From Sulfurovum sp. (GTDB lineage Bacteria > Campylobacterota > Campylobacteria > Campylobacterales > Sulfurovaceae), in contig JALUXB010000005.1 in assembly GCA_027019175.1 (NCBI GenBank), positions 1-46,470 on the forward strand: a stretch of 46,470 nucleotides of DNA, read 5' to 3'. Made by a program: the position numbers and the translations under genes. This document shows positions 1 through 46,470 of this stretch, piece after piece (the first letter of the stretch is position 1; every line of letters starts with the position of its first letter). The notes under the pieces are model-generated. The model saw nothing but the letters and a program-made list of their open reading frames with translations, was not told the origin of the DNA and made no database searches.

Positions 1-1194
1 CTGATAATTCTCCATAATCGCAATCAGCGTACGCCCTACTGCCAGTGCAGAGCCGTTGAGGGTATGTACCAGACGGTTCTTCTTGCCCTCTTTGAAGCGG
101 ATTTTGGCGCGTCTTGCCTGGAAATCGCGAGTGTTGGAGATGGAGCTGATCTCACGATACTTGTTCTGTCCGGGCAGCCATACCTCAAGGTCGATGGTGC
201 GTGCCGCAGAGAAGCCGAGGTCTCCGCCGCACAGTTCTACCACACGGTGGGGAAGTCCAAGGGCAGTAAGAATATCTGAAGCGTTCTGCACCATCATCTC
301 GAATACCTCATCACTGTTGTCAGGATGGGCGATGGCGACCATTTCGACCTTGTCGAACTGGTGCTGACGGATCATCCCGCGGGTGTCACGGCCTGCACTT
401 CCCGCCTCTTTTCTAAAGCAGGGCGTATACCCTGTCATCAGCACCGGCAGTTCGCTTTCAGGCAGAATCTCGTCATTGTACATATTGGTAAGCGGCACTT
501 CGGCTGTCGGGATCAGGTAGAGGTCCTCATCTTCTATCTTGAAGAGGTCCTCCTCGAATTTCGGCAGCTGTCCCGTACCCTGCAGCATCTGTGCATTGTT
601 CATAAAGGGGACACAGAGCTCCTCGAACCCCTTTTCCCTGTTGGTATCAAGAAAGAAGTTGATGAGCGCACGCTCTAGCCTTGCCGCATCACCGCGCAGT
701 ACGGAAAAGCGGCTCTTCGCCAGCTTCACACCGCGCTCGAAGTCGATCCAGCCGTTCTTCTCGGCCAGCGCCCAGTGCTCAAGAGGCTCGAAGTCGAAGA
801 CTCTTGGCTCCAGTACTTTGCGAAGCTCGACATTGTCCTCTTCATCTTCCCCTTCGGGAACGGAATCATCCGGAAAGTTCGGAATGGCAAGCGCCACTTC
901 ATAGAGTGCCGCTTGGGCTTCTCTGGCCTTCTCCTGCAGCTGCGCGATACGCTCTTTGTTCGCATCGACTTTCGCTTTGAGCTCACCGACATCCTTGCCC
1001 TCGCGCTTGTACTGCCCAAAGAGCTTGGACATACTGTTCTGCTCAGCCTGTGCCGCCTCGAGTGCCGCATTGGCCTCTTTGAGTTGTCCAAAGAGGGTTT
1101 TGAGCTTCTCGAGTGTCTGTGTATCGACACCCTTCTTCTTCAGCCTCGCCGCCGCTTCGTCAAAATTCTTCTCTACATATTTAAGATCGATCAT
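1..1194 (-). CDS. serS: Seryl-tRNA synthetase, 3' end cut by window edge
   Basis: Charges tRNA-Ser with serine in the cytoplasm (class II synthetase). 398 codons are visible from an ATG at 1194, and the frame is still open at base 1, so only the last C-terminal residues (roughly 15-20 by family length) are missing. Residues about 30-105 form the Ala/Glu/Lys-rich antiparallel coiled-coil arm that contacts the tRNA-Ser long arm. Class II motif 2 is visible as CFRKEAG followed by [13 protein letters not shown], and motif 3 near the cut end as [18 protein letters not shown] sequence lies upstream of the ATG, and a TATAAT lies 31 bases upstream, so the gene probably has its own promoter. Identification is very secure. 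Confidence 0.98.
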
Positions 1195-1225
1195 AAAAGG
1201 AAACCTGCCTGTGAAATGTTATGGA

Positions 1226-1231
1226 ATTATA
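1226..1231 (-). promoter_or_regulatory. Likely -10 box of serS
   Basis: Perfect TATAAT on the minus strand, 31 bases upstream of the serS ATG. No convincing -35 box is seen 16-18 bases further upstream, which is common in Campylobacterota promoters. Confidence 0.5.
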
Positions 1232-1267
1232 GTCAGAAAGTGTAAAAAGGTGGATTAACTGACTTTT

Positions 1268-1284
1268 TTGGCAGAGTCTGCCAA
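1268..1284. terminator. Hairpin after the nucleotidyltransferase gene
   Basis: Perfect palindrome TTGGCA-GAGTC-TGCCAA starting three bases after the stop codon of the minus-strand gene that ends at 1287. The T run lies on the side away from a minus-strand U tract, so this may be a weak terminator or only a 3' stabilising hairpin. Confidence 0.35.
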
Positions 1285-1286
1285 AC

Positions 1287-1832
1287 TTAGAACATCTCCA
1301 TTACTTGTGCCAAATTGATCTCTACAAATCTCTTTTGAAACCCTACACCTACACTGATAGCATCTGTCGCCAGTGCATACAAAAGACCTTTATCTACTCT
1401 GCCTGTAGCGATGATATTTCGAATATCCTCCACATCATTCTGTGCAAAACGAATCAGCTTGGATATGATAAGATCTTCAGGAGAGAGCAGATATATCTCA
1501 AACTTATCATCGATCGTCACCATATGCACTGCCCGGTCTTCATAATCTTCATGAAGCAATCCAAAAGTACTGTTGTAAGTATGATCATAATGCACCTGCT
1601 CCAACACACCCTCCTCATTCATCCATACAACGAAAAGATTTTCAGGGATCTTGACAGAAAACTGCATAATCAGATCGATGTCATCGGATACTCTGCTGTT
1701 ACAATAGTAATGCACCGCACCACCACCGGTCAAATAGGCTTTGACCGGTACTTTTTTATGGCTATCGGGTATCTCTTTGGCGATATGTTTCATCATCTCG
1801 ATGATCGCCTCTTTAAAGCTGTGAGGCACCAT
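1287..1832 (-). CDS. AbiEii/DUF6036-like nucleotidyltransferase, putative toxin
   Basis: 181 aa. Residues 35-57 contain a Pol-beta/MNT-fold signature: TGGGAVHYY, then RVSDDIDLI, with the GG turn and DxD metal-binding acids of minimal nucleotidyltransferases. Later segments such as LSPEDLIISKLIRFAQND and DVEDIRNIIATG match the helical part of AbiEii/DUF6036-type proteins (SPEDLIxxK motif). Its ATG overlaps the stop of the upstream HTH gene (TAATG), so the two are translationally coupled, as in toxin-antitoxin pairs. Family members transfer nucleotides to RNA or protein; the target here cannot be read from sequence. A toxin role is inferred from architecture and gene order. Confidence 0.7.
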   Translation of the reverse strand: MVPHSFKEAIIEMMKHIAKEIPDSHKKVPVKAYLTGGGAVHYYCNSRVSDDIDLIMQFSVKIPENLFVVWMNEEGVLEQVHYDHTYNSTFGLLHEDYEDRAVHMVTIDDKFEIYLLSPEDLIISKLIRFAQNDVEDIRNIIATGRVDKGLLYALATDAISVGVGFQKRFVEINLAQVMEMF

Positions 1833-2320
1833 TAGAATCTGCCTGTCATTTTATATTGGTTAAACCGCTGTATATCAAGACCGTTTTTAAGCCCGTAAAG
1901 CCTTGCCAAGCCATCGCCGTTACTGTTTCTGTTGCCATGGTACAGCCCCGTATCCAGCTCTTTTTGAAAAGAGAGCTTTACCATTTTATCAGTCATAAAG
2001 CTATACAGATATGCGGCTCTTGCCCTCGCCTCTTTGGAGAGTGCGGTATCGCCTGCCAATTTACGCCATACATTCACATCTCTTCCTGAAACCAACACAC
2101 TGTAGAGATCTCTTTCAAACTCCCGTAATGAAGTGTAATAACGTTCATTTTCAAGGAGTCTTTTTAGATCTTGCGCATCGTTCATCTGCAAGAGTTTCTG
2201 GGCAACTTCAAAATCCAAACTCTCCAAAAGCCGGTAGAGTTTGTCTCTTTTGCCGTTTTTCCAATCTCTCAGGGTTCGTTCAGGCACACCGAGAAGTTTA
2301 TGCATTTGCTGCTGGTTCAT
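1832..2320 (-). CDS. HTH DNA-binding protein, putative cognate antitoxin
   Basis: 162 aa. The N-terminus (MHKLLGVPERTLRDWKNG, residues 6-23) reads as a helix-turn-helix with recognition helix ERTLRDWKNG. The remaining 140 residues are helical and charged, with no family I recognise. It starts at ATG 2320 with GGAG ten bases upstream and overlaps the nucleotidyltransferase gene by one base. The promoter in front is a perfect consensus with a palindrome in its spacer, so autorepression by this protein is likely (inference). It is not the usual AbiEi winged-helix antitoxin as far as I can see, which makes the pairing less ordinary. Confidence 0.65.
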   Translation of the reverse strand: MNQQQMHKLLGVPERTLRDWKNGKRDKLYRLLESLDFEVAQKLLQMNDAQDLKRLLENERYYTSLREFERDLYSVLVSGRDVNVWRKLAGDTALSKEARARAAYLYSFMTDKMVKLSFQKELDTGLYHGNRNSNGDGLARLYGLKNGLDIQRFNQYKMTGRF

Positions 2321-2343
2321 TAGAGGTACTCCATTTTTTCTTA

Positions 2344-2372
2344 ATTATAGGCGAATATCGCCGGTTTGTCAA
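2344..2372 (-). promoter_or_regulatory. Consensus promoter with a palindromic operator in its spacer
   Basis: On the minus strand TTGACA (2372-2367) and TATAAT (2349-2344) are separated by exactly 17 bases, a perfect sigma-70 promoter. The spacer contains the inverted repeat GGCGA-TAT-TCGCC (2362-2350), abutting the -10 box. A repressor bound here would block RNA polymerase. The HTH gene starts 24 bases downstream of the -10 box. Confidence 0.85.
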
Positions 2373-2448
2373 TCAAGATCAATTGAAACAAAATTTAAAT
2401 TTTGGCGTGCAAAGAAAGCTATAGTGGGAGGTGCTTTTTTACTCAATG

Positions 2449-2468
2449 AACGTACAAATAACGTACAA
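2449..2468. repeat. Direct repeat of a 9-mer at 11-base spacing
   Basis: AACGTACAA occurs at 2449-2457 and again at 2460-2468, spaced by one helical turn. It lies between the tRNA 3' end and the promoter of the HTH/nucleotidyltransferase pair. It could be a second regulator site; no function is known. Confidence 0.5.
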
Positions 2469-2515
2469 GTAGAGTCTGAATTAGCTATAATGTCGTAAAA
2501 TAGGGACTTTGAAAG

Positions 2516-2592
2516 TGGTGTCAAGAGAGGGACTTGAACCCTCGACCTCCGGCTTATGAGACCAGCGCTCTAACCAGCTGAGCTACCTTGAC
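2516..2592 (-). tRNA. tRNA with anticodon CAU, probably elongator tRNA-Met
   Basis: A 77-base cloverleaf can be folded: a seven-pair acceptor stem (GTCAAGG with TCTTGAC), D arm GCTC/GAGC, anticodon loop CTCATAA with anticodon CAT, T stem GAGGG/CCCTC, discriminator A and an encoded CCA. The paired G1-C72 end and lack of three G-C pairs in the anticodon stem argue against initiator tRNA. A tRNA-Ile with lysidine-modified CAU cannot be fully excluded by eye. Confidence 0.95.
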
Positions 2593-2649
2593 GTGTCTTT
2601 GGAGGCCGTGATTTTAGTCCATTCTTTCTTAAAGTGCGGTTAAAAAGGT

Positions 2650-2889
2650 TTAACTAAGCGCTTTTTCTATCGCTTTCTGGTCAAATCCGCAAATCCAGCG
2701 GCTGCCCACCAGTACCACAGGCACACCACGACATCCGTGTTTGACACAGTCCTGCGCGGCTTTGGTGTCTTTGCTGATGTCGATCTGCTTGAACTTCAGA
2801 CCGTTCTTTTTGAAATACTCCTTGGCCACCGTACACCATTTGCAGCCCGGAGAGGTAAAGAGGACTATTTTTTTCTGTTTCTTTTCCAT
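2650..2889 (-). CDS. Glutaredoxin/NrdH-like small redoxin
   Basis: 79 aa thioredoxin-fold protein. The redox centre is CKWC in TSPGCKWCTVAK, followed by IDISKD, the cis-proline stretch RGVPVVLVG and a C-terminal CGFDQKAIEKAL that matches the GFD...L ending of glutaredoxins. It probably reduces disulfides or supplies electrons to a reductase. I chose ATG at 2889 because AGGAG stands nine bases upstream; a TTG eleven codons earlier lies right behind a TATAAT and is unlikely. An extra cysteine pair (QDCVKHGC) between active site and cis-proline is seen in some family members. It stands alone with its own promoter. Confidence 0.85.
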   Translation of the reverse strand: MEKKQKKIVLFTSPGCKWCTVAKEYFKKNGLKFKQIDISKDTKAAQDCVKHGCRGVPVVLVGSRWICGFDQKAIEKALS

Positions 2890-2921
2890 TTCTTTGGACT
2901 CCTGAAACTTTTTTTGCTGCA

Positions 2922-2927
2922 ATTATA
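2922..2927 (-). promoter_or_regulatory. Likely -10 box of the glutaredoxin gene
   Basis: TATAAT on the minus strand, about 32 bases upstream of the chosen ATG. The -35 region is poor (TCTGAA-like). Confidence 0.45.
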
Positions 2928-2978
2928 GCACAAAAAACCGTGCTTTCAGAAAAAGCTGTACAAAAAATTGAAGAAAGT

Positions 2979-2997
2979 TTTAGTCAAAACGACTAAA
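2979..2997. promoter_or_regulatory. Inverted repeat beside the groES promoter, candidate operator
   Basis: TTTAGTC-AAAAC-GACTAAA, seven-base perfect arms with a five-base centre, ending five bases before the groES -35 box. It does not match CIRCE (TTAGCACTC-N9-GAGTGCTAA) or the HspR HAIR consensus, so the regulator is unknown. Confidence 0.6.
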
Positions 2998-3002
2998 TGT
3001 TA

Positions 3003-3031
3003 TTGACATTGTTAAAAAAATGTTGTACAAT
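3003..3031 (+). promoter_or_regulatory. groESL promoter
   Basis: TTGACA (3003-3008) and TACAAT (3026-3031) with a 17-base spacer, followed by GGAGG at 3057-3061 and the groES ATG at 3070. A near-perfect housekeeping sigma promoter. Confidence 0.85.
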
Positions 3032-3069
3032 CGCGATACAAAAATCAAACAGATACGGAGGATTTAAAG

Positions 3070-3330
3070 ATGAACTTCAAACCACTTGGTGACAGACTGC
3101 TTGTAGAAAGAGTCGAAGAGGTAAATACAACGGCGAGTGGTATCATCATACCTGACAACGCCAAAGAGAAGCCTTCACAAGGCAAAGTACTGGCCATCGG
3201 AAGCGATGTGGAAGAAGTCAATGTAGGTGATACTGTCGTATTTGGCAAGTATGCAGGAACAGACCTTGTACTGGACGATAAAGAGTACCTTGTCATGGAA
3301 CTCTCTGACATCCTGGGTGTCATCGGATAA
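3070..3330 (+). CDS. groES: Co-chaperonin GroES
   Basis: 86 aa, the 10-kDa lid of the GroEL folding chamber. It starts with [14 protein letters not shown], the conserved first strand. The mobile loop that docks on GroEL is [19 protein letters not shown] (residues 19-37), followed by GKVLAIG and [12 protein letters not shown]. Full family length. GGAGG eight bases before the ATG. groEL follows 44 bases later without a terminator, so the pair is one operon driven by the promoter at 3003-3031, with an inverted repeat upstream that may control it. Confidence 0.98.
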
Positions 3331-3350
3331 ACCAAACTATTATATATTAG

Positions 3351-5009
<1,659 letters not shown>

Positions 5010-5044
5010 TTCTCCTTCCCCCCCCTACTTGATCCCTCTAAATT

Positions 5045-5062
5045 GGAGGAGTTTTCTCCTCC
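5045..5062 (+). terminator. Hairpin downstream of groEL
   Basis: GGAGGAG-TTTT-CTCCTCC, seven perfect pairs, 36 bases after the groEL stop. No clear T run follows, so termination strength is uncertain. Confidence 0.5.
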
Positions 5063-5244
5063 ACGTCTCACTTCATCACAAAACAGAAATATCTTCTTCT
5101 CTTAATCATTACATTAATTACAACAAAACCCATTCAAAATTCTACGCAAGCAGAGACTTTTTGGACTGTATCCGCTTCACCGAATAAAAAGATAACGAAA
5201 GCGAAAATTTAACGAAGTGTAACCTTAAGGTGCATTTTGCCCTG

Positions 5245-5262
5245 CCGAGAATAAATTCTCGG
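5245..5262 (+). terminator. Second hairpin with pyrimidine tail downstream of groEL
   Basis: CCGAGAA-TAAA-TTCTCGG followed on the plus strand by TTCCCCTCTTTTT. This resembles an intrinsic terminator reading rightwards, and it lies between groEL and the convergent GGDEF-EAL gene. The rest of 5010-5278 is A/T-rich with no gene seen. Confidence 0.5.
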
Positions 5263-5278
5263 TTCCCCTCTTTTTAGG

Positions 5279-7057
5279 CTATAGCCGTATCATCTCCTGA
5301 AACTCATATGCAGGAATCGGTTTGCTGAAGTAATATCCCTGCAGGTAGTCTGCTCCAAACTCCGTCATCATCTCTGCCATTTCATTGGTTTCGATTCCCT
5401 CTACAACAATTTTCATACCCAAATTATGTCCAAGGTCAATCATCGCTTTAACAATACGCTGTTCCTCTTCGTTGCTCGTAATATACTCCACCAAAGATTT
5501 GTCTATTTTCAACACTTCTGCCGGGAATTTTTTCAGATAACCGAAAGAGGTATATCCCGTTCCAAAATCATCAAGGGCAATGCTGACACCGAGCTTCTTA
5601 AGTGCCTGTAACTGTTGGTCAGCCTCAACTTCATTCTTCATGGCCACTCCTTCGGTAATTTCAAACCGGAGCAGTTCAGGTGACACCTGATGCTCAGTTA
5701 GCTGCCTTGAAACATTTTCCACAAACCCCTCTGACTCAATTTCAAGTATGGACATATTAATAGATACTTCAATGGGTTTAAACTTGAACATTTCCCATCG
5801 TTTTTGCTGTTTGAGTACTTCAGAAAGTACAAATTTACCAAGCTCAATAATAAAACCGGATTTTTCAAGTAAGGGGATAAAGACATCCGGAGGAATCATG
5901 CCATACTGCTTGTGTGTCCATCGTACAAGCGCCTCAGCACCAACAACTTCCTTACCTTTGCTTCGAATGATAGGCTGGTAATATACTTCAAACTCTTTTT
6001 TGTCAATTGCTTCGCTCAAGGCATTGTATATTTCTATTTCATCATACTTTTTCTCATACTCGTTCTGCTCATAAACAGCAATCTGCCCTAAACCGTTTTT
6101 TTGTGCTTTTGCCAATGCTTTGTATGCTCTATCCAACAATACAAGTGTTGAACCGCTGTCAGGATAGATACTGATACCAATCGTAGCAGTCAGATGAAAG
6201 CGAACATTGTTAACTTTGTAAAGTGAAGAAAGTCGCTGTTGTATCTGCCGTCCGAGATAAACGACTTCATCAGCTGTTTCCACTACCGGTATGCATATCA
6301 AAAAATGGTTACTGTACGTATGATATACATAAAAAGAAGAAGATCGGGAAAGGTTATCGAGATATTGTGCAAATCCGATGAGAACCGATTCACTCTGATC
6401 ATATCCGATCATCGATCGAATCTGAGAGAAATTATCAAGTTCTATCAACATTAATGCCAGTTTTTTGTTGTGCAGATGGATTTTTGAAAATATTTTATGA
6501 AGATCTTCTTTCGCCTGCAAATGGTTTGGAAGGTCGGTCAGTTTATGCCGATAGGCAACTTTATGACGTTCATATTCATTACGTAAATCATGGATAAGCA
6601 CAATCGTACAACATGCAGATTCATCTTTCGTTTCAGCACAGTCAATATAGAGATTTACCGGTATACTGTAATGCTGATCCTCACCGGAATGTAAACTTGA
6701 TTGCGGAAAACGATGCATTTTCTCTTCAGATTTTGCAGGCAGATGTTTCAAAAACTGATCAAAGGGGATCCACTCTTTTTTAATTTTAACACTCGGCATC
6801 GGAGATAAAGGTTTCCCCTGATACTCCGAATCAAGAGAAAGAAGTTTCAGTGCAACGGGGTTCGCATACACTATCTTCATTTTTTTATCGAGTAGAAGTA
6901 CAGCATCCTCCGAAATATCAAATGCTTTTTTGAACATTTCAGTTTTGGCTTCAATATCGTTTTTTAACCGATTTTTGTTTCGGTATATAAACCCGCAAAC
7001 TACGATAACCAGCAGGAAAAAACCACATAATAATGAAACTTCCAGTGAATATGTCAT
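5279..7057 (-). CDS. Membrane PAS-GGDEF-EAL protein, probable c-di-GMP phosphodiesterase
   Basis: 592 aa. One N-terminal membrane helix (residues 8-26), a PAS-like domain (about 40-150, with FDISEDAVLLLDKK), a GGDEF domain (about 175-325) and an EAL domain (about 340-590). The GGDEF active-site motif is replaced by YSNHF, so cyclase activity should be lost. The EAL domain keeps its key parts: EALVRW, EITEG, ALDDFGTGYTS, LKIDKS, EGIET and LQGYYFSKP. It therefore most likely hydrolyses cyclic di-GMP in response to a signal sensed by PAS. It is a single gene between convergent groEL and upstream xseA; start ATG at 7057. Confidence 0.92.
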   Translation of the reverse strand: MTYSLEVSLLCGFFLLVIVVCGFIYRNKNRLKNDIEAKTEMFKKAFDISEDAVLLLDKKMKIVYANPVALKLLSLDSEYQGKPLSPMPSVKIKKEWIPFDQFLKHLPAKSEEKMHRFPQSSLHSGEDQHYSIPVNLYIDCAETKDESACCTIVLIHDLRNEYERHKVAYRHKLTDLPNHLQAKEDLHKIFSKIHLHNKKLALMLIELDNFSQIRSMIGYDQSESVLIGFAQYLDNLSRSSSFYVYHTYSNHFLICIPVVETADEVVYLGRQIQQRLSSLYKVNNVRFHLTATIGISIYPDSGSTLVLLDRAYKALAKAQKNGLGQIAVYEQNEYEKKYDEIEIYNALSEAIDKKEFEVYYQPIIRSKGKEVVGAEALVRWTHKQYGMIPPDVFIPLLEKSGFIIELGKFVLSEVLKQQKRWEMFKFKPIEVSINMSILEIESEGFVENVSRQLTEHQVSPELLRFEITEGVAMKNEVEADQQLQALKKLGVSIALDDFGTGYTSFGYLKKFPAEVLKIDKSLVEYITSNEEEQRIVKAMIDLGHNLGMKIVVEGIETNEMAEMMTEFGADYLQGYYFSKPIPAYEFQEMIRL

Positions 7058-7135
7058 ACCTGTTCCCTAACAAAATTATGAAGACACCATAGGCCCCCAC
7101 CCATCTTTCACAACCATATGGTCATGCTCTTATTA

Positions 7136-8392
7136 TCATATCCCTTTTTTACTTAAGCAACGTGCTTCGATACGGTAATCTGCATCTTCCAGTACAAAAG
7201 TCATCTCTGGCTCAATCATTTTCAGGGGAACAGGCTTCCCTTCGTAAGAAACCTGAGCCCATCCCTCTTTACATTGCAAACGGGGATCACTCATTTTCAT
7301 TTTTTCCTCCAGGTAGTCTGCCTGCTGTGTTTTTTGCCGAAGTATCATGTCCATACTCTGTTTCAAATGGTGTTTCAAAGGCGTAAGTACTGCCTCGTAC
7401 TGATCGAGTTTATAATGCATAGTACGTGTATACTCTTGTTGCAACCGTTCAAATCTCTCAATCATTTCCTGAAGTTTGCGTGTCGGAGCATTCTGAAGCA
7501 GCAATGCTTCCACATGCTGTAAATACTGCATTTTACGTGTCAACTGCATATCAAAGCTTCGCACAAAACGTTCCAGTTGCTCATCCAGCAAATACAGCAA
7601 TTCATTTTTATCCGGCAAAATCATCTCGATTGCAGCACTCGGTGTCGGAGCACGAAGGTCAGCCACATAGTCACTGATCAGTACATCGACTTCATGTCCC
7701 ACAGCACTGACTACCGGTGTTTCCATGGCAAAGATTGCATCGGCAACAGGCTCTTCATTAAATGCCCATAGATCTTCCGTCGAACCGCCTCCCCGACCGA
7801 CAATCACCACATCAGCGCCAAGCGTGTCTGCATATCGCAGTGCAGAAGCAATACTGCGTGCAGCATGCTCCCCCTGCACCAGAGTATCGACAACACTCAC
7901 CTCTACCAACGGCCAGCGCTTTTCAATAATTTTAAGCATATCATGCAGGGCTGCACTCTCTTTGGCCGTTACAAGCACTATTTTGTGTATCTGTTTTGGT
8001 ATCTTCTTTTTACGTGCCGCATCGAAGTAGCCCTGTGTTTTGAGCTTCTCTTTGAGCTGTTCAAAGGCCAAGGCCAGTGCTCCCTGCCCGTAAGGCTCAA
8101 ACTTGACCGCCTGAATCTGGTACTCTCCACGCGGCGCATAGACACTCACCGATCCTTCAACAACAATACGCATCCCCTTTTCGATACGAAATTTCATACG
8201 TGCCACAGAAGAGCGCCACATCACACATTTAATCGAACTTTTGTCATCTTTGATGGTAAAATAGAGATGTCCTGAGGTGTGGTATGTTGCCGAAGCCACT
8301 TCACCTTCTACGAGGATATGCATGAAGGTCGCTTCGAGAAGTGATTTGATCTTGGTGTTGAGGGAGCTTACGCTCATCATGGTTTGTGACAT
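7136..8392 (-). CDS. xseA: Exodeoxyribonuclease VII large subunit
   Basis: 418 aa. With XseB it degrades single-stranded DNA to oligonucleotides. An N-terminal OB fold (VEGEVASATYHTSGHLYFTIKDDKSSIKCVMW read in pieces, residues 25-60) is followed by the nuclease domain with VVIVGRGGGSTEDLWAFNEE, ETPVVSAVGHEVD and DYVADLRAPTPSAAIEM. I start at ATG 8392 because GGAGG stands six bases before it; the frame opens further upstream but that part is a palindromic repeat. Length fits the family. It is the last gene of the long minus-strand run, separated from ubiE by a 94-base repeat element that could change its expression. Confidence 0.96.
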   Translation of the reverse strand: MSQTMMSVSSLNTKIKSLLEATFMHILVEGEVASATYHTSGHLYFTIKDDKSSIKCVMWRSSVARMKFRIEKGMRIVVEGSVSVYAPRGEYQIQAVKFEPYGQGALALAFEQLKEKLKTQGYFDAARKKKIPKQIHKIVLVTAKESAALHDMLKIIEKRWPLVEVSVVDTLVQGEHAARSIASALRYADTLGADVVIVGRGGGSTEDLWAFNEEPVADAIFAMETPVVSAVGHEVDVLISDYVADLRAPTPSAAIEMILPDKNELLYLLDEQLERFVRSFDMQLTRKMQYLQHVEALLLQNAPTRKLQEMIERFERLQQEYTRTMHYKLDQYEAVLTPLKHHLKQSMDMILRQKTQQADYLEEKMKMSDPRLQCKEGWAQVSYEGKPVPLKMIEPEMTFVLEDADYRIEARCLSKKGI

Positions 8393-8403
8393 ACAACCTC
8401 CGC

Positions 8404-8497
8404 GTAGGGTGCGTAACCACGCACCTTCAAAATTCTTTAGCAAAACAATATTTTACCATTGCTATACGCGTAAAAGGTGCGTGATTACGCACCCTAC
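8404..8497. repeat. REP/iREP pair (BIME-like element) between ubiE and xseA
   Basis: Two palindromes point outward. At 8404-8430 GTAG is followed by GGTGCGT-AACC-ACGCACC and CTTCAA. At 8476-8497 GGTGCGT-GATT-ACGCACC is followed by CTAC, the complement of GTAG. The 94-base unit matches one at 39756-39848. An outer GTAG before a GC-rich hairpin is the signature of REPs moved by RAYT (TnpA-REP) transposases. No such transposase lies in this window. Confidence 0.85.
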
Positions 8498-8498
8498 A

Positions 8499-9236
8499 TT
8501 ATTTTTTCTGTGCCACCAAAAGCGTACTGATTCCCATTGAGAAAGATTTGGTATATTTCATCTCAAAGCCTGCTTCTTCAAGCTCACGGCTCAACATTTC
8601 TGTGGTCAAAAACTCCTCAATTGAATCGGGGAGATATTTATAGGCTTCATAGTTTTTGGAGATAAGCCCGCCTACGCGCGGCAATACCTGCTTCATTCCA
8701 AAGTCTACCACTTTATCGAGCACCCCTTTACGCTCCTGTTTGGTAAATTCCAGAATCATCACGATTCCACCGGGTTTGAGTGCACGGTGAAACTCACGCA
8801 GCGCTTCTGGTCTGTCAACAACATTTCGTATACCATAGCTGATCGAAATGACATCACTGCTCCCATCGGCAATAGGAAGTGCCTGTGCTTTTCCTTCAAT
8901 AAACTCAGCAAAATCAACCTTTTTACGGGCTACTTCAAGCATGCCGACTGAGGGATCAACACCGACATATTTCTCAATTGCAACCCCGTTTTTTTGCGCC
9001 TGTTCACGCCAGTAAATAAGCAGATCACCTGTGCCTGTCGCTACATCCGTTATCTGTCCGAGTGTTTTTTTGTTCAAAATTTCAAAGGCTTTGTCACATC
9101 CCTTTTTTCGCCATTGAATATCGATACCCATACTCAAAACACGGTTTGCAAGGTCGTATGTGTCCGCAATATCATCGAACATTTCCACGATCTTCTGTTG
9201 CTTCTGCTCTTTATCCGTCAGTTTTTCAATTCCCAA
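8499..9236 (-). CDS. ubiE: Demethylmenaquinone/ubiquinone methyltransferase
   Basis: 245 aa class I SAM-dependent methyltransferase (UbiE/MenG) that C-methylates demethylmenaquinone, the last step of menaquinone synthesis. Visible: VEMFDDIADTYDLANRVLSMGID, the SAM loop DVATGTGDLL (residues 65-74), VGVDPSVGMLEVAR, ISYGIRNVVDR and LKPGGIVMILEF. The start is TTG at 9236 with GGAG eight bases upstream; it overlaps the ribD end by 11 bases, so translation is coupled. Campylobacterota use menaquinone, so the menG role is the likely one. The gene ends two bases before a REP pair. Confidence 0.95.
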   Translation of the reverse strand: MGIEKLTDKEQKQQKIVEMFDDIADTYDLANRVLSMGIDIQWRKKGCDKAFEILNKKTLGQITDVATGTGDLLIYWREQAQKNGVAIEKYVGVDPSVGMLEVARKKVDFAEFIEGKAQALPIADGSSDVISISYGIRNVVDRPEALREFHRALKPGGIVMILEFTKQERKGVLDKVVDFGMKQVLPRVGGLISKNYEAYKYLPDSIEEFLTTEMLSRELEEAGFEMKYTKSFSMGISTLLVAQKK

Positions 9237-10230
9237 GTTGTCTGCTCCATATCATCAAGTCTACACCTACGCTTTCCTGGTGCAAAAATGCCAAATTCAT
9301 GTCGATATTATAGGATAATTCATTGGTAGAGAGCTTAGGGGTTTGATAGAACAGCATCCAGTCGATGCGATCTTTCAAAGCTTTCAGCATGCCTTCTCCT
9401 CCTTCGACCAGTACAAAAGAGGGCTGCCTTAAAAAATCGAGCCGATCGCTGATATCTACCGTTCTTTGAGGGACAGCAAAAAGCGGTATCGTGTTGTCAA
9501 ACCTTTTCTCTTGGCTATAGATGGTAATATCAGGTGCAACCTCTCCCGTAAAACGGCAATCGAGTGTGGGGCGGTCTGTACGTACCGTATTGCCCCCTAT
9601 AAGCAGCCTGTCACATACGCCTCTTAACCGATGTACATGCTGTAAAGACTCCTGTGAGCTCAAATATCCGCCGCCAATCCGTCCATTGGTTGTCTGTGCA
9701 AGTTTGAACAAAACAAAGGCTCTCTTCTGCCAGATAAGAAAAGGCTCTATCAAAGCTTTGCAGGCATCTTCAAGCACCTCCACTCTGACTTTAATACTAT
9801 GCTTTGCAACTATTTGTGCTCCGTTATCATGCCCTTTGACGGGATCTTTGGTACCAATAATCACCTCTTTCACTCCAAGCTGTGACAGTAGCGATGCACA
9901 AGAGGGAGTCTTGCCGCTGTGCGCACAAGGTTCAAGTGTCACATAGATACTGCACTGGGAGAAAAACCCTTTGGGAAGGTTTAGAAGAAAAGCATGTGCC
10001 TTTTGGGCATCAAATCTGTCAAAATAGATGGTTGTCTTGGAGAGTGTTTCATAGGCAGAAAGTAGTGCCAACACTTCAGCATGGGAAGTACCCGCCTTTT
10101 GGTGAGCTTCTACGGCAAGGATAGCACCGTTTTGCACTACAACAGCGCCAACGGCCGGATTGGGGTAAGTTAGAAGCTGGTATTTCCACGCTTCATCGAG
10201 GGCAAGCTGCATGCAGAATGCATCATCCAT
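9226..10230 (-). CDS. ribD: Riboflavin biosynthesis deaminase/reductase RibD
   Basis: 334 aa bifunctional enzyme of riboflavin synthesis, first deaminating the pyrimidine and then reducing the ribose. The zinc deaminase domain (1-145) has YPNPAVGAVVV, HAEVLAL (catalytic His and Glu) and PCAHSGKTPSC (zinc cysteines). The NADPH reductase domain has KLAQTTNGRIGG, HRLRGVCDRLLIGGNTVRTDRPTLDCR and LVEGGEGML. It is a little shorter than the usual 360-370 aa, mainly in the reductase part. It starts 14 bases after rimP and overlaps ubiE. Confidence 0.96.
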   Translation of the reverse strand: MDDAFCMQLALDEAWKYQLLTYPNPAVGAVVVQNGAILAVEAHQKAGTSHAEVLALLSAYETLSKTTIYFDRFDAQKAHAFLLNLPKGFFSQCSIYVTLEPCAHSGKTPSCASLLSQLGVKEVIIGTKDPVKGHDNGAQIVAKHSIKVRVEVLEDACKALIEPFLIWQKRAFVLFKLAQTTNGRIGGGYLSSQESLQHVHRLRGVCDRLLIGGNTVRTDRPTLDCRFTGEVAPDITIYSQEKRFDNTIPLFAVPQRTVDISDRLDFLRQPSFVLVEGGEGMLKALKDRIDWMLFYQTPKLSTNELSYNIDMNLAFLHQESVGVDLMIWSRQLGN

Positions 10231-10244
10231 GCAGACACCTTTTC

Positions 10245-10673
10245 TTAAAACTCGAAATAGGTCTTGACTGTACCCAGTTCGTTGTACTTAAAGGCTTGAT
10301 CGCCCTCTTTGGTCTCGACAACGATCCCCTCGTCATCCGCCGCTTTGAGTGTACCTTTGAGTTTCTCTCCGCCAAGCACCTTCACCTTGACTTTATCACC
10401 GACTGACTGTTTAAAATGTGCCGGTTTTGTCAATTTGCGTTCAATACCCGGTGAGCTGACCTCCAGACGGTATTGTCCGTGCATCGGAGGATTGACATCG
10501 AGAAAAGGGGAGAGTTCGCTGGAGATATCCGCGCACAAATCGAGTGATACACCGCCCTCTTTGGTAATAGAGACACGGTAGATCTTTTCATCGAATTCTG
10601 TGACGGTCTCAATGTCATAAAGTGACGCGCCGTTGGCTTCTACGATCTTGCCGATCTGCTCTTCAAGATTCAT
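10245..10673 (-). CDS. rimP: Ribosome maturation factor RimP
   Basis: 142 aa factor needed for 30S subunit maturation. The sequence has the RimP pattern: EEQIGKIVEANGASLYDIE, then the ADISSELSPFLD helix and YRLEVSSPGIERKLTKPAHF (the most conserved block), and a C-terminal SH3-like barrel with KVKVLGGEKLKGTL. The second of two adjacent ATGs (10673) is chosen since GGGAG lies seven bases before it. The gene overlaps the rbfA end by 11 bases, consistent with joint expression of ribosome assembly factors. Confidence 0.94.
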   Translation of the reverse strand: MNLEEQIGKIVEANGASLYDIETVTEFDEKIYRVSITKEGGVSLDLCADISSELSPFLDVNPPMHGQYRLEVSSPGIERKLTKPAHFKQSVGDKVKVKVLGGEKLKGTLKAADDEGIVVETKEGDQAFKYNELGTVKTYFEF

Positions 10674-11043
10674 CATTCTCTCCCTCATCACTTTTTCTTT
10701 TTGCAATCTGCTTGAAAAGTTCTTCCATACGGCTCTGCTTTTCAAGCTGTTCGTCAAATTCGAATGTAAAACGCGGTGCTTTGAACCAGCCCTCGTTCTG
10801 TTTGCAGTAGTTCTGGATATAGCCTGCAACCGAGCGTAACTGACGCAGTGCTTCACGCTGCTCTGCTTCGGTCAAAAAAGATTTGTCCAGATAGACTTTT
10901 GCATCGCTTCTCCCTCTGGAACAAACCACTTCGGTTACCAACAGGGAATTTATGCGGCTGTCATCCAATGTCGCCAGCGCTTCAGGGATAATCTCTCGAA
11001 GTACCGACTCAGTACGCTTGCGTTTGATCTCTTCAGGTGTCAT
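10663..11043 (-). CDS. rbfA: Ribosome-binding factor A
   Basis: 126 aa cold-shock and 16S rRNA maturation factor that binds the 30S subunit. Conserved parts are IKRKRTESVLREIIPEAL at the N-terminus and a KH-like fold through VYLDKSF and LRSVAGYIQ. I place the start at ATG 11043, one base after the infB stop, because MTPEEIKRKRTESVL resembles the family start; an ATG nine codons earlier inside infB is the alternative. It overlaps rimP. Order infB-rbfA-rimP fits a translation operon. Confidence 0.93.
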   Translation of the reverse strand: MTPEEIKRKRTESVLREIIPEALATLDDSRINSLLVTEVVCSRGRSDAKVYLDKSFLTEAEQREALRQLRSVAGYIQNYCKQNEGWFKAPRFTFEFDEQLEKQSRMEELFKQIAKRKSDEGENDES

Positions 11044-11044
11044 C

Positions 11045-13735
11045 TTAGAGTGTGACCTGCTCTTCGACATCTTTAAAGGTTTCGATTACATCGCCTTCTT
11101 TAATGTCGTTAAAGTTCTCAAGCATAATACCACACTCGTATCCGTTTTTAACCTCTTTTGCATCTTCATTGAAGCGTTTGAGTGATGAGATACTGCTTTC
11201 ATAGACCACCACACCGTCACGGATAAGTCTTGCCTTGGAGTTACGGGTGATGACTCCTTCTGTAACCTTACATCCGGCAATGGTTCCCACTTTGCCGACA
11301 ACAAATGTTTCACGTACTTCTGCCTGTCCGGTAACCTCTTCTTTGATAACCGGGCTCATCATACCGCCAAGGAGTGCTTTAACATCATCAAGCAAGTCAT
11401 AAATGATGGTATACGTGTTAATCTCAACACCAAGCTCTTTGGCTTTCTTCTTGACCGCACCCGTTGGTCTGACATTAAAGCCAAGCACTACGGCATGCTC
11501 ACTTGCATCGGCAAGCGTAACATCACTTTCGGTTACACCACCCACACCTTCGTGAATAATATTGACCTTGACCTCTTCGTTACGCAGCTTTTCAAGACTT
11601 CCTTTGATCGCTTCAAGCGAACCTTGTACGTCGGCTTTGATAATGACAGGCAGTGATTTCAACTGACCTTCCGCAATGAGTGCAGAGAGATCTTCAAGCG
11701 AAGCTTTGGTACTTTTGGAAAGCTGCTTGGCTCTTTCATACTCTGCACGTTTCTCGGCAAGTTCACGTACCTCTTTTTCAGAGTCCATCGCGACCATGAC
11801 TTCACCTGCACCCGGTACATCATGCAGTCCAACAACCGCAACCGGCGCACTTGGCGGCGCGTCTTTAAGGTTTTTACCTTCATCATCTTTGATAACACGT
11901 ACACGTCCATAGGTTTGTCCGACAATGACATTGTCACCCACTTTGAGCGTACCATTTTTAATGATCACATTGGCAACAGGTCCAAAACCTTTTTCAAGAG
12001 AACTTTCCACAACAATGGCTTTCGCTTTTCTGGTAGGATCCGCCTTCAGCTCCATAACTTCTGCCTGAAGAAGAATCGTTTCGAGCAGATCATCTATTCC
12101 CTCTCCGGTATGTGCAGAGACAGGGATAAACTCATACTCCCCGCCCCAGTCTGTCGCCATAACATCAATTTCGGCAAGCTGTGCCTTGACATTGTCAGGG
12201 TTGGCATTCGGCTTGTCCATCTTATTGATAGCAACGATCATCGGTACACCGGCAGCCTTGGTGTGGGCAATCGCCTCTTTGGTTTGAGGCATAACGCCGT
12301 CATCGGCCGCAACCACAATGATGACGATGTCTGTTGCCTGCGCACCACGTGCACGCATTTCTGTAAAGGCTTCGTGCCCAGGAGTATCCACAAACGTAAT
12401 TTTCTTACCGTTCTTTTCTACCTGATAGGCACCGACATGCTGCGTGATACCTCCTGCTTCCTTGTCCGCAACCTTGGCAGAACGGATCTTGTCAAGCAGG
12501 GAGGTCTTTCCATGGTCAACATGCCCCATAATGGTAATGACCGGTGGACGTTCTTCAAGGTGTTCATCAGGAACTGCATCGTAGGCAGCAACATAATCCA
12601 GCTCATCAAGCGGGTTGATTGTGGTTACTTCCACTTCAAATTCTTCGGCAAGAATCTCAATCTCATCTTTGCTGAGGAAGTCGTTTTTGGTCACCATCAT
12701 GCCCAGTGCGAAAAGTACTTTGATAACGTCACCCGCTGTTTTGCCTACTTTCTCGGCAAATTCATATACCCTTACATTTTCAGGAATCTCCACAGAGGTA
12801 ACCTGTGCACTGTTCTCCTCTTTGGTATACTTTTTACGCTTTCCGCCACGTTTCAGAGAACGGCGCTGCTGTGGACGGAAGGGCTGTCTGCCGCGTGTAT
12901 TTCCCCCACCTGCAAGTTCGCGTTTTTTGGCTTCTTCTCTGCGCTTCTGCTCCTGACGCATCATCTCTTCATAGATATTTTTGTCAGAGAAGTCAAGCAG
13001 TACGACTTCCTCTTCACCAAACCCGCTGTCAATCTCACCACTCATGCTGTCATGGTTGAAGATATCGATCTTCTTGCCGGTCTCTTTTGCCTGAGCGGGT
13101 CCTTTTTTAACTTTTTTCTTCGAAGGCGCAGGTGCAGTTACATCTCCCATGGAGATTTTCTTCGCAGCACGTCCCGGTGCAGGTTTCGCCTTTCTGACGA
13201 TTTTGATACCGCTTCTTGAAAGCGTTTTTCGTTTTGGCTGAGCAGGCGTTTCTGCCTCCTCCTCACTCTTCTTATTGACGACAGAAATACCTTTTCGCTG
13301 TTTTGGTGCAGGTTTTACTTCTGAAACTTTCTCTTCAGCTGTTTCGGTCTTTTCAGGTGTCTCTTGAGGTGCAGGAGCTACTTCCGGAGTTTCTTCTGTA
13401 TGCTCTGCAACATCTGTTTCCTCTGTTTCAGCTGCAACTTCGGCTGTTGCTTCAGAAGCTGTTTCTTTTTCCTCTGCCTCGGGAGCTGGAGCCGGTGCCT
13501 CTTCCGATACTTTCTTCTTGGTAACTGTAATTTTGCGCTTCTTCTCTCCAGGCTTTTTAAAGCCTTTGGGAAGTGTTCCGCTGATAGCATAATCTACGAG
13601 AATACCCGCATCGTCAAGGCTGATGGCACTGTTGGCCGCCTTGACATCGAAACCGAGTTCCTTGGCTTTTTCTATGAGTTCGCCGTTAGACAATCCCGCT
13701 TCTTCTGCTACTTCCTGGATTCTGACTTTATCCAT
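11045..13735 (-). CDS. infB: Translation initiation factor IF-2
   Basis: 896 aa GTPase that brings initiator tRNA to the 30S subunit. Residues 1-50 form the IF2-N domain ([23 protein letters not shown]). A long Ala/Pro/Glu/Lys-rich linker follows to about residue 310, then a second IF2-N domain. The G domain has [22 protein letters not shown] and [12 protein letters not shown], followed by domains II-IV. The ATG at 13735 overlaps the ylxR stop in a TAATG. Low-complexity linker length is variable in this family, so 896 aa is normal. Confidence 0.98.
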
Positions 13736-14019
13736 TATTGATTTGCTCCTTCATTTGGCTGCGAGGGTTCGCATTCACCCGCTTTCGGGCGTGTTTCCGT
13801 CAACAGCTTAATGAAACGCTCTTCGTCAAGACGAAAACGTTTCACTAAACCCTTGAGCTTCTTTTCATTTCTGCTGCATATGCTACAAAGATAGATGCTC
13901 CTGCCATACCCGTTATACACGACAACATGCTTACCTTCGAGCTTCAATCTGATCAAAGTGTGTTGAGGGTGTCTGCTTCGGCACGCGATGCACATTCGTA
14001 TAGGCTGTGATTTTTTCAT
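13735..14019 (-). CDS. ylxR: YlxR/DUF448 RNA-binding family protein
   Basis: 94 aa. The DUF448 signature is visible as [20 protein letters not shown] with the CxxC, then [24 protein letters not shown]. YlxR-type proteins sit beside infB in most bacteria and are linked to RNA binding or RNase P regulation. I start at ATG 14019; the frame extends to a GTG further up without a ribosome site. A TATAAT at 14029-14024 lies only four bases before the ATG, so if used the mRNA would be almost leaderless. The stop overlaps the infB start. Confidence 0.88.
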
Positions 14020-14051
14020 AAGTATTATACCCAAAATATTAAGCACGCGGC

Positions 14052-14933
14052 TTAACTTCCGGTGATAACTCCATTGTTGTCCAGTCCCAGCGTAAAGACA
14101 CGAAACTGGGGAAATCGCGTCTGTAACGCACTGTGAATTTTCTGCGCATCTTTTTCATAAACAAGGTTGAAAAAGGTTGAACCCGACCCGGAAAGTGTAC
14201 TCATCAAAGCACCGTGTCTGAGTGCCAGCTTCTGTACTTCAAAGAGTTCAGGCATCATTTTCATGCGACGTGCCTGATGCAGTTTGTCTTTAGATGCAAT
14301 ACGCAGCAGATCCCACGACTCACTCATAAAAAGTGCTGTCATGTACGCTGCACGCGAAAGAGAGTAGACCGTCTCTTCCTTCCGGTACATCTTCGGCAGT
14401 ACTGTACGGGAACGTGCGGTGGAAATAGTACGGTTAGGAACAACCACCACTGCACGCAAATAATCGGGCAGACGGCGCTTTTTACTGTAGACACGGTCTC
14501 CCTCGACACAGGCAACATTGAATCCGCCCATCACTGCAGGCGTGATATTGTCAGGGTGATGCTCGTAACGCAGTGCCTGGTTCAGAATCTCCCGTTTATT
14601 GTAGCGCACACCTGCTGCAGTATAGGCTGCACTCAATGCCGCAACAATAACGGCAGAAGAACTCCCAAGCCCACGGGAGATAGGAATACGGTTATGAAAT
14701 TCAAAACGAAAACTGTCGGTACGGTTGCTCAGGCGGGTGTAGTTTTCATTGAAAATATTCAAAAAAAGTGTATTCTTTTTTATTTTTGGGTTCTCCGAAC
14801 CCTCGCCGTGGGTTGATAGACTGAGAAACTTGGAGGGCTTGATAATGATTTCATTGCGCAGATCGACAGCCAGTCCGAGGGTGTCAAATCCGGGTCCGAG
14901 GTTTGCCGAAGTGGCGGGTACGCTTACAAACAT
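14052..14933 (-). CDS. thrB: Homoserine kinase
   Basis: 293 aa GHMP-family kinase that phosphorylates homoserine on the way to threonine. Motif 1 is [19 protein letters not shown] at the N-terminus, the glycine/serine ATP loop is [17 protein letters not shown] (about residues 85-101), and the C-terminal GHMP motif is [21 protein letters not shown] 14933 is preferred over a TTG six codons earlier because the family begins right before the [10 protein letters not shown] motif. It lies 14 bases after the tsaB-like gene and 32 before ylxR, an arrangement typical of Campylobacterota. Confidence 0.95.
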
Positions 14934-14947
14934 GGGAACTTCTTCTG

Positions 14948-15403
14948 TCAAACAGCCGGCAGCAGATATGCTGGTGTCGATTCTTCATCTACTTCGAGAT
15001 CCTGAATACTGTGTGGCAATACAAACGAGGTATCGACCGGCTCTTCAAATTTTTTTGTAATTATAGTCTCTTTTTCCTTGATAAAGTAGAGATTTCCTAT
15101 GGCCTTGACCGGTTTCCCGTCATTGAGTGCAAAAGTACTGCAGCCAAGACATTCAATACCGCGCACGATCTCGATGGTTTTGAGGGTTATGTAAGTAAGT
15201 TTGATAGCCATATAGGAACCGGGACTCCGGGTATAGATGATCTGCTTGACATCATAGACACCCATCAGTTCGTCAAGAAGCGGCAGCAGCATCTCAGATG
15301 TTTTGCGTTCACTGCTGCGCTCATCAATAAGCATACCCTCTTTGTAGACACCGATACGAAGCGGTGTCGTTGTTGCAAGTACCAAAAGGGTTATTTCAGG
15401 CAA
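14948..15403 (-). CDS. tsaB: TsaB-like tRNA threonylcarbamoyladenosine protein, divergent
   Basis: About 151 aa. It has the layout of the short, non-catalytic partner in t6A synthesis: an N-terminal strand [17 protein letters not shown], then [16 protein letters not shown] and [19 protein letters not shown], which parallels the GPGSFTGLRIG block of TsaB. It is short and poorly conserved at the C-terminus, so the assignment is moderate. No ATG exists upstream of the conserved core, so the start must be non-ATG. I chose TTG at 15403, which overlaps the lpxC stop; TTG at 15415 or 15430 are alternatives. Confidence 0.7.
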
Positions 15404-16280
15404 AACTTTTTGCAAATGCCCTGCTTTCAAGTGTTTTAACTGCTACCAGCTCATAATTTTTGCTGTCAGAGAGCAGTTTGGAAGTCAACTGGTAATTGAG
15501 GTTATGGCTGCCGGCAAACGATTCATATTTGCCCAATATATTGCGTCCGGAAACCATCATGTCACCAAGTGCATCGAGAATTTTGTGACGGGCAAATTCA
15601 TTCTCAAAACGCAGTCCTTCAGGGTTAAGCACTTTGTGGTCGTCCAGACCGATGGCATTTTGCAAACTTGCTCCCAGCGCGAGGTTCTGGCTCTGTAGAT
15701 ACTGAATATCTTTGGCAAAACCAAACGTACGTGCCCTGGCTATCTCTTCAATGAAACTGTGCGTTCCGAAAACAAAATCGTGTGACTGCTCCCCAATCAC
15801 AGGATGATCAAAGCGGATGGTAAAGTCAAATGATGCCTGATTCGCAGGAGAAAGGCGTACAAATTTTTCACCCTCTTTCACTTCGACGGTACGCTTAATG
15901 CGTATGATCTTTTTGGAAGCCTCCTGTTCAGCAATACCTGCTTCATCAAGAAGCAGACAGAAAGAGATGGCAGAACCATCCATAATAGGCATCTCGTTTC
16001 CGTTGACGACGACCCTAAGATTGTCGATACCATACGCATATATGGCAGACAGAAAATGTTCGATAGTAGAGATAAAACCCTTTTCACTGCCAATCACCGT
16101 TGCCATACGGGTGTCAATGACAGAAGAGGGGGAAAGAGGAATGGAGAGCGCAAGATCCTCTCGGTAGAAGACAATACCTGCATCTGCATCAAGCGGCTCA
16201 AGTCGAAGCTTGATCGGCTCACCCTTGTGCAACCCGATACCGACCACTTCAACCGGTTTCTGTATTGTTCGTTGACGCAT
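15396..16280 (-). CDS. lpxC: UDP-3-O-acyl-N-acetylglucosamine deacetylase
   Basis: 294 aa zinc enzyme for the committed step of lipid A synthesis. The N-terminus RQRTIQKPVEVVGIGLHKG is typical. The zinc and catalytic residues are in STIEHFLSAIYAYGIDN (His) and LNPEGLRFENEFARHKILDALGD (His and Asp), with NGNEMPIMDGSA between. Full length. It has a good promoter and AAGGAG Shine-Dalgarno, so it can be transcribed separately from the upstream M23 gene. An inverted repeat covers the promoter. Confidence 0.97.
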   Translation of the reverse strand: MRQRTIQKPVEVVGIGLHKGEPIKLRLEPLDADAGIVFYREDLALSIPLSPSSVIDTRMATVIGSEKGFISTIEHFLSAIYAYGIDNLRVVVNGNEMPIMDGSAISFCLLLDEAGIAEQEASKKIIRIKRTVEVKEGEKFVRLSPANQASFDFTIRFDHPVIGEQSHDFVFGTHSFIEEIARARTFGFAKDIQYLQSQNLALGASLQNAIGLDDHKVLNPEGLRFENEFARHKILDALGDMMVSGRNILGKYESFAGSHNLNYQLTSKLLSDSKNYELVAVKTLESRAFAKSFA

Positions 16281-16310
16281 AGGCTCTCCTTTCCAAAAAA
16301 TAGATAAAAT

Positions 16311-16339
16311 TTCACTATTATACTATAAAATATAGTGAA
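16311..16339. promoter_or_regulatory. Inverted repeat over the lpxC promoter
   Basis: TTCACTAT and ATAGTGAA, perfect eight-base arms separated by 13 bases, spanning the -10 box and the spacer of the lpxC promoter. Its position suits a repressor operator; no regulator is known to me. Confidence 0.5.
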
Positions 16340-16345
16340 TTACAA
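16317..16345 (-). promoter_or_regulatory. lpxC promoter
   Basis: On the minus strand TTGTAA (16345-16340) and TATAAT (16322-16317) with a 17-base spacer, 36 bases before the lpxC ATG. Confidence 0.75.
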
Positions 16346-16365
16346 ATTCTTTCCGGAAAAGGGCT

Positions 16366-17778
16366 TCAGTGCTTCTTTTTCGGAAACTTTCCGGGAGTCG
16401 GTTCAATAATGGCATCTGCTTCATCGAAAACATTGTCAATAAATTTTTTGATCCATTTTTTGTCAAACCACTCAATGGGGCGTACCTCAATTCCCTGTAC
16501 CAGTATACCAAAATGGAGGTGATCCCCCAGCGCAAGGCCTGTCATTCCTGTTTTGGCAATCACCTGTCCCGCACGTACCTCATCGCCTTCTTTAACCAGC
16601 AACTGTGAACAATGGCCGTAAAGGGTATAAAGTCCAAGACCATGGTCGATTAGCGGCATATTCCCGTAAATACCGTTTTCTCCGGCAAACACAACTTTTC
16701 CCGGATTGGAAGCGATGACATTGGCCATTTTTGTACTGGCCAGGTCATATCCTACATGATAGGATTCAGAGACGATATTGTCCTTGCTGCCATAATAGTA
16801 ATAGCGATGATCGCCAAAACTGGCCACTTTCTTGCCGTTTTTGAGAGGATAGAATTTTTTCATTTTCCAACTGTCGATCATTTCATCAGAAACATGCTTA
16901 CTTAATTTATGTATCAGCGCTTCATTTTTAAGGCGCATCGTTTCATTGATCGCTTTAAGCTTTTTAAGCCGGTCATGAATAGCATCATATTCAGGGTCGC
17001 TGGCAGCCAGGTCTGTGATTTTACCATCGATAAATTTATCTGTCGCACGAATTTTTGAGATTTTATACCGAGGGTTGTGATGATAGAGTGGAATGTGGGT
17101 TTCCCTGCGATTTCCCGCCATATCTGTAGCGATGATCTTTGCTTCAAAGGTATCGTCAGTAAAAGGCCAGGCGATCAAAGAAGCATAGTAGCCCTTCTTT
17201 TTATAAGGTTCCGGTTTGAAAGTATTACTGTTTGCCTTGATATAGAGCTTGTCCATATTATCATCGGAAGCCTGAAAGACCACCAGTGCACTGCCTCCTT
17301 GGTTGATCATGCGTGAATTGGCAATGATATTGACATTGGGACGCGTATAATCGACTGTAATATCGATGGTTTTACTCGCAGTGTTGCCTTCCAGCATATT
17401 CCACATACTCTTATCTGTTACTTTCACCCGAAGTGTATAGTGCTTCACTTTAGGGTCAAGCATGCTCTTTTTGGGGTATTTTACATTTATGGTATAGGTT
17501 TTGGGTGTACCGTTGATAGCACCTCGCCCCAAGATGACCGCTTTCTTACCGTCACTGAGTATCACTTCATAGCTGCGCAAGCCTGTATTGTCACGCAGGG
17601 TAATCTTGATAGGGGCTTTTTTATTCCAATAGAGATGTTTTGGTGCTTCTATTGTGGGTTTTACACGTTCAAACTCCGGAGAGTTGTAGAGATAAATCCC
17701 TCCAATACCGGCACCGATAAGCAGGAGCAGGAAAAAAAACAACCCTGCTTTACTTTTGCGTTTTATTCGTCTGGCCAT
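16366..17778 (-). CDS. M23 family metallopeptidase, membrane-anchored
   Basis: 470 aa. A short basic N-terminus (RRIKRKSK) and one membrane helix (residues 12-30) anchor it with the rest in the periplasm. The LytM/M23 domain (about 330-440) has all metal ligands: HVGYDLA and LGDHLHFG, plus GLYTLYGHCSQ. It should cut peptidoglycan cross-links or stem peptides and may help cell shape or division, as the csd M23 proteins do in Helicobacter; the exact ortholog is not clear to me. The middle part is beta-rich without a family I can name. It overlaps the nrnA-like gene by 29 bases with AGGA seven bases before its ATG. Confidence 0.9.
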   Translation of the reverse strand: MARRIKRKSKAGLFFFLLLLIGAGIGGIYLYNSPEFERVKPTIEAPKHLYWNKKAPIKITLRDNTGLRSYEVILSDGKKAVILGRGAINGTPKTYTINVKYPKKSMLDPKVKHYTLRVKVTDKSMWNMLEGNTASKTIDITVDYTRPNVNIIANSRMINQGGSALVVFQASDDNMDKLYIKANSNTFKPEPYKKKGYYASLIAWPFTDDTFEAKIIATDMAGNRRETHIPLYHHNPRYKISKIRATDKFIDGKITDLAASDPEYDAIHDRLKKLKAINETMRLKNEALIHKLSKHVSDEMIDSWKMKKFYPLKNGKKVASFGDHRYYYYGSKDNIVSESYHVGYDLASTKMANVIASNPGKVVFAGENGIYGNMPLIDHGLGLYTLYGHCSQLLVKEGDEVRAGQVIAKTGMTGLALGDHLHFGILVQGIEVRPIEWFDKKWIKKFIDNVFDEADAIIEPTPGKFPKKKH

Positions 17779-18748
17779 TGATCAATCCTAATTGCATAAT
17801 CTGTTCCAAAATTGTATCGACAATTTCTTGCATTTGTCTATCTTTCACTGTAAAACCTGCGGCAACCTTGTGTCCGCCTCCGCCAAAGTATGCTGCGACC
17901 TTCGAGACATCTGCCCCTTTGCTTCGCAGCGAAACACGTACCGTTCCATCCTTCAGTCCGATAAGCAGCACCGCTGCCTCAACGGTTGCCAAAGATCTTC
18001 CGTAGTCTACAATCCCATCCATATCCGGCATGGTTGCTCCGGTTGCATCGATATCTTCCGGAGTGATCTCCATTACCGCTACGCTGCCTTCAAAATAGAG
18101 TGAAAGTGAATGCAGTGCACGCTCAAGAATACGAAGTGATGCAAGCGAACGTCTCTGGGTAAAGTTGGTAGCAACATAGGCAGGATCCGCTCCCAGATTC
18201 ACCAGTTCACGCGCAGTTTCAAAGACTTCAGCATTCACCGAATCGGTCGTAAAGTAGCGTGTATCGGAAAGCAGTGCCGTATAGAAACAGACTGCGCTGT
18301 GGGCAGTAACCGTATAAATGTTCTCAAAAAGTCGGAATGCCACCTGTGATGCCGATGCGTAGGCAGGCAGAACAGCATTCAGCGTACCAAAATACGTATT
18401 GCTGGTGTGGTGGTCGATGTTGATAATCGGATGCCCTTCAAGTGTTACGCCAAAACGGTCAATGCTGCCGCAGTCCACACCAATCACCAGACTTTTTTCA
18501 TACTCAATTTTCTTTTTAATCTTGGAGAAATTTGGCAAAAAATCGAGATAGCGCGGCAGAGCATCTGATGCATTGACAATTTCAATCGGCTTTTTCGTAT
18601 GCGCTTTAAGAAGCGCATAGATACCAAGCCCTGTCCCCAGTGTATCGGCATCCGGGTTAAGATGGGTCACAATGGTGATATGTGATGCCGCTTCGATCAG
18701 GCCGGCTGCTTCTTTCGCCAGTACCCGCAGCGGCTGAATATCGCGCAT
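17750..18748 (-). CDS. nrnA: DHH/DHHA1 phosphoesterase, NrnA-like
   Basis: 332 aa. The DHH domain has THLNPDADTLG, VIGVDCG and NIDHHTSN (metal-binding Asp and His). The DHHA1 domain near the C-terminus has the substrate loop GGGGHKVAAGF. This matches NrnA-type oligoribonuclease/pAp phosphatase, which clears short RNA and 3'-phosphoadenosine 5'-phosphate. A c-di-AMP phosphodiesterase role is less likely since no sensor domain is present. It starts three bases after the nadC stop and overlaps the M23 gene. Confidence 0.88.
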   Translation of the reverse strand: MRDIQPLRVLAKEAAGLIEAASHITIVTHLNPDADTLGTGLGIYALLKAHTKKPIEIVNASDALPRYLDFLPNFSKIKKKIEYEKSLVIGVDCGSIDRFGVTLEGHPIINIDHHTSNTYFGTLNAVLPAYASASQVAFRLFENIYTVTAHSAVCFYTALLSDTRYFTTDSVNAEVFETARELVNLGADPAYVATNFTQRRSLASLRILERALHSLSLYFEGSVAVMEITPEDIDATGATMPDMDGIVDYGRSLATVEAAVLLIGLKDGTVRVSLRSKGADVSKVAAYFGGGGHKVAAGFTVKDRQMQEIVDTILEQIMQLGLINGQTNKTQK

Positions 18749-18751
18749 GCA

Positions 18752-19570
18752 CTACTCCACCCGCATTGAAAGATCGATCCAGTTTGCCTGGTGAATAATG
18801 GCACCCGAAGAGATCGCATCAACGCCTGTTTTGGCAATTTCTGCAATCGTTTCAAGGGTAACATTGCCGCTTGCTTCCAAAAGAATATGTGGAAAATGTT
18901 CATTACGCCAGGCAACCACCTGTCTTGTCGTTTCAAGATCCATATTGTCACACATGACAATATCCGCTCCTGCTTTCATCGCACGCTGCGCCATTTCAAA
19001 GGTTTCACACTCTATTTCCACTTTGGCAGTAAAAGGGATTTTCTGACGCACTTCCAACATAAAAGCATCAAGGTCATCAATCGTCTTCAAGTGCGTGTCT
19101 TTAAGCATCAGACAGTCATCGAGCCCCATTCTGTGGTTTAGCCCGCCGCCACAGCGCACTGCATACTTTTCAAATTCACGCAGCAGGGGACGTGTTTTGC
19201 GTGTATCGAGCAGCTTTACCCCTGTACCTTCAAGCGCGTTGGCATATTGCGCCGTCAGTGTCGCAATAGAGCTTGCATGCAGTGCCATGTCGAGAATGGA
19301 ACGCTCTAATGAAAGCAATGTTTTGGAGTCACCCGTCACAAAAAAGAGTTTGCGCCCTTCTTTGAATGCTGTGCCGTCTTTGACATCCCACAACAGGGAA
19401 AGACCGTACATCTTTGCCAATACTTCAATGTATTCACGTCCGCCAAATACACCGTCACTCTTGGCTACCACATAGGCTCGGATATCCACCGATTCACTGA
19501 TACGGGAAAAGAGATCGCCTCTGCCTACATCTTCGTCCACCAGTGCTTCGATAAATCTTTGTTTTAACAT
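18752..19570 (-). CDS. nadC: Quinolinate phosphoribosyltransferase
   Basis: 272 aa enzyme making nicotinate mononucleotide from quinolinate and PRPP. Visible: FIEALVDEDVGRGDLF at the start, LLDTRKTRPLLREFEKYAVRCGGGLNHRMGLDD read in blocks (residues 130-165), and near the end LEASGNVTLETIAEIAKTGVDAISSGAI. The ATG at 19570 is used; an upstream TTG (19597) lies too close to the repeat. It follows nadA after an 85-base gap holding a REP palindrome. nadB is not in the window. Confidence 0.96.
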   Translation of the reverse strand: MLKQRFIEALVDEDVGRGDLFSRISESVDIRAYVVAKSDGVFGGREYIEVLAKMYGLSLLWDVKDGTAFKEGRKLFFVTGDSKTLLSLERSILDMALHASSIATLTAQYANALEGTGVKLLDTRKTRPLLREFEKYAVRCGGGLNHRMGLDDCLMLKDTHLKTIDDLDAFMLEVRQKIPFTAKVEIECETFEMAQRAMKAGADIVMCDNMDLETTRQVVAWRNEHFPHILLEASGNVTLETIAEIAKTGVDAISSGAIIHQANWIDLSMRVE

Positions 19571-19604
19571 CTTTTCTGCTTTTTTAGGGTTTTTCAATTG
19601 TTAC

Positions 19605-19628
19605 AAGGTGCGTGATTACGCACCCTAG
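19605..19628 (-). repeat. Single REP-like palindrome between nadA and nadC
   Basis: AAGGTGCGT-GATT-ACGCACCCTAG. It is the right-hand half of the REP pair seen at 8476-8497, with the outer tetranucleotide changed by one base (CTAG instead of CTAC). Confidence 0.8.
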
Positions 19629-19655
19629 CACGATTTAATATATACGTTCAACCTG

Positions 19656-20651
19656 TTATTTGATCGCCAGCATTCTTTCAAGTGCCAGATTGGCATACTT
19701 GACCGTACGCTCATCGACATGGACCTCATTGATCGGGTTGTCATCCTCTATAGACTTGAGGGTATGATAGAGATCCTCAAGTGTCGTTTCATTCATCGTC
19801 GGACACTCGGGCTTGGTCGACGAGAGGACATAGGTATTCTTCTGGCGCATACGGTTGACCAGATTGTACTCTGTACCGATGGCGACTTTCTGCTCAGGAT
19901 CGAGCTCATTGACATACTTGATCAGCTGGGATGTCGAACCGGCAAAGTCGGCTGCCTGCACAACCTTGGGGTCACACTCCGGATGGACTGCTATTTTAAT
20001 GCCCGGATACTTGTTTCGGTAAAACTCAATATCATCCACCGTAAAAAGCTGATGGACTGAGCAGAAACCGTTGAAGCAGATCACATCCGCCTCTTTGGGA
20101 TCACACTCTCCCTCTCCGATCACACAGGACTTCAGCCCCATCTTGATGGCAAAGTTCTGTCCCAGACAGCGATCAGGCACAAAAAGGATCTTCTTCCCTG
20201 TCTCCAAGCCCTTCTCGATAATCTTGAAGGCATTGGAAGAGGTACAGACATAGCCGCCCATCTCCCCTACCTTTGCTTTGACCGTCGCATCGGAGTTGAT
20301 ATAGGTAATAGGCAGAATATCCTCTTTGGCTATACCGTGTTCTACCATATAGTTCACACTGTCGTCAAAGTAGCTGCCATCAATCATCCGCGCCATCGCG
20401 CAGCAGGCAATTTTGGGCATCAGTACACGTTTCTCGGGAGCGATAACCTTCACACTCTGCCCCATAAACCCTACCCCGCAGAAAACCACCCACGGATTGT
20501 CATCGGCCTTACATCGGCGCGCAAGCTCAAGGCTGTCTCCGGTAATGTCTGCCATTTCGAACACTTCATCCCGCTGATAATAGTGCGCAACAAGCGTTAC
20601 ATCCAGATCTTTTTTCAGTCTTTCAATCTCTGCTTTATAGTCAATACTCAT
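19656..20651 (-). CDS. nadA: Quinolinate synthase
   Basis: 331 aa [4Fe-4S] enzyme condensing iminoaspartate with dihydroxyacetone phosphate to quinolinate. Conserved parts: VTLVAHYYQRDEVFEMADITGDSLELAR, FCGVGFMGQSVK, then YVCTSSNA, VHPECDP and STKPECPTMNETT. Cysteines suitable for cluster binding occur at about residues 83, 197 and 290. Length fits the shorter bacterial form. AAGGA before the ATG. It heads the long minus-strand run and diverges from plsY. Confidence 0.97.
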   Translation of the reverse strand: MSIDYKAEIERLKKDLDVTLVAHYYQRDEVFEMADITGDSLELARRCKADDNPWVVFCGVGFMGQSVKVIAPEKRVLMPKIACCAMARMIDGSYFDDSVNYMVEHGIAKEDILPITYINSDATVKAKVGEMGGYVCTSSNAFKIIEKGLETGKKILFVPDRCLGQNFAIKMGLKSCVIGEGECDPKEADVICFNGFCSVHQLFTVDDIEFYRNKYPGIKIAVHPECDPKVVQAADFAGSTSQLIKYVNELDPEQKVAIGTEYNLVNRMRQKNTYVLSSTKPECPTMNETTLEDLYHTLKSIEDDNPINEVHVDERTVKYANLALERMLAIK

Positions 20652-20675
20652 GTGCCATCCTTATAGAATCTGGCT

Positions 20676-20699
20676 ATTTTAGCAAAATTCGGATAAAAT
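20676..20699. promoter_or_regulatory. Divergent -10 boxes for nadA and plsY
   Basis: On the minus strand an extended -10, TGC-TAAAAT (box at 20681-20676), lies about 25 bases before nadA. On the plus strand TAAAAT at 20694-20699 lies 51 bases before plsY. Neither has a good -35. Confidence 0.4.
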
Positions 20700-20750
20700 T
20701 GCATACTTTGCTCTTTTCTCGAGAGCCTATCTTAAAACTGTGGAACACTT

Positions 20751-21377
20751 ATGGACTTTTTTACCAATCAAAATATTCTGCTCTATCTTGCCGCCTACCT
20801 GCTTTCAGGCATCCCTTTTGGCTACCTGCTTGCAAAACAGTTTGCCGGCGTTGACATTAAACAGGCCGGTAGCGGTAATATCGGTGCGACCAACGTCCTG
20901 CGTGTGGTTAAAGAAAAAGACCCGGCACTGGCAAAAAAGCTTGGTGCCGCAACACTTTTTCTTGATGCTGTCAAAGGAATGGTGGTCATTTTTGTGGCTA
21001 TGGCACTCGGTGCGCCTGAAAGTACGCTCTGGACCATCGCCGTGCTTGCCGTACTTGGACACTGCTTTTCTCCTTTTCTCGGCTTCGAAGGAGGCAAAGG
21101 CGTCGCTACCGGATTTGGTGTACTTCTTGTACTCATGCCTATTCCCTCACTGATCGCTATCGCCGTCTGGCTTGGTGCAAGCAAAGGACTGAAAATTTCT
21201 TCCCTCTCTTCCCTCATCGGCCTTGCAGCACTGTTAATCGCTTCCTACATCCTCTATCCGGAAGTGCCCGGTATCGGATCACATGCACCCATATGGATCA
21301 TCGCTATCGTTATCTTTTACAAACACATCCCCAATATTGTACGCCTCATCAAAAAAGAAGAGACAAAGGTAATTTAA
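20751..21377 (+). CDS. plsY: Glycerol-3-phosphate acyltransferase PlsY
   Basis: 208 aa membrane enzyme that transfers an acyl group from acyl-phosphate to glycerol-3-phosphate, the first step of phospholipid synthesis. The three conserved loops are present: SGIPFGYLLAKQFAGVDIK, GSGNIGATNVLR and GHCFSPFLGFEGGKGVATGFG. About five membrane helices. folB starts two bases after its stop, so both are in one transcript. Confidence 0.97.
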   Translation: MDFFTNQNILLYLAAYLLSGIPFGYLLAKQFAGVDIKQAGSGNIGATNVLRVVKEKDPALAKKLGAATLFLDAVKGMVVIFVAMALGAPESTLWTIAVLAVLGHCFSPFLGFEGGKGVATGFGVLLVLMPIPSLIAIAVWLGASKGLKISSLSSLIGLAALLIASYILYPEVPGIGSHAPIWIIAIVIFYKHIPNIVRLIKKEETKVI

Positions 21378-21378
21378 C

Positions 21379-21705
21379 ATGACCATTCATATCGAGCATC
21401 TGACATTCGAAGCAATCATTGGGCTGCTCGATTTTGAGCGCGAACATACCCAGCGTGTTGTCATCGATCTTGAAGCGACATACGACTATGAGAACGGTGC
21501 ATTCATCGATTATGCCGATCTGGCGGAAATCATTATCATACGTGTTCAGGAGAGCAGATATGAACTCCTTGAAGAGGCACTGCTTGACCTGGAAACACTG
21601 ATCCTCTCAAGCTATTCCCATATTACGGCACTCTACCTAAAGATCCAAAAACCCGACATTCTCCAAAACTGTCAAGTGGCACTTAGCCAGAACTGGCATT
21701 ACTGA
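21379..21705 (+). CDS. folB: Dihydroneopterin aldolase-like protein FolB
   Basis: 108 aa, one domain of the tunnelling fold. Features: IHIEHLTFEAIIGLLDFEREHTQRVVIDLE at the N-terminus (the glutamate/IIGxxxxER pattern of dihydroneopterin aldolase), YADLAEII in the middle, and the YLKIQKP segment near the end. It should cleave 7,8-dihydroneopterin in folate synthesis. Slightly short compared with 115-120 aa. ATG two bases after plsY. Confidence 0.88.
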   Translation: MTIHIEHLTFEAIIGLLDFEREHTQRVVIDLEATYDYENGAFIDYADLAEIIIIRVQESRYELLEEALLDLETLILSSYSHITALYLKIQKPDILQNCQVALSQNWHY

Positions 21706-21767
21706 CATCTTTTTTTCACACTTTTTGAGTCACTTTTTAATATTTTTTTCAGAAAGCCTCTATTTTA

Positions 21768-21776
21768 TGCTATAAT
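21768..21776 (+). promoter_or_regulatory. Extended -10 promoter of the response regulator
   Basis: TGC-TATAAT at 21768-21776, 31 bases before the chosen ATG. Instead of a -35 box there are T runs at roughly helical spacing (about 21710-21750), the pattern described for Helicobacter and Campylobacter housekeeping promoters. Confidence 0.75.
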
Positions 21777-21807
21777 TTAAAAAGAACTTAAAACAAGGGG
21801 CATGCCA

Positions 21808-22485
21808 ATGAGAGTATTGATCATGGAAGACGATGTGCAGGTAAACGAAATGCTTGGCAAGCTGTTGGGCGCGCATAACTATCAGTGTGACATTACAGAG
21901 GATATCAACGATGCCAAATACTACCTCGATATCCGTAACTATGACCTGGTGCTGCTTGACTGGCCCAAAAGTGCCCCTGCCACCCACCTTGGCTTTATCA
22001 GCGATATTAAAAAAGACGCCCATAAAACTTCTGTTATTGTCATCTCCGACCGCCTGGACAAAGACAGTGAGATTGAAGCATTGAAGGCCGGCGCTGACGA
22101 TTTTATTCGCAAACCGCTTGATGAAGATATCTTACTCGTACGTATTGAAGCAAAACTGCGATTTGGTGTTTCCAACATTATAGAGATACAGGAACTCATT
22201 ATCAATCCGGAAGAAGAAAAGATCATTTATCAGGGCAATGAGATCGAACTGAAAGGAAAACCTTTTGAAGTCCTTACCCATCTTGCCATGCATAAAGACC
22301 AGATTGTTTCCAAAGAGCAGCTGCTTGATGCTATTTGGGAAGAGCCTGAACTTGTCACTCCCAATGTCATTGAAGTTGCCATCAATCAAATCAGACAAAA
22401 GATGGACAAACCTCTTGATATTACAACTATCGAAACTGTCAGACGCCGCGGTTACCGTTTCTGCTTCCCAAAAAAAATCAGCTGA
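21808..22485 (+). CDS. hsrA: OmpR-family response regulator of the CosR/HsrA type
   Basis: 225 aa. Residues 1-115 are a receiver domain; 120-225 are a winged-helix DNA-binding domain. The C-terminal half (KGKPFEVLTHLA, QIVSKEQLLDAIWEEPE, VTPNVIEVAINQIRQKMDKPL, ETVRRRGYRFC) is, from memory, nearly identical to HP1043/HsrA of Helicobacter and CosR of Campylobacter, essential orphan regulators of redox and respiration genes. Here the receiver keeps Glu7-Asp8, Asp51 (LVLLDW), Ser80 and Lys102, so it may be phosphorylatable. I use the second ATG (21808): AAGGGG lies seven bases before it and only one before the first. No histidine kinase is nearby. Confidence 0.92.
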   Translation: MRVLIMEDDVQVNEMLGKLLGAHNYQCDITEDINDAKYYLDIRNYDLVLLDWPKSAPATHLGFISDIKKDAHKTSVIVISDRLDKDSEIEALKAGADDFIRKPLDEDILLVRIEAKLRFGVSNIIEIQELIINPEEEKIIYQGNEIELKGKPFEVLTHLAMHKDQIVSKEQLLDAIWEEPELVTPNVIEVAINQIRQKMDKPLDITTIETVRRRGYRFCFPKKIS

Positions 22486-22508
22486 CATTCTCTCCCGATA
22501 TACAAAAA

Positions 22509-22524
22509 TGGGCATCTTTGCCCA
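22509..22524 (+). terminator. Small hairpin after the response regulator
   Basis: TGGGCA-TCTT-TGCCCA, six pairs, 23 bases after the stop, without a T run. Weak candidate terminator. Confidence 0.3.
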
Positions 22525-22630
22525 CTGAAAACATCAAAAATTCCATTTTCTTCCTTTATTAAATAAAGCATAAGCTTTGCTTGGTTATAACTCCCTATAA
22601 ACCAAATCTGATGAGTAAAAAGGAAGAAAA

Positions 22631-22882
22631 TTGGCATTATTGATTACAGATGAATGTATTGCTTGCGATGCATGCAGAGAAGAGTGTCCCAACGAAGCCA
22701 TTGAAGAAAATGATCCTATCTATATAATCGATCCGGATCGTTGTACAGAGTGTGTCGGCCACTTTGATGAACCGCAGTGTATTGCTGTCTGTCCTGTTGA
22801 CTGTATCATTTCTGACCCTGACAATGTTGAAAATATTGACGAACTGAAATTCAAGTTCGAAAAACTGCAAGAAGAGGAATAA
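22631..22882 (+). CDS. 2[4Fe-4S] ferredoxin, YfhL type
   Basis: 83 aa electron carrier. The first cluster motif is CIACDACREECP (CxxCxxCxxxCP). The second is CTECVGHFDEPQCIAVCP, with the longer loop between second and third cysteine typical of the YfhL/Allochromatium-type ferredoxins. An acidic C-terminal tail follows. The start is TTG at 22631 with AAGGAAG close upstream; there is no in-frame ATG before the first cluster. It lies seven bases before ppx, so they are likely cotranscribed. Confidence 0.93.
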   Translation: MALLITDECIACDACREECPNEAIEENDPIYIIDPDRCTECVGHFDEPQCIAVCPVDCIISDPDNVENIDELKFKFEKLQEEE

Positions 22883-22889
22883 CTTTCCC

Positions 22890-24416
22890 ATGGCCAAACG
22901 AACCGCCATCATCGATATCGGTTCGAACTCGGCCAGGCTCGTTATTTACGAAAAAACAAGCCGTTACGGTTTTCACCTTATCTGCGAACAAAAATCCAAA
23001 GTCCGCATTGGTGAAGGTGCATACGAAAAAGGCGGCTACCTTCAACCCATTGGGGTTAGACGCGCCTTTCTCACCCTTCAGTCCTTTCTACATACTATTG
23101 AGAAGTATCAGGCAAATACGGTGCGCTGTGTTGCCACATCGGCATTGCGGGATGCACCCAACGGCAATACGTTTGTCCGCTGGGTACGCAAAGAACTCGG
23201 TCTTTCCATTCGCATCATCGATGGAAATGCTGAAGCGACTTATGGTGCTATCGCAGCAAAAAATCTACTGCCGGCCAAAGAAGCCATTACCATAGACATT
23301 GGCGGCGGTTCAGCCGACATGGCGCTTATCTCCAACGGTAAAATTATTGATACCTATTCACTCAATCTTGGAACTGTCCGCCTGAAAGAACTCTTCTTCG
23401 ACAAGCAGTGTTCACGCAAAGAAGCCCGAAACGAAGCGAGAGCCTACATTCAAAAAGAGCTGAAACAGCTTCCCGAACACTTCAAGTGTGCCTTGGCCAT
23501 AGGCATTGGCGGTACAGCCCGAACACTCAGCAAGGGCGTAATGAAGCGAATAGAATACCCTCTTGACAAGCTCCATGCTTTCACATACGATGTTGAAACA
23601 CACCGCGAATATCTTGAAGCGATCACCCGTTCCAGTGCCAAAGGGCTTAAACGTTTCAACCTCAAAAAAAGCCGTTATGATACGATTAGGGAGGGAACAC
23701 TTATCTGGCTTGCCATTCTCGAACACATCGGTGCCCAAAAAGTGATGACCAGTGCCGTGGGTGTACGCGAAGGTGTCTTTTTGGAAAAGCTGCTCAAAAA
23801 TGACAAGCTCTCTTTTCCCAAAGAGGTCAACCCCAGCATTCGTTCGCTGCTTGACCGCTTCAAGACCTATGTCAACATTGAATCGAAAAAGAAACACAAA
23901 CGCCGTATTGCTTCAGCACTCTATGATCTGATGCAATGTGAGATCAAAGATAACAAACGCTATGTAAAAGAACTCCAGTGGGCACTGATGCTCTCCAATA
24001 TCGGTAAAACACTGACCATTTATAAATCACACCAGCACGCCTTCTACATCGCCATGCAGGAACTCAACTACGGCTTCACCCATGAACAGATACTGCTGGT
24101 CTCACTGCTGCTGCGTATGCACGGCAAAGAGCTGCTGCACAAGCCGCTTTTTGGCACGTTTGTCGATATGCTGCCACCCAAAAAACATCTGATGTGGCTG
24201 AGTTTCATCTATACACTGAGTATCTTCCTGCATGAAGCCTCAAATGATGCAAAGATCACTTTCAGTTACAGCAATCAAACGCTTTACATCTATTCAAACC
24301 AGACACTCTACCTGGCAAAAGAGAAAATCAAAACACTTGAAAAACCGATACCGTTTGCGATCATTATTGAAGATGAAGAGAAACTCCCAAGCTGCAAAGA
24401 GCTGGGCATAACGTAG
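22890..24416 (+). CDS. ppx: Ppx/GppA exopolyphosphatase family phosphatase
   Basis: 508 aa. The N-terminal ASKHA-fold has AIIDIGSNSARLVIYE, then CVATSALRDAPNG, the ATPase-like loop TIDIGGGSADMALI and GIGGTARTL. Residues from about 310 form the helical HD-like C-terminal domain (KKHKRRIASALYDLMQ). It removes phosphate from polyphosphate or from pppGpp; sequence alone does not decide between Ppx and GppA. It ends at 24416, where a heptamer array begins at the next base. Confidence 0.93.
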   Translation: MAKRTAIIDIGSNSARLVIYEKTSRYGFHLICEQKSKVRIGEGAYEKGGYLQPIGVRRAFLTLQSFLHTIEKYQANTVRCVATSALRDAPNGNTFVRWVRKELGLSIRIIDGNAEATYGAIAAKNLLPAKEAITIDIGGGSADMALISNGKIIDTYSLNLGTVRLKELFFDKQCSRKEARNEARAYIQKELKQLPEHFKCALAIGIGGTARTLSKGVMKRIEYPLDKLHAFTYDVETHREYLEAITRSSAKGLKRFNLKKSRYDTIREGTLIWLAILEHIGAQKVMTSAVGVREGVFLEKLLKNDKLSFPKEVNPSIRSLLDRFKTYVNIESKKKHKRRIASALYDLMQCEIKDNKRYVKELQWALMLSNIGKTLTIYKSHQHAFYIAMQELNYGFTHEQILLVSLLLRMHGKELLHKPLFGTFVDMLPPKKHLMWLSFIYTLSIFLHEASNDAKITFSYSNQTLYIYSNQTLYLAKEKIKTLEKPIPFAIIIEDEEKLPSCKELGIT

Positions 24417-24450
24417 AATTTCTAATTTCTAATTTCTAATTTCTAATTTT
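24417..24450. repeat. Heptamer tandem array AATTTCT
   Basis: Four perfect copies of AATTTCT plus a partial AATTTT, starting on the base after the ppx stop codon. Related arrays of ATTTCTC and ATTCCTC lie at 33342-33372 and 35631-35660. Confidence 0.95.
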
Positions 24451-24472
24451 GACACACGCAAAGCGTGCTGTC
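24451..24472. terminator. Hairpin between convergent ppx and bamA
   Basis: GACA-CACGC-AAA-GCGTG-C-TGTC, nine pairs with one bulged C, between two genes that end toward each other. Probably a shared terminator structure, though neither side has a strong T run. Confidence 0.45.
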
Positions 24473-24477
24473 ACCCC

Positions 24478-26802
24478 TTAGAACTTCGTTCCCATAGAGA
24501 ACTCGAACGGTGCCGTTTCGTCACCCGGTTTGTCATCGAGCGCATATCCGAACACAAGGTTGATCGGACCGAAGCCGGACTGCCATTCAAGTACTGCACC
24601 CACAGAGGAGCGTGTAATATTGTCAAAGCTTTTTACCTTAACTGTATTGCTGACAGGATCAAGGTAACGTTCATCACTTGAACCAATGGTACCGATGTCA
24701 TAGAAGAATGCAAGACGCATTTTAGCAGCTTCGGAGAGTGGAACACTCGCTTCTACTGTTGCAGAGCCACGGTAGGTACCCCCAATTCTGTCATTGGTCA
24801 CATCAATTGTTGGAGAGATAGAATATGCCTGGTAACCTCTCACACTTCCAATACCCCCCATAAAAAGTCTCTCTGCAACCGGCAGCTTGGCGTCATCGTC
24901 TTTTTGAATGTAGGTACCTCTCAGTTTAAATCGCAAAATCAGGTCATAATCAATATAGTCTTCTAAGCCATAATAAGCACCAAATCTTCCATTCAACTTC
25001 GTAAAGTTACTATATCCGGCAGGATATACTGCAGGGTTGTAGCTGTCTCCATCAAGTGATGCGAACTCAAAGTTCAAAGAGGCAATATATCCCTCTCTTG
25101 GCAGATAATAGTCATCGGTATTGTCAAAAGAGATACCTGCAAAACCGGAAAGCTTTGTATATTTGTCAGAATAGAGTCGTCTTGCAATATCGGTCAAAGT
25201 GGAATTATTGTAATTATTATTATATTCAGAGTTATTGTCCATATATCCGATACCGACAGAAGCGTACCAGTGTCTAAAGAACTGGCGTCCGACATTTAAC
25301 GACCCACCGAGTGTATCTTCGGTATAATCATAGTATTCATAATTACGTTTGTAGAAGCTCAATCCAAGGCTGTAGAGGCTGTCCCAGACCCTTGGATTGA
25401 CGAATGAGAGGTTGTAGCTCTGAGAAACCTTCGAAATATCAAACCCGAGGCTTCCTGTAATACCTGTACCAAAGAGGTTCTTGTCTGAAATACTTGCATT
25501 AACCATCAATCCTTCATAGCTTCCATATCCACCGCCGAGTGAAATAGTCCCGGTAGAAGTCTCTTTCACTTTGACAAGAAGATCGACAGCATCGTCTGAA
25601 ACACGCTGTGTCTGGATGTCCACTTTTTCAAAAAAACCAGTTCTTCCAAGCGCATGCTTACTCTCTTTTAAATCCGTTGCATTGTAGAGGTCACCCGGAG
25701 CAAGGTAAATATAGCGTCTGATGACACGGTCTTTGGTCGTATCGTTCCCGCTGATGAGTACGTCGTGAATATGTACTTTCTTGCCCGGGTCAACCACATA
25801 CTGAAGGTTGACAGTATGGCTTGCTTCGTCTTTACGCATCTGTGGAGAAACATGGGCATAGGCATACCCAAGGTCACCTACTGCATTCTTGATCATCTCC
25901 ATATCTTTACGCATACGCTTGATATTGAAGATCTTTCCTTTTGTCAGCTTGAGACTGGAAAGCAACTCTTTTGTATCAAGACCCGGTACATTTTGTGAAA
26001 TACTTACATTGCCTACACGAAACTGAGGTCCCTCTTTAATCTGGTAATCAACTTCCGCAGTACCCGAACTGTAATCGACACGCATTAGAGGCTTGCTGAC
26101 TTCTGCATCGATATAGCCATGTTCCATATACGTCTCTTTCAAACGGTAGGCATCATACTCAAGCTGGTCAACGTGCACTTCTCCATCGTTTAGGAAAGGG
26201 ATCCAGCCAAGGAAATCTTCCTCTTTGTTCACAAGGTTTCGCTCGAGGTCACTTGTGTCAAGCTCCTTTGCACCGATGAAGTTGATTTTTTTGATCTTGA
26301 TCTTTTCACCCTTGTTGACATTGAAAACGATCGAAACCGCATGATCTCCTACAGGCTTTTCTGTCACTTCAATAATAGAATCATAATCTCCCATACTTTG
26401 CAAACGCTCGGAGAGCAGTTTTTTCGCCTGAGCCACTTTCTCTTTGTCATACATATCACCACGTTTCAGACCAATACTTTGAAGCAGTTTTTTTGCCTCA
26501 TCGTCCGAACCCATTCCCTTGATCTCAACATGGGCAATAGCAGGTTTCTCTTTGAAATGATAGATCAATGTACCGCCTTTTCGGTCGACCCATACATCTT
26601 CGAAGTATCCCTGATTGTAGAAATTCACGATTGATGCATTGATCTTTTCAATATTCATTGGGTCACCTACACGCAGATCAGCCACTTCAAGTGCAACTGA
26701 AGGAGAAAGGTGGTGCAAGCCTTCGAACTTGATGTTTGTGATCTTCTGGGCGAAGAGAAGAGAGCCGACAAGCAGCCAGGAGAGTACAATTTTTCTGATC
26801 AT
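24478..26802 (-). CDS. bamA: Outer membrane assembly factor BamA
   Basis: 774 aa Omp85-family protein that inserts beta-barrel proteins into the outer membrane. A signal peptide (IRKIVLSWLLVGSLLFA) is followed by five POTRA repeats (about 20-410, e.g. ITNIKFEGLHHLSPSVALEV) and the C-terminal 16-strand barrel. The barrel holds the lid-lock motif in LFMGGIGSVRGYQ and ends on aromatic residue F (FSMGTKF), the usual outer-membrane sorting signal. Start ATG 26802 with AAGGTGA. Divergent from tyrA. Confidence 0.97.
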   Translation of the reverse strand: MIRKIVLSWLLVGSLLFAQKITNIKFEGLHHLSPSVALEVADLRVGDPMNIEKINASIVNFYNQGYFEDVWVDRKGGTLIYHFKEKPAIAHVEIKGMGSDDEAKKLLQSIGLKRGDMYDKEKVAQAKKLLSERLQSMGDYDSIIEVTEKPVGDHAVSIVFNVNKGEKIKIKKINFIGAKELDTSDLERNLVNKEEDFLGWIPFLNDGEVHVDQLEYDAYRLKETYMEHGYIDAEVSKPLMRVDYSSGTAEVDYQIKEGPQFRVGNVSISQNVPGLDTKELLSSLKLTKGKIFNIKRMRKDMEMIKNAVGDLGYAYAHVSPQMRKDEASHTVNLQYVVDPGKKVHIHDVLISGNDTTKDRVIRRYIYLAPGDLYNATDLKESKHALGRTGFFEKVDIQTQRVSDDAVDLLVKVKETSTGTISLGGGYGSYEGLMVNASISDKNLFGTGITGSLGFDISKVSQSYNLSFVNPRVWDSLYSLGLSFYKRNYEYYDYTEDTLGGSLNVGRQFFRHWYASVGIGYMDNNSEYNNNYNNSTLTDIARRLYSDKYTKLSGFAGISFDNTDDYYLPREGYIASLNFEFASLDGDSYNPAVYPAGYSNFTKLNGRFGAYYGLEDYIDYDLILRFKLRGTYIQKDDDAKLPVAERLFMGGIGSVRGYQAYSISPTIDVTNDRIGGTYRGSATVEASVPLSEAAKMRLAFFYDIGTIGSSDERYLDPVSNTVKVKSFDNITRSSVGAVLEWQSGFGPINLVFGYALDDKPGDETAPFEFSMGTKF

Positions 26803-26866
26803 AAAGTCACCTTGAAATAATTTGCACTAATTTTATCGTTTTTTCAATAAGAGCCGTATGAAAAAA

Positions 26867-26875
26867 TGTTATAAT
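26867..26875 (+). promoter_or_regulatory. Extended -10 promoter of tyrA
   Basis: TGT-TATAAT at 26867-26875, 63 bases before the chosen tyrA ATG. It lies inside what would be the N-terminal extension if the upstream ATG at 26858 were used, which argues against that start. Confidence 0.6.
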
Positions 26876-26938
26876 CCCACCCAACACCGCTTGCAGCCGG
26901 GCTTTGGCGGTAATTTTGTGTTTTCAAAAGAGGGGTCA

Positions 26939-27793
26939 ATGACAACAGAAGAAATCGGTCTAAAACAAATCGGTATTATAGGACTTGGACTTATGGGTGG
27001 GTCACTCGCTCTCGCGCTTAAAAAGAGCGGCTCAAACTGCCGATTCATAGGCCTCGACCACAACCCGAAACACTGTAAAGAAGCACTTGAACTGAAGATT
27101 GTTGATGAAATTGTCGACTCACTCGATGCACTCTCCCATTGTGATATCATTATCCTTACCATTCCTGTTGACGGCATCATCGCTGTTGCCCGCCAACTCA
27201 AACCCTCAAACCCTGAATGCACGGTCATCGATTTTGGAAGTACCAAAGCAAAAATTTCAGCCAGTATTCCCGAAGAGACCCGTCACTATTTTGTTACGGC
27301 TCACCCGATGACCGGTACAGAAAAATTCGGCCCGACCGCAGCACTGCCAGACCTGTATGAGGGGAAGGTTGTCGTACTGTGCGACCTTGAAAAGAGCGGT
27401 AAACACCAGCAGGAAACGGCCAAGGCGCTCTTCGAACGCCTTGGTATGAAAATGGTTTTTATGGGAGCCGAAGAGCATGACCGCCATGCCGCTTTTATCT
27501 CCCATATGCCCCATGCTCTCAGTTATGCACTTGCCAATGCCGTCATGCGCCAGGAAGATCCTGAAAGCATCGTTGCACTTGCAGGCGGAGGGTTCAGGGA
27601 TATGAGCCGCATCGCCAAATCTTCCCCAAGTATGTGGGAAGACATTTTCAGACAGAACAAATCCAACCTCATCGATGCCATCGAAGCTTTTGAAAAAGAG
27701 CTGAAGTACTGCCGTACTATGGTGGAAAAAGAAGAGTGGAAAGCATTAAACCACTGGATGAAGGAAGCCAACACGCTGCATGATATTTTATAA
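26939..27793 (+). CDS. tyrA: Prephenate dehydrogenase
   Basis: 284 aa NAD-dependent enzyme of tyrosine synthesis. The Rossmann loop is IGIIGLGLMGGSLALALK (residues 10-27). ILTIPVDGI, DFGSTK, the conserved AHPMTGTEKFG block (catalytic His in AHPM) and FISHMPHALSYALA follow. The start at 26939 has GAGGGG close by; an earlier ATG at 26858 precedes a promoter. Its last six bases overlap the end of the convergent DUF389 gene. Confidence 0.95.
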   Translation: MTTEEIGLKQIGIIGLGLMGGSLALALKKSGSNCRFIGLDHNPKHCKEALELKIVDEIVDSLDALSHCDIIILTIPVDGIIAVARQLKPSNPECTVIDFGSTKAKISASIPEETRHYFVTAHPMTGTEKFGPTAALPDLYEGKVVVLCDLEKSGKHQQETAKALFERLGMKMVFMGAEEHDRHAAFISHMPHALSYALANAVMRQEDPESIVALAGGGFRDMSRIAKSSPSMWEDIFRQNKSNLIDAIEAFEKELKYCRTMVEKEEWKALNHWMKEANTLHDIL

Positions 27794-29686
27794 TTTATAG
27801 CGAATGGTCGCGATTACATTCACCTTTCTTTTCGCTGTTTTTTCAATCACCTCTTTAAGCATTTTCTTCTCATCTGCAGAAAGCATTCCTGTGGCTATCA
27901 CTTCACAACGTACCTCCACACCTTGTGCCTGAGGGAGTATTTCAATATGTCTCAGTGTTACATCGTGTTTTTGAAGCCTGAATGTTATATTGGTCAGTTT
28001 CTGTTGCAGCGATATGGTACTTTTCATCTGTTCAAAGGCGCTGTAAAGCGGTACAGCGACAATCAGGACGATCAGCAGCCAGATCGTCACTCCTTTTTTG
28101 GCAATGGCAATGGGAGAGTAGCCAAGCAGTACAAACGTTAGCGCGGCTGCCAGGACGATGCCTACGAGGTTGGTCAGGAAAAGCAGGAAAGCCGAAGAGA
28201 ACATATGCCACTCTCCCCAGCCAAGCCCTATGCCTGAAACAGCAATGGGCGGCACTAATGCTACAGCAATGGCCACACCTGCAAGAGAACCGGAAATTTT
28301 TTCATTACTCTTGGCATATGCAGCTGCCGCTCCCGATGCTATGGCGACAAAAAGATCCAGAATGGTGGGGGAGAGCCTTCCGGCCATTTCTGTTGTCAGT
28401 TTGGCTATGGGCATCATCCAGGCGATCACTGCAGCTGTCAAAAGTACCGAGAGTACCCCTACGGCAATGGTACGAGCCGAAGTCAGTTCCAGATCACTGT
28501 CCTGACGCAGCACCCCCATACTGAGGCTTACAATAGGCTGCATCAAAGGTGCAAGCAGCATCGCACCGATAATCACCGAGGCAGAATTGATAAAGAGCCC
28601 AAAAGTAGCGATCATTGTTGCCAGGATCAATAGTGTCATGAATGTGGAAGTAAGTTTGGCCTCTTCTCGCAACGTCGAAAAAAGTGTACTGTACTGTGCC
28701 TGTGAAGCGTGTGAAAACAGAGGGATTGCTTTACTTAAATAGCTTGCACTCTCTTCATCACTTGGCAGATGGTCTATTTTGGCACTGTTTTTCCCTTTGA
28801 CTGCCTCAGACTGCTTCTGCCAAAACGTTTCCCCGACACTCAGCGCCACCGCCTGCTTCTCTACCCGAAGCTCTACCGGTGTCTGAGTACGCATACCGCT
28901 GTCTACAATAACTTCAAGAGGCGACTCTGTTTCAACCTTCAAATAAGCACTTCTCAAATATCCCAGAGATCGGGGCAATACCTTTGGTGTCCACCGTGGT
29001 ACCAGTGCACCAAAAAGATAGGAGATATACTGCAAAATGGATGTGGGGGCAAGAATCAGCAAAGAGAGCTTTCCGTCAGCAGCGTGAATCTGTGAAGCAA
29101 GCAGTTTGGAGGCAAATGTACTGTTATCATACGCCACTGCCACCATTCCCACAGCAGAGAGTTTCAGTATTTTTTCATTCTCATCGGTAAGCATAAAACG
29201 CCTGTGATGCAAACGCCTGACTTTGGAAAGGGTATGCCAGAAAAGTCTAAATCGGGAAACCAGACTTCTTTCCTTCAACACCGCATCATAAATATCCAGC
29301 GGAGGTGCATCTCCTATGACCACTTCCTGCAAAACCGGCTCGCTTCCGCAGAAAAGAATGTCAACCTTCATTTCGGCAGGTTCATATGCCAGCAAGGCAC
29401 ACTCTTTTGGTTTGGGAGGGAGTGCAAAAGTACGCATCAGTTCTTTTTGTGTCGAAAGCGGTACAATGCCCACACTCTTCTGTTCTGCTATAGCATAGGA
29501 AAGCACCTCTTTGATCTCTTCGAGCGTGCCGCAGACCATCAGGTGTGTAAAATGTTCATGTGCAATACTGAAAAGTTCGGAAAGGGGGAAGAAAGAAACC
29601 CGTTTTTCACTCAGTGCAACCTGAATGGTTTCAAGATAATCCTCTTCTACACTGCCGTAGAAAAATGCAGCATTGGCAACGTTCAC
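27788..29686 (-). CDS. DUF389 membrane protein fused to a degenerate diacylglycerol-kinase-like domain
   Basis: 632 aa from a GTG with AGGGGGAG five bases upstream (ATG 29707 is the alternative). Residues 1 to about 310 follow the lipid-kinase (DAGK/YegS) fold. HLMVCGTLEEIKEVLSYA stands where GGDGT-x-E-V should be, and KSVGIVPLSTQKELMRTFALP where the family has LGIIPLGTGNDFAR-LGLP. The C-terminal lobe has SQIHAADGKLSLLIL and PLEVIVDSG. The GGDGT nucleotide loop is lost, so it is probably not a kinase. Residues about 350-560 hold seven membrane helices of the DUF389/TIGR00341 family (VIIGAMLLAPLMQPIV). Likely last gene of the Bat operon. Function unknown. Confidence 0.82.
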   Translation of the reverse strand: MNVANAAFFYGSVEEDYLETIQVALSEKRVSFFPLSELFSIAHEHFTHLMVCGTLEEIKEVLSYAIAEQKSVGIVPLSTQKELMRTFALPPKPKECALLAYEPAEMKVDILFCGSEPVLQEVVIGDAPPLDIYDAVLKERSLVSRFRLFWHTLSKVRRLHHRRFMLTDENEKILKLSAVGMVAVAYDNSTFASKLLASQIHAADGKLSLLILAPTSILQYISYLFGALVPRWTPKVLPRSLGYLRSAYLKVETESPLEVIVDSGMRTQTPVELRVEKQAVALSVGETFWQKQSEAVKGKNSAKIDHLPSDEESASYLSKAIPLFSHASQAQYSTLFSTLREEAKLTSTFMTLLILATMIATFGLFINSASVIIGAMLLAPLMQPIVSLSMGVLRQDSDLELTSARTIAVGVLSVLLTAAVIAWMMPIAKLTTEMAGRLSPTILDLFVAIASGAAAAYAKSNEKISGSLAGVAIAVALVPPIAVSGIGLGWGEWHMFSSAFLLFLTNLVGIVLAAALTFVLLGYSPIAIAKKGVTIWLLIVLIVAVPLYSAFEQMKSTISLQQKLTNITFRLQKHDVTLRHIEILPQAQGVEVRCEVIATGMLSADEKKMLKEVIEKTAKRKVNVIATIRYKL

Positions 29687-29726
29687 AACTCCCCCTCCCC
29701 TCAACATTCATCCGGCAGACTGCTAT

Positions 29727-31250
29727 TTACTTTTTTGTATAGCGCTCTACCAATGCTTTAAGTTCTTTTTTGTCAATGATAACATCTTTTTGCCCGTTTT
29801 TCTTCGCATAAAGTTTCCGCACCATCGCTTCAACCTGTGGATCTTCACTCATATGGGCATAGAGGATTGTCAGCGCATCAGACTCTTTAAAAGGACGTGT
29901 TCCGCGTTTCCAGCGAATCTTGCCCAACAGATACATTGTCGCCATACCGGTAAGAAATGCCAGTAGAAGCAACCACCAGGCTGGAATATTTACAGTTTTT
30001 TGAATACTTGTTTCCTTGGAAACAACAGTTCCCTGAGGAGAAAGCTTCAAATCAGTATGCAGTGTACCGTTCTGCCCTACAGTACCTGATGTCTGCGCAG
30101 GAGCAGATGCTACACTTTTAGGCGCTTCTACCTCTATGCTGTAACCCGGGATTTCCAGTGTTTTGGTCTCTTTTGTCTTCGGATCATACGCCGTGATCGT
30201 TCGTTTTGGAATATCGAAACTGTGGTCGGCAATGAATGCAAACTTCTTGACATAGGTACTTTTAAGCTTGTCTCCGATCACCCTCGTGGTCACTTCCGCA
30301 TCATCACTGTAAACCGTTACACCGTCAATATCGTAGTTTGGCATTTGATAATCTTCGAGTGAACCGTCTCCCTCGATTGTTACAGTCAAATTCACAGGTT
30401 TGTTGGCTTTTGTCTTCGTCTTGTCAATTTTACTCTCTACATAAAAATGTCCGATCAGGTCTGCATTCTGCGGTGCAGGGTCAACTTTGACCGTCAAACC
30501 GTTGGAACTGACAGGTTTCCATATCGTACCGAAGAACCGGCCGAAGATATCACGTCGGCTTGTATCGGCAAGGCCTATTTTTGCTGTTGCAGGTTCTATG
30601 TGATATTCTCCTGGTTTTTGCGGTACCAGAATGTAGCGCAACTCGGTAATATGGTAGTTACCCTTGACATAACGCTTTTCATCACTGACTTCTTTGACAA
30701 AAAATCCTTTGAATTCCGGCCGATTGTACTGTGGATTCTCCGATAGACGGACATCATTTCTCAAAGAGAAGTAAACGGTAACAACCAGCGGTTCTCCCAC
30801 TATTACTTCTGTTTTGTTCGCCTTCATTGTCAAAGAGAACATACCGCTGCTTGCCCCTTTGGGAGCAGATGACTTGACCACTTTCAAAGTCAAAGGCTTT
30901 GTGTTATAGGTTTTTCCATCAATCTTGACAGAAAAAGAGGGAATGGTCATATCTTTTGTCGGTTCAAATGTCAAAATGAGGTTGGTCGTATGCGTCAGAC
31001 TGCTTTTGCCGTTGATCACCTGCAGTGATGTATTCTGTGTGCGGCTTCTGCCAAGTACCGGTACACTGCCGACCTTGTCAATCCGGGGAAATTCTACCCG
31101 GTTTCCCTCGGCAACGAGGCGCAGTTGCACCATATTCCCTTTTACCACTTCATTCTGAGACAGCACTGCTTCGGCACTGTCGGCATACAACAGCCCGGAA
31201 AGTGACGCATATAATACCAGTAACGGCAATAACAGTTTTTTGATATTCAT
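29727..31250 (-). CDS. batD: BatD-like protein
   Basis: 507 aa. The signal peptide is KKLLLPLLVLYASLSGLLYA, then several Ig-like beta domains (SQNEVVKGNMVQLRLVAEGN and further VGEPLVVTVYFSLRND), one C-terminal membrane helix (WWLLLLAFLTGMATMYLLG) and a short basic cytoplasmic tail. This is the BatD architecture of Bacteroides/Leptospira/Francisella aerotolerance operons. The start is set at ATG 31250, directly before the signal peptide; the frame also has starts up to 31316, but that extension is encoded by a heptamer array. It is near the end of the moxR-bat cluster. Confidence 0.88.
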   Translation of the reverse strand: MNIKKLLLPLLVLYASLSGLLYADSAEAVLSQNEVVKGNMVQLRLVAEGNRVEFPRIDKVGSVPVLGRSRTQNTSLQVINGKSSLTHTTNLILTFEPTKDMTIPSFSVKIDGKTYNTKPLTLKVVKSSAPKGASSGMFSLTMKANKTEVIVGEPLVVTVYFSLRNDVRLSENPQYNRPEFKGFFVKEVSDEKRYVKGNYHITELRYILVPQKPGEYHIEPATAKIGLADTSRRDIFGRFFGTIWKPVSSNGLTVKVDPAPQNADLIGHFYVESKIDKTKTKANKPVNLTVTIEGDGSLEDYQMPNYDIDGVTVYSDDAEVTTRVIGDKLKSTYVKKFAFIADHSFDIPKRTITAYDPKTKETKTLEIPGYSIEVEAPKSVASAPAQTSGTVGQNGTLHTDLKLSPQGTVVSKETSIQKTVNIPAWWLLLLAFLTGMATMYLLGKIRWKRGTRPFKESDALTILYAHMSEDPQVEAMVRKLYAKKNGQKDVIIDKKELKALVERYTKK

Positions 31251-31271
31251 TTTTTTTACCCACTCTTTCAT

Positions 31272-31306
31272 GTTTAATTTCTCATTTTTAATGTTTAATG
31301 TTTCAT
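31272..31306. repeat. Imperfect heptamer array at the batC-batD junction
   Basis: Five units of the GTTTAAT class: GTTTAAT, TTCTCAT, TTTTAAT, GTTTAAT, GTTTCAT. If translated as a BatD extension it gives an NETLNIKNEKLN-type stretch. Confidence 0.75.
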
Positions 31307-31309
31307 TCC

Positions 31310-32251
31310 TTACCATGGTCTGATATCCTTCCGCTCTTTAGGCTTTCCGGCATTCATTTCATACATCATTGTCGGCGTTCTTTTCTGCCCCATCTTCTTG
31401 AGCAACCGTTTCATCTCTGCCTGCTTGAGCTTCTCTTCTTTGCTCATCTTCTGCTTTTTGGGCTGTCCCGAAGCTTCGTTGCCCTTTTTCTCCTTGGGCT
31501 GTTTCTCTTTTTGAGACTCCCCTTTGGACTTGTCGCCTTTTTTCTTCTGATCCTCTTTCTTCTTGTCACCCTTTTTCTGCTGATCTTTCTTTTTCTGATT
31601 CTGCTTCTTTTTATCCTGACCTTTTTTATTGTCGTTTTTCTTCTTCTGACCGTTTTTATTCTCTTTTTGTTGATGCTTATCGTTCTTGTGTTGATCTTTG
31701 TTTTGTTTATTCTTTTTGTTCTGATCATTCTTTTTTTGATCATTCTTCTTCTGATCTTTGTTTTTCTTCTGATCTTTGTTTTTCTTTTGGTCTTTGTTTT
31801 TCTTGTTCTGTTTTTTCTGCTGTTTCTTCTTCTGTTCCTGCTGCTTCTTTTTACGCTTGGCAAGCTCGAGGTTAAAACGCGTATCTTTGTCCTCTCTGAT
31901 TTTCAGCGCCTTTTCATACGCTTCAATTGCCTTGTCCAGCTCGTTTTTCATAAAGTGGACGTTTCCGATATTGTGCAAACGCTGCGCCTCGTCAACCCCT
32001 TTGCCTTTCGCTTTCTCATACTCTTTGAGCGCAGCATCGTAGTTCTTTGACTTGTAGTAGGCATTTCCAAGGTCGTACGCCTTCTGCGGTGCCTTTTTGT
32101 CAAGCGAATTGAACAGTGCCGCACTTTTGGTATACGCTTTCGCATGGTATGCCTCTTTGGCCTCTTTAATGGTCTTGAAATCGGTCAAACCGGCAAACGC
32201 CGCTGTGCCCAAAACAAGAAAAAGCAGCACTGTTTTTTTCAGCCGCATCAT
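31310..32251 (-). CDS. batC: BatC-like TPR protein with lysine/glutamine/asparagine-rich tail
   Basis: 313 aa. A signal peptide (KKTVLLFLVLGTAAFA) is followed by about three TPR repeats (residues 25-130, e.g. YDLGNAYYKSKNYDAALKEYEKA and LHNIGNVHFMKNELDKAIEAYEKAL). Residues about 135-270 are extremely rich in Lys, Gln, Asn and Asp, built from near-repeats of KNKDQK and KKNDQ. The tail MYEMNAGKPKERKDIRPW may be a binding peptide. In Bat operons this TPR protein is thought to scaffold the von Willebrand proteins. Its start overlaps batB by four bases. Confidence 0.85.
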   Translation of the reverse strand: MMRLKKTVLLFLVLGTAAFAGLTDFKTIKEAKEAYHAKAYTKSAALFNSLDKKAPQKAYDLGNAYYKSKNYDAALKEYEKAKGKGVDEAQRLHNIGNVHFMKNELDKAIEAYEKALKIREDKDTRFNLELAKRKKKQQEQKKKQQKKQNKKNKDQKKNKDQKKNKDQKKNDQKKNDQNKKNKQNKDQHKNDKHQQKENKNGQKKKNDNKKGQDKKKQNQKKKDQQKKGDKKKEDQKKKGDKSKGESQKEKQPKEKKGNEASGQPKKQKMSKEEKLKQAEMKRLLKKMGQKRTPTMMYEMNAGKPKERKDIRPW

Positions 32252-33255
32252 GACACACCTCCTTTATGCACTTCTGTCCGCATGCCTGTATTGCCAAAGC
32301 GGGGAAAAGAACTCAGCCCAATCAGCAGCAGAAGCAGCCCGAATGCCAGCGGATAGTAGAAATACTCTGTACGCTGTCTGATGTGCACTTTCCCCTGTGA
32401 CTGCATTTTATATTTTGCATGGATCAAGTCTGCCAGTTTTTTCATATCATCCTTTCCGTTCCCAGCAATGACATAAGCACCTCCATTCTCTTTGGCAAGC
32501 AGCCCAAGTGCGTCATTACGCTGGGTAATGGCTATAGTACCGTTTTTCAGCACCAGCGGTTTACCGTTTTCATCCAGAACCGGTGCGCCTTTTTTGGTTC
32601 CCACCAGTACCACATACAGATCGATGTTGTTGGCTTTGAGAATGTCCGAAAAGCCTGCAATGGCCTCTTCGTCGCCACCGTCGGTGAAAAGAACCAAAAT
32701 CTTCGGTTTTTTCTCTTTAAGCACGTTTGCTGCAAGCTCTCCAAGTGCACTAAAGTCCGTAGAGCCCATACTGATGTAAGAGTCATCCACTCCCTTTACC
32801 AGCATTTTAAGCGTCGCTTTGTCACTGGTGAACGGCGCAAGAATGAAAGAGGAGTAGGCAAATGCTGCTACACCCACTTCATCGCTGGGCATGTCATCGA
32901 AAAACTCCATCATCTTTTTCTTCGCAAACTCCAAACGGTTGGGGTAGACATCTTTACTCCGCATCGAACCGGAAATATCCAGTGCAGTCAACACTGTCAG
33001 CCCCTGCACTTCCACACTTTTTTCACCTTCATCGACCACCGGACGTGCCATAGCAACGATCATGAAAAAAATAGCAGCAAAGAGAATAATATTACGCAGC
33101 CGCTGGGGCATACTCTCATCCCCGGCACTCAACCGCTCAAGCACTTTTTCATCAAAAATGCGGGAGAGGTGCTCTTTATTGGTCGAAACCAGCACAGCAA
33201 AAAGGACAAACGGTACAATCATCGCCCAAAAGAGATAGGGGTGAAGAAATTCCAT
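32248..33255 (-). CDS. batB: Von Willebrand factor A protein BatB-like
   Basis: 335 aa. Two N-terminal helices (PYLFWAMIVPFVLFAVLV and IILFAAIFFMIVAMA) and one near the C-terminus flank a periplasmic or cytoplasmic vWA domain (about 85-290). The MIDAS metal site is intact: DISGSMRS, a threonine in MGSTDFS, and FTDGGDEE. Member of the Bat complex linked to oxygen tolerance and envelope stress. ATGA overlap with the TPR gene downstream. A 117-base gap with a repeat element separates it from batA upstream. Confidence 0.88.
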   Translation of the reverse strand: MEFLHPYLFWAMIVPFVLFAVLVSTNKEHLSRIFDEKVLERLSAGDESMPQRLRNIILFAAIFFMIVAMARPVVDEGEKSVEVQGLTVLTALDISGSMRSKDVYPNRLEFAKKKMMEFFDDMPSDEVGVAAFAYSSFILAPFTSDKATLKMLVKGVDDSYISMGSTDFSALGELAANVLKEKKPKILVLFTDGGDEEAIAGFSDILKANNIDLYVVLVGTKKGAPVLDENGKPLVLKNGTIAITQRNDALGLLAKENGGAYVIAGNGKDDMKKLADLIHAKYKMQSQGKVHIRQRTEYFYYPLAFGLLLLLIGLSSFPRFGNTGMRTEVHKGGVS

Positions 33256-33278
33256 CAGTGCACCTCCCTTTGAAGGTG

Positions 33279-33372
33279 AGTGAAGCGTGAAGAGTGAAGA
33301 GTGAAGAGTTTTGGTTTGTGTTGCTGCGCAACGCTTCTATAATTTCTCATTTCTAATTTCTCATTTCTCATT
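33279..33372. repeat. Composite repeat element A: heptamer array, hairpin core, second heptamer array
   Basis: Left array of four AGTGAAG-class units (33279-33306), a 34-base core (33307-33340) with the hairpin GTGTTGC-TGC-GCAACGC, then ATTTCTC-class units running into the batA stop codon. The core matches 35563-35596 at all but five positions. It fills the gap between batA and batB. Confidence 0.85.
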
Positions 33373-34290
33373 TTATACGCCTCTCTGGTTTCTAAAATAG
33401 ATAAAGAGCAGCAGGCTCAATACAGCCAAAAAGAGCGGATAGACATATAGGTAGGTATGTTCTACCACTTTTTTATTATTGAGCTTGGTTGCTTCCATCT
33501 TGTCGATCTCTTCGTAGACACGCTTGAGCGCGGTTGCATCACGTGCTCCAAATGCTTCACCGTGTCCGGCTTTTGCCAGTGCTGTCAGGTAGGCTGCATT
33601 GTAATCACGCGGCCCGCCGATGCCGATGGCATAGAGCTTGATCTTGCGCTTTTCGATCATACTTTTGACATCCTGGAACGATACTTTACTCATATTGTCC
33701 ATCCCGTCAGTGAGCAAAATTACGATCTTGCTCTTGGCCTTGCTCTTGTCAAGCAGATTATAGGCCTGTACCAGCGCATCGTTGATTGCTGTACGTTTCC
33801 CTGCAATACCAAGCTTTTGCATTCTTGTGATATTGGTCAAAAAATCCTTCTCGAACGTCAGCGGTGAGGCAATGAACGCAACATCGGCAAAAGTTACCAG
33901 CCCGATACGGTCATTCTTACGCTTCTTAATAAAGTCTTCAACCACCTCTTTGACGACATCGAATTTGTTTTTAAAGATGTCGTTGGGGTCAAACCCCTGC
34001 TGACGCATCGAATCGGAACTGTCGATCACCAGTACAATGTCACGCCCCTCTTTTTTGGAATTGGAGTAGCTTTTGGTGATCACCGGCGATGCCAGTGCCG
34101 TTACCGCGGCAACGATACCCACCCATTTAAGGATGTTCAGCCAGGTACTCTTTCGCCCTTCCGAAGCGATCAGTGTTGCCACATGCGGGAAAAAGATCGC
34201 TCTGCTGCGCTCTTTACACCACTTCGCACAGGTCATAAAGATCAGTATGACCAAAAATGCCAACGGGTATTCAAAACTAAATTGACTCAT
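33373..34290 (-). CDS. batA: Von Willebrand factor A protein BatA-like
   Basis: 305 aa. N-terminal helix YPLAFLVILIFMTCA, a second at NILKWVGIVAAVTALASPVI, a vWA domain (about 85-270) and a C-terminal helix YPLFLAVLSLLLFIYF. The MIDAS site is complete: DSSDSM, GKRTAIND and LLTDGMDN. Start at ATG 34290 (AGGTGG just before); a TTG five codons earlier is less likely. It overlaps the DUF4381 gene by 14 bases. Confidence 0.88.
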   Translation of the reverse strand: MSQFSFEYPLAFLVILIFMTCAKWCKERSRAIFFPHVATLIASEGRKSTWLNILKWVGIVAAVTALASPVITKSYSNSKKEGRDIVLVIDSSDSMRQQGFDPNDIFKNKFDVVKEVVEDFIKKRKNDRIGLVTFADVAFIASPLTFEKDFLTNITRMQKLGIAGKRTAINDALVQAYNLLDKSKAKSKIVILLTDGMDNMSKVSFQDVKSMIEKRKIKLYAIGIGGPRDYNAAYLTALAKAGHGEAFGARDATALKRVYEEIDKMEATKLNNKKVVEHTYLYVYPLFLAVLSLLLFIYFRNQRGV

Positions 34291-34684
34291 CTGCCACCTG
34301 CACAAAAAGTTTATATTGTTTTAATGTATCATCATCGACTTTGTCAACCACTTTTTTATATTTGTATTTCTCCAACATCGGTTCAAGCTGGCTAAAGAGC
34401 TCTTTGCGTCTCTCATCTGTCGCTAAAAGCCTCGCATAGTGCGTTGCTTCATATGCCGCTTTCTTGCTGTTGTTCCAGTCTATGGATTTGAGTGCCGCAA
34501 GGTACTCTTTTGCCATATTCTTCTTCCGGTTCTCCCACAGTTTCTTCACAACAAAAAAGAGAATACCAAGCCCAAGCAGTATCCCAAAGCCTATGAGCCC
34601 CCAATAGATGTAAAAACTGCTGTCAGGAATCTCGACCAGCGGTTTGATGTCACGCAGCTGGGCTGTCAAATTCTGCTCATTCAT
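34277..34684 (-). CDS. DUF4381-like small membrane protein of the Bat cluster
   Basis: 135 aa. One central membrane helix (YWGLIGFGILLGLGILFFVV, residues 28-47) flanked by PLVEIPDSSF before it, the proline motif typical of DUF4381, and a basic helical cytoplasmic part after. It overlaps the DUF58 gene (ATGA) and batA, so its expression is coupled to them. Role: structural partner of the MoxR/vWA machinery (inferred from context). Confidence 0.75.
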   Translation of the reverse strand: MNEQNLTAQLRDIKPLVEIPDSSFYIYWGLIGFGILLGLGILFFVVKKLWENRKKNMAKEYLAALKSIDWNNSKKAAYEATHYARLLATDERRKELFSQLEPMLEKYKYKKVVDKVDDDTLKQYKLFVQVADESI

Positions 34685-35511
34685 ACTCTCATTCCTTTCA
34701 TCAGTTTCATCGCCGCATCTTCATGCGTATATATCTTCGCAAATCGGATCCCCTGCTTTTTAAACTGCCTGTAGAGCGCTTCATCGTTTTTCATCAGCGC
34801 TTTTTTGTAACTCTTCAGTGTACCGCTGTCAATATTGCCTTCAAAACTCTGTTTTGTCTCCATATCGATCAAACGCAGGTACCCAAGTTCACTGGGATCT
34901 TCTTCAAACTTGTCACGCACCATCACGGCAAAGACGTCATGCTTTTTACTAAGCAGTTTCAGATCAATCTCTCCGACAAAATCAGAAATAATAAAGAGCA
35001 GCGCTTTTTTCTTTAAACGGGTATTGAGTGTATCTACCAGTGCTTTAAAATCGGCAGGCTTTCCCAGAGGGTCAAACTCTGTCACCTCTTCAATCGCCTT
35101 GTGTACAGAAAAAAGTTTTTTACTGGGCTTGCTTAAATCATACATCTTGTCTGCAAAGAGCATATGTGAAAACAGGTCTGCATTCTTTACCGCAGAAAAA
35201 CCGATGGTACCCACCACTTCCGCAGCAATCTCACTCTTTTGCTTCACGGTTCCAAAATACATCGAACCGCTCAACATGGTCACAACTACGACGTTGAGTT
35301 CACGCTCTTCTTTGTACACCTTGACAAACGGCTTGCCAAGCTTCGCTGTCGTCTTCCAGTCAATCTTGCGGACATCGTCACCATAGACATACTCACGCAG
35401 TTCGGCAAACTCAAACCCTTCACCCTGAAAGAGAGAAGCATTATTACCGAGCATATCCCCATAGACCTGTTTACGTGTCTTGAGAACAATCTTTTTGGCT
35501 GCCTTGTTCAT
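34681..35511 (-). CDS. DUF58 domain protein
   Basis: 276 aa. The DUF58 signature is at residues 33-60: GFEFAELREYVYGDDVRKIDWKTTAKLGKPFVKVYKEER, quoted in parts (YVYGDD, RKIDWKTTAK). The rest is a vWA-like fold in which the MIDAS serines are replaced (MLSGSMYF). DUF58 proteins are always next to MoxR ATPases and are thought to be chaperone targets or adaptors. ATGA overlap with the next gene. Gap of 166 bases to moxR, filled by a repeat element and hairpins. Confidence 0.88.
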   Translation of the reverse strand: MNKAAKKIVLKTRKQVYGDMLGNNASLFQGEGFEFAELREYVYGDDVRKIDWKTTAKLGKPFVKVYKEERELNVVVVTMLSGSMYFGTVKQKSEIAAEVVGTIGFSAVKNADLFSHMLFADKMYDLSKPSKKLFSVHKAIEEVTEFDPLGKPADFKALVDTLNTRLKKKALLFIISDFVGEIDLKLLSKKHDVFAVMVRDKFEEDPSELGYLRLIDMETKQSFEGNIDSGTLKSYKKALMKNDEALYRQFKKQGIRFAKIYTHEDAAMKLMKGMRV

Positions 35512-35541
35512 CAGAGCACCTCCTCTTGGAGGTTAGTTAAT

Positions 35542-35660
35542 GGTGAATAGTGAAAAGTGAATAGTTTTGGTCTGTGTTGCCGAGCAACACCTCTATTCCA
35601 TAAAAGCTTTTTGCAAAAAAGCATACCATCATTCCTCATTCCTAATTTCTCATTCCTCAT
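35542..35660. repeat. Composite repeat element B: heptamer array, hairpin core, hairpin, second array
   Basis: AGTGAAT-class units (35542-35562), core 35563-35596 with the perfect hairpin GTGTTGC-CGA-GCAACAC, an extra hairpin GCTTTTT-GCA-AAAAAGC at 35606-35622, then ATTCCTC/ATTTCTC units (35631-35660). Same order as element A at 33279-33372. Confidence 0.85.
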
Positions 35661-35662
35661 TT

Positions 35663-35679
35663 GATCTTCCCTGAAGATC
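35663..35679 (-). terminator. Hairpin at the moxR stop codon
   Basis: GATCTTC-CCT-GAAGATC, seven perfect pairs, overlapping the moxR TGA. No T run on the minus strand, so it may attenuate or protect the moxR message rather than stop all transcription. Confidence 0.45.
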
Positions 35680-36625
35680 ACGGAATTGGCACTGCCGCAA
35701 GAATCTTCTCAATAATTTGATCCTGCGTTATCTCTTCCGCAAGCGCTTCATAACTGAGAATGATACGGTGTCTGAGTACCTCTTTGGCAATATAGGCGAT
35801 CTCGATAGGTGATACATAGTCCTGCCCTTTCAAGTACGCAATCGCACGGCTTGCCTTGTACATGTCAATACTCGCACGCGGGCTGGCACCAAACTCGATG
35901 AATGGCTCCAGTTCTTCCAGACCGTACGCTTTGGGATCACGGGTAGCAGCAACCAGTTCGATGATGTAGCGTTCTACCTCTTCATCCATATGGACGTCCA
36001 TCGCCTCTTTTCGGATGCGCTCGATATCCTCTTTGGTCGCTACCTGTTCAATGGTACCAAAGGCATTATTCGCCACACGGCGCGCAATTTCAAGCTCCTC
36101 TTCTTTGGTGTTATAGCCCACAACCACTTTCATCATAAAACGGTCAAGCTGTGCTTCGGGAAGCTCATACGCCCCTTCCTGCTCGACAGGGTTCTGGGTT
36201 GCCATAACCAGGAATGGCAAATCGATCTTGAAAGTTTCGTCACCAATGGTTACCTGCCGTTCCTGCATTACTTCCAAAAGGGCTGACTGCACCTTTGCCG
36301 GCGCACGGTTAATCTCATCTGCAAGCAGCAGGTTTGTAAAGACAGGTCCCTGTTTGATCTTGAAAGTGTTGTTGGAAGGATCGTAAATCTCTGTACCGAT
36401 GATATCCGAAGGCAGCAGATCCGGGGTAAACTGCACACGTTTGAAGTCGAGTCCAAGACTCTTTGCCAGGGCATTGACCGTCGTGGTCTTCGCAAGCCCG
36501 GGAACCCCTTCGAGCAAAATATGCCCGCGGCAAAGCAGACCGGCAAGCAGCCCTTCTACCATCTTCTCCTGACCGACAACGACCTTCGCCATTTCCTGTT
36601 TGATATTTTGAATGATTTGACTCAA
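35678..36625 (-). CDS. moxR: MoxR family AAA+ ATPase
   Basis: 315 aa. Walker A GVPGLAKTT (residues 39-47), Walker B LLADEINRAP, sensor 1 VMATQNPVEQEG, and sensor 2 region GASPRASIDM, all intact. It acts as a chaperone-like ATPase that assembles or activates the vWA proteins encoded downstream. Starts on TTG at 36625 with AGGAG seven bases upstream; the next ATG is inside helix 1. First gene of the Bat cluster; a TATACT about 37 bases upstream may be its -10. Confidence 0.95.
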   Translation of the reverse strand: MSQIIQNIKQEMAKVVVGQEKMVEGLLAGLLCRGHILLEGVPGLAKTTTVNALAKSLGLDFKRVQFTPDLLPSDIIGTEIYDPSNNTFKIKQGPVFTNLLLADEINRAPAKVQSALLEVMQERQVTIGDETFKIDLPFLVMATQNPVEQEGAYELPEAQLDRFMMKVVVGYNTKEEELEIARRVANNAFGTIEQVATKEDIERIRKEAMDVHMDEEVERYIIELVAATRDPKAYGLEELEPFIEFGASPRASIDMYKASRAIAYLKGQDYVSPIEIAYIAKEVLRHRIILSYEALAEEITQDQIIEKILAAVPIP

Positions 36626-36690
36626 GTGAAACTCCTGAATAGTATTGATTAAGAAGAGTATACTTGAGTGAGGTAAACTAAAGTTAAACG

Positions 36691-39600
36691 TTATTTTTGC
36701 TGTTTTAAAAAGCCCATCGCAGCAGCGATGATGTCATCGTCATCTTTGGAGGCAGCCTTGAGCACCACACGCTCTTTCCCCTCCTCTGCAAACTCGATAA
36801 AGACATTCTCCCCATAAGAAGAGACTTTGACAATACCCTGTTCTTTTGCCAACACTTTCATGACCATTACATCGATAAACTGACGGGTTACAGTATCGGG
36901 TTTGCCAAACCGGTCGGCAATCTCGCTTTCAATTTCATACACTTCACCGACACTTTCACACTGCGCCAGACGACGGTAAAGCTCCAGCCGCAGTCTGTCT
37001 TCTTCAATGAGCTCTTCACTCAGGTACGCCTGTACGGCAAGTTTCATATCGACCTGACGCGTCACCTCTTTGCTCTGACCACTCAGTTCCCTGATGGCAT
37101 CTTCGAGCATACGTAAATACAGAGAGTAACCGATCTGCTTAATATGTCCGCTCTGCGCTTCGCCGATGATATTCCCGCCACCGCGGATCTCAAGGTCATG
37201 AAAGGCCAATACCGCCCCGCTGCCAAGGTCTGAGTGGGACTCCAGTGCCAACAGTCTTCGTCTGGCATTGTCGCTCAAACGCTCTTTATCTGTCACCACA
37301 AAATAGCAGTACCCCTCTTTACCCCCACGCCCTACACGGCCACGCAATTGATGCAGATCCGCAATACCGAAATTATCCGCTCCGTCAACGATCATGGTAT
37401 TGGCATGGGGCATATGGATACCCGATTCGACAATGGAGGTAGAGAGCAGTACATCATACTCACCGTCTTCGAACTTCATCATCTCATCTTCTGTCTCTTT
37501 GGCCGAAATCTTCGAATGAAGCACGGCTATGCGCAACTTTGGCAAAATCTCAAGCAACTCTTTTTTCTTCTCTTCAATGCCGGCAATGGAGTTGAATACA
37601 TAGAATATCTGCCCACCGCGGCGAAGCTCCCTTAAAATCGCCTCTTTGATCACCTTCTCATCGTAACTCTTTACAAAGGTTCGTACCCCCTGTCGCTCCA
37701 CAGGTGGGGTAAGGATCTCAGAAAAGCTCTTTACCTGTGAAAGTGCCATATTGAGCGAACGGGGGATCGGCGTGGCTGACATGCTCAGCAGGTGCGTGTC
37801 AATACTCATCTCTTTAAGCGCTTCTTTCTGCTTGACACCAAACTTGTGCTCCTCGTCAATGACCACCAGTGCCAGGTTTTTAAACTTTGCTTTCAACAGT
37901 GCATGGGTTCCCACTACCACATCGATGCTGCCCTGCTCGAGCCCTCTTAAAATAGCGTTTTTTTCCTTCGTGCTTGTAAAGCGGTCAAGTTTGGCAACCT
38001 TGATGTCCCACTCGTAAAAACGCTCTTTGAGACTCTTGTAGTGCTGCGATGTCAACAGTGTCGTAGGGGCGATCATCATCGCCTGGTATCCGTTTTTTAC
38101 CGCAATGAACATCCCGTTCATTGCTACTTCGGTCTTCCCAAACCCTACATCCGCACTCAGCAGCCTGTCCATCATGCGGCCGCTTTGCATATCTTCCAGC
38201 ATTTCAAAGATTGCACGCTCCTGATCCTCTGTATGCACAAAGCCTGCTTTAGCCAAAAAGAGCTGATGCTCTGCCGCGATCTTTGCCGCCAACTCCCTCT
38301 CTTCGCTGTTTCTGGCTCCCTGCTCACTACTCACTAAGCGAATTCCTTTTTTCAGGTGCCGCTGTGCAGAAAGGTTGATGATCTGTGAAGCAATGGCAAA
38401 AAGTTTCTCTTTAACTTTGCCCTTGAGCTTCTTGAAGCTTGCCTTGCCCATACGGTCAAGTACCGGCAGCGCACCGCCCTCAGCCACATAACGGTCTATC
38501 ACTTCAAGGTTGCTCACCGGAATGAGCAGGGTATCTTCATTTTGGTACATGATGGTGACAAATTCCGAAGTCGCTCCCAGCACTTCACGCTTCTCAATAC
38601 CCTTGAAGATACCCACACCATGGTTTTCATGTACCACATAGTCACCGGGCTTCAGCTCATCAAGAATTATGCTTGCTTTTTTAACCTTTTTACGTTTGAG
38701 CGGTTTGTTCAAAGAAAGGATCAGCTTATCCGGTCCAAGCAGATTGACGATACCGTCCTGATAGACAAAGGTAATATTCTCAAAGCTGTGCAGCTGTGAA
38801 CCGCGGACAATACTTTCGTTTCGCGCCAGCACGGTGATTTGCTTATCTTCGTGCGATTCAAGCAGCTTGTTAGGGTCTGCTACTTCAAGATCGCGGTAGC
38901 GTGTCGCTTCCGGTACAGTAGGCAGCAAAAAGCTTTTGCGTTCCACCAACGGCGTATCCAGCTCGTAAATCTCCTGCAGCTCCTCATCAAGGTTACGGCA
39001 CAGTATACCTTTCGCAGTATCGAACGCACTTTGCCCCAGTGCTTCGAGGTGCCACAGTCCCAATGAATCAATGTCTTTGACAAAAGTATCGTAAGCACTG
39101 TGTTCACATCGGTTTTTAAGTGCCTCATGCTCCTCTGCACCCAAAGCCAGAAAGGCCGGTGTAACAGTAATACCCTCCAGTTCCTCACCCTCACGCTTCT
39201 GTGTCGTTTCATCATAATGGTGGATAGACTCCACCTCTTCATCAAAAAGTGAAATACGGTAAGGCTTGTCGCTTTTTACCGGAAAAATATCGATAATATC
39301 GCCTCTAAAAGAGACCTCTCCCCGCTGTGCAGCAATGTCGGTAAAGTGGTATCCCCACCGGTAGAGCTTCTCTTTAAGCTCAGCAAGCGTCAGAGTCTCG
39401 CCAAACTCGATGCTGAGTTCATCATAAAGTTCCGGCTTTGGAAAAGGCAGCATCACCGTATGCAGCGGCGCGATCAGTAGCGGTTTTTTAGTACTCCTGT
39501 AAAAGCCAAAAAGCGCACCAAAAAAGTCACGCAGCTCCTCACTGTAGGGACGCATATCCTCCCCCACACTCACACGGATATCGGGCAGCACAAAGGTATC

Positions 39601-39720
39601 ATACCCAAGCAGCTTTGCTACATCACCCACCTGCTTTGCCTCTTTGTCATCGGCACAGATGAGAAGATTGCTTTGGGCACCTGCTTCAAGGTACTCGTAA
39701 ATATTGCTTTGAATTATCAT
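36691..39720 (-). CDS. mfd: Transcription-repair coupling factor Mfd
   Basis: 1009 aa translocase that removes RNA polymerase stalled at lesions and recruits UvrA. N-terminal UvrB-like region (1-340), the polymerase-interaction domain with PGDYVVHENHGVGIFKG, then the RecG-like motor: SADVGFGKTEVAMNGMF (Walker A), VIDEEHKFGV (DEEH box), MSATPIPRSLNMAL, and LLSTSIVESGIHMPHANT/QLRGRVGRGGKEG. C-terminal TRCF domain. Shorter than E. coli Mfd, as in related bacteria. Residues about 462-470 (VSSEQGAR) are encoded by a heptamer array that also occurs in dnaX. Promoter-distal neighbour is moxR. Confidence 0.97.
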   Translation of the reverse strand: MIIQSNIYEYLEAGAQSNLLICADDKEAKQVGDVAKLLGYDTFVLPDIRVSVGEDMRPYSEELRDFFGALFGFYRSTKKPLLIAPLHTVMLPFPKPELYDELSIEFGETLTLAELKEKLYRWGYHFTDIAAQRGEVSFRGDIIDIFPVKSDKPYRISLFDEEVESIHHYDETTQKREGEELEGITVTPAFLALGAEEHEALKNRCEHSAYDTFVKDIDSLGLWHLEALGQSAFDTAKGILCRNLDEELQEIYELDTPLVERKSFLLPTVPEATRYRDLEVADPNKLLESHEDKQITVLARNESIVRGSQLHSFENITFVYQDGIVNLLGPDKLILSLNKPLKRKKVKKASIILDELKPGDYVVHENHGVGIFKGIEKREVLGATSEFVTIMYQNEDTLLIPVSNLEVIDRYVAEGGALPVLDRMGKASFKKLKGKVKEKLFAIASQIINLSAQRHLKKGIRLVSSEQGARNSEERELAAKIAAEHQLFLAKAGFVHTEDQERAIFEMLEDMQSGRMMDRLLSADVGFGKTEVAMNGMFIAVKNGYQAMMIAPTTLLTSQHYKSLKERFYEWDIKVAKLDRFTSTKEKNAILRGLEQGSIDVVVGTHALLKAKFKNLALVVIDEEHKFGVKQKEALKEMSIDTHLLSMSATPIPRSLNMALSQVKSFSEILTPPVERQGVRTFVKSYDEKVIKEAILRELRRGGQIFYVFNSIAGIEEKKKELLEILPKLRIAVLHSKISAKETEDEMMKFEDGEYDVLLSTSIVESGIHMPHANTMIVDGADNFGIADLHQLRGRVGRGGKEGYCYFVVTDKERLSDNARRRLLALESHSDLGSGAVLAFHDLEIRGGGNIIGEAQSGHIKQIGYSLYLRMLEDAIRELSGQSKEVTRQVDMKLAVQAYLSEELIEEDRLRLELYRRLAQCESVGEVYEIESEIADRFGKPDTVTRQFIDVMVMKVLAKEQGIVKVSSYGENVFIEFAEEGKERVVLKAASKDDDDIIAAAMGFLKQQK
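38314..38336. repeat. Heptamer array inside mfd
   Basis: GGCTCCC, TGCTCAC, TACTCAC on the plus strand. In the mfd frame it encodes VSSEQGA between IRL and RNSEERE. Bases 38315-38334 are the exact reverse complement of 46361-46380 in dnaX, 20 of 20 bases. Confidence 0.85.
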
Positions 39721-39755
39721 TGACTTTCCTGATCTTTAGCTTATGCCTGTCACAC

Positions 39756-39848
39756 GTAGGGTGCGTAATCACGCACCTTCAATCCGTTGTGAGGAAACAG
39801 CATTCACTATCGGATTACGCGTAAATGGTGCGAGATTTCGCACCCTAC
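39756..39848. repeat. REP/iREP pair between mfd and folC
   Basis: Outward-facing palindromes: GTAG plus GGTGCGT-AATC-ACGCACC at left, and GGTGCGA-GATT-TCGCACC plus CTAC at right. In the right arm the innermost pair changed from T-A to A-T, so the stem is preserved by two compensating changes. Total 93 bases, same design as 8404-8497 including CTTCAA and TACGCGTAAA inside. Confidence 0.85.
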
Positions 39849-39874
39849 GATGGGTAAAAAATTTTGTAATTATA

Positions 39875-41095
39875 CTACTTTTCACTCTTAATTCTTTTCA
39901 AAAACGCCTCAACGGTATAGAACGATCCAAAAACCAGATAGTGCTCCTTGGGATCCATCTTCCCCTCAAACATACTATAGTCGATCCCGACCCGTTTCAA
40001 TGCCGCCTCGATCGCTTCAATCGTTGTCGCACGCTGCGACGCGATAGGGATAATCTCCACCCGTTTTGTTTTGGGTTTGAGTATTCGCAGTACTGCTTCG
40101 TAATCCTTGTCATCAAGTGAATTGTAAATGAGCACCGTCTCAGGCTTCATCGATGCAACGATCGCTTTGGCAGCAAGCGGGTTATGTCCTACATCGATAC
40201 GGATATTTTCACTCAGCGGATAGAAGCGTCCGAAGAGTTCCAGTGTCTTCAGATCATCGATACTGTACTTTATGTCCAAAATATCTAAAGCCCGCAACGC
40301 CACCTTCACATTCTCAATAAGATAACCGGGCCACCCTTTCGCTTTGGCTATCTCATCCAACTGTATCATCTCCTGAACGCTGAACCCTGAACCCTGAACC
40401 CTAAAAAGCTCTGCATTTTTCTCTTTGGCAATCCGCTTCGCCACCTCAACCACTTCATCATAAGGCTGCGGTGCCAACAGCGCCTTCTTTTGGATACTGC
40501 GTATCTTGGTCACCGCAATCTCCTCGATACTATCACCCAAAAATGCCTGATGGTCAATGCCTATGGGTGTGATGACACTCAGCGCCTTGTCACAGACATT
40601 GGTCGCATCATACTCACCGCCAAGCCCCGCTTCAAGCACCATCAGATCACATTTTTCAAACACAACCAATGCCAAAAGTGTGGTATATTCAAAATAGGAG
40701 AGTGCATCGGCCATCGCTTCACCCAAAACAGAAAAAAGTTTTCGGTGTGCCGCTTCCAGTACCTCATCGGAAGCATCATCCCCGTTCAACCAGATACGCT
40801 CATTGAATTTCAGGATATGTGGAGAGGAGTAGTGTCCAACTGAAAATGGACACTTCTCATCCTCCATCTTCCATCTTCCATCTTCCATCCCTTTCCGCCA
40901 GGCAAGATAAGCCATCATTCTTCCTGTGGAACCTTTGCCATTCGTTCCGACAACATGTACGGTTTGGGGGTGATTGATATGTGGTTTGAGCATGGCATAC
41001 GCCTGGTGTACCCGCTCATGGTCAATCTCTTTGTAGTAAAGCGGTTTTTGCCCCAGAAAGGATGCTAACGGCGTAATTGGTGCTTCATTCTTCAT
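39875..41095 (-). CDS. folC: Folylpolyglutamate/dihydrofolate synthase
   Basis: 406 aa Mur-ligase-type enzyme adding glutamate to folates. The ATP loop GTNGKGSTGRMMAY (residues about 49-62), the SSPHILKFNERI block, LEAGLGGEYDATNV and GIDHQAFLG are present. Two insertions are encoded by heptamer arrays: GMEDGRWKMEDEK (about 68-80), between the ATP-loop helix and the VGHYSSPH strand, and RVQGSGFSVQE (about 232-242). The ATG at 41095 overlaps the end of the lptE-like gene by 11 bases. Gene order leuS-lptE-folC fits the phylum. Confidence 0.93.
   Translation of the reverse strand: MKNEAPITPLASFLGQKPLYYKEIDHERVHQAYAMLKPHINHPQTVHVVGTNGKGSTGRMMAYLAWRKGMEDGRWKMEDEKCPFSVGHYSSPHILKFNERIWLNGDDASDEVLEAAHRKLFSVLGEAMADALSYFEYTTLLALVVFEKCDLMVLEAGLGGEYDATNVCDKALSVITPIGIDHQAFLGDSIEEIAVTKIRSIQKKALLAPQPYDEVVEVAKRIAKEKNAELFRVQGSGFSVQEMIQLDEIAKAKGWPGYLIENVKVALRALDILDIKYSIDDLKTLELFGRFYPLSENIRIDVGHNPLAAKAIVASMKPETVLIYNSLDDKDYEAVLRILKPKTKRVEIIPIASQRATTIEAIEAALKRVGIDYSMFEGKMDPKEHYLVFGSFYTVEAFLKRIKSEK
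40373..40402. repeat. Heptamer array inside folC, CTGAACC class
   Basis: CTGAACG followed by three CTGAACC and a partial unit. In the folC frame it encodes RVQGSGFSVQE. Confidence 0.9.
40858..40892. repeat. Heptamer array inside folC, CATCTTC class
   Basis: CATCCTC, three CATCTTC, CATCCCT. In the folC frame it encodes GMEDGRWKMED just after the ATP-binding helix. Confidence 0.92.
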
Positions 41096-41636
41096 CGCCG
41101 GCAAGCATTCCTTTTGCACTCGCATACGCCATAAATTCGTCAAGCGCTTTTTCAAGCCCTTTTTTGATCGCTTCGATACGCAAGGCTGAAGAGGTCAGTG
41201 AACTTTCTTGAATATCCGCTTCATATACAGTCGATATTGTTTTGACAATCTGCCCTTTTGGGGTGATCATACGAAAATGTACACGGACATTGGTACGGTA
41301 GCGTGTTACATACCCGTTGGTATAACTTAGCGGTGTAAAACTGCTGCCTGCATAAGTAATATATATTTGCGTGTTTGCCGCTTCTTTGGAAGTAACATGC
41401 CCTTTAAACCGGGTATAGACAATACGGTTCATCTCATCTTTGACATAAGGCGCATTCTCCGGCTCTGCACGGTCTACGTTCACTTCGACATATACCGAAT
41501 CACCAAAGAGCTGCCTGACTGCATGGGCAGACGGTTTGTAGCCGCAGGCGGTTAATAGCAGCAGCGCTGCTGTTAAAACAAGTAATGAGTAATGAGTAAT
41601 GAGTAACCGATTCTCTTTTATACTTGTTCTACACAC
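41085..41636 (-). CDS. lptE: LptE-like LPS-assembly lipoprotein
   Basis: 183 aa. The N-terminus is a lipoprotein signal ending in the lipobox LTAC (Cys at about residue 31), followed by GYKPSAHAVRQLFGDSVYVEVNVDRAEPENAPYVKD in the LptE pattern. The location after leuS is the same as in E. coli and Campylobacter, which supports a role in placing LptD and LPS in the outer membrane. Start chosen as GTG 41636 because GAGGAG lies eight bases before; GTG 41660 lies in a repeat. Part of the signal peptide (LLITHYSLL) is encoded by a heptamer array. Confidence 0.8.
   Translation of the reverse strand: MCRTSIKENRLLITHYSLLVLTAALLLLTACGYKPSAHAVRQLFGDSVYVEVNVDRAEPENAPYVKDEMNRIVYTRFKGHVTSKEAANTQIYITYAGSSFTPLSYTNGYVTRYRTNVRVHFRMITPKGQIVKTISTVYEADIQESSLTSSALRIEAIKKGLEKALDEFMAYASAKGMLAGDEE
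41581..41608. repeat. Heptamer array inside the lptE signal peptide
   Basis: Three copies of AGTAATG plus AGTAACC. Read on the minus strand in frame, three units (21 bases) encode the seven residues LLITHYS. Confidence 0.92.
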
Positions 41637-41653
41637 GATTTCTTCTCCTCGGT

Positions 41654-41676
41654 TGCTCACTGCTCACTCCTCACTA
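41654..41676. repeat. Heptamer array covering the leuS stop codon
   Basis: Two TGCTCAC and one TCCTCAC followed by TA. On the minus strand this reads TAG-TGAGG-AGTGAGC-AGTGAGC, so the leuS stop TAG is the first part of the array. Same AGTGAGC class as in dnaX and mfd. Confidence 0.88.
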
Positions 41677-44115
41677 TTTCGGTTTAACCGCAAGGTTCAC
41701 CAGCTTGTTGGGCACTACAATCTCTTTGACAATCTGCATACCCTGCAGCCACTTCTCTCCAGCTTCTTTTGCCAGTGCCAGGATCTCCTCTTGTGTTGCA
41801 GAAGGGTCGACTTCTATCTCGGTACGCTTTTTGCCGCCGATCATAACAACATAGAGAATGCTGTCCTGTACAAATACTTCCTCTTTGACTTCTATTTTCC
41901 CGCCAAAGTTTTCTCTTGCAAACAGTGTGTCGCTAAGCTCGGTTGCCACATGCGGGATGATCGGTTCAAGAAGGTTCAGCATAATATACATCCCCTCTGT
42001 CCACACATCAGCATTATCCTGCTTGTCCAAAGCATTAAGCGCCTCCATACAGGCAGCAATGAGGGTGTTAAAGGCAAAACTCTTCTCATACACTTCTGTA
42101 GACTTTTGCAGCGCCTCGTACACCTTGACACGCGCCAGCTTGCTCTCTTTGCCCAATGCACTATGATCAATGTCCGGAAACGTGTTCCCCGTCACTTTTG
42201 ACTTTCTGTCGTACAGCTTTTTAATGAACCTGAACGCACCGTCTACAGCAGAATCATTCCACTCCAGCTCTTTTTGCGGCGGCGCGGCAAAGAGAATGAA
42301 CAGGCGTGCCGTATCGGCACCGTACTTGGCCACCAGTGCATCCGGATCGACGGTATTACCCTTCGATTTGCTCATCTTCGCACCATCCTTGAGTACCATC
42401 CCCTGTGTCAGCAGACGCTCGAAAGGCTCGTCGACATCGTGGTAACCGAGGTCACGCAGCACTTTGGTAAAGAAACGTGCATAGAGCAGGTGCAAAATGG
42501 CGTGTTCTATCCCGCCGATGTACTGATCTACCCCCAGCCAGTAGTCTGCATCTTCCTTGTCAATGCCTACTTCTTCCCACTTTTTGGGGTTGGTCGCATA
42601 GCGGAACTGGTACCAGCTCGACTGCACGAACGTATCAAGCGTATCGGTCTCACGGATCGCTTCACCGCCGCACTTCGGACAGTGGCAGTACTTCCATGTC
42701 GGATGGTTCTCCAGCGGGTTCCCTTCACCGGTGATCTCCACATCATCAGGCAGTGCTACGGGAAGGTTTTCAAATTTTTCAGGTACCAAACCACAGTTTG
42801 GACAGTGTACAAACGGGATAGGTGCACCCCAATAACGCTGACGGCTGACACCCCAGTTACGCAGTTTGTAGTTGGTCGTTCCCTTGCCTTTGCCCTCTTC
42901 CTCCATATAGTTGGTGATAGCAATTTTTGCCTCTTCATTCCCTACACAGCTGAAACGGCCGCTGTCGATGAGGGTACCGTTTCCGGTATAAGGCAGTGCT
43001 TCTCCCCCCTCGATGACACGCTTGATAGGCAAACCGTACTTGGTTGCAAACTCGAAGTCACGTTCATCATGAGCCGGTACCGCCATCACTGCACCCCCGC
43101 CGTAGCTTGCCAGTACGAAGTTCGCTGTCCAGACAGGGATTTCCTCACCCGTAAGCGGGTGAATGACAGAGATACCCAGCGGGTACCCCTCTTTATCCTG
43201 CTTGGCACGTTCCACTTCACTCATATTGGCAATGCTTTTGATCTTCTCTGCCACCTCTGCTTCAAGCAGCCCGTGTTCGACAAGATATTTGGTAATGGGG
43301 TGCTCCGGTGCAAGCGCTGAGTAGGTGACTCCATAAATCGTATCGGGACGTGTCGTAAAGACTTCGTAACCCTCGAACTTTCCGCCAAGTTTCGCTTTGC
43401 TCTCTTCAGTCAGTTCAAAATCAAATGCCAGCCCCTGTGATTTACCGATCCAGTTGCGCTGCATCGTAATGACCTGCGAAGGCCATTTGCCTTCAAGCTG
43501 GGCAAGATCTTCAAGCAGTTCATCGGCATAGCGGATAATATCAAGATAGTAACCGGGCATCTCTTTAAGCTGTACGGGATTGTCACAGCGCCAGCAGCAC
43601 CCCTCTTCGACCTGTTCGTTGGCCAGTACGGTATGGCAGCTTTCACACCAGTTGACTGTCGTACTCTCACGGTAGAGCAGTCCCTTTTCGAACATCTCGA
43701 TAATGAACTTCTGCTCGTGCTTGGTATAGAGCGGATCACAGGTAGCGAATTCTCGTGTTTTGGAAAACGAAAGCCCCAGTGTATTCAACTCCTTTCGCAT
43801 ATAGTCGATGTTGCTGTAGGTCCACTCTTTAGGGTGTCTGCCGTGCTTGATGGCCGCATTTTCCGCAGGCATCCCGAACGCATCCCATCCGATGGGATGC
43901 AGTACATTGAACTGCTGCTTTCTGTAGTAGCGCGCCAGCGCATCACCAATGGCATAGTTGCGCACATGCCCCATATGCAGACGGCCGCTGGGGAAAGGGA
44001 ACATACTCAAAATATACTTTTTAGGCTCTGTGTGGGAATCGCTCGGCTCGAATGCCTGCTCTTCCTCCCACTGTTTTTGCCATTTTGCTTCGATTTCACT
44101 TGGGGTATAACTCAT
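41674..44115 (-). CDS. leuS: Leucyl-tRNA synthetase
   Basis: 813 aa class I synthetase. The HIGH motif is HMGH in [20 protein letters not shown], the editing (CP1) domain holds the threonine-rich [12 protein letters not shown], the zinc-like [10 protein letters not shown] insert is present, and KMSKS is intact in [16 protein letters not shown]. Full length. Starts on ATG 44115. A TATAAT 36 bases upstream is probably the -10. The stop codon lies at the edge of a heptamer array. Confidence 0.98.
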
Positions 44116-44150
44116 TGTCGCTCACTTGAAAAGGGTTTATTAGGTTGGAG

Positions 44151-44156
44151 ATTATA
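44151..44156 (-). promoter_or_regulatory. Likely -10 box of leuS
   Basis: TATAAT on the minus strand, 35 bases before the leuS ATG; weak -35 (CAACAA at 17-base spacing). Confidence 0.5.
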
Positions 44157-44185
44157 GCGCATATGGGGTTAATTGTTGGGGTGTT

Positions 44186-44213
44186 TTGAAGTGTGCAAAA
44201 TCTTGCACCCTAT
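44186..44213 (-). repeat. Degenerate REP-like palindrome at the ypfJ stop codon
   Basis: On the minus strand ATAG-GGTGCAA-GATT-TTGCACAC-TTCAA, which aligns with GTAG-GGTGCGT-AATC-ACGCACC-TTCAA at the other loci. The TAG stop codon of the zinc peptidase is the tetranucleotide itself. Confidence 0.6.
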
Positions 44214-45091
44214 CGGAATGTATTGCACTGGCGTATATCACCACTCTCAAAGCCGCGTCTGAACCATGCTACGCGCTGTTTGGAACTGCCGTGTGTAAAG
44301 GCATCGGGTACAACACGGCCTGTTGCCTCTTTTTGAAGCGTATCATCGCCAATGGCACTGGCGGCATTGAGTGCTTCTTCGAGGTCGCCGGGTTCCAGCA
44401 TATGAAACTCTTTTTGGGCATAGTGTCCCCACACTCCTGCATAACAGTCCGCCTGCAGCTCTACTTTGACCTGCAGGGCATTGGCCGCTTTGCTCCTGCC
44501 ACCCCACTTCTGTTTAAGTTTTTGAACTTTGTCAAGTGTTCCGACAAGATCCTGCACATGGTGACCGATCTCATGGGCAAGTACATACGCCTGGGCGAAG
44601 TCACCGGGCGCATTATGACGCTTGGCAAGTTCATCAAAAAAGCCAAGATCCAGATAGACTTTCTTGTCAGCCGGACAGTAAAACGGCCCCATCTGTGACT
44701 GCGCACCACCGCAACCGCTCTGCGTATGCCCGCGATAAAGTACCAGCACCGGTTCTTTGTAACGCAGTCCATATCGAGGGAGCAGTGTACCCCAGACTCT
44801 CTCCGTACTTCTCAGCACTTTTTTAATGAATACAGCCCGTTGTGCATCGACCTGTTTGTTCACCGGTGCCGAGGAAGACCCGCCAATCCCTATCACTCTT
44901 AACGGGTTGTATCCCATCAGATATGCTGCAACACCCGCACCAATCAGCAGTAACCCGAGTTTTGAGCGTAACAACGGACGGATCAGCGGCCAAAGCATCA
45001 TCATGGTACGCATATCCATACGTCCGCCGCCACCACTGCTTGCCCTTCGGTCTTCTACATTCCGGCTCTCTTCTTCTCCATCCAGACGCAT
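44210..45091 (-). CDS. ypfJ: YpfJ-type neutral zinc metallopeptidase
   Basis: 293 aa (PF04228). A Gly/Arg-rich N-terminus with RRASSGGGG, one membrane helix (KLGLLLIGAGVAAYLMGY), and an extracytoplasmic domain. The metal motif is VLAHEIGHHVQDLVG. Other conserved parts are SGCGGAQSQMGPFYCPADKKVYLDLGFF and LQADCYAGVWGHYAQ (third ligand Glu/Asp region). The substrate of this family is unknown. I use the second of two adjacent ATGs (45091), with GGAG five bases upstream. Divergent from dnaX. Confidence 0.93.
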   Translation of the reverse strand: MRLDGEEESRNVEDRRASSGGGGRMDMRTMMMLWPLIRPLLRSKLGLLLIGAGVAAYLMGYNPLRVIGIGGSSSAPVNKQVDAQRAVFIKKVLRSTERVWGTLLPRYGLRYKEPVLVLYRGHTQSGCGGAQSQMGPFYCPADKKVYLDLGFFDELAKRHNAPGDFAQAYVLAHEIGHHVQDLVGTLDKVQKLKQKWGGRSKAANALQVKVELQADCYAGVWGHYAQKEFHMLEPGDLEEALNAASAIGDDTLQKEATGRVVPDAFTHGSSKQRVAWFRRGFESGDIRQCNTFR

Positions 45092-45118
45092 CATTTCTCC
45101 ATAAGGTTTTCTTATTGC

Positions 45119-45127
45119 ATTATACCA
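45119..45127 (-). promoter_or_regulatory. Extended -10 promoter of ypfJ
   Basis: TGG-TATAAT on the minus strand (45127-45119), 27 bases before the gene. Confidence 0.6.
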
Positions 45128-45145
45128 ACCGAAAGTAAAATTTGA

Positions 45146-45157
45146 CTACAATTGTAG
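45146..45157. promoter_or_regulatory. 12-base palindrome in the ypfJ-dnaX intergenic region
   Basis: CTACAATTGTAG, perfectly symmetric, 21 bases before the dnaX start. It may be an operator or contain a -10 (TACAAT) for dnaX. Confidence 0.35.
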
Positions 45158-45178
45158 GACTAAAAAGAAGGAGATACT

Positions 45179-46470
45179 GTGTCATTAGCGCTTGCCAGAA
45201 AGTACCGCCCTGCCACCTTCAGCGACCTGATCGGGCAGGAGTCCGTCTCACAAACACTCTCTCTTGCGCTTGACAACGGACGCCTCTCCCATGCCTATCT
45301 TTTCTCGGGACTCCGCGGAAGCGGGAAAACCTCTACGGCACGGATATTTGCCAAAGCGCTTCTGTGTGAAAAGGGGACAAGTTCCCACCCCTGCGGCGAG
45401 TGTACCCACTGCATTATGGCAGCAGAGAACCGCCATATGGACATCATCGAAATGGATGCGGCTAGCAACCGCGGGATCGATGATATCAAAGACCTCATCG
45501 AACACACCAAATACAAACCAAGTTCCGCACGCTTTAAGATTTTCATTATCGACGAAGTGCATATGCTTACCAATCAGGCGTTCAACGCGCTGCTTAAAAC
45601 CCTTGAAGAGCCGCCGGATTTCGTGAAGTTCATTCTGGCAACCACCGATCCGCTGAAACTTCCGGCAACCATTCTCTCCAGAACGCAGCACTTCCGGTTC
45701 AAAAAGATTCCACAAAATCTGGTTCAAAAGCATCTTGAACACATTTTGAACCTTGAAGGCATCGGTTTTGACAAAGAAGCTGTCGAGATCATTGCCAGAA
45801 CCGGGGCGGGCAGCCTCAGAGATTCACTCACTCTGCTTGACCAGGCTATTGTCTATTCACAGGGACATGTCGATGTGGGTACCGTCACAGGTATGCTCGG
45901 CATCATTGAACCAAGCCTGCTTGAAAACCTGATAGAAAGCATTGTGCAAAAAGATACCGGTGCGGTACTGGCATTTCTCAAACTTGCCTCCGACTATGAA
46001 GCGGAGATGATCTTAGACGAGCTTACCCTCTATCTAAAAAGCCTGCTGCTTGAAAACGGCGGGAAGCTGACACCAATGATCATCGAGCGCTTTTTCCGGG
46101 TCATTGCCGAATCGAAAAACCTGCTTTCATTGGGAAGTGATGGTGAATTCGTTCTCTCTCTGGCACTCTTTAAAATGATGGAGGCACTACAGATCAAAGA
46201 CATCGATACGATGATCAAAGGGCTTGAGCAGGAACTTAAAGGAGTGGAGGTCAGTGAAATTGTTGTCACCACACCCGCGCCAGATCTCTCCTCCCCCAAA
46301 GAGGTGATCACGATTACCGAAGAGGAGATCGTTGCGACCATCCCGGAAATGGCAAACTCAGTGAGTAGTGAGCAGGGAGCAGGGAGCAGTGAAATAGGTG
46401 TAGAAAAGAGTGTTGCGTCTGTTATTCCTGAAGAAAATGTGGAACCTAAGCCCGTTTTGGAAACTACCTC
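45179..46470 (+). CDS. dnaX: DNA polymerase III subunit gamma/tau, 3' end cut by window edge
   Basis: 430 codons visible. AAA+ clamp-loader ATPase that opens the beta clamp. LARKYRPATFSDLIGQ at the start, Walker A GLRGSGKTSTA (residues about 43-53), zinc module CEKGTSSHPCGECTHC, Walker B FIIDEVHML, and sensor 1 LATTDPLKLPATILSR. Starts on GTG 45179 with AAGGAG five bases upstream. Residues about 395-405 (VSSEQGAGSSE) come from a heptamer array. The tau tail continues past the edge, and no frameshift site is seen in what is present. Confidence 0.96.
   Translation, partial: MSLALARKYRPATFSDLIGQESVSQTLSLALDNGRLSHAYLFSGLRGSGKTSTARIFAKALLCEKGTSSHPCGECTHCIMAAENRHMDIIEMDAASNRGIDDIKDLIEHTKYKPSSARFKIFIIDEVHMLTNQAFNALLKTLEEPPDFVKFILATTDPLKLPATILSRTQHFRFKKIPQNLVQKHLEHILNLEGIGFDKEAVEIIARTGAGSLRDSLTLLDQAIVYSQGHVDVGTVTGMLGIIEPSLLENLIESIVQKDTGAVLAFLKLASDYEAEMILDELTLYLKSLLLENGGKLTPMIIERFFRVIAESKNLLSLGSDGEFVLSLALFKMMEALQIKDIDTMIKGLEQELKGVEVSEIVVTTPAPDLSSPKEVITITEEEIVATIPEMANSVSSEQGAGSSEIGVEKSVASVIPEENVEPKPVLETT
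46361..46394. repeat. Heptamer array inside dnaX, AGTGAGC/AGGGAGC class
   Basis: GTGAGTA, GTGAGCA, GGGAGCA, GGGAGCA, GTGAAA. In frame it encodes VSSEQGAGSSE in the linker after the ATPase core. The first 20 bases match the array in mfd. Confidence 0.9.

Follow-up and report, generated by a model that had tools for sequence, protein, structure and literature searches.

The DNA analyzed here (the window, 46,470 nucleotides) is the whole of contig C5 in the 99.99% complete, 2.2 Mb draft genome (G000) of a deep-sea sulfur bacterium of the genus Sulfurovum, the closest named records to which are Sulfurovum metagenome-assembled genomes with Mfd identities of 94-96%. The contig ends within dnaX, and tandem heptamers occur in this gene, in mfd, in lptE, in a folC-like gene and in several intergenic regions, as follows.

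24410-24454, strand not assigned: intergenic (AATTTCT)n array.
33275-33377, minus strand: intergenic module consisting of an array, a stem-loop and a second array of another word, ahead of the start of the gene at 32248-33255.
35534-35661, minus strand: another intergenic module, with 82% similarity to the preceding one across 88 nt.
36691-39720, minus strand: mfd, transcription-repair coupling factor (Pfam CarD_TRCF_RID, DEAD, TRCF).
38272-38334, minus strand: lineage-limited Mfd segment VSSEQGARNSEERELAAKIAA, which starts with three heptamers and includes a 15-16 residue insert.
38315-38335, minus strand: 21 nt identical to 46360-46380 by direct sequence match.
39875-41155, minus strand: folC-like gene of a Mur ligase family protein with two arrays (Pfam Mur_ligase_M; name inferred from motifs).
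40370-40408, minus strand: second in-frame folC array, RVQGSGFSVQ.
40855-40893, minus strand: first in-frame folC array, GMEDGRWKMED, adjoining the stem AGTGTCCA...TGGACACT.
41085-41660, minus strand: lptE (Pfam LptE).
41575-41611, minus strand: heptamer array that encodes the hydrophobic signal-peptide core of the lipoprotein LptE, LLITHYSLLV.
41654-41675, minus strand: short array of the AGTGAGC class at the junction of leuS and lptE (leuS stop).
45179-46468, plus strand: dnaX, DNA polymerase III gamma/tau, 5′ 430 codons (Pfam DNA_pol3_delta2, DNAX_ATPase_lid).
46359-46392, plus strand: dnaX heptamer array AGTGAGT AGTGAGC AGGGAGC AGGGAGC AGTGAA (TRF period 7, 4.9 copies).

The sequence AGTGAGTAGTGAGCAGGGAGC is an exact 21-nt match between dnaX (46360-46380, plus strand) and mfd (38315-38335, minus strand), which agrees with, and slightly exceeds, the 20-base identity between 46361-46380 and the complement of 38315-38334 described in the first-pass annotation. 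With mismatches included, the pair spans 37 nt (38302-38338 and 46357-46393, 84% identity) and is the second longest inverted pair in the window. Across 40 windows simulated with a second-order Markov model, the longest inverted match had a mean length of 16 nt and a maximum of 23 nt, and the length of the 21-nt match is by itself unusual but not decisive. The sequence GTG AGT AGT GAG CAG GGA GC is read as VSSEQGA in both DnaX and Mfd, also as described earlier. Exact copies of the 20-mer AGTGAGTAGTGAGCAGGGAG number two in the 2.2 Mb draft genome, those in mfd and dnaX, and 14 more sites match it with 2-3 mismatches, the majority of them within other heptamer arrays, a distribution that goes beyond what codon usage predicts.

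In DnaX, the array is translated as VSSEQGAGSSE and follows residue 390, within a hypervariable linker. Among 61 DnaX rows, SEQGAGSSE is restricted to the three closest genomes, G000, G002 and G009, of which G002 and G009 are also represented by the named loci L136 and L078. Arrays also occupy another slot, close to the C terminus of DnaX, in G009 and, as judged by sequence likeness, in G080. The mfd stretch is a decayed three-unit heptamer array within a segment that follows the RID domain (356-412) and precedes the helicase domain (497-656). Mfd orthologs were drawn from 41 relatives, which yielded 30, and from 77 further loci, and about 95 were aligned; 12 distinct sequences carry the segment, while most orthologs lack the insert and read straight through, e.g. 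HLKKGIKLKRNMEEHAIF, with a net difference of 15-16 residues. The insert DNA of the 12 carriers consists of decayed heptamers, and that of L121 retains AGTGAGC AGTGAGC AGGGAGC AGGGAGC AGTGAA. In a structure model of modest quality (mean pLDDT 73, pTM 0.41), VSSEQGARN is predicted to form a coil between two helices, and the remaining insert would extend the next helix. The proposals that the two stretches are heptamer arrays of one class, and that both are in-frame insertions in linkers, were borne out; in the ortholog alignments both segments are missing from most orthologs, limited to certain lineages and conserved throughout the orthologs of neither protein. When mapped onto a tree built without the insert, the Mfd insert requires at least four changes, comprising a clade of eight rows that includes G000 and three separate lineages, and sliding protein identity across its flanks revealed no clear tract transferred from the main carrier clade. 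This scattered distribution may reflect one gain followed by losses, a very short transferred tract or independent gains.

The common reading frame of the two arrays has a simple basis. The remaining two sense frames of the dnaX array hold TGA or TAG stops, and it is because of these stops that the VSSEQGA frame is common to both genes; the shared frame is obligatory and therefore lends no independent weight to a common origin. The third unit, too, must lose its in-frame TGA, which here has become GGA. The idea that such arrays stay in frame because three heptamers equal seven codons failed: the Mfd insert spans 15-16 codons, and direct comparison shows the G009 DnaX stretch to be 33 nt longer than that of G000, a multiple of three and not of seven. 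The frame is not kept by a three-heptamer rule, therefore, but by selection on total length.

Whether the dnaX array was templated directly on an ancestral mfd array, about 8 kb away and in inverted orientation, depends on the bases that are not forced in this way. A pure (AGTGAGC)5 array with a single stop-avoiding change already agrees with the dnaX array in 31 of its 34 positions, and since the AGNGAGN class is common at unlinked sites in relatives, the shared class and the obligatory change suffice to explain these 31 identical bases. The best mfd copy, that of L121, matches at 33 of 34 bases, and the signal thus resides in approximately three shared unforced variants. In favor of copying, the 25-mer order AGTGAGC-AGGGAGC-AGGGAGC-AGTGA (at most 1 mismatch) is confined to mfd (G002, G052, G080, G081 and G090) and dnaX (G000 and G002) across 78 Sulfurovum genomes, other AGNGAGN-class arrays are mostly homogeneous, and the mfd insert has a broader phylogenetic spread than the dnaX array. 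On the other hand, a similar partial order is present in an E2 linker of G002 (L324). Specific mfd-to-dnaX copying is possible, and the order of the variants is suggestive of it, not proof; we regard it as the less probable account of the resemblance.

In-frame arrays are common in conserved proteins of Sulfurovum, as the proposed tolerance of coding DNA for them had implied. The two FolC arrays are insertions missing from most orthologs. Elsewhere in the G000 genome, a phosphomannomutase gene (manB) carries the in-frame array TLTPNPQSSILNPQLD ahead of DASIMITGSHNP, an RfbB-like dehydratase gene carries TNSTSNIQHPTLP ahead of RFHHISTDEVYG, and the starts of tilS and murI (both names from motifs) also contain in-frame arrays. 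The manB and rfbB inserts are missing from most relatives, and species that share a filled slot usually have different words in it (TCAATCC, CACTCAA or CATCGAC in manB; ACATCCA, CTCTTCA or CTATTCA in rfbB). The AGNGAGN class by itself is found in frame in more than 10 different conserved proteins of relatives, including an HD-domain protein (in three species), an E2 lipoyl-domain linker, hisH and several others (names based on motifs). All of the coding arrays seen keep the frame, are free of stops and reside in linkers, loops, termini or signal peptides. In the hisH gene of G054 (L343, 730-790), the array VSSEQVAVS lies between two copies of a 16-nt direct repeat, AATGAATTGTTCCAAG, with a combined length of about 42 nt for the array and one copy; this sole case resembling a target duplication is possibly a fresh insertion. 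A low-complexity region of 15-18 nt repeats is also present in the window at 31506-31848, where it encodes a Lys/Gln/Asp-rich stretch of the protein on 31310-32251 (minus strand).

The LptE example indicates that heptamer arrays can be put to use, in this case as a signal peptide. An array occurs immediately ahead of the lipobox cysteine in 21 of 52 lptE genes (L078, L117, L121, L082 and others), with at least seven different words, and the encoded peptides are nearly always hydrophobic (LFTIHYSLF, LFTLHSSLF, LLITHYSLL, FLIPHSSFL and others). In lptE of several species a whole stem-loop and array module is translated, and in several the stem-loop of this module encodes the LptE n-region (NKSFAKQNKPK).

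The module in question is repeated, and consists of a stem-loop, AAAAGC-stem-GCATACC, in which the stem is variable yet paired, followed by an array of a variable word. Often it ends in a second hairpin, in which the ribosome-binding site of the following gene may lie. Copies of the form AATAAAAGC-stem-GCATACC are present in the window at 33253-33377 and 35509-35663 and at L229, L231, L227, L232 and L233. In G009, a period-7 stretch comes next in 17 of 19 such stem-loops. No Rfam family matched the module in the 106 kb searched, in which only tRNA and 5S were matched. Hairpins of another kind adjoin coding arrays, in the form of palindromes with a 3′ arm that is conserved coding sequence (for example GGACGCATCGATCGATGCGTCC, GAAAACGTGGTACCACGTTTTC and GAAATCTCGCTACCGAGATTTC). 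In manB and rfbB, a perfect or near-perfect palindrome comes after the array (L234-L236, L261 and L263), and to judge from the sequences its 5′ arm looks like an inverted copy of the conserved coding 3′ arm. The arms of the rfbB palindrome differ between G002 and G009 in a compensating manner. The mfd and dnaX inserts have neither a palindrome, as determined by sequence inspection, nor the stem-loop module. A separate palindromic repeat, GTAGGGTGCGTGATTACGCACCCTAC, has several intergenic copies, single and paired (window 8403-8497, 19583-19628 and 39755-39849). Other repeat-like peptides, VNPRVDPGQTQRSAPT in the DnaX linker of L053, L058 and L059 and SCHSGLDPESP in FolC of L082, resemble translated intergenic palindromic repeats; the DnaX-linker and FolC slots may accept several kinds of repeats.

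Period-7 arrays are present in large excess throughout the genus. When 21 lag comparisons were scored with at most 3 mismatches allowed, 402 kb of G000 contained 21 period-7 arrays and none with periods of 4, 5, 8-11 or 13; the remaining periods were few, harmonics 14 and 21 excepted, and a Markov shuffle contained no period-7 array. Allowing 4 mismatches, 30 period-7 arrays of 18 unit classes were found in 665 kb of G000 (30% of its 2.2 Mb), and 200 kb samples of other genomes contained 40 (G009), 18 (G016), 5 (G024) and 15 (G027). Periods 4, 5, 8, 10, 11 and 13 yielded 0-1 arrays in the 665 kb of G000 and the 200 kb of G009. The mfd neighborhoods of relatives contributed 57 period-7 arrays in 1.03 Mb, and Campylobacter loci none in about 110 kb. 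Individual words are shared by unlinked loci far more often than random heptamers would be (20 pairs observed versus 0.5 expected; 74 versus 0.9 in G009; 13 versus 0.2), and one strand is without C in 27/29, 33/40 and 14/18 arrays (78-93%), compared to about 30% expected. Using local GC skew as a proxy, no leading or lagging bias of the G-rich strand was apparent in three genomes. By rough ORF calling, under which even the lptE array was scored as intergenic, 21 of the 30 arrays in 665 kb were intergenic, though about 90% of bases are in ORFs. The arrays of G027, which belongs to another family of the order (L214-L223), favor the words GGTCATT and CCCGATT, which suggests that word sets are lineage-specific. 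Long homogeneous arrays of 60-124 nt (e.g. TTAACTC) are also present (L161 4005, L169 16133, L193 4641, L158 8698, L163 8330 and L229 6486), several with a loosely shared tail behind them that ends in GAAGCTTAA. Most of the genomes compared are draft metagenome assemblies, and assembly may affect repeat lengths.

We propose that a process acting across the genus generates tandem heptamers at many sites, extends them and alters their words, and that the mfd and dnaX segments are probably surviving in-frame products of it. The excess of period 7, the insertion of arrays relative to orthologs, the avoidance of frameshifts and stops and the turnover of words in fixed slots are the observed parts of this explanation. 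The arrays themselves would be made by DNA polymerase, through slippage and short-range template switching, with no need for a transposase or reverse transcriptase, and out-of-frame products would be removed by purifying selection. An AGTGAGC-class array may have been acquired by mfd before a Sulfurovum subclade spread, and the common ancestor of G000, G002 and G009 would later have gained an array of this class in its dnaX linker, possibly as the same sequence copied across about 8 kb; neither Mfd nor DnaX need benefit from its array. Slippage alone leaves unexplained the few recurring words, the C-free strand and the first copy at sites without similar sequence. Template switching is able to create and maintain hairpins such as those at manB and rfbB (PMC8794818), and this correspondence leads us to favor a polymerase-based origin. 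A search for MutL found it in 14 of 14 control genomes but not in G000. Mismatch repair works chiefly on short loops, and the missing MutL may therefore contribute little to changes of 7 nt. The explanation is drawn from comparisons between species, with one genome per species, such that the birth or length change of an array within one species is not among the observations.

Transport of the heptamers by a mobile element, similar to a MITE or transposon, was weighed against this explanation, because the first-pass annotation had considered the sequence to be mobile or copy-prone. Intergenic arrays often belong to the AAAAGC...GCATACC module (the 17 of 19 cases in G009), which is translated whole at the lptE start of several species, and the G054 hisH insertion with its 16-nt flanking repeat is what an inserting element might leave. 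Nevertheless, flanking direct repeats of at least 7 nt accompany 2.9% of 241 arrays versus 3.9% of controls, the stem sequences and words vary freely between copies, and the mfd and dnaX copies are without the stem-loop module. At these two sites neither a target-site duplication nor a terminal inverted repeat was found, nor were constant element ends, the shared stretch stopping on both sides where the array stops. A mobile element is accordingly an unlikely source, and mobility of the arrays is unproven. Templated addition of heptamers by a reverse transcriptase or a telomerase-like enzyme would fit the exact 7-nt period and the small set of C-free words, which resemble its products, but is very improbable, as no RVT_1 match was found in G000 or in most of the genus relatives searched, and arrays are present nonetheless.

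Two further explanations concern the match itself. Were VSSEQGA a convergent functional motif, such as a binding peptide, selected in both proteins, the retention of the frame and much of the sequence of the Mfd insert in 12 distinct orthologs would be understandable. However, the identity is at the DNA level and in heptamer register, VSSEQGA is the sole stop-free sense reading, other words encode unrelated peptides in other genes, and codon-shuffled versions were not seen in other lineages; we give this explanation very little credence. Chance or codon usage could in principle produce such a match, one of the 40 simulated windows having contained an inverted match of 23 nt, but its probability is negligible here: both stretches are period-7 arrays of a class present at multiple loci, and both are insertions relative to orthologs, findings that rule out a chance origin. 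Extending the preferred explanation, that of a genus-wide heptamer process, we would tentatively suggest a bolder version, in which an active Sulfurovum process places C-poor arrays at new positions, in many cases along with hairpins copied from flanking DNA, rewrites the words of existing arrays, supplies essential proteins with ready-made in-frame linkers and signal peptides, and can copy arrays between genes; this version may be correct, although we consider it doubtful as a whole.

Heptanucleotides are the most abundant category of long simple sequence repeats in many prokaryote genomes, for which slippage has been proposed (Mrazek et al. 2007, as described in PMC4679880 and PMC4692102), and arrays at the same site differ in length and sequence between related species (PMC4692102). 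The Sulfurovum arrays share with these the excess of period 7, dispersal throughout the genome, preference for non-coding DNA and variation at orthologous sites. They differ from the heptanucleotide repeats so described by having many words per genome and one strand mostly without C, and ortholog comparison in Sulfurovum reveals in-frame insertions in enzymes and turnover of words in fixed slots. In Xanthomonas and Nostoc, quadruplex-forming GGGAATC heptamers make up hundreds of dispersed arrays, mostly intergenic and near ORF ends (PMC4692102); that system uses one G-rich word, and in-frame insertion into conserved proteins is outside the subject of that study. The TAACTGA direct repeats of Beggiatoaceae, Cyanobacteria and Bacteroidetes form dispersed arrays, many of them just upstream of start codons (MacGregor 2015, PMC4679880), and some lie within ORFs, in a forced stop-free orientation and mostly at protein ends (PMC4679880). 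That system is based on one word, with related heptamers rare, whereas Sulfurovum uses many words and the internal loops of housekeeping proteins are hit; TAACTGA was not among the 18 unit classes in 665 kb of G000. In Rickettsia, palindromic elements are short non-coding repeats, about 100-150 nt long with conserved palindromes, that occur as in-frame insertions of housekeeping proteins. In contrast to these, the segments in mfd and dnaX consist of short tandem heptamers and contain no palindrome, although the manB and rfbB arrays adjoin palindromes. The tandem repeats of Borgs occur in ORFs under frame selection, where they mostly give rise to disordered segments, and form rapidly and independently (PMC9879509); Borgs are archaeal extrachromosomal elements, while the Sulfurovum arrays have a 7-nt period and reside in a bacterial chromosome.

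The dominance of heptamers among the longer repeats of bacteria has been an open question since it was first noticed. In Sulfurovum, the conserved proteins contain dozens of slots, some filled and some empty, in which array birth, word turnover and frame selection can be traced, and together with LptE these slots make slippage, template switching and mobility directly testable against one another. None of the papers searched dealt with heptamer arrays in Sulfurovum. The standing of heptamers as the commonest longer repeats, the proposal of slippage and the presence of TAACTGA arrays inside ORFs were already known; the present analysis adds direct ortholog evidence that arrays have been inserted in frame into many conserved enzymes, together with the C-poor rule, the replacement of words within fixed slots, the stem-loop module and the signal peptide of LptE. 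Compared to the known heptamer arrays of bacteria, it is the scale of the phenomenon in Sulfurovum, its frame-filtered spread into conserved enzymes and the rapid change of its words that are surprising.
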